Source: Saprospiraceae bacterium
GTDB taxonomy: Bacteria > Bacteroidota > Bacteroidia > Chitinophagales > Saprospiraceae
DNA length: 47,284 nt
Direction of reading: 5' to 3'
Assembly: GCA_029252685.1 (NCBI GenBank)
Contig: JAQXAY010000225.1
Coordinates: 1 to 47,284, forward strand
This document shows positions 1 to 47,284 of this stretch, in pieces (the first letter of the stretch is position 1; the number at the start of each line of letters is the position of its first letter). A program made the translations under genes and the position numbers. The notes under the pieces were generated by a model, which was not told the DNA's origin, did no database searches, and was given only the letters and a program-made list of their open reading frames with translations.

Positions 1-489
1 TTAAAGCTACTGATTCGCAACGAGGAGATGTATGTTGGATTAGGTGTGGTTCCTTATATGTTGTTTGCTTTCATCCTTTTAGGGATTTATTACAATCTTT
101 CCGTGTGGTTTAAGTTAACAGATCGAACCATCTACGCTTCTTACATTGCGGTCGCAGGAGCTGTTGTGACTGCTGTAGTTGCAGTTATTACGATTCCTAT
201 GTTTAGTTACTACGGAGTGGCCTATGCCGCTTTAGCCTGTTATCTTTTCATGATTGGCCTGTCCTATTTTTTTGGCAAAAGATTCTATCCAATTCCTTAT
301 GATGTGAGAGGAGCATTATTTTATTTAGCAACAGCTCTGTTGCTGAATTATGTACGATCATTTATTGTGGACTTACTCAGTCCTAATCTTTTTGCCGAAT
401 TAGCCATTGGAATAGCAACAGCATTGGCATTTATTGCTATGGTGTTCCTTAAGGAGAGGGCATTTTTAAAACGAATATTAGGGAAATAG
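1..489 (+). CDS. Polysaccharide/lipopolysaccharide flippase, C-terminal part
   Basis: This is the 3' end of a gene that enters from the left edge; the frame is open from base 1, so the Met at base 28 is internal. The 162 visible residues form about five hydrophobic helices. They resemble the C-terminal half of MATE/MOP-superfamily oligosaccharide flippases of Bacteroidota, including the conserved segment GIYYNLSVWFKLTDRT. Such proteins move lipid-linked polysaccharide units across the inner membrane. A short Lys/Arg-rich tail follows the last helix. The gene runs 12 bp into the 3' end of the convergent lipoprotein gene. The family call is good; the polysaccharide cannot be told. Confidence 0.8.
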   Translation, partial: LKLLIRNEEMYVGLGVVPYMLFAFILLGIYYNLSVWFKLTDRTIYASYIAVAGAVVTAVVAVITIPMFSYYGVAYAALACYLFMIGLSYFFGKRFYPIPYDVRGALFYLATALLLNYVRSFIVDLLSPNLFAELAIGIATALAFIAMVFLKERAFLKRILGK

Positions 490-879
490 AAACTCTTCCT
501 CCTTGGTCGTAGTTGCATCTAGTCTAATCAACAATTCTTGAATAGCACTGTCTGTAGTTTCAACTCTAATAAAATAATAGTTGTTTCCTTCGAGTTCGGC
601 AGTTTGATAGGTTCCCGAGATATCTGTTTTTCCCGTTTGTAAGAGAAATGCATCGTTAGGCTCAGGCTCGTTTACATATTCAAATATTTTTACAGACGCA
701 TTTATTTCGGGTGTTTTAACAGAACAAAGCGGATCATTTGAACAGTTTGAAACCCGAATAATTAATGTTGTGATTTCTTCTTCAAAAAGCATAGTTTGTG
801 CCTCATCATTTTTGCAGGAATTGATGAACAACACGGATAGAAAAAAACAGACAGATATGTACCAGGCTTTAAAGGACAT
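478..879 (-). CDS. Small hypothetical lipoprotein
   Basis: The product is 133 residues. It starts with a Lys, a hydrophobic core and a lipobox-like INSC, so Cys22 is the probable lipidated residue and the protein should sit on the periplasmic or outer face of the envelope. The rest is a compact domain with three more Cys (NCSNDPLC and the one in the signal region) and a pattern suggesting beta strands, perhaps a carboxypeptidase-regulatory-like fold (SGTYQTAELEGNNYYF), but I do not recognise a family. No other start would keep the signal peptide, so ATG at 879 is fixed. That ATG overlaps the probable start of the divergent MutS-like gene. The 3' end overlaps the flippase gene by 12 bp. Confidence 0.65.
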   Translation of the reverse strand: MSFKAWYISVCFFLSVLFINSCKNDEAQTMLFEEEITTLIIRVSNCSNDPLCSVKTPEINASVKIFEYVNEPEPNDAFLLQTGKTDISGTYQTAELEGNNYYFIRVETTDSAIQELLIRLDATTTKEEEFLFP

Positions 880-2662
880 GCCAAATGAATTAGATCAATA
901 TTATAAAGATAGACAAGTAAATTTTCAAATGCTTGCCGAATCTTATAAAAGTAAGGCTACTCGTCTTTCTTTGGTTCGCTTGTTCTATTTTTTGATCATG
1001 GCTTTTGTACTGATTTATATCTGGACAAGCCTTGCTCTTCCTTTTGCTCTCTTATTGTCAGTTGCAATTGTTGGCGGATTTTTAGTACTCGTAAAACGAT
1101 ATCAAAAGCTGCTGAAACTTCAGCTGTTCAATGCTTCTATGGCTCAGGTAAATGCTGATGAAATTGCCGCCTTGGGCAATGATTATTCTATGTTCAATGA
1201 CGGCTCTATGTTTATAGATGAGGCTCACAATTATAGCTCTGATCTGGATATATTTGGGGTACAATCGCTCTTTCAATATTTGAATAGAGCAGAGACTTGG
1301 TTTGGTAGGAAAAAGCTGGCTTCGTTTCTTATGGGCTTTGATAGTAGGGAAGAGGTGATATCAAGGCAGGAGGCTGTTCAAGAATTGAAACCTTATGTTG
1401 AATTCAGACAATCCTTGCGTGCATCTGCTTTCAATAGTCAAGATGATGCACATAAGCTTAAGCTTTTGGAAGAGTGGTTTGCGGAAAAAGATATCATCAA
1501 AGGAAGTCTATATCGATACTCAACTATCCTCGCTTTCGTTTTTAGTATAGGGTTCTTTGTTTTGCAATATCATTATTTTCTTGCCATCTGGACTCTAGTT
1601 GCCTTCCTGCCAATAATTCTTATTCTTCGAAAGTTATTTGTTCCAATCAATGAAACTCATCAGAAAACCGGAAAGGCAGAAGCGATTTTGAATTCCTATT
1701 CAAACATATTGGCTGTATGTGAAAAAATAGACTTGAAGGCGCCATTCAACAAGAAGTTACTCAACAAATTGGGTGAGGAGGAGAAGGCTTCCGACGCAAT
1801 CAATAAGCTTAGTTATATTCTTTCACAGTTGAATGTGAGATACAATGTCTTTGTCATTTTCTTAAATCTTCTTGGTGCTTGGGATATTTATTGGGTGTAT
1901 CGATTAGAAAAATGGAGAGCTTCCTACAAGTCGGATGTTTTTGAGTGGTTTGATATGATGGGAAGCTTTGAGGCTTTGAACGCTCTTGCAAATTTGTCAC
2001 TTAATAAAAAGGAGTGGATAGTTCCAGTGCTTGTGGAAAAAGGAATGCTTGAAGGAAGCGAACTCGGACATCCTCTGATAAAAGATGAGAGTAGGGTTTC
2101 TAATAATTTTGATTGTCCATCCGAAGGACATACTAAGTTGCTTACGGGATCAAATATGGCAGGAAAAAGTACATTTTTGCGCACAGTCGGACTCAATATT
2201 GTATTAGCAAATGCCGGCTCTGTTGTTTGTGCAAAAGCCTTAAGTTTACCAATGCTAAGGGTCATTACAAGTATGCGAAATAGCGACAACTTGCATGATA
2301 GTACCTCTTCTTTTTATGCAGAATTAAAGCGGATACGCAAAGTGATAAATCTGGTAAAGGCGGAGTCTAATGTATTTTATTTACTAGATGAAATCCTCAA
2401 AGGCACGAATTCTAAAGACCGACATAAGGGATCTAGGGCACTTATCCTGCAATTGATTCGCGATCGAGGTGCCGGAATAGTAGCAACCCATGATCTTGAT
2501 TTAGGAAATATGCAGGACGAGCATCCAGCACTCATAGAAAACATCTGTCTTGAGGTAGATATCAAAGGCAATGAACTTGACTTTGATTATAAAATACAAA
2601 AAGGTGTTTGTAAAAGTCTAAACGCTAGTATTCTAATGCAGAATATGGGAATAGACCTTTAG
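878..2662 (+). CDS. Membrane-anchored MutS-family ATPase
   Basis: The protein is 594 residues from the ATG at 878. Two N-terminal hydrophobic helices (about residues 30-75) are followed by a second hydrophobic pair (about 210-250), a helical lever/core region, and a C-terminal MutS ATPase domain: Walker A GSNMAGKS at 424-431, Walker B LLDE with Asp504-Glu505, and the ATHD motif after it. The mismatch-recognition domain I of true MutS is absent. Bacteroidota carry such MutS-related proteins; their function is not established, and membrane location is inferred from the helices. The frame is open further upstream (GTG 770, ATG 824, ATG 857). I prefer 878 because the sequence from YYKDRQ on fits the family N-terminus. 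Confidence 0.8.
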   Translation: MPNELDQYYKDRQVNFQMLAESYKSKATRLSLVRLFYFLIMAFVLIYIWTSLALPFALLLSVAIVGGFLVLVKRYQKLLKLQLFNASMAQVNADEIAALGNDYSMFNDGSMFIDEAHNYSSDLDIFGVQSLFQYLNRAETWFGRKKLASFLMGFDSREEVISRQEAVQELKPYVEFRQSLRASAFNSQDDAHKLKLLEEWFAEKDIIKGSLYRYSTILAFVFSIGFFVLQYHYFLAIWTLVAFLPIILILRKLFVPINETHQKTGKAEAILNSYSNILAVCEKIDLKAPFNKKLLNKLGEEEKASDAINKLSYILSQLNVRYNVFVIFLNLLGAWDIYWVYRLEKWRASYKSDVFEWFDMMGSFEALNALANLSLNKKEWIVPVLVEKGMLEGSELGHPLIKDESRVSNNFDCPSEGHTKLLTGSNMAGKSTFLRTVGLNIVLANAGSVVCAKALSLPMLRVITSMRNSDNLHDSTSSFYAELKRIRKVINLVKAESNVFYLLDEILKGTNSKDRHKGSRALILQLIRDRGAGIVATHDLDLGNMQDEHPALIENICLEVDIKGNELDFDYKIQKGVCKSLNASILMQNMGIDL

Positions 2663-2665
2663 CAG

Positions 2666-4996
2666 TTACTTTATGTTTTTCTTGACAGCGGCATTTACAT
2701 AGAGGACATTTCCTATGTTATCTAAGCCGTGGAAGCATTCTTCACCCTTGTGTTTAATGCTTTCATTTCTTAGTCCACAGATTGTTAGATCTGCATCCGC
2801 AGATTTTTGTTCGATTATTGTTTTCATCTCTGTATCCGGATCTCTGTTGATGATCTGAATATTGTTCGGTGAGATAGGAAGTTGCCCTGCCTTGATCAAT
2901 TCAAATAGATGGTTGCGTTCTTCTTCTGCTCTGCTTTCTGGGAATACAGCAAATATTTTTATCTGTCCAGATTTCCATTCCTTGTGACCGAGAATAATGA
3001 AGGCTAGAAGGATCATAAGGTTAGCATTCACAAAGTCGTTGTCAGAGATCCAAATATGAATATTCTGCTTCAATCCATATCCTCGTTCTGAGGTCGCTAG
3101 GATAGCCACATCAAAATCAACGGAACGGATTAGGGTAAAGTTATCTACGATATCTTTTAAGTTCTCTTTGTTGACCTTGGAAAACTCAAGGATAAGTAAA
3201 TTATTTTCCGTACCTGAAATACCAGGTAACTGGATGACTTGCGCAATAGCAGAGGTGTAGGACGGCGAGATGAGTGTATCTACATAAATATTACTCTGTG
3301 TAGTTTCTGCCATCTTTATCAGCCTTTTCTGCGCGCCTATAGCTTCCTTATGCGTGGATTTGGACAAGTATCCACTGATCTTATGAATGTAGGTACCAAA
3401 ACCATAGCGTTGAGAGATCCATCGTAGAAGGTCAAGTGCTCCAAGGCGATCAAAAGAGTTTTCAGAGATACAAACAGCTGAAGGTCTCCAAGATCCTGTC
3501 TGCTCCTTATCCGCTTTTTGAAGAAATACCTGAAGCTGACGACTAACCTGTCCAATAACTCCTTGGAATATTCTTGCAATGTTTTTCTTATCTGGGTTAT
3601 ATCTTGAAACAATACTATAGAACAAGACTAGGAAGATAATTGCAGATATAGCATAGGCAGAATTCATAAAGAACATAAGCCCAAAGCAAGACAATGCACC
3701 AAATAAGCTAATGATCCAATGCGATTTAAATGTTGGCCTATAAGAAGGATCAGCTGCAAAATGCTGCAGGAAACTTATCAGGTTTAATGTTCCGTAAGTC
3801 ACCATGAAAAACATGGAAATGATCTCTGCAACCATATCTAAGCCTCCGATCATAATAAAGATAAAGGCTACTAATATGGTGATTAGTGTAGCATTGAAAG
3901 GTTCATCGTTTTGGCCCTTACCTCTAGACAACCAAAAATTTATTTTTTTGGAAGGAAGTACTCGATCTCTTGCAATAGCTTGAAGTGTTCTTGGTGCTAC
4001 AAGGATAGATCCAAGTGCTGAAGATATTGTAGCTGCTGCTAAGCCCAGAGGGATTAGCCACCAACCTTGCCATGCAATTTCTGCCATGATCAATTGATCC
4101 GTGTTGGCAAGATCAGCCGGTGAAGCAGAGCTGTAAAGTTTATAGCTTATGAACAGGTAGATAATCATACCAGATATCGTAGCTGCCAAAGTCCCAAGTG
4201 GAATAGACTTGCTAGGTTTTTCTAAATCGCCCGAAAGGCCTACCCCCGCTGTCATTCCAGTAAATGCTGGAAATATGATTGCGAAAACAAGAAAGAATGG
4301 AAGTTTATCTGAAGGTTTTTTGTTAGGTTTTTCGCTAGAGTCTATGTTGCTATTTTCTAATGGAATAGTATCCGGAGTAGCGACTTCACTTATGGCATTG
4401 CCGGACAGCTCCACATTGTTCATGAGGTCTGTTTCGGGGGTATATCCTGTATCACCAGCAAAAAAAGCGATGAGGGATATAAACAAGGTTACGACAACAA
4501 CATATAATGCTTTCACGCCGAGGTCAGCTCCTTTAGTCAGCACAATTAAAGTCAGTAAGACTAACACAGGAATACTAACGGTCTGTTTTTTCTCTAGCAA
4601 CCACTGTACAGTTGTTGGAAGATCATAGGTTGACATTAGATAATCAAATAGCGAACTGAAGGCTTCCGCGAATGCTATAACATAAAAGGCTACGCTAATT
4701 GCTTGTGAAAAATATAAGGCAATCCCTATTGAAGATCCTATAACTAGACCAAAAGATCTAGATATGATATAATATTCTCCACCACCTTCAACTTTCTGAT
4801 TTGTAGCAATCTCTGCTATAGACATGGCTGTAGGTATGGTTACAGCATGACCAATAAGAACGATCAATATTGTGCCTACAAAGCCTACTGATCCTACTGC
4901 AAATCCAAACCGTAAGAACATTACTGCTCCAAGGATTGTAGATATTGCAGTGAAGAATACAGGTGCAGTGCCGAATTTTTTTCTAGTTGAAGCCAT
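2666..4996 (-). CDS. Cation-chloride-cotransporter-like APC permease
   Basis: The protein has 776 residues. The first 480 or so form about 12 transmembrane helices of the amino acid-polyamine-cation superfamily. They start with GTAPVFFTAISTILGAVMFL, which matches the unwound TM1 region of SLC12 (Na-K-Cl/K-Cl) cotransporters, and include the GGGEYYIISRSFG segment. The remaining 290 residues are a soluble cytoplasmic domain like the SLC12 C-terminal domain. Electroneutral uptake or efflux of K+/Cl- is the likely role, but amino-acid transport cannot be excluded. An insertion rich in Asn, Ser and Pro lies between helices near residues 190-235. The gene ends 3 bp from the convergent MutS-like gene. 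Upstream it faces the amidohydrolase gene across a 94-bp divergent region. Confidence 0.82.
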   Translation of the reverse strand: MASTRKKFGTAPVFFTAISTILGAVMFLRFGFAVGSVGFVGTILIVLIGHAVTIPTAMSIAEIATNQKVEGGGEYYIISRSFGLVIGSSIGIALYFSQAISVAFYVIAFAEAFSSLFDYLMSTYDLPTTVQWLLEKKQTVSIPVLVLLTLIVLTKGADLGVKALYVVVVTLFISLIAFFAGDTGYTPETDLMNNVELSGNAISEVATPDTIPLENSNIDSSEKPNKKPSDKLPFFLVFAIIFPAFTGMTAGVGLSGDLEKPSKSIPLGTLAATISGMIIYLFISYKLYSSASPADLANTDQLIMAEIAWQGWWLIPLGLAAATISSALGSILVAPRTLQAIARDRVLPSKKINFWLSRGKGQNDEPFNATLITILVAFIFIMIGGLDMVAEIISMFFMVTYGTLNLISFLQHFAADPSYRPTFKSHWIISLFGALSCFGLMFFMNSAYAISAIIFLVLFYSIVSRYNPDKKNIARIFQGVIGQVSRQLQVFLQKADKEQTGSWRPSAVCISENSFDRLGALDLLRWISQRYGFGTYIHKISGYLSKSTHKEAIGAQKRLIKMAETTQSNIYVDTLISPSYTSAIAQVIQLPGISGTENNLLILEFSKVNKENLKDIVDNFTLIRSVDFDVAILATSERGYGLKQNIHIWISDNDFVNANLMILLAFIILGHKEWKSGQIKIFAVFPESRAEEERNHLFELIKAGQLPISPNNIQIINRDPDTEMKTIIEQKSADADLTICGLRNESIKHKGEECFHGLDNIGNVLYVNAAVKKNIK

Positions 4997-5017
4997 GTCT
5001 TTAGACTGTAAAAGAAT

Positions 5018-5042
5018 GATCTAAGTATAAAAATATTAGATC
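5018..5042. repeat. Inverted repeat in divergent promoter region
   Basis: GATCTAA (5018-5024) and TTAGATC (5036-5042) are perfect inverted copies with an 11-nt spacer. The half-site centres are 18 bp apart, a little under two helical turns. The repeat lies between the divergently transcribed permease and amidohydrolase genes, so a dimeric regulator could bind here. AT-rich sequence makes chance occurrence quite possible, and no regulator gene is next to it. Confidence 0.3.
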
Positions 5043-5090
5043 TTAATATTAATTTGAGAAACTAAACATTTACTTATCAAAACATTATCA

Positions 5091-8084
5091 ATGATCCATT
5101 TTCGCCAAAAATTCATCCTGGTGCTCACAATACTTTGTGTATGTGCAACATCCTGGGGTCAAGAGGGATTTCCATATCCCGGAGTCGACGACTCAAGATC
5201 TGATCACGTTTTTATTTCCAATGCTAATATTCACATTTCTTTCGACAAAAAGATAGTAAATGGGTCTATCATTGTTAAAAATGGTCGTATAGCCGCTATT
5301 GGTACTGATTTAGAAAAGCCTGAAACAGCAAGTGAATACGATGCTCAAGGTATGAACATATACCCATCTTTTGTTGAACTATATTCTGATTACGGCTTGA
5401 AAAAAGAAGAAAAGAAACCATCTGACCGTAACAACTGGTTTTCTAGTTCACCTGACGAAAGTCCGAAGGGAGCTTACGGTTGGAATGCAGCTATAAAACC
5501 TCAAAAACAAGCTTTTAGAGATTTCAGTGTTGATAAAAAGGCTGCCTCTAATTTAAGGAGTCATGGTTTTGGAACTGTTTTATCCCATCACAAAGATGGT
5601 ATTGCAAGGGGAACAGCAACTTTAGTTACGCTGAGCGAAAAAAATAGCCAGACCGCTTTATTGAACGAACAATCAGGAAATTTCTTTTCCTTTAATAAGG
5701 GGAGTTCTACTACCTCATATCCAAGATCCTTAATGGGATGTATTTCTTTGATCAAGCAATCTTATTTGGATGCACAGTGGTATGCGGCAGAGGGCCACAA
5801 AAAAGAAACGAACCTTTCTCTTCAAGCCTGGAATGATAATATGTCTTTGACCCAGTTCTTTGTAGCCAACGATAAGCTTAATGTGTTGCGTGCAGACAAG
5901 ATTGCAAAGGCCTTTGGACAAAAATATATTTTTGTTGGAGGAGGAGATGAATATATGCGAATTGATGAGCTTAAGAATACGGGCTCAAGATTTGTAATTC
6001 CTGTCGACTATCCTGCTGCAATGGATGTAGAAGATCCATTTGCTGCAGAAATCGTTGACTATTCTGACATGCTTCATTGGGAACTTGCTAAAACGAACGC
6101 AGCACGCTTGAATAAGGCGGGAATAGAATTCTCATTTACTTCCGATGGATTGGAGCGTGGAGATAATATGATTACTCAGGTCGAGTATGCTGAAAAAGCA
6201 GGTTTGTCGAAGGAACACGCCTTGAAAGCCTTGACCGAAACTCCTGCAAGGATGGCAGGAGCCTATGAGCAGATTGGTTCTTTAGAGCAAGGTAAATGGG
6301 CAAATTTTTTAATTGTTGATGGGACTCTTTTTGAAGGAGGTAAACTGGTCAGCAATTGGGTACAAGGAGCAGAACACAGCATAAATCCTGAAAAAGAACA
6401 GCTTACCACAGGGGATTATTCATTTGAGGTAGGAGAAGATTCATATACTTTGAATGTATCTGAAGGTCGAATGGGTCTTGCTCTAAAAATCGTAATTGAT
6501 GATAGCACAGATATTAGTCTTAAGCAATCGACAAGTATGAACCGAATCAGCCTTAGCTTTAGTCCGGAGGATTCGAAAGAAAAAGTTCGCCTGAGTGGTT
6601 TTTGGACAGAGGATAAGATGAGTGGTCGTGGACAACTTACTTCTGGGGAATGGGTGAATTGGTCAGCAAGCCTTATGGATAAAAAGGAAAAGGAGGCTCA
6701 GAAAAGAAAAAAGAAAGGCGATATAACTTCAAAAATAGATCAGCCAGTTGTTTATCCTTTTATGGCATTTGGCAATAAAGAACTTCCAGCAGCTAAGACC
6801 TATTTAATTAAAAATGCAACGGTCTGGACGAATGAAGCCGATGGTATATTAGAGCAGACGGATGTCTTGGTAAAAGAAGGAAAGATTAAGAAGATTGGTA
6901 AAAACCTTAAACAGGGCGACGCAATTGTTATCGATGGAACGGGGAAGCACTTAACACCTGGTATTATAGATGAGCATACTCACATAGCCGCTACTCGTGG
7001 TATCAATGAAGGGACTCAAGCATCTTCTGCAGAGGTATCAGTAATGGAGGTAGTGAACTCTGAAGATATTGATATCTATAGACAACTTTCAGGAGGGGTT
7101 ACAACTGCGCAGATCCTGCATGGTTCTGCAAATCCTATTGGTGGTCAGTCTGCGTTGATTAAATTGAAGTGGGGCTATACACCAGACCTTATGCTTTATC
7201 CAAATGCAGATCCTTTTATAAAATTTGCACTCGGTGAAAATGTAAAGCAATCTTGGAACAGACAAGGAAGTCGTTATCCAAGAACTCGAATGGGGGTAGA
7301 GCAGGTTTATGAGAATTATTTCACCAAAGCTAAAGAGTACGGTCAAGTAAAAGCGTCTGGTCAAGCATATCGCGTAGATCTTGAGCTGGAAGCATTGCTT
7401 CAGATTTTAAATAGTGAACGGTTTATAACTTGTCACTCTTATCAACAGGGAGAGATTAATATGTTGATGAAATTAGCAGAACGCTACGGATTTAAAGTAA
7501 ATACGTTTACGCACATACTTGAAGGTTATAAGGTTGCAGATAAGATGGTAGAGCATGGCGCTGGAGGTTCTTCATTCTCCGATTGGTGGGCTTACAAATA
7601 CGAAGTGATTGATGCGATTCCTTACAACGGTAAATTGATGCACGATCAAGGTGTTGTTGTTGCCTTTAATTCAGATGATGCTGAGATGGCAAGAAGATTA
7701 AATCAGGAAGCTGGTAAAGCTGTGATGTATGGAAACATGCCAGAGGAAGAAGCACTAAAGTTTGTAACATTAAACCCAGCCAAACTTTTACATATTGACA
7801 AAGAGGTGGGTTCGGTAAAAGAAGGAAAGCATGCTGATTTGGTGTTGTGGTCTACACATCCTTTGAGTGTATATGCTAAAGCTGATATTACGATGATAGA
7901 AGGAGCTGTTTTCTTCGATAGGTCTGCTGATCAAGAAGCTAGGGAGGACTTGAAAGTGGAGCGAAGTCGTCTGATTCAATTGATGCTTCAGGAAAAGTCA
8001 AGCGGCGGTAAGATGCGAAAAGCACAAGGTCGTAGGAAGCATCATTACCACTGTGATCATGAGGAAGACGAAGGAAGAGATTAA
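5091..8084 (+). CDS. Secreted tandem amidohydrolase (inactive N-half, active C-half)
   Basis: The protein has 997 residues with a signal peptide ending near ATSWGQ. It carries two modules of the imidazolonepropionase/dihydroorotase-like amidohydrolase superfamily. In the first (about 40-430) the place of the metal-binding HxH is taken by Tyr98-x-Asp100, so it is probably catalytically dead. The second (about 570-960) keeps the ligands: His629-x-His631, later His residues in TCHSYQ and FTHILEGY, and the Asp of FNSDD. A periplasmic hydrolase of cyclic amides or peptides is likely; the substrate is unknown. The C-terminus ends in an unusual tail rich in Lys, Arg, His and acidic residues. The next amidohydrolase gene starts 19 bp downstream, so they form one operon. 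Confidence 0.87.
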   Translation: MIHFRQKFILVLTILCVCATSWGQEGFPYPGVDDSRSDHVFISNANIHISFDKKIVNGSIIVKNGRIAAIGTDLEKPETASEYDAQGMNIYPSFVELYSDYGLKKEEKKPSDRNNWFSSSPDESPKGAYGWNAAIKPQKQAFRDFSVDKKAASNLRSHGFGTVLSHHKDGIARGTATLVTLSEKNSQTALLNEQSGNFFSFNKGSSTTSYPRSLMGCISLIKQSYLDAQWYAAEGHKKETNLSLQAWNDNMSLTQFFVANDKLNVLRADKIAKAFGQKYIFVGGGDEYMRIDELKNTGSRFVIPVDYPAAMDVEDPFAAEIVDYSDMLHWELAKTNAARLNKAGIEFSFTSDGLERGDNMITQVEYAEKAGLSKEHALKALTETPARMAGAYEQIGSLEQGKWANFLIVDGTLFEGGKLVSNWVQGAEHSINPEKEQLTTGDYSFEVGEDSYTLNVSEGRMGLALKIVIDDSTDISLKQSTSMNRISLSFSPEDSKEKVRLSGFWTEDKMSGRGQLTSGEWVNWSASLMDKKEKEAQKRKKKGDITSKIDQPVVYPFMAFGNKELPAAKTYLIKNATVWTNEADGILEQTDVLVKEGKIKKIGKNLKQGDAIVIDGTGKHLTPGIIDEHTHIAATRGINEGTQASSAEVSVMEVVNSEDIDIYRQLSGGVTTAQILHGSANPIGGQSALIKLKWGYTPDLMLYPNADPFIKFALGENVKQSWNRQGSRYPRTRMGVEQVYENYFTKAKEYGQVKASGQAYRVDLELEALLQILNSERFITCHSYQQGEINMLMKLAERYGFKVNTFTHILEGYKVADKMVEHGAGGSSFSDWWAYKYEVIDAIPYNGKLMHDQGVVVAFNSDDAEMARRLNQEAGKAVMYGNMPEEEALKFVTLNPAKLLHIDKEVGSVKEGKHADLVLWSTHPLSVYAKADITMIEGAVFFDRSADQEAREDLKVERSRLIQLMLQEKSSGGKMRKAQGRRKHHYHCDHEEDEGRD

Positions 8085-8103
8085 CAATCAAAAACAGATA
8101 ACA

Positions 8104-9396
8104 ATGAAACGTTTAAATATAATTTTAGGACTTCTGATTTTGGCTCAATTTTCTTGGGCACAATCAGATATCTTGAGTCCTGCTCCGGGGCAGGATATGC
8201 CTATTGTCATTACAGGTGCTACGGCACATTTGGGAAATGGCACAAAAATCGACAATGCTGCAATTGCATTTTCTAAAGGTAAGATCAGCTTTGTTGGTAG
8301 AGCAGCGGATTGGTCTGGTACAGATGATCATATAATGATTGACGCTACAGGGAAGCACGTTTACCCTGGATTTATTTCAGCAAACACAACTTTAGGTCTA
8401 AGGGAGATAGATGCAGTAAATGCTACGAGAGACGAACGAGAGATCGGTATGCTCAATCCGAATGTTCGATCTATTATTGCTTATAATACAGATTCTGATA
8501 TTATTCCTACCCTTCGATCGAATGGGGTCTTGATGGCGCAAGTTTGCCCAGTAGGCGGTAGAATGTCTGGAAAATCCTCTATTGTCCAACTGGATGCTTG
8601 GAATTGGGAGGATGCGGCTTACAAGACGGATGAAGGGCAGCACTTGAACTGGCCATCTGCATTCTCTTACAATTGGAGGCGTGGAACTTATGGAAAAAAT
8701 AAGGATTACAACAAGGAGATAAAAGCTATCCGTGAGTTTTTGGACGATGCAAAAGCCTATTGTTCAATTTCCGAGGATAAGCTTGAACAGGCCAACCTAA
8801 AGCTTGAGTCTATGCGCATGTGCTTTGATAAAAAAGCTCAATTGTATATTCATGTAAACTCGGCCAAAGAAATTCAAGAGTCTGTTCTTTTTGCAGAAGA
8901 GTACGGCATGAAAATTGTAATTGTTGGTGGGATCGAAGCTTATAAAATTACAGACTTTTTAGTTGAACATCAGGTACCTGTTATCCTTCAGCGGGTGACT
9001 AGTTTGCCCAATGGAAATGATGTGGATATAGATATGCCATTCAAAAAAGCTTCATTGCTTGAAGATGCTGGTGTGCTCTATTGTTTCAGTGTAGGTGGAT
9101 TCTGGAGAGAACGTAATCTACCTTTTCAAGCGGGCCAATCGGTAGCTTTTGGACTTGATTATGAGGCTGCAGTTTCTGGTTTAACACTAAAGACGGCAGT
9201 AATACTGGGTATCGATGATCGTGTTGGAAGTTTGGAGCGTGGGAAGGACGCCACTTTGTTTATTTCTGATGGAGATGCTTTAGATTATCTAGGGAATAAG
9301 GTAGGTAGAATCTTTATACAAGGTAGAGATGTAAGTACTGAAAACAAGCAAAAGGCTTTGTATCGAAAGTATAAGAAAAAATACGAAAGGCAATAA
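8104..9396 (+). CDS. Amidohydrolase-like secreted protein lacking metal ligands
   Basis: The start is ATG 8104, which gives a clean signal peptide (MKRLNIILGLL to SWAQ) and a 430-residue product; the frame is open upstream to 8053 but that would overlap the previous gene without a signal peptide. It is homologous to the modules of the upstream protein: an N-terminal beta-sandwich (ITGATAHLGNGTKIDNAAI), then a TIM-barrel, then a C-terminal SLERGKDATLFI segment typical of the superfamily. The HxH site reads Asn94-x-Thr96, and the later catalytic Asp region is SVGGFWRER, so the enzyme should be inactive. It most likely acts as a partner or regulatory subunit of the upstream enzyme. A strong terminator follows. 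Confidence 0.82.
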   Translation: MKRLNIILGLLILAQFSWAQSDILSPAPGQDMPIVITGATAHLGNGTKIDNAAIAFSKGKISFVGRAADWSGTDDHIMIDATGKHVYPGFISANTTLGLREIDAVNATRDEREIGMLNPNVRSIIAYNTDSDIIPTLRSNGVLMAQVCPVGGRMSGKSSIVQLDAWNWEDAAYKTDEGQHLNWPSAFSYNWRRGTYGKNKDYNKEIKAIREFLDDAKAYCSISEDKLEQANLKLESMRMCFDKKAQLYIHVNSAKEIQESVLFAEEYGMKIVIVGGIEAYKITDFLVEHQVPVILQRVTSLPNGNDVDIDMPFKKASLLEDAGVLYCFSVGGFWRERNLPFQAGQSVAFGLDYEAAVSGLTLKTAVILGIDDRVGSLERGKDATLFISDGDALDYLGNKVGRIFIQGRDVSTENKQKALYRKYKKKYERQ

Positions 9397-9400
9397 ATTT

Positions 9401-9431
9401 AAAGAGGGGGCGACAAAAGCCCCCTTTTTTA
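9401..9431 (+). terminator. Rho-independent terminator after amidohydrolase operon
   Basis: GGGGGC (9406-9411) pairs with GCCCCC (9419-9424) around a 7-nt loop and is followed by a run of T. It lies 5 bp after the stop codon of the second amidohydrolase gene and ends that operon. The A-rich left arm gives it little strength in the opposite direction. Confidence 0.85.
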
Positions 9432-9494
9432 ATAAAAACTTAAGAAATTTATCTTTAGGTTAGTCGTTAAGCTCTTGAACTAAGTTTAGTAGAT

Positions 9495-10097
9495 ATGATT
9501 TTACAACGATTTTTACATATTTCATTTCTTTTGTTGATCACAAGTTCTGTTTTTGCGCAGGACCAGGTGGATGAGGTTGTCTTGAACGGTCATATTATGA
9601 CACGTATAATTACGGGAGAAGGAGATACTCTTTTCTTTTCTCAGCTTACGGAATTTCAGCTTACTGGGGTTCAGAATATGACGCAAGAGGACAAACGCCT
9701 ATACAGAAAATATAGGCGCTATGCACTTGTAGTTTATCCCTATGCGCTTGATGCTATTAAAATCTTCAAGGAAGTGGAGTACGCTACAAACAACATGACA
9801 AAGCGAAAACGAAAGAAATATGTAAAGAAGCTTTCTAAAGATCTAAAGAATGAATTCGAAGAACCGCTTCGGGGCTTAACCAGAACGCAGGGACTTATTC
9901 TTATGAAGATGATAGAGAAAGAGCTCGACACGCCAATGTATGATCTGATTCGTGATCTCAGAGGCAAAACATCATCATTTTATTGGAATATGACGGGTAA
10001 AATCTATGGTTATAATCTGAAGAGTGGTTATATCATTGGTGAAGACAAGATCATGGATGCTGTCCTTCAGGACTTTGATATTTCTTACAAACGTTAG
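9495..10097 (+). CDS. DUF4294-family exported protein
   Basis: The 200-residue product has a signal peptide (MILQRFLHISFLLL to SVFAQ). Its body matches the DUF4294 pattern of Bacteroidota: a short beta region, then YRKYRRYALVVYPYALDA, a basic helix, and LTRTQGLILMKMIEKELDTP followed by FYWNMTGKIYGYNLK. No catalytic function is known for this family; an envelope role is inferred from the signal peptide. The stop TAG at 10095-10097 interlocks with the TAA stop of the convergent MtfA-like gene (4-bp overlap), so there is no room for an intergenic terminator. A near-match to a -7 box (TATCTTTA) lies upstream at about 9449. Confidence 0.8.
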   Translation: MILQRFLHISFLLLITSSVFAQDQVDEVVLNGHIMTRIITGEGDTLFFSQLTEFQLTGVQNMTQEDKRLYRKYRRYALVVYPYALDAIKIFKEVEYATNNMTKRKRKKYVKKLSKDLKNEFEEPLRGLTRTQGLILMKMIEKELDTPMYDLIRDLRGKTSSFYWNMTGKIYGYNLKSGYIIGEDKIMDAVLQDFDISYKR

Positions 10098-10930
10098 ACT
10101 ATACCTTCAAGCCATTCGTCTTTATAGTTTAACGTCTGTTTGATTTGTAAAAATAACTCATTTTGCATAGAAGACATTCGGCTAGGATTTTCGATGAATT
10201 GTACCAATGCCAATGCTTTGGAGTCAATCTCTGGAAGCCCCATATATTGCTTTAGTGCTTCTTCGTTGGTTCCACTAATTGCTAGCAGATCGTCATTATT
10301 GACTGTATTTAAGGCTGTGATTTCTCCAAGCTTTAATTCGCGGTCTACTACCTTTGCAAGTTCGTATAATGCAATATTGAAATATTGTCCTGGTTTGATA
10401 AAACCGTGGAGGAAGTTTTTGATTTCAAATAAAAACACTCCATCCTCTTCAAAGCTTTCACTGATATGCATATGCTCTGGGTATTGAGGACTAGGGAAAG
10501 GATGTGGATAAATAATTACTTTTTCGTATTTCTCCAATAAGTAGTCTTCAAAACCGAGGCTTAGTTGGCATGCTGAGATAGCCATCATGATTTTAAGGTC
10601 TTCCGGCACCTCCGGCATAGCCATTTCCTCATAGGATTTAGAAAAATTGAAGAGGGCTACTCTGCTTTCTAAGGTCTGTTTTTCTTCTAGAGAAAGGTTG
10701 GGGTAAAGCTTTACTTTTTTTAATAGTAACTTTTTTTCAAGAGGGTCTAATTTTGGTGGATTTCTTTGATACCAAAACCAATCTATTTGTGGCCCCATGA
10801 TGAAGACTATTGCCCCTGTAAGGATAGGGGGTAGTAACCAAATGGCATAATCTTCGTCAACCTGAAAGGTGAGGTATGCGGCAATTCCCGCTAATATTAA
10901 GAGAGGTATTAAAAGAATCCTTGAAAGCAT
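10094..10930 (-). CDS. MtfA-like (peptidase M90-type) membrane protein without zinc ligands
   Basis: The 278-residue protein has two N-terminal membrane helices (about 3-20 and 29-46) and a cytoplasmic domain resembling MtfA. Shared features are LYPNLSLEEKQTLESRVALF, then the helix of IMMAISACQLSLGF, then EKVIIYPHPFPS. In MtfA peptidases the next landmark is HExxH. Here it reads Tyr189-Glu-Leu-Ala-Lys193, keeping the Glu but losing both His, so zinc binding and peptidase activity are unlikely. MtfA binds the Mlc repressor in enterobacteria; whether anything similar applies here is unknown. Its stop overlaps that of the DUF4294 gene. The assignment is by pattern recognition and is moderately sure. 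Confidence 0.65.
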   Translation of the reverse strand: MLSRILLIPLLILAGIAAYLTFQVDEDYAIWLLPPILTGAIVFIMGPQIDWFWYQRNPPKLDPLEKKLLLKKVKLYPNLSLEEKQTLESRVALFNFSKSYEEMAMPEVPEDLKIMMAISACQLSLGFEDYLLEKYEKVIIYPHPFPSPQYPEHMHISESFEEDGVFLFEIKNFLHGFIKPGQYFNIALYELAKVVDRELKLGEITALNTVNNDDLLAISGTNEEALKQYMGLPEIDSKALALVQFIENPSRMSSMQNELFLQIKQTLNYKDEWLEGIV

Positions 10931-10937
10931 AAATAAC

Positions 10938-10956
10938 AGATAAATTAAGTTTATCT
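10938..10956. repeat. Inverted repeat just upstream of MtfA-like gene start
   Basis: AGATAAA (10938-10944) and TTTATCT (10950-10956) are perfect inverted copies separated by TTAAG. The pair sits 8 bp before the ATG of the minus-strand MtfA-like gene. It could be an operator or a weak 5' hairpin covering the translation start. The surrounding 194-bp region up to 11124 holds no other gene that I can see. Confidence 0.3.
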
Positions 10957-11124
10957 AATGAAATAATAGCGAAAATTGACTTCGCTGCTTTTATTGTAGA
11001 ATAGTAAAACATCGAGAAGTTACGGACTTTTGTCTGATTAAACTGAGAAATGAGAAAAACTAGTTTGTATTAATTTCAACCAAGAGTTTTAATTTCTGCA
11101 TCTAGTATGTAAATTTAGAATCAA

Positions 11125-11463
11125 ATGGCAATATTCAACTTTTTTAAATCAGCGCAGCACCAGAAGTTTAGTATACATACCAGATATTATGATCCGGTGA
11201 AAGAGGACGTTCTAAAACGTGTCCAAGAGCTAGAAGGCATGCAAGGATCGGACACAGAGTCACTCAAAAAGAGAATGGCTTACAAGATGAAGCGTAGAGG
11301 TGACGGTGAATTGAGGCGCACGATTCGCCAAAAGGCAATGCGAAAATATTTTATGCGCATGTTAGTGCTCTTAATAGTTCTGCTTTTGATTACTTACCTT
11401 ATATTGGTAAAATATCTTCCGAAATTGACGGAGATGATGGAAACAAATACAATGCTTAATTAA
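11125..11463 (+). CDS. Small single-pass membrane protein upstream of mutL
   Basis: The product has 112 residues. It has a soluble N-terminus with KFSIHTRYYDPVKED, a very basic middle (KKRMAYKMKRRGDGELRRTIR), one transmembrane helix near residues 76-96 and a short tail. The TRYYDP segment followed by a C-terminal helix resembles a conserved Bacteroidota small protein often found next to mutL and rhomboid genes, sometimes misannotated as a riboflavin synthase subunit. No enzymatic motif is present. By the positive-inside rule the basic part should be cytoplasmic. It lies 24 bp before mutL on the same strand and probably shares its transcript. Confidence 0.7.
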   Translation: MAIFNFFKSAQHQKFSIHTRYYDPVKEDVLKRVQELEGMQGSDTESLKKRMAYKMKRRGDGELRRTIRQKAMRKYFMRMLVLLIVLLLITYLILVKYLPKLTEMMETNTMLN

Positions 11464-11487
11464 AGCTTTAAACGATATATAACATAT

Positions 11488-13470
11488 ATGGCTGATTTGA
11501 TACAGCTTTTACCGGATGCAATAATTAACCAAATCGCTGCTGGAGAGGTCGTTCAGCGTCCTGCGTCTGTGGTTAAGGAGTTGATGGAGAATTCCATTGA
11601 TGCGGGAGCTATGGGTATTAAAGTCATAATTAAAGATGCGGGAAAGAGCCTCATCCAGGTTATTGATAATGGAAGTGGTATGTCTGTTACAGATGCAAGG
11701 ATGGCATTTGAGCGTCATGCAACTTCTAAGATTAGACAAACGGAGGATCTGTCATATATCAGAACAATGGGTTTCAGAGGTGAGGCCATGGCATCTATTG
11801 CTGCCGTCGCACAGGTTGAACTTAAAACCAGAAGACATGCAGATGAGCTTGGCAACAAGCTTGTGGTAGAAGGTTCAGAATTAAAGTCTACAGACCCTTG
11901 TCAATGTGTAGTGGGTACGAATACAATGGTTAAAAACCTTTTTTACAATGTACCCGTAAGACGAAATTTTCTTAAAACCAATAATGTGGAAATGCGCCAT
12001 ATTATTGATGAATTTTTGAGGATTGCAATAGCTAATCCAGATGTCTTTTTCTCTCTACATCACAACAATTTAGAGCAGTACCATCTTACAGGTGGTAATC
12101 TAAGACAAAGATTGGTTGGAATATTTGGAGCTGCCTCCAATGGAAAACTTGTGCCAGTAGGTGAAGAAACAGATATTTTAAAAATATCAGGATTTATCGG
12201 TAAACCTGATTTTTCAAAAAAATCGAGAGGAGATCAATATATTTTTGTAAATGATAGATTCATCAAATCTAGTTATCTCAATCACTCTATCCTTTCGGCT
12301 TATGATAATTTATTGCCAAAGGATTACTTTCCATTTTACTGTATTTTCATAGATATCGACCCTCAGCATATTGATGTCAATGTGCACCCTACTAAGCAGG
12401 AGATAAAATTTGAAGACGAGAAGCTTGTTTATAATTATATGAAAGTATCAATTAGACATGCTTTAGGTCAAAACAGCATAACTCCATCTTTAGACTTTGA
12501 ACGTGATAGTGCTTTTGCTTTTGAAGCAGGTCAGCCGTCTAGCAAAGCTCCAACAGGTTTTCCAGAATCTATGGAAAAAGATCAAAGTCATATTGCTAAT
12601 GAGTTTACTTCAGAGCGGGATGAGAACAATTTAGAGAATTGGGAAAAGATTTATCAGGGCTTGTTTGGCGATGAGGGGCCAGTTGTTAATCCTTCAGGCG
12701 CAGGAAGTGAATTTATGGGTGAACAGTCCTCAGAGAATCATGAGTTAGACTTTGGTTTTGATGCTAATGATCCTATGAGTCTGACCTCGGTGTTTTCAGA
12801 ATCAGAAAATTCTGAGGAAGATCAAGATCAAGAGCCAATAACACTCTCCTCAGCGAGTAATGATGATGCCCCTGCAAAAGACGAGAATCAATCTAAAAAA
12901 TTATTTCAGCTTCACAGTAGATATATAGGTTGCCAGACAAAATCAGGATTTATGCTTATTGACCAACAAGCAGCATCAGAACGTATCATGTTTGAGCGCT
13001 ATCTAGATTTGTTGGAAGAGCAGGAGCTTAGTATACAGAAAAAATTGTTTACCACGACCATAGAGTTGAACCAGGGTGATGCTGAGGTTTTGAAAAGTAT
13101 TCTACACGAAATTAATCTATTAGGTTTTGAGATTAGTGACCTGGGCAATAATGCATTTGTTATTCATGGTATCCCTGCAGATATGGATGCTGCTGTTAAT
13201 GAAGAAGATTTAGTACACGGACTAATCGATCAGTTTAAGGAGAATCAAGATTTGAGTGTTGAGTACAGAGAGAATATCGCCATTTCAATGGCTTATTCTT
13301 CCAGCATAAAAAAAGGTAAGCGATTAAGTATCGAGGAGATGAAAGGATTAGTAGATCAGCTATTTGCATGCTCCATGCCTTTTAAAAGTCCAAGAGGTAA
13401 TACCTGTGTGATCTCCTTTGATATGGATGAGATTGCAGCTTTGTTCGAATCTGGTAAAATTCCTATGTAG
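11488..13470 (+). CDS. mutL: DNA mismatch repair protein MutL
   Basis: The 660-residue protein carries the GHKL ATPase domain of MutL: NQIAAGEVVQRPASVVKELM, DNGSGM and MGFRGEAMASIA, then the transducer domain with VNVHPTKQEIKF. An acidic, low-complexity linker covers about residues 340-460, and the dimerisation domain follows. MutL couples mismatch recognition by MutS to strand incision and repair. The endonuclease motif DQHA(x)2E(x)4E appears as DQQAASERIMFE (492-503), with Gln494 in place of His, and the usual GRP of the zinc-site segment reads GNT (637-639). Nuclease activity is therefore in doubt although the ATPase looks intact. The gene heads the conserved mutL-rhomboid-rhomboid-EEP cluster. 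Confidence 0.97.
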   Translation: MADLIQLLPDAIINQIAAGEVVQRPASVVKELMENSIDAGAMGIKVIIKDAGKSLIQVIDNGSGMSVTDARMAFERHATSKIRQTEDLSYIRTMGFRGEAMASIAAVAQVELKTRRHADELGNKLVVEGSELKSTDPCQCVVGTNTMVKNLFYNVPVRRNFLKTNNVEMRHIIDEFLRIAIANPDVFFSLHHNNLEQYHLTGGNLRQRLVGIFGAASNGKLVPVGEETDILKISGFIGKPDFSKKSRGDQYIFVNDRFIKSSYLNHSILSAYDNLLPKDYFPFYCIFIDIDPQHIDVNVHPTKQEIKFEDEKLVYNYMKVSIRHALGQNSITPSLDFERDSAFAFEAGQPSSKAPTGFPESMEKDQSHIANEFTSERDENNLENWEKIYQGLFGDEGPVVNPSGAGSEFMGEQSSENHELDFGFDANDPMSLTSVFSESENSEEDQDQEPITLSSASNDDAPAKDENQSKKLFQLHSRYIGCQTKSGFMLIDQQAASERIMFERYLDLLEEQELSIQKKLFTTTIELNQGDAEVLKSILHEINLLGFEISDLGNNAFVIHGIPADMDAAVNEEDLVHGLIDQFKENQDLSVEYRENIAISMAYSSSIKKGKRLSIEEMKGLVDQLFACSMPFKSPRGNTCVISFDMDEIAALFESGKIPM

Positions 13471-13550
13471 GTCTTTTAATTCGATAAACTTGTCCAAAAA
13501 TTTAAACCTTTTCACTCGGAAAGGGTAATTATAATAAATGAATTCAAGGC

Positions 13551-14204
13551 ATGTTAAATATTACTAGAATAGTATCGCACCTGTTGATAATAAATATCCT
13601 GATGTATTTCGGGACTCAGATTGTATTTCAGGAGATTCTTGTGCCATCAGCATATGCGGCTTTTTCTGGGGGTGGTCGCGTAGCACTAGCTTTTTGGTAT
13701 CCCTTGGGGGAAGGAAATTTGTTCCAGCCGTTTCAGATAATTACGCATATGTTTATGCATGGTGATTTTACGCACTTGTTTTTTAACATGTTTGCTGTCT
13801 TTATGTTTGGTCCACATATTGAGCGCGTCTGGGGTCAGAAGAAATTCTTTTTCTTTTACATGTTCGCTGGGTTTGGTGCCTTATTAACCCATTTTATAGT
13901 TTGTTATATTCAGTACAACTATTTAGGAGGCGGGTATCCACTTCCTGTATTAGGCGCATCAGGAGCAGTATTTGGTATACTTGTGGGCTTTGCCTATTTG
14001 TATCCAAACATGCAAATCATGCTTTTGATACCTCCTATTCCTATACGTGCAAAATATTTCGTGCTCATATATGCTGGTTTAGAGTTGTTTATGGGTCTTG
14101 GTAATGCCAATGACGGTGTAGCACATTTTGCGCATTTAGGAGGCGCATTATTCGGATACTTACTTATATTATACTGGAGAAAATACGGATCGCGTTTTAA
14201 TTAA
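13551..14204 (+). CDS. Rhomboid-family intramembrane serine protease 1
   Basis: The 217-residue protein has six or so transmembrane helices. The rhomboid landmarks are all present: HMFMHGDFTHLFFNMFAVFMFG, with its His and Asn of the oxyanion region, GASGAVFG with nucleophile Ser137, and AHFAHLGG with catalytic His195. It should cleave membrane-spanning substrates within the inner membrane; the substrates are unknown. The start is ATG 13551, 80 bp after mutL. The second rhomboid starts 6 bp downstream, so the two are co-transcribed. Length and helix count fit the minimal bacterial rhomboid core. Confidence 0.93.
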   Translation: MLNITRIVSHLLIINILMYFGTQIVFQEILVPSAYAAFSGGGRVALAFWYPLGEGNLFQPFQIITHMFMHGDFTHLFFNMFAVFMFGPHIERVWGQKKFFFFYMFAGFGALLTHFIVCYIQYNYLGGGYPLPVLGASGAVFGILVGFAYLYPNMQIMLLIPPIPIRAKYFVLIYAGLELFMGLGNANDGVAHFAHLGGALFGYLLILYWRKYGSRFN

Positions 14205-14210
14205 AAATAG

Positions 14211-15146
14211 ATGTTTAAATCAATATACAAGGACATAGAATATTATATCCGTACAGGAAATTCACTCGATAAAATTATCATAGTGAATGTTGCTGTATAC
14301 ATATTCTTTTTTCTAGTGTTTTTAGGGATTTCGATTTTCAACCTTTCGGTTGGTCCTGATGGTGCTATATCAGAGGCCCTAGTAAAGAGCTATGTTGCCT
14401 TGAACGCTGACTTTATTTTTGATCTGAGACATCCTTGGGTCTTTGTAACGCATATGTTTTTCCACCAAGGCTTTTTCCATATTCTATTCAATATGTTAAT
14501 CCTGTTCTTTTTAGGAAGGATTACAGGTGATCTCTTAGGTGATTCTAGGGTTTTCCCTCTATACCTAATGGCTGGACTATGTTCTGCAATATTCTACTTA
14601 TTAGCAACGAATTTAGTTGGTATGGGTGGCATTGCACTTGGGGCATCGGGGGCTATAATGGGCGTTGTGGCAGCAGCGGGTATGGTAGCACCAGATTTTC
14701 AAATTAGGTTGATTCTTTTGGGTGAAGTTAGACTCAAATATATTGTTCTCGCTTTTATTTTGATTGATTTATTATCAGTAGCCCAAGGAGGTAGCAATTG
14801 GGGTGGAAGTGTTGGTCACCTTGGGGGTGCAGCCTTCGGTATATTGTATATTTATTTGATGCAAAGTCGAGGTTTAGATCTTGCAAGACCCATTATCAAT
14901 TGGGTTGATAATCTAAATGCTCCAAGCAAAGAAAAAAAGCGTAAAGAGTCTTTTAAGGCTAAAGTTATTTATAATAAAGCAGGGATTAAAAAGCCTACAA
15001 AGCGAGGTTCTGGAAATATTAATTCAGATGCCGACCTACAAGATGAGGTAGACCGTATTTTAGACAAAATCAAAGCAGAAGGCTATGATAAACTTACGGA
15101 AGAGGAGAAAGAGACCTTGTTTATCGCGTCCAAAAAAGATACCTAA
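14211..15146 (+). CDS. Rhomboid-family protease 2 with soluble C-terminal extension
   Basis: The 311-residue protein has a six-helix rhomboid core with HMFFHQGFFHILFNMLILF, GASGAIMG (Ser146) and GHLGGAAFG (His203), so the dyad is complete. An N-terminal stretch of about 25 residues precedes the first helix. After the core comes an 85-residue Lys-rich soluble tail that ends in DEVDRILDKIKAEGYDKLTEEE, a segment seen at the end of many Bacteroidota rhomboids (DUF6576-like). The tail should be cytoplasmic and may recruit partners. It follows rhomboid 1 by 6 bp and precedes the EEP gene by 9 bp. The two rhomboids differ enough to suggest old duplication or separate roles. Confidence 0.93.
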   Translation: MFKSIYKDIEYYIRTGNSLDKIIIVNVAVYIFFFLVFLGISIFNLSVGPDGAISEALVKSYVALNADFIFDLRHPWVFVTHMFFHQGFFHILFNMLILFFLGRITGDLLGDSRVFPLYLMAGLCSAIFYLLATNLVGMGGIALGASGAIMGVVAAAGMVAPDFQIRLILLGEVRLKYIVLAFILIDLLSVAQGGSNWGGSVGHLGGAAFGILYIYLMQSRGLDLARPIINWVDNLNAPSKEKKRKESFKAKVIYNKAGIKKPTKRGSGNINSDADLQDEVDRILDKIKAEGYDKLTEEEKETLFIASKKDT

Positions 15147-15155
15147 GTTTTACCG

Positions 15156-16187
15156 ATGGAAAAGCTATTGCGTTGGATGAATCTGGGTTTGATTGTATTT
15201 ACTCTTGTCATCTATGTTTTCAGTTCTATAGATCCAGCAAAATTTTGGCCTGCAGCCTTTCTTGGCTTATTCTGGCCTTTCGTTATTGTTGGTAACCTTG
15301 TCATAGCAATTTTGTGGTCCTACAGGAAAAAGTGGTACGGCCTACTCTCTTTGTTTTGCCTTTTAGTTGTGTGGTCTTCAGTAGAGCGTGTATTTTCTTT
15401 TAAGGGAAGTTTAGACTCTGATGGTGACAAGACACAGATCTCAGCATTAAGCTTTAACGTGCAAGCTTTTAAAGGTTTAAGTCAATCTAGACAAAAATTA
15501 CCACCAGCGCTAAAAGATTATTTTAATGCCCAGGACTTATCAGCTGATATTTACTGTTTTCAGGAGGGGGGAAATAGAGATTGGAAAACCATCTCTGAGC
15601 TCTTAGGTATGAAAAAACGCTGGATTAGCAATAGAGGCAATACAGTTATATTGAGCAAGTATGATGTTGTTGGAAAGGGAGAATTAGATTTTGGTAAAAC
15701 ATCTAACAGTTGCATATATCTTGATCTTAAGATTGGTGAATCAATATACAGAGTGTATAATGTTCATTTTCAATCCAACAAGATCTCAACAGATGCAGAA
15801 GTGGTTGTCAATGAAAATAGATTTTCGGATAAGACACTAATGAAAAAAATTCTTTCTCGATATAAACATGCTGTAGTGATTCGGTCTGAACAGGTTAAGC
15901 TATTGAGGAGACATATTGATGCTTGCCCACATCCTGTTATCGTCTGTGGAGACTTTAACGATCAGCCTATGTCCTATGTATATAAGCACCTTTTGGATTC
16001 AAAAAAGGTGAATGACGGCTTTGTCGAACGTGGCTCGGGGATAGGCACAAGTTACAATGGAGTGATACCTGCGTTGCGAATTGATTATATTTTAGCAGAC
16101 AAAGGATTGAAACAATTGACGTATAAGCGGGTAAAACCGACTTTTTCCGATCATTTTGCTGTTTTTTCTAAGTTACAGGTAGAATGA
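15156..16187 (+). CDS. Membrane-anchored endonuclease/exonuclease/phosphatase family protein
   Basis: The 343-residue protein begins with three hydrophobic helices (about residues 8-80) and continues with an EEP-fold hydrolase domain. The family motifs are visible: LSFNVQAF near residue 97, CFQEGG with the metal-binding Glu, CGDFNDQP with the Asp and Asn, and SDHFAVF at the end with the catalytic Asp-His pair. The domain probably faces the periplasm and acts on a phosphodiester or phosphomonoester; the substrate could be nucleic acid or lipid. Its place after the rhomboids is conserved in relatives. A promoter for cysS lies just after its stop. Confidence 0.85.
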   Translation: MEKLLRWMNLGLIVFTLVIYVFSSIDPAKFWPAAFLGLFWPFVIVGNLVIAILWSYRKKWYGLLSLFCLLVVWSSVERVFSFKGSLDSDGDKTQISALSFNVQAFKGLSQSRQKLPPALKDYFNAQDLSADIYCFQEGGNRDWKTISELLGMKKRWISNRGNTVILSKYDVVGKGELDFGKTSNSCIYLDLKIGESIYRVYNVHFQSNKISTDAEVVVNENRFSDKTLMKKILSRYKHAVVIRSEQVKLLRRHIDACPHPVIVCGDFNDQPMSYVYKHLLDSKKVNDGFVERGSGIGTSYNGVIPALRIDYILADKGLKQLTYKRVKPTFSDHFAVFSKLQVE

Positions 16188-16203
16188 TTGTATGGTTTAT
16201 GTT

Positions 16204-16211
16204 TACATTTG
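16204..16211 (+). promoter_or_regulatory. Probable promoter -7 box for cysS
   Basis: TACATTTG matches the Bacteroidota -7 consensus TAnnTTTG exactly, 36 bp before the cysS ATG. A TTG at 16188-16190 is closer (13-bp spacer) than the usual 17-23 bp, so the -33 element is not convincing. The position gives a 5' leader of about 30 nt. Confidence 0.45.
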
Positions 16212-16247
16212 TAACTATTCATTTTTAATATCATAAAGCTCATATTC

Positions 16248-17756
16248 ATGGAACAGTCTTTGCATGTTTACAACAGCATGAAGGGGGAGAAGGAGGTTTT
16301 TGAACCTATTACTCAAGGTTATGTAGGAATGTATGTCTGTGGACCTACAGTATACAGTGATGTACACTTAGGAAACTGTAGGACTTTTGTAAGCTTCGAT
16401 ATCATTTATAGATATTTGCTTAACATGGGCTTTAAGGTAAGATATGTTCGAAATATTACGGATGTTGGTCACTTGGAAGGAGATGCAGATATAGGAGCTG
16501 AAGACAAAATGGCAAAGCGCGCAAGGCTCGAGCAACTTGAACCTATGGAAGTAGCCCACAAATATACAGAAGGGTTTCATGACATGATGCGCATATTTAA
16601 TACTAAAAGTCCTAGTATAGAGCCTAGAGCAACTGGACACATAATTGAGCAGATTGAAATGGTGCAGAAGATCATTGATAACGGTTATGCTTATGTGAAA
16701 AATGGCTCTGTATATTTTAATACAAAAAAGCTTGTTGAAGAAGGTAAAGGATATGGAGATCTTTCGGGTAGAAAAATCGAAGACCTTTTATCGGAAACAC
16801 GTACAGGTTTGAAGAAGCAGAGCGAGAAGGAAAATCCTTCTGACTTTGCAATCTGGATCAAGGCAGATGAGAACCACTTAATGCGATGGAATTCTCCGTG
16901 GTCTGTTGGTTTTCCAGGGTGGCACTTGGAGTGTTCAGCAATGAGTACAAAGTACTTAGGCAAGCATTTTGATATACATGGAGGTGGAAACGATTTGAAA
17001 TTCCCTCACCATGAGAATGAGGTTGCTCAGAATATTGGAGCTTGCTCGTGTAGTCCTTCAAAATATTGGTTGCATACCAATATGCTGTTGATGAATGGTA
17101 AGAAAATGTCGAAGAGTGATGGTAACTCAATTACGCCGACAGAATTATTTACAGGAGACAGCTCTCATATATCAAAGGCTTATAGCCCGATGGTTATTCG
17201 CTTTTTTATGATTCAATCACATTATCGAAGTACATTAGATCTTACGGATGATGCTTTGCTTGCTGCAGAGAAAGGATTTAAGCGTTTGATGGATGGTAAC
17301 AGAGTTCTACAGAACTTGAAAACGGATGCCACGGAAGGAGCTTTGGATAAGGAAATCAATGGTATGATTGATGCTGCTTTTGCAGAGATGAATGATGATT
17401 TCAATACACCAAAGGCTTTAGCTCGATTATTCGAGATAGTACCAAAAATCAATTCATTTAAAGAGGGTAAGATAGGATTAGATAAAATTGGCGCAGAAAC
17501 TCTTGAGCGTCTTAAACATAGTTTTAGAGTATTTGTTTTTGATATATTTGGCTTTATGGATCAAATGGAAGAAGGCGGCTCAGAAGGAATTAAGGTTCTG
17601 GATGGCGTTATGAATCTAGTTATCGATATGCGCAAAGATGCAAGAACAAATAAAGATTGGGGTACCGCTGACAAGATCCGTGACAGTCTTAAAGAGGCAG
17701 GAGTGCAGATCAAAGATGGTAAAGATGGTGCAGACTGGGAATTACTTAACAACTAA
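16248..17756 (+). CDS. cysS: Cysteinyl-tRNA synthetase
   Basis: The 502-residue class I aminoacyl-tRNA synthetase charges tRNA-Cys with cysteine in the cytoplasm. CGPTVYSDVHLGNCRTF contains the zinc-binding Cys and the HIGH-equivalent HLGN near residue 39. GFPGWHLECSAMS and HGGGNDLKFPHHENE carry the other zinc ligands, and KMSKS lies near residue 286. The C-terminal helical and anticodon-binding regions are complete, and the length is as expected for the family. It starts 60 bp after the EEP gene, with its own likely -7 box. It is followed after 62 bp by the moxR gene on the same strand. Confidence 0.98.
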   Translation: MEQSLHVYNSMKGEKEVFEPITQGYVGMYVCGPTVYSDVHLGNCRTFVSFDIIYRYLLNMGFKVRYVRNITDVGHLEGDADIGAEDKMAKRARLEQLEPMEVAHKYTEGFHDMMRIFNTKSPSIEPRATGHIIEQIEMVQKIIDNGYAYVKNGSVYFNTKKLVEEGKGYGDLSGRKIEDLLSETRTGLKKQSEKENPSDFAIWIKADENHLMRWNSPWSVGFPGWHLECSAMSTKYLGKHFDIHGGGNDLKFPHHENEVAQNIGACSCSPSKYWLHTNMLLMNGKKMSKSDGNSITPTELFTGDSSHISKAYSPMVIRFFMIQSHYRSTLDLTDDALLAAEKGFKRLMDGNRVLQNLKTDATEGALDKEINGMIDAAFAEMNDDFNTPKALARLFEIVPKINSFKEGKIGLDKIGAETLERLKHSFRVFVFDIFGFMDQMEEGGSEGIKVLDGVMNLVIDMRKDARTNKDWGTADKIRDSLKEAGVQIKDGKDGADWELLNN

Positions 17757-17818
17757 ATTTTTTTTGAACCAGTCCGTTCAGGGAAAGTATTTTCAACGCT
17801 AAAAGAAGTAAACCTAAT

Positions 17819-18787
17819 ATGGAGACAACATACAAAAATGACGCTGCTGCTATCGATGGATTAGCCAGTGATTTTCAGAGATTGAAGCAAGAGATTGGAA
17901 AAAAGATCATTGGACAGGAGCAAGTCGTAGAGGCTGTTATAATTTCCTTATTCAGTAATGGACATAGTCTTTTGGTGGGTGTGCCCGGATTAGCGAAGAC
18001 ACTTCTAGTAAGTACTATATCTGAAGTACTCGATCTTGATTTCAAGCGCATTCAATTTACGCCAGACCTTATGCCTTCGGACATAATGGGATCTGAGGTA
18101 CTTGGGGATGACAGGCAGTTCAAGTTTAATAAAGGACCAGTATTTGCTAATATCGTTCTTGCGGATGAGATTAACCGTACGCCTCCTAAAACGCAGGCAG
18201 CTTTGCTTGAAGCAATGCAAGAGCGTAGTGTAACGGTTTCTGGTACTAGACATATTCTTCCTTCTCCATTCTTCGTGTTGGCAACTCAGAACCCGATAGA
18301 ACAGGAAGGTACTTATCCTTTGCCAGAGGCACAGTTGGATCGTTTTATGTTTAATATTCCTTTGGATTATCCAAGTTATGAGGAAGAGATTCAGGTTGTA
18401 AAAGGAACGACAGGAGTAGCTAAAGAAAAAACAAGTAATGTGCTTACTGCAGAACAGATTATGTTCTATCAGCAGTTGGTTCGAAAGATTCCTGTTTCTG
18501 ATAATGTAATGGAGTATGCTGTTGGTCTAGTAGTAAAAACAAGGCCAGGTACAGACCGAGCTACAGATATGGTCAACAAGTATATCAGTTGGGGAGCAGG
18601 TCCTAGGGCCTCACAATATCTAGTAATCGGTGCAAAATGTCATGCAGCCATTCGAGGTAAGTATTCCCCAGATATTTCTGACGTACAAGCAGTTGCTAAG
18701 TATGTACTTCGCCATAGGATTGTTCGCAACTTCCAGGCAGAAGCCGAAGGGGTTACAGAGGAGCAAGTTATTGAAAGTTTATTCTAA
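17819..18787 (+). CDS. MoxR-family AAA+ ATPase
   Basis: The 322-residue protein is a MoxR ATPase: Walker A GVPGLAKT near residues 54-61, Walker B LADEINRT near 113, the PKTQAALLEAMQE helix, sensor 1 in LATQNPIEQEGT, and a C-terminal lid with SWGAGPRASQ. MoxR proteins work as chaperone-like ATPases that load metals or assemble complexes, usually with a VWA or DUF58 partner encoded next door. Here there is no DUF58 or VWA gene: a terminator follows directly and the next gene is convergent. A TTG and a poor -7-like TATTTTCA lie in the 62 bp upstream. Confidence 0.94.
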   Translation: METTYKNDAAAIDGLASDFQRLKQEIGKKIIGQEQVVEAVIISLFSNGHSLLVGVPGLAKTLLVSTISEVLDLDFKRIQFTPDLMPSDIMGSEVLGDDRQFKFNKGPVFANIVLADEINRTPPKTQAALLEAMQERSVTVSGTRHILPSPFFVLATQNPIEQEGTYPLPEAQLDRFMFNIPLDYPSYEEEIQVVKGTTGVAKEKTSNVLTAEQIMFYQQLVRKIPVSDNVMEYAVGLVVKTRPGTDRATDMVNKYISWGAGPRASQYLVIGAKCHAAIRGKYSPDISDVQAVAKYVLRHRIVRNFQAEAEGVTEEQVIESLF

Positions 18788-18800
18788 AAGCGTTATATAA

Positions 18801-18838
18801 AAAAAAGCCCCAGTCAATATTGATTGGGGCTTTTTTTA
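18801..18838. terminator. Bidirectional terminator between moxR and odhB
   Basis: AAAAAAGCCCC AGTCA and TGATT GGGGCTTTTTT form a 10-bp stem (one G-T wobble) with an ATAT loop, flanked by A-run and T-run. It can end transcription from both sides and lies between the stops of two convergent genes. Confidence 0.9.
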
Positions 18839-18839
18839 T

Positions 18840-20072
18840 TTATAAATCCATGAACAATGTTATAGGATCTTCTAGTAATTCTTTCACTTTTACAAGGAAG
18901 GTAACAGATGTGCTTCCGTCAATGACTCTGTGATCATAAGAAAGTGCTAGGTACATCATTGGTCGTATAACAACTTCTCCATTTACTGCAACCGGTCTTT
19001 CTTTGATCGTATGCATACCAAGGATTGCTGATTGAGGTTCATTGATGATTGGTGTACTCATCATAGACCCAAATACGCCACCATTGGTGATTGTAAATGT
19101 ACCACCGGACATTTCTTCCAGTGTCAGTGAACCTGCTCTAGCTTTACCAGCCAAAGCTTTCAGTTGCTTTTCAACATCTGCAAAGGTTTTAGATTCAATG
19201 TTTCTGATCGGTGGAACAACAAGTCCTGTTGGTGTTGATATTGCAAATGAGATATCTGCATAATCGTGGTAAATGATTTCATTACCATCGATTTGTGCAT
19301 TCACATCAGGCATTTCCATCAATACTTTTGCACAAGCTTTTGCAAACAAGGACATAAAGCCTAATTTGATACCGTTCTTCTCTACAAACTTGTCTTGATA
19401 CTTCTTACGAAGCTTCATGATTTCGCTAAGGTCTACCTCGTTGAAGGTGGTTAGCATTGCCGTATTGTTTTTTGCCGATACCAATCGCTTAGCGATGGTT
19501 CGACGCATACGACTCATTTTCTTTCTATTCTCTGTACGTGCAAAAGCTACTGGTTTAGCAGCAGGTGCTTCTGTAGTTTCTTTTTTAGGAGCTGGAGCTG
19601 GACTAGCAGGCTTATTAGCTACCGCTTTTTCTGCATCTGCCTTTGTTATTCGGCCATCTTTACCTGTTCCGTTGACAGCTGCTGGGTCGATATTAGCTTC
19701 AGATAAAATCTTTCCAGCTGCAGGAGATGGATGTCCTGTTGCATAGTTCGCTGTTTGTACTGCAGGAGTTTCTACAACTGCTTCTTCCGCTTTAGCTGTT
19801 TCTTTGGCTTCCGCCTTAGCAGCAGGTTTTTCACCTGTAGCTTCAATCTTAGCCACAAGTGCTCCGATTTCTAGGTCGTCTCCTTCCGCAGCAACGTATC
19901 TTAAGATACCTGCAGCTTCTGCAGGAAATTCAAGTGTTGCTTTGTCTGATTCGAACTCACAGATCGGCTCATCCAATTCAACATATTCGCCCTCCTCTTT
20001 TAACCATTGCGAAAGGGTAACCTCAGTAATTGATTCCCCGATTACAGGGACTTTCATTTCAACTATGCTCAT
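18840..20072 (-). CDS. odhB: 2-oxoglutarate dehydrogenase E2 (dihydrolipoamide succinyltransferase)
   Basis: From the ATG at 20072 the product has 410 residues beginning [17 protein letters not shown], the normal E2 start; the frame is open for 20 more codons upstream but these do not look like E2. The lipoyl domain (1-80) has FESDKATLE with Lys44 as the lipoylated residue. An Ala/Pro/Glu-rich linker follows, then the E3-binding domain ([17 protein letters not shown] to GRITKADAE), a second linker, and the catalytic domain ending in YDHRVIDG (His and Asp near 382 and 386). The GESITE opening favours the succinyltransferase over the pyruvate enzyme. E1 (sucA/odhA) is not next to it. It acts in the TCA cycle. 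Confidence 0.93.
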
Positions 20073-20183
20073 ATTGATATGTAGTATTTGAATACTATTT
20101 ATTATCGAACTAACAATTAGGCAAATATTCAATATTATCTATGAAATAAACAAAAACAAAGGCATAATAATCTTCCTTCTGCT

Positions 20184-21089
20184 TTATTTTCTTTCAAATT
20201 TATAGATAATAGCTTCTTGTGTCTTGCCTTCATTGCAAATATATAGATTTTCTGCTTTGTCAAAACAGATTCCTTCCGGTTGGATGAATTTTTCTTTATC
20301 GAGTTTAATAAGTGTATGTAACTGCCAGTCAGGCTTGAAAACAGCTAGCATTTTCCCAACGGAAGAAAGGACATAATACCGACCAGTAGATTCTTGAATG
20401 GCAATTGCTGATGGTTCAAATGAGAAATTCTTTGCGCTTGGACCGAATCGTTCTAACCATTTTTTTGATTTAGGTAATTCGGGATGTGCCTTTACAAAAC
20501 TAAAAAAGGAGTCCTTTTTGATCAGTATTGGTTTTTCCTCTAGTGTTTGGGTTTTGAGGTCAAAGCGGTAAATGGCTCTTTCTTGTTCTTCATCAGTGAT
20601 CTCTGTATTGAGTTTAGATGACGCTTTACAAGCAAGTAAAAGACTGTTTTGTTTTTTATCATAGCAGAGTCCTTCAACATCATTGCTAACTTCAAGTGCT
20701 GTATTGAATTTTTCAAACTCGATGGACTTTGCATTCAAGACATCTTTTATTAGATATAGGGTGCCTGAGCTTTTCAGGATATATAGGTCTTTTCCTATCA
20801 TTTCTACATCTTCATAATCTCCGTCTTTGTGGAATGTTATTCTGTTTAGAATTTTTCCAGTATTACTATCGATTAAGTAAATAATCCCTTTTTCATCAGC
20901 GATACCTATAAACTGTTGATTTTCTGAATCAATGCAGATTCCAGATATTTCATTTAACTCCTCTTCGAGGATTAGTTTCAATTCAGGTTGGTTGAGTGTA
21001 TAATCTATAGGGTAGTTAAAGTTCGGCTGACTTTTGCAGGAGAAAAGTATACTAGAGAGAATCGGAAAGAGGAGGAGTTGTTTTGTCAT
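20184..21089 (-). CDS. SdiA-regulated-type beta-propeller lipoprotein
   Basis: The 301-residue product has a lipoprotein signal (MTKQLLLFPILSSILFSC, lipidated Cys18). The mature part is made of repeated beta-strand motifs such as LNEISGICIDSENQQFIGIADEKG, YEDVEMIGKDLYIL and EGICFDKAENLYICNE, which fit the SdiA-regulated (YjiK-like) propeller family. No enzymatic residues are apparent, and the role in the envelope is unknown. The gene starts 2 bp after the stop of the cyclase/TPR gene on the same strand, so translation is probably coupled. A 111-bp gap separates it from odhB downstream with no clear terminator. Confidence 0.8.
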   Translation of the reverse strand: MTKQLLLFPILSSILFSCKSQPNFNYPIDYTLNQPELKLILEEELNEISGICIDSENQQFIGIADEKGIIYLIDSNTGKILNRITFHKDGDYEDVEMIGKDLYILKSSGTLYLIKDVLNAKSIEFEKFNTALEVSNDVEGLCYDKKQNSLLLACKASSKLNTEITDEEQERAIYRFDLKTQTLEEKPILIKKDSFFSFVKAHPELPKSKKWLERFGPSAKNFSFEPSAIAIQESTGRYYVLSSVGKMLAVFKPDWQLHTLIKLDKEKFIQPEGICFDKAENLYICNEGKTQEAIIYKFERK

Positions 21090-21091
21090 AA

Positions 21092-24000
21092 TTAAATAGT
21101 TGCTTTGGATTTCAAGGCATCAATTTTGATTTTAATACTGTAATCTGGGGTTACCTTGTATAGGGTCTGAAGTATGGACAGCGCTTCCGCTTTTAATTCT
21201 TCTGCTCCATAGATCAGATATTTAACGTAAAGCAAATGACCTTTATTTTCCGCTTTCAATGCTTCTTTATCTAGTTCGTCAATGATCTTGATTGCATCCT
21301 CTTTCTGCTCGATTTGAATAAGGTATGTTGCTTTGGTTAAGCTTAATTGAAAGAGTAACTGTGTGTTGTCTAATTTGTAGGCTATAGAGGTAGCTTCTTC
21401 TAGTATTGAAGGCATTTCTTGGTATTGTTTTGTTTCCAATAATACCAATGCTTTTTCATATAGGCTTTGTCCTAAAACTAATTGATTTTGTGTGACTTTA
21501 GTAAGTTGAATAGCTTGATCATAATAGTTTAGAGATTTTGGGTATTCCTTCAGGAAGTAATAGACATCACCAAGGGTATTTACAGCTTTAGCCTTCCCTT
21601 TTTTGTAATCTAGTTTTTCTGACAAGGTAATAGCCTTTTCCAATGTTGATATTGCTTCGTCGAATTCACCCATCTTACTTTGCAAATTACCAATAAGATT
21701 TAGGGCAATCGAAATACCTTGTTTGTCACCTAATTCTTCGGTGAGTTGTAAATCCTTCAGATAAAAGTCCATGGCCATTTTGTAATAGCCTTTCTGTTCG
21801 TGTAAACTTCCAAGGCTACCTGTTGCAATTGCTTTTAGGCGTTTGTTGTCGAGCTCTTCTGCTAATTTAATTCCAACCTCTAGAGACTCTTGGGCGCGTT
21901 CATTTTCACCTTTTTCGGTTAGTAGTATTCCTTTATTTATGGATAGATTGGCAATGCCTGTTTTATCTCCAATTGCTGAGCATTCGACAATTTGTTCATC
22001 TAGGTAGGTGATCCCTCGATCATAGTCGCCTAGATTCATATAGGTCAAGGCTAGGTTTGCGACGATCTGAGCATTTTTATCTCGATAGCCAACTTCTTTA
22101 CTTCTTTTAAGGCTGTTGATAAAGTGTATTTCTGCTTCCTTATACTCTGCTTTTCTGAAGTAAAGTAGGCCAAGGTTCCCAGATACTTTTGAGGCGCCGA
22201 CCTTATCGTTGATCAAGCTAAATAATTCAATGGCTTTGTCGAAGTAGAACTCAGCATCTCTATAATTCCCTAAAAGGAGATGTAGATAACCTAAGGAGTT
22301 ATTTGCACGACCCATTAGGGTCTTAGAATTTAATTTCTTAGATAAATGAAGTGCCTCACCATACGTTTCCCCTGCTTCTTCCCATTTTCCAGTAACCTGG
22401 AGGATCTCTCCGATTCGAATCAAAGCTTTGAAGTGTGCGGCATAATCTTCGTCTATGATTACAATATCAAGTAAGCGCTTGTAATATTGATAGGCTTGAT
22501 TATTCTGGAAATTATCTTTGAAGAAGTCTCCGGATCTTAATAGATATTCTTTTGTTTTTTCTGTTATTTCTGCGCGTTCATAGTGGAATACTAAGTCGAC
22601 ATAACGTTGTTGCAGACGATTCTGAAAAATTCGTTCTATCGAGTCTGCGATGACCTCGTGCAAGGCTTTGAGACGAGTATGCAACTGCATTTCATAGATG
22701 ACTTCATGCTGCATAGAATGCTTGAATAGATATCGTCCTTTGCTTACATTTCGGATAATATTATTCTTTTCAGCTTCTTTCAAGCTTGCTTTTAGGTTAT
22801 CAAAAGTCTCGTTATCCTCAAACAAGGATTTATTTTTTAGAACTTCTTCGAGTACTGAATACTCGAATTCTCTACCGATTACTGCAGCTGCTTTGAGCAT
22901 CTCTCTAGAATAGGCACCTAGATTATCCACCTTGGCAACTAATAAGGAGTTGATATTATTATTGAGTTTGATAGCACCTTCTTGAACGTGCCAAGTATCA
23001 TTTTTATAATTAAGTAATTGGTTTGATCTATAGTATTCAATCAGTTGCTCAATGTAGAAGGGGTTTCCATTAGAGGTTTGTTGCAGTAGGTCTAAACTTT
23101 CTTTTGATAGTTGTCCGCCTAGTATTTCACTACTGAAAGCAATTGTCCCAGACGTAGTTAGTGGATCAAGGTTTATATCAAGTATTGCTACTGGCTTGGA
23201 TAGATTTTGTAGGTTAAGGAATTCCTTTGGTTTGTCAATTCCATCTGGTCTGAGTGCAAAGAATATTATCAATGTATGGTCTGAAACTTCACGAAGTAGA
23301 TTAACAATAAGGTATTTAGAGTTATTGTCTAACCATTGTGCATCGTCCAAAAATAGAATTGTTGGATTTATTTTTGTTTGTAAGTGGAAGAATGTTGTAA
23401 ATGCTTTGATTACACTTTTGTTCTTTTCTTCTGCATTCAACCGTGAATAGATAGAATCATTAGAGGTCTTAAAGTCTAGTATTGCTTTGAATGTTGAATG
23501 AAGTCGTCCAAGCTCTTCTTTGATTTCCGGCCAATATATTTTAGACTGTTCTAAAATTGCATTGAAACCATTTTCAAAATTGCGCAATGCTGTTTTTTCG
23601 TCTTGGTTTAGTCTACAATTAAAATGTTTCCTAAGGTATTTAACAAATGGATTCAGTGGCTTTTTAAGAATCTGATCGGCTTCTGTAGATATCCAATTAA
23701 TTTTTTGAGAATGGTCTAGTTTTTTTTGTAATTCGTAACTTAGTCTTGACTTACCAACACCAGCCTCTCCTGTTAGAAAGCATAGGCCAGGTCTACTTGC
23801 ATGCTGATGTTTTCTGATATAGCTAAGCATCTTTATAAGTTCCTTATCTCGACTTATCAGTTTGCCTTTATATTCTGTGTTTTGATTTTCTTTTCGTTCT
23901 CTAAGTGCGAAAGTTTGAATTAGTCCCTCTATACCCTTGTATCGAATCTCCCCTTTATTCTCAAAATTAAAATTGGGATATCCAGCAATCTCTTCATCTA

Positions 24001-25087
24001 CAAATATTTCACCCCAATCTGCATAAGTCATAAGTCGAGCTGCCAGGTTGACACGATTACCTACTGCTGCGAACTGACTCATATTTTTTCCACCAACAGT
24101 TCCAGTGAAAGCTTGGCCTGATGTGATTCCTAATCTAAATTTTAGATTTTCTTTGCCGGACAGCTTGGCCCTTAGGGAATCTACAAATTCTAATGTCCGT
24201 TCAATATTGTTTTCAAAACTGATTGGTGCTCCGAATAAAGCGACCAGTACACCGCCTTTATCCCCAAAATCAACCTCTTTGAAATATCCCGAAAAATTGT
24301 AAATATCTTCAATGAAGATGGAGGCAAAGGCATTCAGTTCTTCGTGTGATTCTACGCCCTCAAAGGAACAAAATACGGAGATTATCGAACGGAATTCGCC
24401 CTTTCCTATAAAGTTAATTACAGCATCAGGAAGAAATTGGTAAGTTAGTTTTTGAATTTCAGGGGAGGATTTCTTTTGTTTGACAACTTCAGGCTTCTTG
24501 AGGCTATTTGATGTTAGTAGATAAAAGCCTTTTACCAGACTTGAAGTAGATACCCCTTTTGGCAATAATTTATTTAGATGTTTATCGAGTACGATTTCTT
24601 GATGTGATGCTCTGATCTGACTTTCTGCACTGTTCTCTATTGCTGGTCCTCTGAAATAAAAGGATTTTTGGTTTTTACCGATTATACCCCATTCTACTTT
24701 TCCATAGGAGAGCCCAATTTTTAAGCCAAATTTGAATTGATCAAACTGAAAGTTATTTTTTCCAAATAGGTTTCGAATGTCATTGGCAGCATGTAAAAGG
24801 CGACTTATGTTTTGATCATCTGATTCGGGAAAAATCGCTGTAAAGGCATCCCCCGCAAAATAGGGTATGAATCCCCCGTTATCATGGACCAGTTTTACCA
24901 TAGGTCCAAAGATTTTATTCAAGATATCAGATAATCGTTCAGCACCTGCACTACCTTCTTTCATTAGACTTTCTGTAAGCGGAGTAAATCCGGATAGGTC
25001 TAAGAACATAGTGCCAGCTACCAACTCACCTTCTTGCTGCTGAGATTCAAAATGCTCTAAAATGAATGTTGGTACTAAATGCTTCAA
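21092..25087 (-). CDS. Soluble adenylyl cyclase-like protein: two cyclase domains, AAA/NTPase, TPR
   Basis: The 1331-residue protein has no signal peptide or membrane helix. Domains in order: class III cyclase C1 (about 20-170), cyclase C2 (about 230-390), an AAA-type signalling NTPase (Walker A GEAGVGKS near 442, Walker B LFLDDAQW near 580) to about 850, then TPR repeats from about 870 to 1290. C1 has metal Asp30 (FLDLSGFT) and Asp80 (GDAFTAIF) but Glu155 where the catalytic Arg is expected. C2 has Ser241 instead of the first metal Asp but keeps Lys270, Asn347 and Arg351. The two should join to make one active site for cAMP synthesis. No in-frame ATG precedes the cyclase core; the start used is TTG at 25087. 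It leads the operon with the lipoprotein gene. Confidence 0.88.
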   Translation of the reverse strand: MKHLVPTFILEHFESQQQEGELVAGTMFLDLSGFTPLTESLMKEGSAGAERLSDILNKIFGPMVKLVHDNGGFIPYFAGDAFTAIFPESDDQNISRLLHAANDIRNLFGKNNFQFDQFKFGLKIGLSYGKVEWGIIGKNQKSFYFRGPAIENSAESQIRASHQEIVLDKHLNKLLPKGVSTSSLVKGFYLLTSNSLKKPEVVKQKKSSPEIQKLTYQFLPDAVINFIGKGEFRSIISVFCSFEGVESHEELNAFASIFIEDIYNFSGYFKEVDFGDKGGVLVALFGAPISFENNIERTLEFVDSLRAKLSGKENLKFRLGITSGQAFTGTVGGKNMSQFAAVGNRVNLAARLMTYADWGEIFVDEEIAGYPNFNFENKGEIRYKGIEGLIQTFALRERKENQNTEYKGKLISRDKELIKMLSYIRKHQHASRPGLCFLTGEAGVGKSRLSYELQKKLDHSQKINWISTEADQILKKPLNPFVKYLRKHFNCRLNQDEKTALRNFENGFNAILEQSKIYWPEIKEELGRLHSTFKAILDFKTSNDSIYSRLNAEEKNKSVIKAFTTFFHLQTKINPTILFLDDAQWLDNNSKYLIVNLLREVSDHTLIIFFALRPDGIDKPKEFLNLQNLSKPVAILDINLDPLTTSGTIAFSSEILGGQLSKESLDLLQQTSNGNPFYIEQLIEYYRSNQLLNYKNDTWHVQEGAIKLNNNINSLLVAKVDNLGAYSREMLKAAAVIGREFEYSVLEEVLKNKSLFEDNETFDNLKASLKEAEKNNIIRNVSKGRYLFKHSMQHEVIYEMQLHTRLKALHEVIADSIERIFQNRLQQRYVDLVFHYERAEITEKTKEYLLRSGDFFKDNFQNNQAYQYYKRLLDIVIIDEDYAAHFKALIRIGEILQVTGKWEEAGETYGEALHLSKKLNSKTLMGRANNSLGYLHLLLGNYRDAEFYFDKAIELFSLINDKVGASKVSGNLGLLYFRKAEYKEAEIHFINSLKRSKEVGYRDKNAQIVANLALTYMNLGDYDRGITYLDEQIVECSAIGDKTGIANLSINKGILLTEKGENERAQESLEVGIKLAEELDNKRLKAIATGSLGSLHEQKGYYKMAMDFYLKDLQLTEELGDKQGISIALNLIGNLQSKMGEFDEAISTLEKAITLSEKLDYKKGKAKAVNTLGDVYYFLKEYPKSLNYYDQAIQLTKVTQNQLVLGQSLYEKALVLLETKQYQEMPSILEEATSIAYKLDNTQLLFQLSLTKATYLIQIEQKEDAIKIIDELDKEALKAENKGHLLYVKYLIYGAEELKAEALSILQTLYKVTPDYSIKIKIDALKSKATI

Positions 25088-25125
25088 AAGTCTCTTGTGT
25101 GTGGGAAAATTAAAAAAGCAAGATA

Positions 25126-25133
25126 CAAATTTA
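25126..25133 (-). promoter_or_regulatory. Candidate -7 box for cyclase operon
   Basis: Read on the minus strand, this is TAAATTTG, an exact TAnnTTTG match 39 bp before the TTG start of the cyclase gene. I find no TTG at the expected -33 distance, so the call rests on one element. The rest of the 283-bp divergent region (25088-25370) is AT-rich and shows no further gene. Confidence 0.35.
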
Positions 25134-25370
25134 GGCTCAAAGCATGAGTATCGCTTCTCTTTTTATTAGTTACAGATTGTGATAAAGCGCATATGGATTA
25201 ATTTGTTTTGTATTAGCATAACAAGTTGTTTGTGGGTGCTAAAAACAATCTCATGGTAAAAAAAAGACCATTCGTCTAATAAAAAATTGAGATAATGGTA
25301 AAAGTTAGGACATTTGACCTTCTTTCAAACCCCAGATTTTTAAGAATAAGTCTTTATGCTAAATTATTCC

Positions 25371-27845
25371 ATGAAAAGAATCGTAATAATAATTCTTGCA
25401 ATCTTTAGTTCTGTTATTTATTCATCTGCTCAGTATGACCCAGGTGGCAGTAAATCTTTTCAGATAAATAAATCAGCAGAGGGTGTAAAAGTAGACGGTG
25501 TTCTTGATGAACCTCAATGGCTTTCTGCGCAGAAGATTGATGATTTTGTGGTGAGTACACCCAATTATGGGGACAGTGGAACATACCAGACTGAGGTAAA
25601 AATGTTCTACACCGATCAAGCTGTTTATATTTCTGCTTATCTGAAAGATGAGGAACCACAGCAGATCCTTAAGGAGATAACAAAACGCGATCAGTTAGGA
25701 AATACAGATTTTTTCGGTTTTCTGATTGATTCTTATCAAGATGGTATAAATGCTTTAGGGTTTTATATAACACCTACAGACGTTCAATATGATATAAAGT
25801 ATTCTGCCGACGCAGATGGAGGGGGCTACAGTCCGATCATGGACGGTGATAAGTCTTGGGACGCAGTCTGGAATGCAAAATCTAAAATTGTAGAAGACGG
25901 TTGGATTGCTGAGTTTGAAATTCCATTAGCAGCCTTGAGGTTTCCTACTAAGGAGATTCAAAGTTGGAATATTAATTTTTACAGACACTTTAGAAGGAAC
26001 AGAGAGGATATATTTTGGAATCCTGTAAACCCTGAAGTTTTTGGTTTGGTCAATCAGTCAGGTACTGTTCATGGCATAGAATCAATTAAATCACCGGTTA
26101 GACTACAGGCAACTCCTTATGTTACGTCTTATGTCAATAATGTAAAAGATGGAGGAGAAACTCAGTGGGGTAGTTCGTTTAATGGAGGGATGGATATTCG
26201 ATATGGTATCAATGACGCTTTTACTTTAGACATGACATTGATTCCTGATTTTGGAGAGGCTATTTCGGATAATCAAGTCCTGAATTTATCTCCATTTGAG
26301 GTTCGCTTCAATGAAAATCGACAATTTTTTAAAGAAGGAATTGAGCTCTTCAATAAAGGGAATCTCTTTTATTCAAGAAGGATTGGTAGTACACCCTTGA
26401 ATTATTATGATTTAGACTCGAGGCTTTCTGAAGGAGATTCTATTTTGTCCAACCCTTCGGAAACACAATTGATAAATGCTACGAAGATATCAGGACGAAA
26501 CTCAAATGGCTTGGGAATTGGAGTTTTTAATGCTGTTTCAGGCAGGATTCTTGCTGAGGTAGTTGATGAAGAGGGAGTTGTTCGAGAAGAGATGACTAAT
26601 CCACTGACCAATTACAATGTGTTGGTTTTGGATCAGAACTTAAAAAATAATTCGTCTATTTCTCTGGTTAATACAAATGTATATCGGGCCGGAATGGATT
26701 ATGATGCCAATGTAACGGCGGGTTTGTTTAACCTGTTTACAAAGAATACAACCTATAATCTTGGAGGTTTTTATAAGCTTTCACAAAAGTATTATGCCGA
26801 TAGTACTGCGCTTGGGCATTCTGGGGAGATTCGTTTTGAGAAGCCCACAGGCAATCTAATCTATGAGCTTACTTACACCTCAGAAAGTGATACTTACGAC
26901 CCAAATGACTTGGGCTTTTTATACAATAATAATTCTAGAGAATTGTTTGGGCGTTTCTTTTATAGGGAATTTAATCCCAAGAATGAAAATCTGACAAGCT
27001 GGAGATTTACAGGATCCTTGAAATATGCACGCGTCTTTGAACCCAATGCATTTTCAGATCTTTATTTTAGAACATGGGGTAATGTGATCAATAAAAACTT
27101 CAACGTTTTTGGGTGGTGGTTCAATGGATTTGCAACAGAAAGTAATGACTATTTTGAAGCACGTACACCGGGTCGTGTATTTAAAAAACCTTCAGACATT
27201 GCCACGGGTCCATATATTTCTACGGACTACAGAAAAAGATTAAGTATGGATCTTTATGGTGGCTTCCGATACATTTCAGAGTGGGAAGATGCTATGAACT
27301 TTGATGTTAATTTTGGACCTAGGTTCAGGGTTAATGATCGGGTATTTTTAGAATGGGATATTGACCTAGAGTACTATCTAAAGGAGCGTGGTTTCGTTGA
27401 TAATTATACCGATGCTGATGGAGTAGATCAAATACTTTTTGGGATTAGGGACAGGAAAGCTCTGGAAAATAGTTTGAGGCTTCGTTATTCTTTTACTTCA
27501 AATATGACATTGAACTTAAGAGCACGCCATTACTGGAGTATAGCTGATTATTATGGTTTCGCAAACTTAGACCAAGACGGATATTTAAGCGACGTGGTTG
27601 TTGAGAACACTTTTGACAGAAGTTTCACTTCTTTTTTAGTGGATGCTGTCTTTCAATGGCGCTTTGCACCAGGATCGGATATTTTTATTGTGTGGAAGAA
27701 TTCAATTGATGCCTATCAAACGGATCAGGATAGGTTGCCTTATGACTATGGAGATAATTTTGCTTACCTGAGCGATTTCCCTGTCTATAATACCTTATCG
27801 TTTAAGTTGATTTACTTTCTAGATTACAACAGAATAGTTAAATAA
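25371..27845 (+). CDS. DUF5916 outer-membrane protein with CBM9-like N-terminus
   Basis: The start is placed at ATG 25371 (MKRIVIIILAIF to YSSAQ), the signal peptide; an ATG five codons earlier at 25356 is less likely. The 824-residue product begins with a CBM9-like beta-sandwich (VDGVLDEPQWLSAQK, FFGFLIDSYQDGINA, GWIAEFEIPLAALRF) to about residue 210. It continues with a DUF5916 region (FNENRQFFKEGIELF) and many alternating strands that look like an outer-membrane beta-barrel, ending in a typical aromatic/basic strand. Members occur throughout Bacteroidota; the function is not established, though carbohydrate binding or transport is often suggested. It is a single-gene unit closed by a bidirectional terminator. 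Confidence 0.85.
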   Translation: MKRIVIIILAIFSSVIYSSAQYDPGGSKSFQINKSAEGVKVDGVLDEPQWLSAQKIDDFVVSTPNYGDSGTYQTEVKMFYTDQAVYISAYLKDEEPQQILKEITKRDQLGNTDFFGFLIDSYQDGINALGFYITPTDVQYDIKYSADADGGGYSPIMDGDKSWDAVWNAKSKIVEDGWIAEFEIPLAALRFPTKEIQSWNINFYRHFRRNREDIFWNPVNPEVFGLVNQSGTVHGIESIKSPVRLQATPYVTSYVNNVKDGGETQWGSSFNGGMDIRYGINDAFTLDMTLIPDFGEAISDNQVLNLSPFEVRFNENRQFFKEGIELFNKGNLFYSRRIGSTPLNYYDLDSRLSEGDSILSNPSETQLINATKISGRNSNGLGIGVFNAVSGRILAEVVDEEGVVREEMTNPLTNYNVLVLDQNLKNNSSISLVNTNVYRAGMDYDANVTAGLFNLFTKNTTYNLGGFYKLSQKYYADSTALGHSGEIRFEKPTGNLIYELTYTSESDTYDPNDLGFLYNNNSRELFGRFFYREFNPKNENLTSWRFTGSLKYARVFEPNAFSDLYFRTWGNVINKNFNVFGWWFNGFATESNDYFEARTPGRVFKKPSDIATGPYISTDYRKRLSMDLYGGFRYISEWEDAMNFDVNFGPRFRVNDRVFLEWDIDLEYYLKERGFVDNYTDADGVDQILFGIRDRKALENSLRLRYSFTSNMTLNLRARHYWSIADYYGFANLDQDGYLSDVVVENTFDRSFTSFLVDAVFQWRFAPGSDIFIVWKNSIDAYQTDQDRLPYDYGDNFAYLSDFPVYNTLSFKLIYFLDYNRIVK

Positions 27846-27879
27846 AAAAGGGCCTGGAAAAATCCAGGCCCCTTTTTTT
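27844..27879. terminator. Bidirectional terminator between DUF5916 gene and aspS
   Basis: GGGCCTGG (27850-27857) pairs with CCAGGCCC (27864-27871) around AAAAAT, with an A-run before and a T-run after. It separates two convergent genes and slightly overlaps the aspS stop codon. Confidence 0.92.
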
Positions 27880-29650
27880 ATTTATCCTTTGGAAGATTAA
27901 GTTCTAGATTTAATTCATCCAATTGTGTGTTATCAATTTTTGATGGCGCATCGATCATCATATCTCTACCTTGATTGTTCTTAGGGAAAGCAATGAAATC
28001 TCTGATTGAGCTCTGTCCTTTCATTACTGCACAAATACGATCAAAGCCAAAAGCAAGGCCACCGTGTGGAGGTGCACCATAATCAAATGCTCCCAGTAGG
28101 AATCCGAATTGCTCTTCCGCTTCCTCTTGTGTGAATCCAAGTAATTTGAAGTTCTTCTCCTGCAAAGCTCTATCGTGTATACGAATAGAACCTCCGCCGA
28201 TTTCAGAACCGTTAATAACGAGATCATAAGCATCTGCTTTCAATGCTTTCATAGTTTCGAAATCACCATTCAACATGCGAGCTTCGTCTTCTTTCTTTGG
28301 TGCTGTAAACGGGTGGTGCATTGCGTGAAAACGTTCAGCATCTTCGTCCCATTCCAAAAGAGGGAAGTCTAGCACCCACAAAGGTTTGAAGTCACCAGGC
28401 TTGATTAGATCAAGTCTTTGGCCCATTTCTAGACGAAGTTCATTCAATTGCTTTCGCACCTTGTCTGTTTCTCCAGAGAGGATAAGCATCATATCGCCTG
28501 GCTCTGCACCAAATTTATCTGCCCATGCTTTGAAATCACTGTCATCGTAGAACTTGCCTATTGAAGATTTGAAGCTTCCGTCAGCATTATATTTAACATA
28601 AACAAGACCTTTTGCACCAACCTGAGGACGTTGCATCCACTCGGTAAGTTTCTTGATATCTTTGTTTGAGAAGCTATCTGCACATGCTTTTGCATTGATA
28701 CCTACTATCAATTCTGCATCATTGAAAACAGGGAAGTCTTTGCCCTTTGCTAGGTCATTCAACTCTACGAACTGCATATCAAAACGAAGATCTGGTTTGT
28801 CCGAACCATATAATCTCAATGCATCATCGTAAGACATTCTTGGGAAGTCCGGCAATGTCTCATTGATACATGTTTTGAACAAGTGCTTGGTCAATCCTTC
28901 AAAGTTATTGAGGATGTCTTCTCTAGTTACAAAAGACATTTCGCAATCAATCTGCGTGAATTCCGGTTGACGATCTGCTCTTAGATCTTCATCTCGAAAA
29001 CACTTTACGATCTGGAAATATTTATCAAAACCAGAAACCATCAAAACCTGCTTGAAGGTCTGAGGTGACTGCGGTAAAGCATAGAATTCTCCTGGATTCA
29101 TCCTTGATGGTACTACAAAGTCACGTGCACCTTCAGGAGTTGATTTGATCAGAAAAGGTGTTTCTATCTCAACAAATGATTTTCCGGATAGATATTTTCT
29201 CGTTTCAATACCAACTTGTGAACGGAAGATTATCTTTTCCTGCGTGCTATTTCTTCTAAGATCTAGGTAGCGATATTTCATTCTTAGCTCCTCCCCACCA
29301 TCGGTATCCTCTTCTATAGTAAATGGAGGTGTCTTAGATGCATTTAGGATCTCTAAGCTTTTTACCTCTAACTCTATATCTCCAGTTGCTCTGTTAGGAT
29401 TCTTGTTGGAACGCTCTCTAACTAAGCCCTCAATCTTCACCACGAACTCTCTACCTAGTTTTCTAGCCTCTTCACATAAAGCGACATTGTCATCCATGTT
29501 GAATACCACTTGAGTAATACCGTATCTGTCTCTTAGATCTATAAAGGTCAGTCCGCCAAAATCTCTGTTCGACTGTACCCAACCACTCAGGACAGCTGTT
29601 TGCCCCACATGATCCATTCTTAATTCTCCGCAATTATGTGATCGATACAT
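27878..29650 (-). CDS. aspS: Aspartyl-tRNA synthetase
   Basis: The 590-residue protein is a bacterial-type class II synthetase. It has the N-terminal OB-fold anticodon-binding domain ([23 protein letters not shown]), motif 2 with [19 protein letters not shown], the inserted GAD domain in the middle (about 290-420), and motif 3 with [15 protein letters not shown] followed by RDFIAFPK. It charges tRNA-Asp (and perhaps tRNA-Asn if no AsnRS exists). The length is typical of the bacterial form. The start ATG 29650 gives [16 protein letters not shown], the usual N-terminus. It is transcribed alone; 203 bp separate it from the divergent GGGP synthase gene, with no clear promoter element that I can identify. 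Confidence 0.97.
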
Positions 29651-29853
29651 TGCTTTATGGTTTTTTAATATGAATTAACTCTAATATTTTGTTTATGCAG
29701 CCCAAAAATCGCAGTTTTAGTTAAGAAAGCATAATTTAAGAAAGGCAAATAAAGTCATTTGGCATTAAAATTTGAATATATTAATGCATTACCGTTTACA
29801 ATATTTAATTTTACAATTGATTCGGCTAAAACATTGAAGAAAAAAACCAATTT

Positions 29854-30618
29854 ATGAATAAATCCAGCTTCCTAAGCACATTATGCGAAGCCAAGGCTAA
29901 AGGTGAGAAGAAAATCGCTTTATTGATTGATCCAGATAAAGCTGGGCCATCAATATTGGAAAATACCCGCTCTCTTTTGTGTTCGGATTTGGTTGATTAT
30001 TTATTCGTCGGTGGTTCTTTAATATCGGAGGGTGATCTGGATAATACAGTCCGATCTTTAAAATCATTCTCTGAGCTTCCTGTTGTCATATTCCCAGGAG
30101 CTTCTTTTCATGTAAGTAGTCATGCGGATTCCATTTTATTTTTATCCTTGGTATCTGGAAGAAATCCAGAGTTTTTGATTGGACAGCAACTACTTGCAGC
30201 ACCTAAGGTTAAGGCAAGTGGTCTTGATGTTTGTCCTACTGGCTATATGTTGATAGATGGGGGTAAACCAACCTCAGTTAGTTACATAAGTAATACGCTA
30301 CCAATACCAAGAGATAAGCCTGACATAGCTGCTGTTACAGCTATGACTGCAGAGATGATGGGTATGAAGCTGGTATTTATGGATGCAGGCAGCGGTGCCT
30401 TGAATGCAATAGATCCTGCGATGGTACAGGCAGTGCGTTCTAAGGTAGATTGTCCTATCATAGTGGGTGGTGGATTGCGGAAAATTGAGGAGATAAAGAC
30501 TATCTTTGAAGCTGGAGCTGATCTTGTAGTTGTGGGAAGTCTTTTTGAGCGTGATCCGAGCGGTTCCTTAGAAGTCTTTTCGGCGATAAAACAAAGAGCT
30601 GATATAGAGATTTATTAA
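29854..30618 (+). CDS. Geranylgeranylglyceryl phosphate synthase family protein (PcrB/GGGPS group II)
   Basis: The 254-residue TIM-barrel protein joins a polyprenyl diphosphate to sn-glycerol-1-phosphate in this family, the first step in archaeal-type ether lipids. Motifs visible: ALLIDPDKA near residue 24, LFVGGSLI, VVIFPGA, TGYMLIDGGKPTSVSYIS, MDAGSGA, and PIIVGGGLRK with VVVGSLFE at the phosphate end. These fit the bacterial group II branch. Chain length (C20 or C35) cannot be read from sequence by eye. It is followed after only 13 bp by rsgA, so the two are probably one transcript. The presence of G1P-forming enzyme elsewhere in the genome is unknown. Confidence 0.9.
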   Translation: MNKSSFLSTLCEAKAKGEKKIALLIDPDKAGPSILENTRSLLCSDLVDYLFVGGSLISEGDLDNTVRSLKSFSELPVVIFPGASFHVSSHADSILFLSLVSGRNPEFLIGQQLLAAPKVKASGLDVCPTGYMLIDGGKPTSVSYISNTLPIPRDKPDIAAVTAMTAEMMGMKLVFMDAGSGALNAIDPAMVQAVRSKVDCPIIVGGGLRKIEEIKTIFEAGADLVVVGSLFERDPSGSLEVFSAIKQRADIEIY

Positions 30619-30631
30619 TTAATAATTGATT

Positions 30632-31582
30632 GTGGAAGAAGGTATAGTAGTAAAGTCGACGGGAAGTTTGTACACAGTTGAGTCCACGAATGGCACTATA
30701 TTCGCCTGCAGAATTATAGGGAAATTTAGGCTGGGAACTCACAAGCTAACGAATCCGGTGGCAGTAGGGGATGTTGTGGAGTTTGAACATGATCACGAAG
30801 AGGGGACAGGTATTATCAAAAAGATACGGCCTCGCAACAATTATGTCGTTCGACAAAGTCCTAGAAAAAAACACTTTCTTCATCTACTTGCTAGTAATAT
30901 TGATCAGGCTATGCTGATCACAACAATTGCACATCCAAGCCTAAAGCCAGCCTTTATAGACCGTTTTTTGTTGATGACGGAGCCTTTTGATATTCCTACT
31001 TGCATTGTTTTAAACAAAGTAGATATTTATGAAGAGGAGGATCTAGAGATCATGGAGGGGTTGAAGATGATTTATGAAGAAATTGGCTACAAGGTGATTA
31101 TAGCTTCTGCTGTATCAGGCTATGGCCAAGACGAACTCAAGGCAGCACTTAAGGGTAAAAAAACATTACTTGCGGGGCAGTCTGGTGTTGGTAAATCTTC
31201 TTTGATAAATATGATTGATCCTGAACTAGAATTAAGAACAGGTGAAATTTCAGATTATACCGGAAAAGGTCAACATACTACTACCTTTGCCGAGATGTTT
31301 GAGCTGGAGTTTGGAGGCAAGATCATTGATACACCAGGTATAAAAACATTGAGTTTTAATTATTTGGAGCCTTTAGACGTATCTCATAATTTTAAAGAGA
31401 TGTTCAAAGCATCCAAAGGATGTAAATTTGGTGGAGATTGTAAACATCGAGATGAGCCTAATTGCGCAGTAAAAGATGGTATAGAAACCGGTCTAATCAA
31501 TGAGTTGAGATATTTAAATTACCTGTCAATCCTAGAGGAGGTTGAAGACCAAAACTATTGGGAAAGACATTCAAAAGTATAG
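30632..31582 (+). CDS. rsgA: Ribosome small-subunit-dependent GTPase A
   Basis: RsgA is a late-acting 30S assembly factor with GTPase activity. The 316-residue product has an N-terminal OB-fold (EEGIVVKSTGSLYTV), a circularly permuted G domain whose G4 motif LNKVD comes before the Walker A GQSGVGKS (near 180), then DTPGIK, and a C-terminal zinc-binding segment CKFGGDCKHRDEPNC. No ATG is available near the start. GTG at 30632 fits the family N-terminus best; TTG at 30626 is the alternative, two codons longer. It is 13 bp after the GGGPS gene and 6 bp before the small membrane ORF. Confidence 0.96.
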   Translation: MEEGIVVKSTGSLYTVESTNGTIFACRIIGKFRLGTHKLTNPVAVGDVVEFEHDHEEGTGIIKKIRPRNNYVVRQSPRKKHFLHLLASNIDQAMLITTIAHPSLKPAFIDRFLLMTEPFDIPTCIVLNKVDIYEEEDLEIMEGLKMIYEEIGYKVIIASAVSGYGQDELKAALKGKKTLLAGQSGVGKSSLINMIDPELELRTGEISDYTGKGQHTTTFAEMFELEFGGKIIDTPGIKTLSFNYLEPLDVSHNFKEMFKASKGCKFGGDCKHRDEPNCAVKDGIETGLINELRYLNYLSILEEVEDQNYWERHSKV

Positions 31583-31588
31583 ATTATT

Positions 31589-31753
31589 ATGGCTTATTCT
31601 GGCAGAAAAAGATATACTCCAAGAAGGGAGCGATTAAAAAACAGCATGAGGCGATACAGAATTATGTTTCTATTCGTCTTCATCTTTTTAGCGCTGATAG
31701 TTGCTTTTAACTGGAGGTCAATCTATGACTATTTGCTTTCTTTTACCTATTAG
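31589..31753 (+). CDS. 54-residue single-pass membrane protein (small ORF)
   Basis: ATG 31589 opens a 54-codon frame with a basic N-terminus (MAYSGRKRYTPRRERLKNSM), one strong hydrophobic helix at about residues 25-41 and a short polar/aromatic tail. It starts 6 bp after the rsgA stop and its TAG interlocks with the TAA of the convergent GCS2-CBS gene, exactly as at two other gene junctions in this window. That placement and the sensible topology argue for a real gene. The basic part should be cytoplasmic, with the C-terminus outside. I do not recognise a family. Confidence 0.6.
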   Translation: MAYSGRKRYTPRRERLKNSMRRYRIMFLFVFIFLALIVAFNWRSIYDYLLSFTY

Positions 31754-33669
31754 GATTCTAAATCAGCAATTAGTCGCTTTGTGATCCATTGGAACTCTTT
31801 TTTACTCAATACTCCTATTAGCTCTTTATCATTAACAACAGGGAGGAAATTAACTCCTTTTTCTTGCATGAGTTGATTGGCATCTTTGAGGGTTGCTGTG
31901 GAATTGATGTAAGCTGGATTCTTCTCCATAATGTCCTCAACACATACCGTATCATCATACATGTCTTTGTTGCTTAAAAAATGAAGGATTTGAGTTTTTG
32001 TAACTACTCCAACTAGATGCCCAGATTTATTTTCAACCGGAATATATTCTAAGTCTTTCCATTTCATGATCTGAACCACCATCTCGATAATATCCTCTTG
32101 GTAAACCGTCAGGAAATCAGTGTTCATGAACTCTGAAATTACAAGATTTGAAGGCTTGTAGTCTATCTTTTCGGATAGAGTTAGCTCAGGCCATTCATGG
32201 ATAGGCATCCCACTGTTTTGGTTTTTCAGTATATGCGAAGTTAAGATAACCCCTGCCTCTTCCCTAGAATAGCCTTTTTTAAGGTTGGTAAAGCTTCTTA
32301 GAATCCATCGAGCACCAGTCATATGTTTTTGGGTGCGCTGTTCGATAATACCTAGATACTTCTCTATGTCTTCTTTGTTGATACCCTGCTTCTCAAGGCC
32401 TTTTTTGGCGATTGGAAGTAGTTCTTCAAGGATCAGTTGAGGGGCAGAAATCTTTCGATCCTCTGTCCAATTGAATTTTGTATCAATCCCAAATTTAGCA
32501 GCTTTCTTGAAGTTGTCGTTTACATCCGCAAAGGATAAATGATCTCTGATGTCTTCTACCTGTTCGCTCATACCGACCATCAGTCCAAGCCAGAAAGCAG
32601 CATTCGCAATTTCATCCTGTGGTGTTGGTCCAGCAGGTAGTATGCGACATTCAATCCGTAGGTGTGGCATACCATTTCCACTTATTCCGTAACAAGCCCT
32701 ATTCCATCTGTATACTGTCGAATTATGAACTTGTAAAGCTTTTAGCTTTGGAATCTCACCATTTTTATAAGTCTCCAAGGAGTCTTGTTCCTCCACAGCA
32801 GTCATCAATACCCTAAACCTAGAAATATCTTCCTGATACAATTCAAGTAAAGATTCTTGAAGCCAATCCTTTCCAAATTGTACACGTGGGGATTTTTCTC
32901 TCAAGTGATTTTTGGTAATACGGGTATCCAAAGCTTGTTGGAAAAGTGCAATCCTAGATTCATGCCAGAGTCTTCTTCCAAAGACTAATGGTGAATTGGT
33001 TGATATGGCTAATACTGGCCCTGATATTGCCTGGGCAATATTATACATTTTGACAAATTCGTATTGATTGACTTGAAGATGAACCTGAAAAGAGGTGTTT
33101 GCCGCTTCAATCATCGGTGAATTATGTCGGATATGTAACTCGTCAATACCTTCTAACTTAAGTTCAAAAGTGTTTCCCTCTAATTGATCTATAATAGAAT
33201 CCATCAAAGCTCGGTAACGCTTTTTAGGAGTTAGACTTTCTAATTCCAGATTAAACTTTTGGATAGTGGGTAGGATACCTGTTAGTGCTACCTTGGCATC
33301 AAATTGCTCTAAAGTCTTATCAATTTTTCCTAAGTATTCACGGATTTCATTTTCCATGTCGTTTAAACATGAATTTTCAAAAACACGTGGGTTAAGGTTG
33401 GTTTCTAAGTTGAACTTTGCTAGTTCTGTTTCAAGCCAAGAACAGTTTTCTCCCATTGCCTCAATGACCTCCATACAGATTGGGGCAGGTTTGTGGTTCT
33501 TTGTATTCACAAGGCACATTTCCTGTTCTGCTCCAATTCTTCTAATATTATTTTCAAAGACTTCATCCTTGAGCATAAGCTCTAAGGCTTGAATATCTTT
33601 AAGTAAATTTCTTACGAAGGACTGTAATTGAGCTTTATTATTAGCTAGAGACACATTTTGTTCGCCCAT
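31750..33669 (-). CDS. Glutamate-cysteine ligase (GCS2)-like protein fused to CBS pair
   Basis: The 639-residue protein has a GCS2-type ATP-dependent carboxylate-amine ligase domain in the first 480 or so residues (RRIGAEQEMCLV, ANTSFQVHLQV, MPHLRIECRIL) and two CBS domains in the last 125 (LEYIPVENKSGHLVGVVTK and VNFLPVVNDKELIGVLSK). GCS2 enzymes make gamma-glutamylcysteine or related amides; the CBS pair, which usually binds adenine nucleotides, may regulate the ligase. Whether cysteine is the true amine acceptor is open. The gene reads toward rsgA, with a 4-bp stop overlap with the small ORF. It is divergent from the lipoprotein gene across 102 bp. Confidence 0.82.
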   Translation of the reverse strand: MGEQNVSLANNKAQLQSFVRNLLKDIQALELMLKDEVFENNIRRIGAEQEMCLVNTKNHKPAPICMEVIEAMGENCSWLETELAKFNLETNLNPRVFENSCLNDMENEIREYLGKIDKTLEQFDAKVALTGILPTIQKFNLELESLTPKKRYRALMDSIIDQLEGNTFELKLEGIDELHIRHNSPMIEAANTSFQVHLQVNQYEFVKMYNIAQAISGPVLAISTNSPLVFGRRLWHESRIALFQQALDTRITKNHLREKSPRVQFGKDWLQESLLELYQEDISRFRVLMTAVEEQDSLETYKNGEIPKLKALQVHNSTVYRWNRACYGISGNGMPHLRIECRILPAGPTPQDEIANAAFWLGLMVGMSEQVEDIRDHLSFADVNDNFKKAAKFGIDTKFNWTEDRKISAPQLILEELLPIAKKGLEKQGINKEDIEKYLGIIEQRTQKHMTGARWILRSFTNLKKGYSREEAGVILTSHILKNQNSGMPIHEWPELTLSEKIDYKPSNLVISEFMNTDFLTVYQEDIIEMVVQIMKWKDLEYIPVENKSGHLVGVVTKTQILHFLSNKDMYDDTVCVEDIMEKNPAYINSTATLKDANQLMQEKGVNFLPVVNDKELIGVLSKKEFQWITKRLIADLES

Positions 33670-33740
33670 CTTTGGTAAACTTTAGGTTGGAAAGGGGGAT
33701 TTTTCATAAGTAATATAATTAAATACAATCTATTGAGTAT

Positions 33741-33748
33741 TATTTTTG
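33741..33748 (+). promoter_or_regulatory. Candidate -7 box for lipoprotein gene
   Basis: TATTTTTG matches TAnnTTTG 23 bp before the ATG at 33772, giving a very short leader. A TTG occurs nearby (33733-33735) but is too close to serve as the -33 element. The 102-bp divergent region should also carry the promoter of the GCS2-CBS gene, which I cannot identify. Confidence 0.35.
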
Positions 33749-33771
33749 CATAAAATATCGTTGTTTTGGGT

Positions 33772-34284
33772 ATGAGAAGATTATTTACAGCTCTGTTTAT
33801 TGTCTTTTGTTTCGCAGCTTGTAAAACAGATGATACATTCATATTTGAAATACCGTATGGTCCTTTGGAGTTTTCAGTGCCTCCAGGTGTATCGGTTTTG
33901 AACTATCATCAGTTTACAATCCCTATGGATGCTCAGACCATTCTTGATTTTGTTAGTCAAGGTCAGTCTTATAGTGAGATAGTCCCAAATGTTGCTGTTA
34001 TACAATCATTAGCCTTGCAGCAAGATCTTTCATTTGCAAGAGATATTTCTGTAACAATTTGCTTGGATGGAGAGACGGACCCAAATTGTGGAATGGAGAT
34101 TTTTTGGAAAAATCCTACAGATTTTGATGAGACTACGCCTTCCAATCTTTGGGCGAATGAAAACGACATCTCAGAATTATTGGAATCCGGAGATGTCGTT
34201 ATAAAGGTCAAGTTTAGTCAATTAAGATCTACAACGCTCCAAGAGCTTAATCTGATCCTTAATCTACAATTTATAGCTCGCTAA
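33772..34284 (+). CDS. Hypothetical lipoprotein
   Basis: The 170-residue product starts at ATG 33772 (a TTG two codons earlier is in frame but unneeded). It has a lipoprotein signal with lipobox FAAC and lipidated Cys17. The mature part contains FEIPYGPLEFSVPPGVSVLNYH and two Cys in TICLDGETDPNCGMEIF, and is mostly beta by pattern. I do not recognise a family. It resembles the 133-residue lipoprotein at the start of the window only in its general style (short, Cys pair, acidic loop), not clearly in sequence. Its stop TAA interlocks with the TAG of the convergent SPOR-like gene. Confidence 0.68.
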   Translation: MRRLFTALFIVFCFAACKTDDTFIFEIPYGPLEFSVPPGVSVLNYHQFTIPMDAQTILDFVSQGQSYSEIVPNVAVIQSLALQQDLSFARDISVTICLDGETDPNCGMEIFWKNPTDFDETTPSNLWANENDISELLESGDVVIKVKFSQLRSTTLQELNLILNLQFIAR

Positions 34285-35951
34285 TTGAATGAACCGAAGT
34301 ATGGTCCGACCATGCTGTTCATCGCAGAGAGCGCCATGTTTTTACTTGTCTTTGCATTGTGTCCTCTATCCATAAACATATCTTCAAGCAGTACTAAATT
34401 CTGGAAGTACAACAATCTTATACTGTAAGATAATCGCTCGAGGTAAGGGTCTTTTTGACCCCATTTATAAAGGTTAGTGATGACATTATTACTCCATGCT
34501 GCATTTGCAGTTGCGTCATTTTCTGAAATGATTTTAGCATTATAAATGAGCTCTATCTGTTCATTCCACCCATTTGCTGATTCAAAAGCATTGGTTGTTC
34601 CTAGGCTAATTTGTTTAGCTAAATGCAGGAGCACATTCATCTCTTCCCAATTGTACATGCTTGCGCAATTATTCCATTGTATCTTAGAAAACGATACAGG
34701 ATCCTTGGCGGAGAATGAAGATATTTCTTTGATGTGGTAATCATACAACCAGCAAGGAGCTGGAATCTTTTCTTCTGCATTCATGTGGATGTAAAGAAGA
34801 TGCTGTATAATCTGCTCCAAGTTTTGGTAATCATAATTTGCATTTGGGTCAAATCGCATATTGGAATTTATTGATCCCTCTTTGAAAGCTAATTGAATGG
34901 CCATATTCATGGTTTTATTCAAGTTGCTTGAAGGACCACTTGCGATCATTTCTAGGTAGGCAATATAAGCACCAGCTAGGGGGTCTGACATTGTCCTAAG
35001 TTTTTCCTCGCATACCTTTGGTTCAAAAGGAATATTAAGTAGGCAGTCATTGATGTTTTCTATCTCAAGAGCTACAATGTTTTTATCTTTTTTGACAATC
35101 GTAGTCTTGGTAAACTGAATTATGGGATCATTTTCGTACGCACTTTTAAAGGCTGATTTTGTCCCTTTTCCATAATATCCATCTAGGGAAGAAGTATATA
35201 TGCCATCCTTCTTTAAAAGCTTTTGTAATTCAATAGAAGCTGTTCTTTTTTTATTTCCCCGGATTGATGGTCTTTCGATTTGCTTGAGCTGTGTGGAGAA
35301 GTGTAATTCCCAGAAGGTATATATTTCCTCATTTATAAGCAGGTCTAATCCCATCTCCTGATCCTTCGTGCTGTATCCTGTGAGTTGAGGCTGTGTAATT
35401 GCATCCTGATTGAAATAAAAATCACCTAAAGGATGTACTAGCTCTTTTGGAAACTTAGCAATAAAAGCACCAGAGTACTCCGCCTTAATCACTTGCAGCG
35501 CAGCAGCAGCTTGCTCCCTGCTATCGTAGGGCCCTTCAAGGATTCGGATGATCCCATCCACACCAGTCAGATTTCTTTGTTTGCCAATGTGAGAGAGGTC
35601 TAAACTGAGTTGTTTGAAGTAATCGAAGGAAGCGATCTGCACGTAATGAGTACTTTGATTGCTAAAGGCCATCTCTTCAACGCGGGCATTGATGAATCCT
35701 CCTTTTTTTGCATTCTTTGTTAATTCGAGTGCTTGCGTGTAATCCGTATAATCACCAATATTAATTTGTTCTAGACCTTGATTCAGCTTTTGACCATACA
35801 GAAGGCCATTGTTTGCGATTCCTGGAAAGTCAAAAACTTTGACTCCGCTGAAGTTGCCAAGGGATACTTTGTAAACGGTTACCTCCTGTGCACTTGCAAA
35901 TAAGGAAATGCAAATACAGCTTATTAAAATGAAAAGACCCTTTTTTGTCAT
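34281..35951 (-). CDS. Secreted protein with SPOR-like repeats and a peptidoglycan-binding-like motif
   Basis: ATG 35951 gives a 556-residue protein with a signal peptide (MTKKGLFILISCICISLFASA); the longer TTG frame adds no signal logic. Residues 20-170 hold two SPOR-like units: VYKVSLGNFSGVKVFDFPGI and HYVQIASFDYFKQL with GPYDSREQAAAALQVIKAEY. Near residues 235-270 the segment LQKLLKKDGIYTSSLDGYYGKGTK looks like a PG_binding_1 helix bundle. The C-terminal 280 residues are helical, without a domain that I recognise. A role at the cell wall is likely; calls of the repeats are by eye. Confidence 0.65.
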   Translation of the reverse strand: MTKKGLFILISCICISLFASAQEVTVYKVSLGNFSGVKVFDFPGIANNGLLYGQKLNQGLEQINIGDYTDYTQALELTKNAKKGGFINARVEEMAFSNQSTHYVQIASFDYFKQLSLDLSHIGKQRNLTGVDGIIRILEGPYDSREQAAAALQVIKAEYSGAFIAKFPKELVHPLGDFYFNQDAITQPQLTGYSTKDQEMGLDLLINEEIYTFWELHFSTQLKQIERPSIRGNKKRTASIELQKLLKKDGIYTSSLDGYYGKGTKSAFKSAYENDPIIQFTKTTIVKKDKNIVALEIENINDCLLNIPFEPKVCEEKLRTMSDPLAGAYIAYLEMIASGPSSNLNKTMNMAIQLAFKEGSINSNMRFDPNANYDYQNLEQIIQHLLYIHMNAEEKIPAPCWLYDYHIKEISSFSAKDPVSFSKIQWNNCASMYNWEEMNVLLHLAKQISLGTTNAFESANGWNEQIELIYNAKIISENDATANAAWSNNVITNLYKWGQKDPYLERLSYSIRLLYFQNLVLLEDMFMDRGHNAKTSKNMALSAMNSMVGPYFGSFN

Positions 35952-36129
35952 AAGATATAGTTTGGATTTCAAATTGTTCCTGATGTGGGTTTATGTATTG
36001 TAAACATTAAATATAAGTGAAATAACGTATTATGGTTCGTTTTTTTTTGCCCAAGTGATGCTCTTGTTCAAGTTTAGCAACAATTTTTTATAGATTTTCA
36101 TCCCATAGAGCGCAGACTTAGTTTTAGTG

Positions 36130-36159
36130 TTTGATTTATTAACATAGATATTATCTTTG
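36130..36159 (+). promoter_or_regulatory. Bacteroidota-type promoter for the RND operon
   Basis: TTTG at 36130-36133 and TATCTTTG at 36152-36159 match both elements of the Bacteroidota sigma-A consensus with an 18-bp spacer, the best promoter in the window. Transcription would start near 36166, giving a leader of about 70 nt before the adaptor gene at 36235. The 283-bp intergenic region holds no other gene that I can see. Confidence 0.65.
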
Positions 36160-36234
36160 AATAAATAGATTTGGCTTTGTTAAACCTTGCGATTCAAGAG
36201 CCATTAATAATATTAGGTATATTCAAGTACGATT

Positions 36235-37386
36235 ATGCCAAAAATTGAAAACATGAGTAAGAGAAATAGAATAATCCTAAGCACACTAATTGGCTTGGTT
36301 TTAATCATTGTTGGTATTCAAGGCTCCAATTATTTAGCGTCTAAGAAAGAACCTCCTAAAGTAAAAGCGAAATCCGACACTCGTCCAGTAGCTCGTATTC
36401 AGGAAGTTGCAAATGAAACGGCTTCTTTTAAGATTAATCTTGAAGGCACCTTAATGGCCTATAACAAAGTTTCTATTTTTTCGGAGGTTCCTGGTTTATT
36501 AGAGCAAGGTAGTGCTCCTTTTAAGGTCGGAAATTACTTCAGTAAGGGAGATGCTCTGTTTCGTGTTAATAACGAAGAAGCAACACTTGCTTTGCTAGCT
36601 CAAAAGAGTGAATTACTCAGTCGAGTGGTTGGGCTATTGCCCGATATCAAGCTTGACTTTGAGGATCGATTTCAAGAATGGCGAGATTATGTAGATAGCT
36701 TTGATGTGGAGCAAGTAATCAGCGATTTTCCTGCAGCTAAAACTAGTAGAGAGAAAAGTTTTATAGCAGCTAAGAACCTATCTACTTCTTTGTACTCCAT
36801 TCGAAGTGCAGAGAACCGATTAGAAAAATATGTGATCAGAGCTCCATTTTCAGGAGTGCTTACGATGACTAATGCAAATAAAGGAGCCATGGTACAACCT
36901 GGGCAGATGCTTGGAGAATTCATGGAGCGCGGTAATTTCGAATTGATTGTATCTGTATTGGCCTCTGATATAAAATACCTTCAACGCGGCCAGGAAGCGG
37001 AGTTCTACTCCGAGGATATGGGTCGTTCATGGAAGGGAAAGGTTGTAAGGGTTTCAGACAAGATCAACCCACAATCACAAACTTTAGATGTCTATATACA
37101 GCTTAGAGGAAAGGAATTGAAAGAAGGTTTATTCTTGTCTGGTTTGGTTGTCTCCAAACCAGTAGAGGATGTATTCTTATTGGATAATGCACTTCTAGTT
37201 GGTCAGGACGAGGCTTTCGCTGTCAAAGATGGGGTTCTTGAGAAGATGAAACTTGATATAGTTCGGATTTCTGATTCGGGCATTCTAGTTCGTGATATCC
37301 CAAATGGTACAAGGATGCTTGACAAACAAATATCAGGCGCATTTGAGGGTATGGAAGTGAATGTTAGCGAACCATCAATCGACTAA
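36235..37386 (+). CDS. RND efflux periplasmic adaptor (membrane fusion protein)
   Basis: The 383-residue protein has an N-terminal membrane anchor (RIILSTLIGLVLIIVGIQG) and the HlyD/RND adaptor layout: a barrel/lipoyl half (TASFKINLEGTLMAYNKVSIFSEVPG), an alpha-hairpin of moderate length (about residues 120-195), the second lipoyl half (VIRAPFSGVLTMTNANKG) and a beta-barrel end. It bridges the inner-membrane pump and the TolC-like channel. The start could also be ATG 36253. The hairpin is modest in length, as expected for RND rather than MacA-type adaptors. It opens a five-gene operon; the pump gene begins 2 bp after its stop. Confidence 0.92.
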   Translation: MPKIENMSKRNRIILSTLIGLVLIIVGIQGSNYLASKKEPPKVKAKSDTRPVARIQEVANETASFKINLEGTLMAYNKVSIFSEVPGLLEQGSAPFKVGNYFSKGDALFRVNNEEATLALLAQKSELLSRVVGLLPDIKLDFEDRFQEWRDYVDSFDVEQVISDFPAAKTSREKSFIAAKNLSTSLYSIRSAENRLEKYVIRAPFSGVLTMTNANKGAMVQPGQMLGEFMERGNFELIVSVLASDIKYLQRGQEAEFYSEDMGRSWKGKVVRVSDKINPQSQTLDVYIQLRGKELKEGLFLSGLVVSKPVEDVFLLDNALLVGQDEAFAVKDGVLEKMKLDIVRISDSGILVRDIPNGTRMLDKQISGAFEGMEVNVSEPSID

Positions 37387-37388
37387 AT

Positions 37389-40300
37389 ATGAGAGGTATA
37401 ATAAACTACTTTATAAAAAACTCATTTGCTGCTAATGCGATTATGATCGGTCTGCTGATTATAGGTATTATAAGTGGTATGCAAATGAAGTCTACATTCT
37501 TTCCAGATATTCCGGATCGAATAATCTTTGTTCAGACTGTCTTGCCTGGTGCTTCTCCTGAGGAAATAGAGGAAGGAATAATCAATAAGATTGAAGAAAA
37601 GCTGAAAGGTATAACAGGGATTGAGCAGATCACATCTGTAAGTAATGAAAATACGGGAAGTGTTACCATAGAGGTAAAGAAGAAGGCAGATGCATACATT
37701 GTTGTTGAGGATGTAAAAAACGCAGTGAATAGTATTCCTTCGTTTCCAGCAGGGATGGAGCCTCCAAAAGTATTTGTCAATGAAAACCTTGGCTTTGCGA
37801 TAAGTTTTGCAATCAGTGGAGCGGAGAATCTTCAAAAATTAAAGGAGGTTGCTCGAAAAGCAGAAGATGATCTTCTTGCTATGGATGGAATTTCTAAGGT
37901 AAGACTCAGTGGTTTTCCCGATGAAGAGATTGTTGTAGAGTGTAGAGAGCGAGATTTAAGAGCTTATCAATTGACTTTTGCAGAGATTAGTGCCGCAGTT
38001 CGAGCAGCTAATATTGATATCACAGGAGGAAAAGTGAAGGCTGCAAAGGAAGAGATATTACTTAGAGCACGTCAAAAGGAATACTATGCAAATGACCTTC
38101 GAAATATAGTAGTCAAAAAAGATGCAAACGGTGGTAAGATATATTTGCACCAAGTTGCAGATGTTAGAGATCAATGGGTGGAAGATAATCCGTCCAGGTC
38201 TTTTTTAGACGGAGCGCCTTCAGTTGTTATCAATATTAGCAATACGCCCAAGACGGAGGATATGATCACTATTACAGATATGGTCAAATCCTATGTTGCA
38301 GACTTTAATGAGCGTGAAGACTTGCTCGAAGCGACCGTTGTTAGGGATGGTTCTATTACTCTAAAACAAAGAATAAATCTTTTAACAGAAAATGGCTTAC
38401 TTGGTTTTGCCCTAGTGATTGTCCTTTTAGCTATGTTTTTGCACTGGAGAATAGCATTTTGGGTGGCTTTGGCTATTCCTATTTGTTTTGGAGGGATGTT
38501 CATTTTTGCAAACTATCTAGATGTAACTATCAATGTAGTTTCTTTATTTGGTATGATCGTTGTGATTGGAATTTTGGTTGATGATGGCATTGTGATTGCT
38601 GAAAATATTTACCAAAAGTATGAAAAGGGGTATTCGAGAGTTCGGGCAGCTGTAGAAGGGACATTAGAAGTCTTACCAGCAATATTTACTGCGATTATAA
38701 CTACGATAATAGCCTTTTCAGCCTTCTTCTTCATAGACGGTACGCTTGGTGATTTCTTTGTTGAAATGTCTATAGTCGTTATTTTCTCGCTTGTGTTTTC
38801 ACTGATTGAGGGAGCTATTATTCTACCTACACACGTTGCTCACTCAAAAGCATTGACTAAGAAAAATGAGGCTGAACCGAAGGGTGCTTTGAGTCGTTTA
38901 AGATTGTTTTTTGATCGATTGATGGATGGCTTGAGAGATAAAATCTATGCACCAGTCCTTAAGTTTACCCTTCACAATAAGTTTTTGAGTATCGCCTTTA
39001 TGGTTTGTTTGCTTATGCTAACATTTGGAGCAATCAATGGGGGATTGATAAAAGGGACTTTCTTCCCAAATATTGAACGGGATAATGTTACTATAAATCT
39101 TAAGATGCCATCGGGAACCAACCCCGATATCACTATGCAGTGGTTACAGCATATTGAGCAGTCAGCCTGGAGAGCAAATGACAGCCTCACGCAACAATTT
39201 TTCAATGGAGAAAAACAGCCTATAGAACGTATAGAGCGGAATTTAGGGCCTAGCACGTATCAAGGAAGTATTAACATTGCTTTGTTGCCAGGTGAAAATC
39301 GAGATAGCCTTCGATTGCGGAAGATTCTTAATACAATAAGAGAGTTCACAGGAGATATTGATAATGCTGAAGAATTGGTTTTTGGCTCACAATCTGCTTT
39401 TGGAAAACCAGTGTCTATATCTCTGGTAGGGGAGGACTATGAAGAGTTGAATGCGGCAACCCGAACAGTAAAGCAAAGGATGTCCAAGTTAGAAGAGTTG
39501 ATAGACGTAACGGATAATAACCAAGAAGGATTAAAGGAAATCAATCTAGAGCTTAGTGAGAAAGGCGCCTTTTTGGGATTGAATACACAGTTTATTCTCA
39601 ATCAGGTACGTCAGGGATTCTTTGGTGCTGAGGTGCAACGCATTCAGCGTGGAAGAGATGAAGTAAAAGTGTGGGTGCGTTATGCAGAGGCTGATCGCTC
39701 GGATATTTCCAATCTTTTGAATATGCGCATTCGACTGGGGAATGGGGTGGAATATCCACTTTCTGAGTTAGCAGATGTGTCAATCGGCAGGGGAGTCGTT
39801 TCTATCAATCACCTAAATGGTAAACGTGAGATTCGAATTGAATCAGAAATATCCAATGATAATGTATCCGTTAGTGATATTACAGCAAGTTTAAAGAATG
39901 ACATAATTCCAGAGATACTTGAGGAATATCCTAGTGTTTCTGCACTTTTTGAAGGGCAGAATAGGGAACAGGAGAAATCGCAGAATTCAATGGCAAAGAT
40001 TATGCCGATCCTGCTTGGTTTGATGGTCTTTTGTATTGCATTGACTTTTAGATCAATTATGCAAACACTTGCTGTTTTCTTGCTTATTCCTTTTGCATTC
40101 ATTGGAGTAGCCTGGGGGCACTGGGCTGTTGGAATTCCTATAAGTTTGTTTTCTGTTTTAGGTATTATTGCCTTGATAGGTATTTTAGTAAATGATGCGT
40201 TGGTTTTCGTTGCTACCTACAACAATAACTTACAGGATGGTCAAAAACAGATGGATGCTCTTGTAGATGCTGGATTAAGTAGGTTTAGGCCAATTATTCT

Positions 40301-40562
40301 AACATCAATAACTACATTTGCAGGGCTTTTCCCATTATTATTGGAAAAAAGTCTGCAGGCTCAGTTTTTGAAGCCTATGGCAGTATCAGTTTCTTTTGGA
40401 CTTTTGTTGATTACAGTAATCATTCTATTAATGCTTCCTGTATTTTTGGTAATTGTCAATAGAGTCAAATATTATGTTGCTAGTTTCTTTGGTAAAACGG
40501 TAAGCTATGAATCCGTAGAGCCATCTGCACTGAATTTGGATGGCTTAGATGATGAAGAGTAA
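37389..40562 (+). CDS. RND efflux permease
   Basis: The 1057-residue inner-membrane pump has the two-fold RND design: helix 1, a large periplasmic loop, six helices, then the repeat. TM4 carries LVDDGIVIAENI with Asp398-Asp399, the proton-relay pair. In TM10 the lysine of AcrB is replaced by Asn935-Asp936 (LVNDALVFV), a signature of a large non-AcrB branch of the family. The loop segment SNENTGSVTIEVKK and the second-half FFPNIERDNVTINLKMPSG are typical of that branch. The substrate cannot be predicted. The gene is followed, after 23 bp, by the GtrA-like gene. Confidence 0.94.
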   Translation: MRGIINYFIKNSFAANAIMIGLLIIGIISGMQMKSTFFPDIPDRIIFVQTVLPGASPEEIEEGIINKIEEKLKGITGIEQITSVSNENTGSVTIEVKKKADAYIVVEDVKNAVNSIPSFPAGMEPPKVFVNENLGFAISFAISGAENLQKLKEVARKAEDDLLAMDGISKVRLSGFPDEEIVVECRERDLRAYQLTFAEISAAVRAANIDITGGKVKAAKEEILLRARQKEYYANDLRNIVVKKDANGGKIYLHQVADVRDQWVEDNPSRSFLDGAPSVVINISNTPKTEDMITITDMVKSYVADFNEREDLLEATVVRDGSITLKQRINLLTENGLLGFALVIVLLAMFLHWRIAFWVALAIPICFGGMFIFANYLDVTINVVSLFGMIVVIGILVDDGIVIAENIYQKYEKGYSRVRAAVEGTLEVLPAIFTAIITTIIAFSAFFFIDGTLGDFFVEMSIVVIFSLVFSLIEGAIILPTHVAHSKALTKKNEAEPKGALSRLRLFFDRLMDGLRDKIYAPVLKFTLHNKFLSIAFMVCLLMLTFGAINGGLIKGTFFPNIERDNVTINLKMPSGTNPDITMQWLQHIEQSAWRANDSLTQQFFNGEKQPIERIERNLGPSTYQGSINIALLPGENRDSLRLRKILNTIREFTGDIDNAEELVFGSQSAFGKPVSISLVGEDYEELNAATRTVKQRMSKLEELIDVTDNNQEGLKEINLELSEKGAFLGLNTQFILNQVRQGFFGAEVQRIQRGRDEVKVWVRYAEADRSDISNLLNMRIRLGNGVEYPLSELADVSIGRGVVSINHLNGKREIRIESEISNDNVSVSDITASLKNDIIPEILEEYPSVSALFEGQNREQEKSQNSMAKIMPILLGLMVFCIALTFRSIMQTLAVFLLIPFAFIGVAWGHWAVGIPISLFSVLGIIALIGILVNDALVFVATYNNNLQDGQKQMDALVDAGLSRFRPIILTSITTFAGLFPLLLEKSLQAQFLKPMAVSVSFGLLLITVIILLMLPVFLVIVNRVKYYVASFFGKTVSYESVEPSALNLDGLDDEE

Positions 40563-40585
40563 TGTTTTATAGTTAAAGCTTAAAT

Positions 40586-41041
40586 GTGAGGAATCTAATT
40601 GAGAAATATAGAACCAGTATTGTCCAAAAATTGAAGTTTGGAATGTCATCTATTGTAGCTACCCTTGTTGACTACGGTCTTTTCTGGGGACTAGTTGTTT
40701 TTCAGGGTGGTATTTTTGAGGAGTTTTGGGGCAATATGTTATCAGCTTCTGTTGGTATGCTTATAAATTTCGTCTTGCAAAAACGGTTTGTTTTTGAATT
40801 GAAACGAAATGTATACCTAGTGTTTGTTATGTCTGTTCTTATTTCTCTTGGGGGAGTGGTCCTTGGAAGTACCATCATCAAGCTCCTAGTTCAGCATGTT
40901 GAATTCTTTGAAGCATTTAAGCTTGTAGCGAAACTTGTAGCGACAGGAACGATCTTTTTTTACAATTTTTATCTAAAACGCTTCGCTTTTGAGGATCGTT
41001 TTTTAGGAAAAAAAGCTAATAACACGGATGAACAATCCTAA
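40586..41041 (+). CDS. GtrA-family membrane protein
   Basis: The 151-residue protein has four membrane helices and the GtrA pattern (KFGMSSIVATLVDYGLF, NMLSASVGMLINFVLQKRFVF, FYNFYLKRFAF). GtrA proteins are thought to help move or use polyprenyl-phosphate-linked sugars for envelope glycosylation. The start is GTG 40586; an ATG 2 bp upstream is out of frame and opens only ATG TGA, and the next in-frame ATG would cut into helix 1. It sits inside the RND operon and overlaps the next gene by 14 bp. Confidence 0.85.
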   Translation: MRNLIEKYRTSIVQKLKFGMSSIVATLVDYGLFWGLVVFQGGIFEEFWGNMLSASVGMLINFVLQKRFVFELKRNVYLVFVMSVLISLGGVVLGSTIIKLLVQHVEFFEAFKLVAKLVATGTIFFYNFYLKRFAFEDRFLGKKANNTDEQS

Positions 41042-42650
41042 TTTTATATCACGACTTTGTGCGTTTATATTCTTTATGGGCTTCTTCATCATTGGGATGA
41101 ATGTGGTCCATGATTTCGGACTGGGTTTTGATGACGAGATTCAAGAGCGACACGGAAGAGTTAGTTACGATTATATTAATAAAACTTTTGGAATAGAGAA
41201 GGGACCTATTGCTCCTAATGGCGAGCAATTACATGCTTATGAATACAAATATTATGGCGTGATATTCCAGGTTTCTTCCTTGTACTTAGAACGAATTTTT
41301 GGATTGAGTAGCTACTTTGAAAGATATATGCTCAGGCACCAATTGGTATTTATCCTATTCTTTTTGGCGAGTATTGCCTTCTATAGGATTCTTTATAGGC
41401 AATTTGGTAACAGGTATCTTGCTTTATTAGGCGCGTTGATTTTTATTTTATCGCCGCGTACATTCGGGCATGCTTTCTTTAATATTAAAGATTCAGTACT
41501 CTTGTCTTTCTTTGTCTTTGGTCTGGCAAGCTTCTTTAGGTATTTGGATAATCCTTCTGTTCGAAATGGACTTCTTCATGCATTTATTTGTGGCCTCTGT
41601 GTGAATATTAGAATTGTTGGTATTATTCTTCCGGTGCTAAGTGCCGCATGGATCATCTTTTATTTTTTAGCCGCTGAAAATAGAAAGGACTTTTGGGGCA
41701 AGTGGAAAAAAAGCCTATTGGTTTTCACCTTAGCTACACCAGTGTTTATTTATATTTTCTGGCCTTATCTTTGGGAGCAGCCCATCCATAATTTCTTGGA
41801 GTCTTTTAAAGCAATGGGTAAGTTTGATTGGAGAGGAAATGTCCTTTTATTTAATGAATATCTTTATGCCCCCGACTTGCCATGGTATTATGCTCCAGCA
41901 TGGATGTTGATAAGCATTCCACTGTTTTATTGGTTCTTGTTTGTATTAGGTTTTGCTAAGCCCGTTTTTAATTGGCTCAGAAGTCTAGCACAGGGGGACT
42001 TAAGTTGGTTCAGAGATAGGGAGCAGCGATTTACAGCCATTGCATTTAGTTTTTTCCTATTGCCTTTACTATTAGTTATTTTAAAACATTCTACCCTTTA
42101 TGATGGATGGAGGCAGCTTCACTTTACATATGCTGGATTTGCTTTGGTAGCATTTGTTGGATTATTGCGTTTGTTTAGATGGGCAAAGAAAAAAAGAGGC
42201 AAGGTGTTTATACTGGCAAAAGCATTTGCAGGTTTGAATATAGCCTACTTGTTATTTTTAATGGTGACAATACATCCTTATCAGCAGACATATTTCAATC
42301 TACTTGCTTCAAGAGATCAGTTTAGTCGTTTTGAGCTGGATTATTGGGGGATATCTTATCGAAGTGGATTGAAGCAATTGGCGGAATTGGCAGAGGAAGG
42401 GGATTGTATAAAATTCTACGCCTTTTCATATCCGGGTATTGCGAACCACAAATTTTTAGATGAGGAGACAAAAGCAAAGCTTTGCCTAGGGTATAGTTCT
42501 AGGGACAGCGATTATTACATAACAAATTTTAGATCGAAGGAAGAGCGAAGAGATTACAAAGCGAAAAACGGAAGATTCAATAATCCTGTTGTTCTTATTG
42601 AACGACAGGGAGTCCCAATTATGGGAGCATTTAAGTTAGATAAAAATTAA
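41028..42650 (+). CDS. GT-C glycosyltransferase-like membrane protein (GT39/ArnT type)
   Basis: The 540-residue protein has about 11-12 transmembrane helices and an Asp-Asp-Glu motif in the first external loop (HDFGLGFDDEIQERHG), as in GT-C enzymes that take sugars from polyprenyl-phosphate donors. A soluble C-terminal part of about 100 residues follows (CIKFYAFSYPGIANHKF), probably periplasmic. Mannosyl- or aminoarabinosyltransferases of the GT39/83 type are the nearest well-known relatives; the sugar and acceptor are unknown. It overlaps the GtrA gene by 14 bp and precedes the TolC-like gene by 4 bp, so it is translationally coupled in the operon. Confidence 0.82.
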   Translation: MNNPNFISRLCAFIFFMGFFIIGMNVVHDFGLGFDDEIQERHGRVSYDYINKTFGIEKGPIAPNGEQLHAYEYKYYGVIFQVSSLYLERIFGLSSYFERYMLRHQLVFILFFLASIAFYRILYRQFGNRYLALLGALIFILSPRTFGHAFFNIKDSVLLSFFVFGLASFFRYLDNPSVRNGLLHAFICGLCVNIRIVGIILPVLSAAWIIFYFLAAENRKDFWGKWKKSLLVFTLATPVFIYIFWPYLWEQPIHNFLESFKAMGKFDWRGNVLLFNEYLYAPDLPWYYAPAWMLISIPLFYWFLFVLGFAKPVFNWLRSLAQGDLSWFRDREQRFTAIAFSFFLLPLLLVILKHSTLYDGWRQLHFTYAGFALVAFVGLLRLFRWAKKKRGKVFILAKAFAGLNIAYLLFLMVTIHPYQQTYFNLLASRDQFSRFELDYWGISYRSGLKQLAELAEEGDCIKFYAFSYPGIANHKFLDEETKAKLCLGYSSRDSDYYITNFRSKEERRDYKAKNGRFNNPVVLIERQGVPIMGAFKLDKN

Positions 42651-42654
42651 GCCT

Positions 42655-43992
42655 ATGTTGCGCATCTCTATAATTCTGTTAATGTTGGTCCAATTTAGTT
42701 TCTTGAACGGTCAGACTGAGCTCAGCCTGTCCCAAGCTTTAGAAATTAGTCTTGCAAACAACCTGCAGGTTCGTTTTCAGGAAAAGCAAATCACGATCAG
42801 CGAAAATAACGATACTTGGGCAAATGCCGGGCGAACGCCTACTATCGATATTGCAGCGACCAATCAAAGTGCGATAAGCCAACAGATCAACCCCGCTAAT
42901 GTTATTCTACCTGAACAGTTGTCTTACAGCACTGGTCTGAGTGGAAGCATGGAAATGAACCTTGTTCTATACAATGGGGGAAGAGTGAAATATGCAAAGT
43001 CTGGACTAGGGCTCCAAAAAGAGCAAGCTGCATTAAATATGCGTATGGCAGTTGAGGACCTGACGGAACAGGTGATGTTAGCCTACTACCAGGTGTTGTT
43101 AGTGGAGGAGCAAGAAACAGTATTAGAAGAGGTGAAGTTATTGTCAAAAGATCGATTTGATTTTCAAGAGCTTAGAAAAACCTATGGCTCTGCCAGTACT
43201 TTTGATGTCATTCAAGCAAAAGATGCGTATCTGAATGATTCTATTGCCTTTATTCAATTGGAGAATCAAATTGCAGCCTTACATAATAACTTAAAGTTGG
43301 TGATGGGACTTGCTGATAGCGGCGATGAATATGTGCTAATTGATAATTTGGAATCTGTCATTCCATTGTTAGAGAAGGAAGCTTTGCAGCAACGTATGCT
43401 GGACAGCAATACAGATCTCCTAAACTTAAGACTTTCAGATGAGCTTGCTTTGAATAATATCGATATTCAAAAAACGACCTTAAAACCATCTATTGGTCTT
43501 GGTCTTGGTGTGAGTGGGAATTTAAATAGCTCATATTTAGATGCAGAAAATCCAATAACAAATGAGATTATTGGTTCAAATACTTCTACAGGTGTCAATC
43601 CTTTCTTAAGCATTTCTGCAACACATAGGTTATTTGATTCTGGTTTAAGGAAGACTAGAATTCAGAATGCCGAGATTCAGTGGATGGCAAACAAGGATCT
43701 TTTGCAGAATATGGAACAAAATATTTCTACTCAGTTTGAAAACACCTACCTGCAGATGGAGACCAATCAACGAGTTCTTAATATGAGTGCGGAACAACTG
43801 GAGAATGCTTCTAGGAACTTGGAGATAGCAAAGGACAGATTTGAAAATGGTTTGATTAGCAGCTTTGACTATAGGACTATTCAATTGGGTTATCTCAATG
43901 CCTCTCAATCCAGGCTTGAGGCAAGATTTAATTTGATCAACTCACAGATCGCTCTTTTGAATCTAACAGGAGGCTTATATACAAAGGGATAA
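42655..43992 (+). CDS. TolC-family outer membrane channel
   Basis: The 445-residue protein has a signal peptide (MLRISIILLMLVQFSFLNGQ) and the TolC structural repeat: two long coiled helical hairpins, with LSLSQALEISLANNLQV opening the first half and LNTSY-like helical sequence AEQLENASRNLEIAKDRFEN in the second. It should form the trimeric outer-membrane exit duct for the RND pump encoded upstream in the same operon. A Gly-rich barrel strand region (IGLGLGVSGNLNSSYL) is present. It is the last gene of the operon, before a strong terminator. Confidence 0.92.
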   Translation: MLRISIILLMLVQFSFLNGQTELSLSQALEISLANNLQVRFQEKQITISENNDTWANAGRTPTIDIAATNQSAISQQINPANVILPEQLSYSTGLSGSMEMNLVLYNGGRVKYAKSGLGLQKEQAALNMRMAVEDLTEQVMLAYYQVLLVEEQETVLEEVKLLSKDRFDFQELRKTYGSASTFDVIQAKDAYLNDSIAFIQLENQIAALHNNLKLVMGLADSGDEYVLIDNLESVIPLLEKEALQQRMLDSNTDLLNLRLSDELALNNIDIQKTTLKPSIGLGLGVSGNLNSSYLDAENPITNEIIGSNTSTGVNPFLSISATHRLFDSGLRKTRIQNAEIQWMANKDLLQNMEQNISTQFENTYLQMETNQRVLNMSAEQLENASRNLEIAKDRFENGLISSFDYRTIQLGYLNASQSRLEARFNLINSQIALLNLTGGLYTKG

Positions 43993-43994
43993 AT

Positions 43995-44028
43995 AAAAAA
44001 GGAACTTCAATTTTGAAGTTCCTTTTTT
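43995..44028. terminator. Bidirectional terminator between tolC-like gene and rluB
   Basis: A perfect inverted repeat of 16 bases per arm (AAAAAAGGAACTTCAA and its complement) is centred on 44011-44012, with the A-run and T-run as part of the arms. It ends both the plus-strand RND operon and the minus-strand dnaB-rluB operon. Confidence 0.92.
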
Positions 44029-44044
44029 ATATTTCAATAAGCTA

Positions 44045-44767
44045 TTAGATAAAATGCTTAAGCATTATTATTTCTTGTTTTTTAAGATGTCTGAATTTCC
44101 CTCTAGGCAAATCTTTCTTGGTAAGTCCGGCATAATATGCTCGATCCAGTTTTTCAACTGTATAGCCTAGGTGATCAAATATCCTTCTTACAATTCGGTT
44201 ACGTCCGATGTGAATTTCGATACCTACATCCTTTTTGGTTTTACCTTTTACATAGTCTACTCCAAGCACGGGAGCAAAGCCATCTTCTAAGGTTAATCCT
44301 TTTCTGATTTTGTCTAGGTCTTGCGGCGTTATTTCCTTGTCTAAATGTACTTCATAAAATTTCTTGACCTCATGGCTAGGGTGTGCTAGTTTTTTGGCAA
44401 GGTCTCCATCATTGGTGATCAAAAGAAGTCCTGTAGTTGGAAAATCTAATCTACCCACAGGGAATACTCGTTCTTTGATAGTATTCTTCAAGAGGTCCAT
44501 TACAGTCTTTCTTCCTTTTTCATCAGAAAGAGAGGTTATGGTATTCTTAGGTTTGTTCATCAACAGATAGACTTTATTTGTCTCCTGCCTTAAAGCTCTT
44601 TCATTATAAACAACTTCGTCAACGTCTTGAACGAGATAATAGGGTTCAAGCACTACTTTACCATTTACTTTTACCTTTCCTGCCTTCACTAGATCTGCAG
44701 CTTTTCGTCTGGAACATACACCAGCATTTGCCACAAATTTATTTAATCTGACCCCTTCGTTGTCCAT
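44045..44767 (-). CDS. rluB: Pseudouridine synthase RluB/RsuA family
   Basis: The 240-residue protein makes pseudouridine in rRNA. It has an N-terminal S4 RNA-binding domain (VRLNKFVANAGVCSRRKAAD) and a catalytic domain with VGRLDFPTTGLLLITNDGDL near residue 105, where the Asp is the catalytic one, then the family segments KKFYEVHLDKEI and GRNRIVRRIFDHLGY. RluB-type target (23S) is the usual reading; RsuA-like or RluF-like is possible. The Phe after GRLD replaces the more usual Arg or Val. It lies 21 bp after dnaB on the same strand and shares its transcript. The ATG at 44767 is the only sensible start. Confidence 0.92.
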   Translation of the reverse strand: MDNEGVRLNKFVANAGVCSRRKAADLVKAGKVKVNGKVVLEPYYLVQDVDEVVYNERALRQETNKVYLLMNKPKNTITSLSDEKGRKTVMDLLKNTIKERVFPVGRLDFPTTGLLLITNDGDLAKKLAHPSHEVKKFYEVHLDKEITPQDLDKIRKGLTLEDGFAPVLGVDYVKGKTKKDVGIEIHIGRNRIVRRIFDHLGYTVEKLDRAYYAGLTKKDLPRGKFRHLKKQEIIMLKHFI

Positions 44768-44788
44768 ATATAATATTTAGAAATAATT

Positions 44789-46303
44789 TTAGAATGGGAT
44801 GTCCTCGTCTTCATTCATTCTGGATGGGCGGGTGATAATATCTGCACCCTCACCATTTGTTTCGAATGTCCCCTCAGGAAGATTATCGAAGTCCATATCG
44901 TCCAAGTCTGCAAATTTAGCAAACTCACTGATAAATCTAAGCTTTATATTTTCTAGTGCACCGTGTCTGTTTTTGGCTACCACGATCTCTCCAATCCCTT
45001 TAAGTGATTCTCCTTCTTCGTCCTCTAAGATTTGATAGTATTCACCTCGATAGATAAACATAACCATATCGGCATCTTGCTCAATAGATCCAGACTCTCT
45101 AAGGTCAGAAAGCATTGGCTTTTTGGTTCCTCCTCTAGATTCTACGGCACGGCTTAACTGTGATAAGGCAATTACAGGAACGTTCAATTCCTTAGCTAGA
45201 GCCTTAAGTCCACGAGAGATTGCCGATACTTCTTGCTCACGGTTACCTTTGTTGTCGCCCCCTCCACTCATCAGTTGAAGGTAATCGATGATCACCATCT
45301 GGATATCATATTGGGCTTTTAGACGACGGCACTTTGCGCGAAGCTCAAAAATATTGATACCGGGTGTATCATCAATGAAAATCGGAATATCAGCCATTTT
45401 TTCTATGGCTGTATATAATTGTTGCCACTCGTATTCTTCCAAGTTTCCTTTTCTCATCTTGTGGCCAGATATTTCAGCCTCTAAGGAAATGAAACGTTGC
45501 ACAAGCTGCACATCAGACATCTCAAGAGAGAATAAGGCCACACCTTTATTGAAATCCATAGCCGCATTTTTGGCTAGTGCTAATACAAATGAGGTCTTAC
45601 CCATACCGGGTCTTGCGGCAAGTATTACAAGATCTGAAGGCTGCCAACCTGAGGTAAGCCTATCCAAGCCAATAAAACCGGTAGGTACACCTGTAAGTCC
45701 GTCTTCTTTATCTTTTAGTTCTTCAAGTTGCTGTCTGAATTTAGCGGTAACCGAACTCATGGTTTCAACTCCACGGCTCATATTCTTTTGAGTGATATCG
45801 AAAAGTCCTTTTTCTGCATCATCCAAAAGCGAGAAAACATCGGTGCTATCTTCGTAAGAATCCTTTATGATTTTGGTAGATACTCGGATCAGTTCTCGCT
45901 GAATATACTTTTGAGCGATAATCCTAGAGTGGTATTCTATATTTGCCGCAGAGGCAACCTTGTTGGTTAATTTTACAAGATATCCTGGACCTCCAACTTC
46001 AGAAAGTTTGTCCAGTTTTTTAAGCTCCTCTGTTACCGTAAGTAGGTCAATAGGATGTGATGCATTAAATAAAGCAATCATTGCTTCGTAGATATGCTTG
46101 TGGGCATCTATATAAAAACTTCCAGGGCTGATGATATCCAATACAGTAGACAGAGCATCTCTATCTAGCATAAGTGCACCGAGGACTGCTTCCTCTAATG
46201 CTGTGGCCTGAGGCTGAACCTTTCCGAAAACGTATTCAGAAAGTTCACTCTTAGCCGACTTGCCGGATGATGCCCTATTTGTATTTCTGGGAAAATCTGC
46301 CAT
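44789..46303 (-). CDS. dnaB: Replicative DNA helicase DnaB
   Basis: The 504-residue hexameric helicase unwinds DNA at the replication fork. The N-terminal helical domain starts after a short Ser/Arg-rich head (QPQATALEEAVLGALMLDRD). The RecA-like domain has Walker A ARPGMGKTSFV near residue 235, MVIIDYLQLMSG as Walker B, ALSQLSRAVESRG and a SDLRESGSIEQDADMVMF segment near the end. No intein interrupts it. A Asp/Glu-rich tail ends in EDEDIPF. The upstream region to 46447 is 144 bp and contains the subtilase terminator but no clear promoter box. It is transcribed with rluB. Confidence 0.97.
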   Translation of the reverse strand: MADFPRNTNRASSGKSAKSELSEYVFGKVQPQATALEEAVLGALMLDRDALSTVLDIISPGSFYIDAHKHIYEAMIALFNASHPIDLLTVTEELKKLDKLSEVGGPGYLVKLTNKVASAANIEYHSRIIAQKYIQRELIRVSTKIIKDSYEDSTDVFSLLDDAEKGLFDITQKNMSRGVETMSSVTAKFRQQLEELKDKEDGLTGVPTGFIGLDRLTSGWQPSDLVILAARPGMGKTSFVLALAKNAAMDFNKGVALFSLEMSDVQLVQRFISLEAEISGHKMRKGNLEEYEWQQLYTAIEKMADIPIFIDDTPGINIFELRAKCRRLKAQYDIQMVIIDYLQLMSGGGDNKGNREQEVSAISRGLKALAKELNVPVIALSQLSRAVESRGGTKKPMLSDLRESGSIEQDADMVMFIYRGEYYQILEDEEGESLKGIGEIVVAKNRHGALENIKLRFISEFAKFADLDDMDFDNLPEGTFETNGEGADIITRPSRMNEDEDIPF

Positions 46304-46384
46304 ACTGATCTTTAATTCTTACAAAGCTAATGGTTATTTATTGAAAAACAGGTAAAAGGTAAATTAGGGATTATTAATTTAAAT

Positions 46385-46426
46385 AAAAAAGAGGAATCAA
46401 ACCATTTGGTCTTTCCCCTCTTTTTT
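46385..46426 (-). terminator. Terminator downstream of subtilase gene
   Basis: AAAAAAGAGG (46385-46394) pairs with CCTCTTTTTT (46417-46426); an inner ACC/GGT pair (46401-46403, 46408-46410) can extend the hairpin. It lies 22 bp past the stop of the subtilase gene read on the minus strand, before the dnaB promoter region. Confidence 0.75.
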
Positions 46427-46447
46427 ATTTATCCAACAAATTACGTT

Positions 46448-47284
46448 CTAGTTGTTCACTACTACTCTTCCACTTAGAACGACTTCTTCAGATTGAACTT
46501 GATAGATAAACAGACCTGTCGGGAATTCTCCTAGGTCAACCGAATGCATGTTACCTTTTAATGTTTCTCTCACTAAAACAGTTCCGTTTAAACTCAAAAT
46601 TCTAAGTTCGGCATCCTCTAGTTCCATACCGATTTTAAAGTACAGTCTACCTTGGGTGGGATTTGGGTAAACTTCAATATCTTTTTTGATAACAGTTCGT
46701 GTGTTGGTTATGTCAATGTTCAGGGCCATTTCAACTGCCTCCATCACATCAATTCTTCCGAAACCATAAGTATTGTTCGGAATCGATAATCCTGAGACAT
46801 CACCACATTCTTGATCTGTAGTTTTATTGATTGCAGTTTGTTCAAGGATATCTTCTATCAAATCCACTTGACCAGCAAGTGCCGGTCTTGCAGAGATAAT
46901 CAAAGCCACTGCACCTGCGACATGTGGTCCTGCCATAGATGTACCACTATAGGACGCATACCCACCGTCTCTAATACAAGAGTTTACATTTCTTCCTGGA
47001 GCAGATACATTTGGTTTAAGCCTGTTTGAATTATCTACTGTTACTGGACCTCTACTTGAGAATCCAGTGATGTTATCATTTTCATTTGTTGCTCCAACAG
47101 CAAAACTATTTTCGTAGATCGCTGGAGGATTCGAAATAGTGCTACATTCCGATCCACTATTTCCAGCAGAGGCAACAACAACTACACCAGCGGCTTTAAG
47201 GTTGTTGATTGCTGTTTCAAGGATAAGAAAGTTCGTCGGATTACATCCTTCTGATTCTGGACAACCCCAAGAATTGTTTATAAC
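46448..47284 (-). CDS. Secreted subtilase (S8) with T9SS type A sorting domain, 3' part
   Basis: The frame is open to the right edge, so this is the C-terminal 278 residues of a longer protein. It starts inside the S8 catalytic domain at VINNSWGCPESEG. That holds the oxyanion Asn region (ASAGNSG) and the nucleophile motif SGTSMAGPHVAGA; the Asp and His of the triad lie beyond the edge. After about residue 200 comes a T9SS type A sorting domain beginning VYPNPTQGRLYF and ending GLFIYQVQSEEVVLSGRVVVNN. The protein is therefore exported through the outer membrane by the type IX system and probably attached to the surface or released. Several Cys suggest disulfides. A hairpin terminator follows. 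Confidence 0.9.
   Translation of the reverse strand, partial: VINNSWGCPESEGCNPTNFLILETAINNLKAAGVVVVASAGNSGSECSTISNPPAIYENSFAVGATNENDNITGFSSRGPVTVDNSNRLKPNVSAPGRNVNSCIRDGGYASYSGTSMAGPHVAGAVALIISARPALAGQVDLIEDILEQTAINKTTDQECGDVSGLSIPNNTYGFGRIDVMEAVEMALNIDITNTRTVIKKDIEVYPNPTQGRLYFKIGMELEDAELRILSLNGTVLVRETLKGNMHSVDLGEFPTGLFIYQVQSEEVVLSGRVVVNN

Follow-up and report, generated by a model that had tools for sequence, protein, structure and literature searches.

Does a bacterial protein laid out like human soluble adenylyl cyclase (sAC) also make the product of that enzyme? We addressed this question for one gene in a 47,284-nucleotide contig from a Saprospiraceae bacterium (JAQXAY010000225.1, the whole of which is called the window here). 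The original prediction had described a 1331-residue chain with two class III cyclase domains, an NTPase and a TPR array in sAC order, and both the open frame and a Pfam scan agree with this description. The gene lies on the minus strand, a point on which that prediction was silent, and is organized as follows:

21092..25087, minus strand: whole cyclase gene, a single open frame of 1331 aa with a TTG start
21094-21092, minus strand: TAA stop of the cyclase gene
24503..25087, minus strand: C1 cyclase domain, residues about 1-195, the metal-binding half (sAC C1 alignment and fold)
23888..24445, minus strand: C2 cyclase domain, residues about 215-400, the half binding the base and the transition state (Pfam PF00211, sAC C2 alignment and fold)
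22928..23863, minus strand: STAND-type NTPase, residues about 409-720 (AAA_16, Walker A/B, fold matches)
22478..22927, minus strand: helical linker, residues about 721-870 (AF2 model, low confidence in part)
21095..22477, minus strand: TPR array, residues about 871-1331 (Pfam TPR families)

Residue 1 of the protein falls at a near-invariant Met in alignment A1, which fits the TTG start. The Pfam scan placed Guanylate_cyc in two stretches (E 1.3e-19; 71 bits against a Pfam cut-off of 21.9), identifying a class III nucleotidyl cyclase, together with AAA_16 at residues 409-607 and many TPRs.

In human sAC (ADCY10), the NTPase and a long C-terminal region come after the cyclase pair, and in the bacterial protein a P-loop NTPase likewise follows the two collinear cyclase domains and precedes a long helical region. 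The AF2 model of residues 1-400 (pLDDT 93.1, pTM 0.91) predicts that the two domains pair within the single chain, and it superposes on both human sAC domains in one joint fit (Z 42.1, rmsd 2.4 Å over 391 residues, 22% identity). Human sAC was also the best PDB match for these residues (E 1.5e-18 with the single sequence, 3.3e-57 to 1.5e-56 with a family profile), so that the resemblance exceeds chance. Besides the C1-C2 order and the fold of the pair, the sAC core (4clk/4oya) shares the metal Asp residues of C1, the Asn and Arg of C2, and an Asp-Lys following the base position (Asp339-Lys340, corresponding to Asp276-Lys277 here). An sAC-like architecture is therefore well supported by the model, although we make no claim of novelty for such an architecture in bacteria as such. 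The two outcomes named beforehand as counting against it, cyclase domains that do not pair and a lack of metal Asp residues in both domains, did not occur.

To place these residues in a family context, we collected 210 frames with a match to the profile, human sAC among them; 203 covered both ends, and 165 rows were left after duplicate removal, with the window included. Nine of these are single-domain cyclases without C1 columns, and their removal gave 156 tandem rows, again including the window and human sAC. The nearest orthologue is 91% identical over residues 1-400 and 88% over 693 codons, where the differences at codon positions 1, 2 and 3 number 77, 34 and 376 (dN 0.073). Orthologues are also carried by the isolates Neolewinella xylanilytica (L084) and Phaeodactylibacter xiamenensis (L064). 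For the mid-region, alignment A2 combined 43 of 77 matching stretches with the window. The catalytic residues are distributed between the two domains:

24998..25000, minus strand: Asp30 codon, metal ligand (sAC Asp47), Asp in 156/156 tandem rows
24848..24850, minus strand: Asp80 codon, metal ligand (sAC Asp99), Asp in 156/156 tandem rows
24047..24049, minus strand: Asn347 codon (sAC Asn412), Asn in 155/156 tandem rows
24035..24037, minus strand: Arg351 codon, transition-state Arg (sAC Arg416), Arg in 156/156 tandem rows

Thus two metal Asp residues, an Asn and an Arg are available for one site, and the assignment of the former to C1 and the latter to C2 in the original prediction was borne out. 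In the alignment to sAC, Ser241 stands where C2 would have its first metal Asp, as had been proposed, and an Asp occurs there in only 2 of the 156 tandem rows. The place of the catalytic Arg in C1 is taken by Glu155; this part of the proposal holds for the protein itself, but the Glu is not conserved, position 155 being variable among the 100 rows of the Saprospiraceae set (Glu 20, Gln 22, Arg 5), with an Arg in 9 of the 156 tandem rows. The confident model, the joint fit and the conservation of the split residues make a single active site, formed by complementary halves within one chain, a well-supported feature of the predicted structure, as originally suggested. The pair also matched the fold of a Pseudomonas aeruginosa class III cyclase-like ATP-binding protein (6yii, going by its title; Z 26.6, 349 residues), which would be in keeping with a nucleotide-sensing pseudo-enzyme that binds NTP without turnover. 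We regard this as very improbable, because such a family should lose some catalytic residues, and here they are kept almost without exception.

The base-recognition positions set the protein apart from human sAC:

24275..24277, minus strand: Glu271 codon, base-recognition position (sAC Lys334), Glu in 99/100 family rows
24278..24280, minus strand: Lys270 codon, adjacent residue that changed along with 271 (sAC Asn333), Lys in 99/100 family rows
24068..24070, minus strand: Ala340 codon, second base-recognition position (sAC Thr405), Ala in 96/100 family rows

Lys270 had earlier been taken as the base residue, which is off by one. The HMMER profile alignment to sAC runs through the 270-271 stretch without gaps, so that Lys270 corresponds to sAC Asn333, and MAFFT and hmmalign likewise place the sAC Asn-Lys334 on 270-271 and sAC Thr405 on 340; with three alignments agreeing on Glu271, Lys270 was ruled out in this role. 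The Ala in place of sAC Thr405 had not been remarked upon before. In the Saprospiraceae set, Lys-Glu occupies 270-271 in 99 of 100 rows, 95 of which also carry Ala340; exceptions among the aligned rows combine the Glu with Thr340 (L136) or with Ser (L202 and L203). The protein therefore lacks the adenine-recognising Lys and Thr that characterize C2 of the sAC family. A Glu replacing the base-recognising Lys marks guanylyl cyclases (excerpts of PMC4215837 and PMC7384201), and its contact with N1/N2 is described as the major determinant of base choice (excerpt of PMC7384201). The partner position varies among guanylyl cyclases, with C, S, T, H, A or G reported in the same excerpts of PMC4215837, a list of non-Asp residues that includes the Ala found here.

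Because Glu271 and Ala340 replace Lys and Thr in the base pocket, GTP would be the preferred substrate and the product is probably cGMP rather than cAMP, and the adenylyl product implied by the original prediction finds no support in this pair. The closest solved relative is nevertheless human sAC, Lys270 is conserved as much as Glu271 (99/100), and non-canonical adenylyl cyclases exist, so that cAMP could be made after all if Lys270 or the backbone read adenine. This seems unlikely given the gapless placement of Lys270 at sAC Asn333. Residues 268-273 are moreover a predicted strand in the AF2 model, which should point 270 and 271 in opposite directions, and the genome already has two other cyclases that read by eye as Lys/Asp adenylyl cyclases.

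A dual or unusual base specificity, yielding both cAMP and cGMP or using ITP or pyrimidine NTPs, would fit with the open pocket left by Ala340. An engineered Glu/Gly/Tyr triple mutant became dual; the same study, which thereby also counts against the cGMP reading, often saw activity drop instead of being converted when base residues were changed (excerpts of PMC4215837). That 95 of the 100 family rows keep the same pair argues for one substrate, however, and we give this reading a small chance, below that of an adenylyl cyclase. The PADLOC models of the Pycsar cyclase (PycC) also matched, but weakly (best E 1.6e-11) and in a manner that looks like general class III similarity. The two genes adjoining the cyclase gene carry SdiA-regulated and DUF5916 domains, which are not known as Pycsar effectors, and with such weak matches a Pycsar defence cyclase is not favored. 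The former gene is located as follows:

20184..21089, minus strand: SdiA-regulated propeller protein gene, adjacent downstream, 2 nt after the stop (Pfam PF06977)

Outside the Saprospiraceae set, tandem relatives of the cyclase-NTPase-TPR type, with two cyclase domains and long open frames, occur in genomes labelled Thermoflexia, Anaerolineaceae, Cloacimonetes, Gemmatimonadetes, Aegiribacteria and others; the eight named loci outside the set are 38-43% identical to the window protein over residues 1-400. Most of these relatives combine a Thr with either Lys or Arg in the base pocket (25 Lys/Thr and 11 Arg/Thr, or 36 of the other 56 tandem rows), and several copies per genome are common, as compared with one per genome at E < 1e-60 in the window's family. 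Glu was absent from the base position in all 18 additional rows that came from another phylum. In a tree of 115 rows thinned by identity (51 of the 95 Glu/Ala rows and 64 of the 70 others, the 9 single-domain rows kept) and built without the base-position columns, one change between Glu/Ala and Lys-or-Arg/Thr sufficed. Human sAC sits there on a long branch far from the window clade, and its placement is thus unsure. Later quick trees of 106 rows had the single-domain rows removed; the free one requires 2 changes for Lys-Glu and 3 for Glu, and a tree constrained to keep the 56 Lys-Glu rows in one group was 22.8 log units better than it (p-AU 0.761). Because the Glu/Ala switch is one evolutionary event, the joint change at 271 and 340 does not count as an independent replicate. 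We consider it an even bet that a clade-wide bacterial sAC underwent a single ATP-to-GTP switch in the Saprospiraceae lineage, giving a single-chain STAND/TPR guanylyl cyclase parallel to the Dictyostelium homologue, with independence of the two assumed. Both forms of the base pocket occur among relatives that share a scaffold, so that this step can be tested on naturally occurring sequences in place of engineered mutants.

The region following the cyclase pair carries a Walker A motif (GEAGVGKS at 440) and a Walker B motif at 577, and its fold matched the TPR-sensor STAND protein 6mfv (Z 17.8) and 8bob (Z 17.3), consistent with a STAND NTPase with a repeat sensor. We slightly favor, on the basis of the residue pattern for the choice of base, an sAC-type class III cyclase, soluble and contained in one chain, that converts GTP to cGMP and is gated by the STAND and TPR regions. 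The NTPase and TPR array may sense a protein or small ligand, as their domain types suggest, and the nucleotide cycle of the former may set the closure of the cyclase pair. On closure, C1 (Asp30, Asp80) would hold the metals and C2 (Asn347, Arg351) the ribose and transition state, forming one presumably catalytic and one degenerate site, in which the Glu271/Ala340 pocket would select GTP. Eleven cNMP_binding matches occur in the same genome, their ligand type not being distinguishable from the matches, and a Crp/Fnr-type protein among the genome's cNMP-binding proteins is a candidate receiver of the cGMP.

Regulation by bicarbonate in the manner of sAC appears doubtful. Lys95 and Arg176, which we take to be the bicarbonate-binding positions of sAC, correspond to Tyr76 and Ala154 here, and human sAC alone among the 165 rows has an Arg at position 154; these unconserved residues speak against the control that the bicarbonate assay of the original prediction had entertained. 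In excerpts of PMC3085406, control by bicarbonate is described as a conserved property of sAC-like cyclases, contrary to the absence inferred here. Naming the family adenylyl cyclase or bicarbonate sensor would likely be a misannotation, because similarity fails at the very residues deciding those properties.

Two known guanylyl cyclases offer comparisons. Cya2 of Synechocystis (2w01) is a homodimer of single domains without NTPase or TPR regions, and its class III fold matched C2 with Z 19.6. It has a Glu at the base position and, unlike the Ala here, a Gly as partner residue (excerpts of PMC4215837). As a counterpoint to cGMP, the position expected for a Tyr that aids the guanylyl cyclase activity of Cya2 in the same account, Asn+3, is taken by Ala350 in the window protein. 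The Dictyostelium sGC, an sAC homologue making cGMP, shares the sAC-like tandem architecture (PMC11988041; excerpts of PMC6660944); it is eukaryotic, and a Dictyostelium guanylyl cyclase is reported to have a His at the partner position (excerpts of PMC4215837) rather than an Ala. Bacterial guanylyl cyclases are considered rare, and the title of a 2004 survey in the reference list of PMC4215837 speaks of a dearth. Among open-licence PMC papers we found none on guanylate cyclase in Saprospiraceae, and among the matches listed there no title or abstract start described the tandem Saprospiraceae family; the portions consulted of PMC2447327 and PMC9552081 yielded nothing on tandem bacterial sAC. 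If the proposal is correct, these bacteria would possess a dedicated cGMP signal beside the ordinary cAMP enzymes of the same cell.

Two further assignments were considered and set aside. The TOMM kinase/cyclase fusion model TIGR03903 scored 128.4 bits against an NCBIfam cut-off of 705.75. The DUF2652 proteins of Bacteroidetes are guanylyl cyclase-like, with a Glu-Lys/Arg pair and modelled as homodimers (excerpt of PMC4886424), and the Pfam scan of the 1331-aa protein contained no DUF2652. A conserved operon is likewise weakly indicated: of the 76 named loci whose downstream flank reached 700 bp or more, 20 had a homologue of the SdiA-regulated gene, and the DUF5916 gene was present in 17 of 69 with enough flank.

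The reading frame at 21092-25087 on the minus strand encodes a protein of 1331 aa and opens with TTG, a start codon made credible by the nearly invariant Met found at the first residue in the family alignment. Pfam detected two stretches of Guanylate_cyc (C1 and C2), an AAA_16 domain and a TPR array in this chain, which by its sequence is probably soluble, because the maximum mean hydropathy over 19 residues is 1.3. The host genome spans 3.44 Mb in 297 contigs, and the nearest named record, 'Sphingobacteriales bacterium isolate AM_2324', shares 91% identity over residues 1-400. The analysis retained 80 named loci out of at least 485 relatives, and since the majority of these loci bear Saprospiraceae or Lewinella-type titles, we call the group Saprospiraceae here.

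Human soluble adenylyl cyclase (sAC, ADCY10) was the best PDB sequence match for residues 1-400, with C1 aligned on C1 and C2 on C2 (E = 1.5e-18; 3.3e-57 for a family profile against human sAC). A model of these residues built from 47 family sequences (pLDDT 93.1, pTM 0.91) was superposed on sAC with VIA-align, and because the whole model fits in one alignment (residues 1-399 on sAC 15-466; Z 42.1, rmsd 2.4 Å, 391 residues, 22% identity), the two cyclase domains are predicted to pair as in sAC. The sAC-like architecture of the original prediction, which had proposed this superposition as a check, is thus upheld by sequence comparison and structure prediction. The model of residues 401-900 (pLDDT 84.0, with parts below 60) matched the TPR-sensor STAND protein 6mfv (Z 17.8, rmsd 5.1, 353 residues), and 8bob, a maltose-system protein (Z 17.3, rmsd 5.6, 380 residues).

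The original prediction further held that C1 and C2 carry complementary half-sites forming a single active site. In our alignment, Asp30 and Asp80 of C1 match the sAC metal residues Asp47 and Asp99, Asn347 and Arg351 of C2 match Asn412 and Arg416, and Glu155 takes the place of Leu177. Across the 156 tandem rows (165 aligned sequences minus 9 single-domain ones, with the window and human sAC counted in), both metal Asp residues and the Arg were always kept and the Asn was kept in 155, a conservation that bears out the claim at the sequence and predicted-structure level. The complementary losses are equally general, with Asp at C2 position 241 in 2/156 rows and Arg at C1 position 155 in 9/156. 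Another phylum supplied 18 additional rows, some of which represent a single gene counted twice; all 18 have both Asp residues and the Asn, and 17 have the Arg.

Lys270, previously assigned as the base-recognising Lys, did not hold that position: sAC Lys334 corresponds to Glu271, and Thr405 to Ala340, in a gapless profile alignment with which MAFFT and hmmalign concur. The register is plain at both positions, because relatives from other phyla (L126 and L132) carry G-Y-F-N-K-I-D-F-G-D-K-G and R-C-E-Y-T, paralleling G-Q-I-N-K-V-F-M-F-D-K-G and R-H-E-Y-T of human sAC. According to PMC4215837, the residues used for the base are Lys and Asp in adenylyl cyclases; guanylyl cyclases have Glu instead of this Lys, next to a variable partner (C, S, T, H, A or G), and the bacterial enzyme Cya2 carries a Glu-Gly pair. 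PMC7384201 supports the Glu contact with guanine N1/N2 as the major determinant. By the criteria of these papers Glu271/Ala340 is a guanylyl-cyclase pair, and the implied adenylyl cyclase identity is not supported. We read the protein as most probably a single-chain guanylyl cyclase that carries a STAND/TPR sensor; we infer both its GTP preference and the sensor's action. As a local control read by eye, cyclases on contigs C86 and C275 of the same genome show the Lys/Asp pattern (IKTIGD with YDVWGD or FDIWGD), and a fragment on C20 has YDIWGD. The genome's other cyclases at L056:7898-10066 and L057:3-3038 (both minus strand) are a TPR protein and a regulator-propeller/Y_Y_Y protein, each with one C-terminal Lys/Asp-type cyclase domain.

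Among the 100 Saprospiraceae rows (the window, loci from the search of its own family, and the named loci minus eight from elsewhere), positions 270-271/340 read KE/A in 95, KE/V in 2, and KE/N, KE/S and FQ/A in one each. The FQ/A row (L040, genome G012) is a divergent tandem protein that clusters in the tree with distant bacterial rows, outside the window clade. The remaining 65 rows comprise NK/T (25, human sAC included), DK/T (9), assorted Arg/Thr and others; their 56 tandem members include 25 Lys/Thr and 11 Arg/Thr. Glu occupies position 271 in three of the 65 (KE/T in L136, WE/S in L202 and L203) and in none of the 18 further rows, where Lys occurs in 9 and the rest vary. L202 and L203 are tandem rows of the phylum to which the Anaerolineaceae-titled genome belongs, and they possibly represent a second, independent change to Glu.

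With columns 270, 271 and 340 left out, the tree of 115 rows required a single change between Glu/Ala and Lys-or-Arg/Thr. A quick tree minus the single-domain rows gave two changes for Lys-Glu and three for Glu; constraining the 56 Lys-Glu rows together raised the log-likelihood by 22.8 (p-AU 0.761). The simplest reading is one switch near the base of the window clade, retained since, with L136 as what may be an intermediate. The base-pocket conservation is that of one event, not of many independent ones.

Matches to both domains at E < 1e-60 occurred in 70/150 genomes of the window's family, as a single copy each, and in 3/296 genomes phylum-wide, all from that family. Distant tandem relatives are common elsewhere, with some match, often single-domain only, in 129/201 genomes of one sampled phylum. 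Copies spanning both domains number nine in a Cloacimonetes-titled genome and four in a Gemmatimonadetes-titled one (genomes G442 and G443), titles that are rough because both genomes group in one phylum. The base-pocket residues of these copies (L170, L171, L206-L212, L214, L216, L218 and L220) vary among K, R, G, D and H, making them a natural series for base specificity.

Sensing of bicarbonate as in sAC is likewise not supported, since Lys95 and Arg176, the bicarbonate-binding residues of sAC, are replaced by Tyr76 and Ala154. Tyr occurs at position 76 in 90/100 Saprospiraceae rows, and the only Arg at 154 in all 165 rows is that of human sAC; a bicarbonate effect through this site is not expected. 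One review treats control by bicarbonate as a conserved property of sAC-like cyclases (PMC3085406).

Two genes flank the cyclase gene:
20184-21089, minus strand, SdiA-regulated (PF06977) propeller gene by Pfam, starting 2 nt past the cyclase stop
25356-27845, plus strand, divergent gene for a DUF5916 protein by domain match, with a weak CBM9 match

A homologue of the former lies downstream in 20/76 named loci having at least 700 bp there, and one of the latter upstream in 17/69 having at least 1500 bp. The genome also holds 11 cNMP_binding matches, and these proteins are therefore possible candidate receivers for a cyclic nucleotide.
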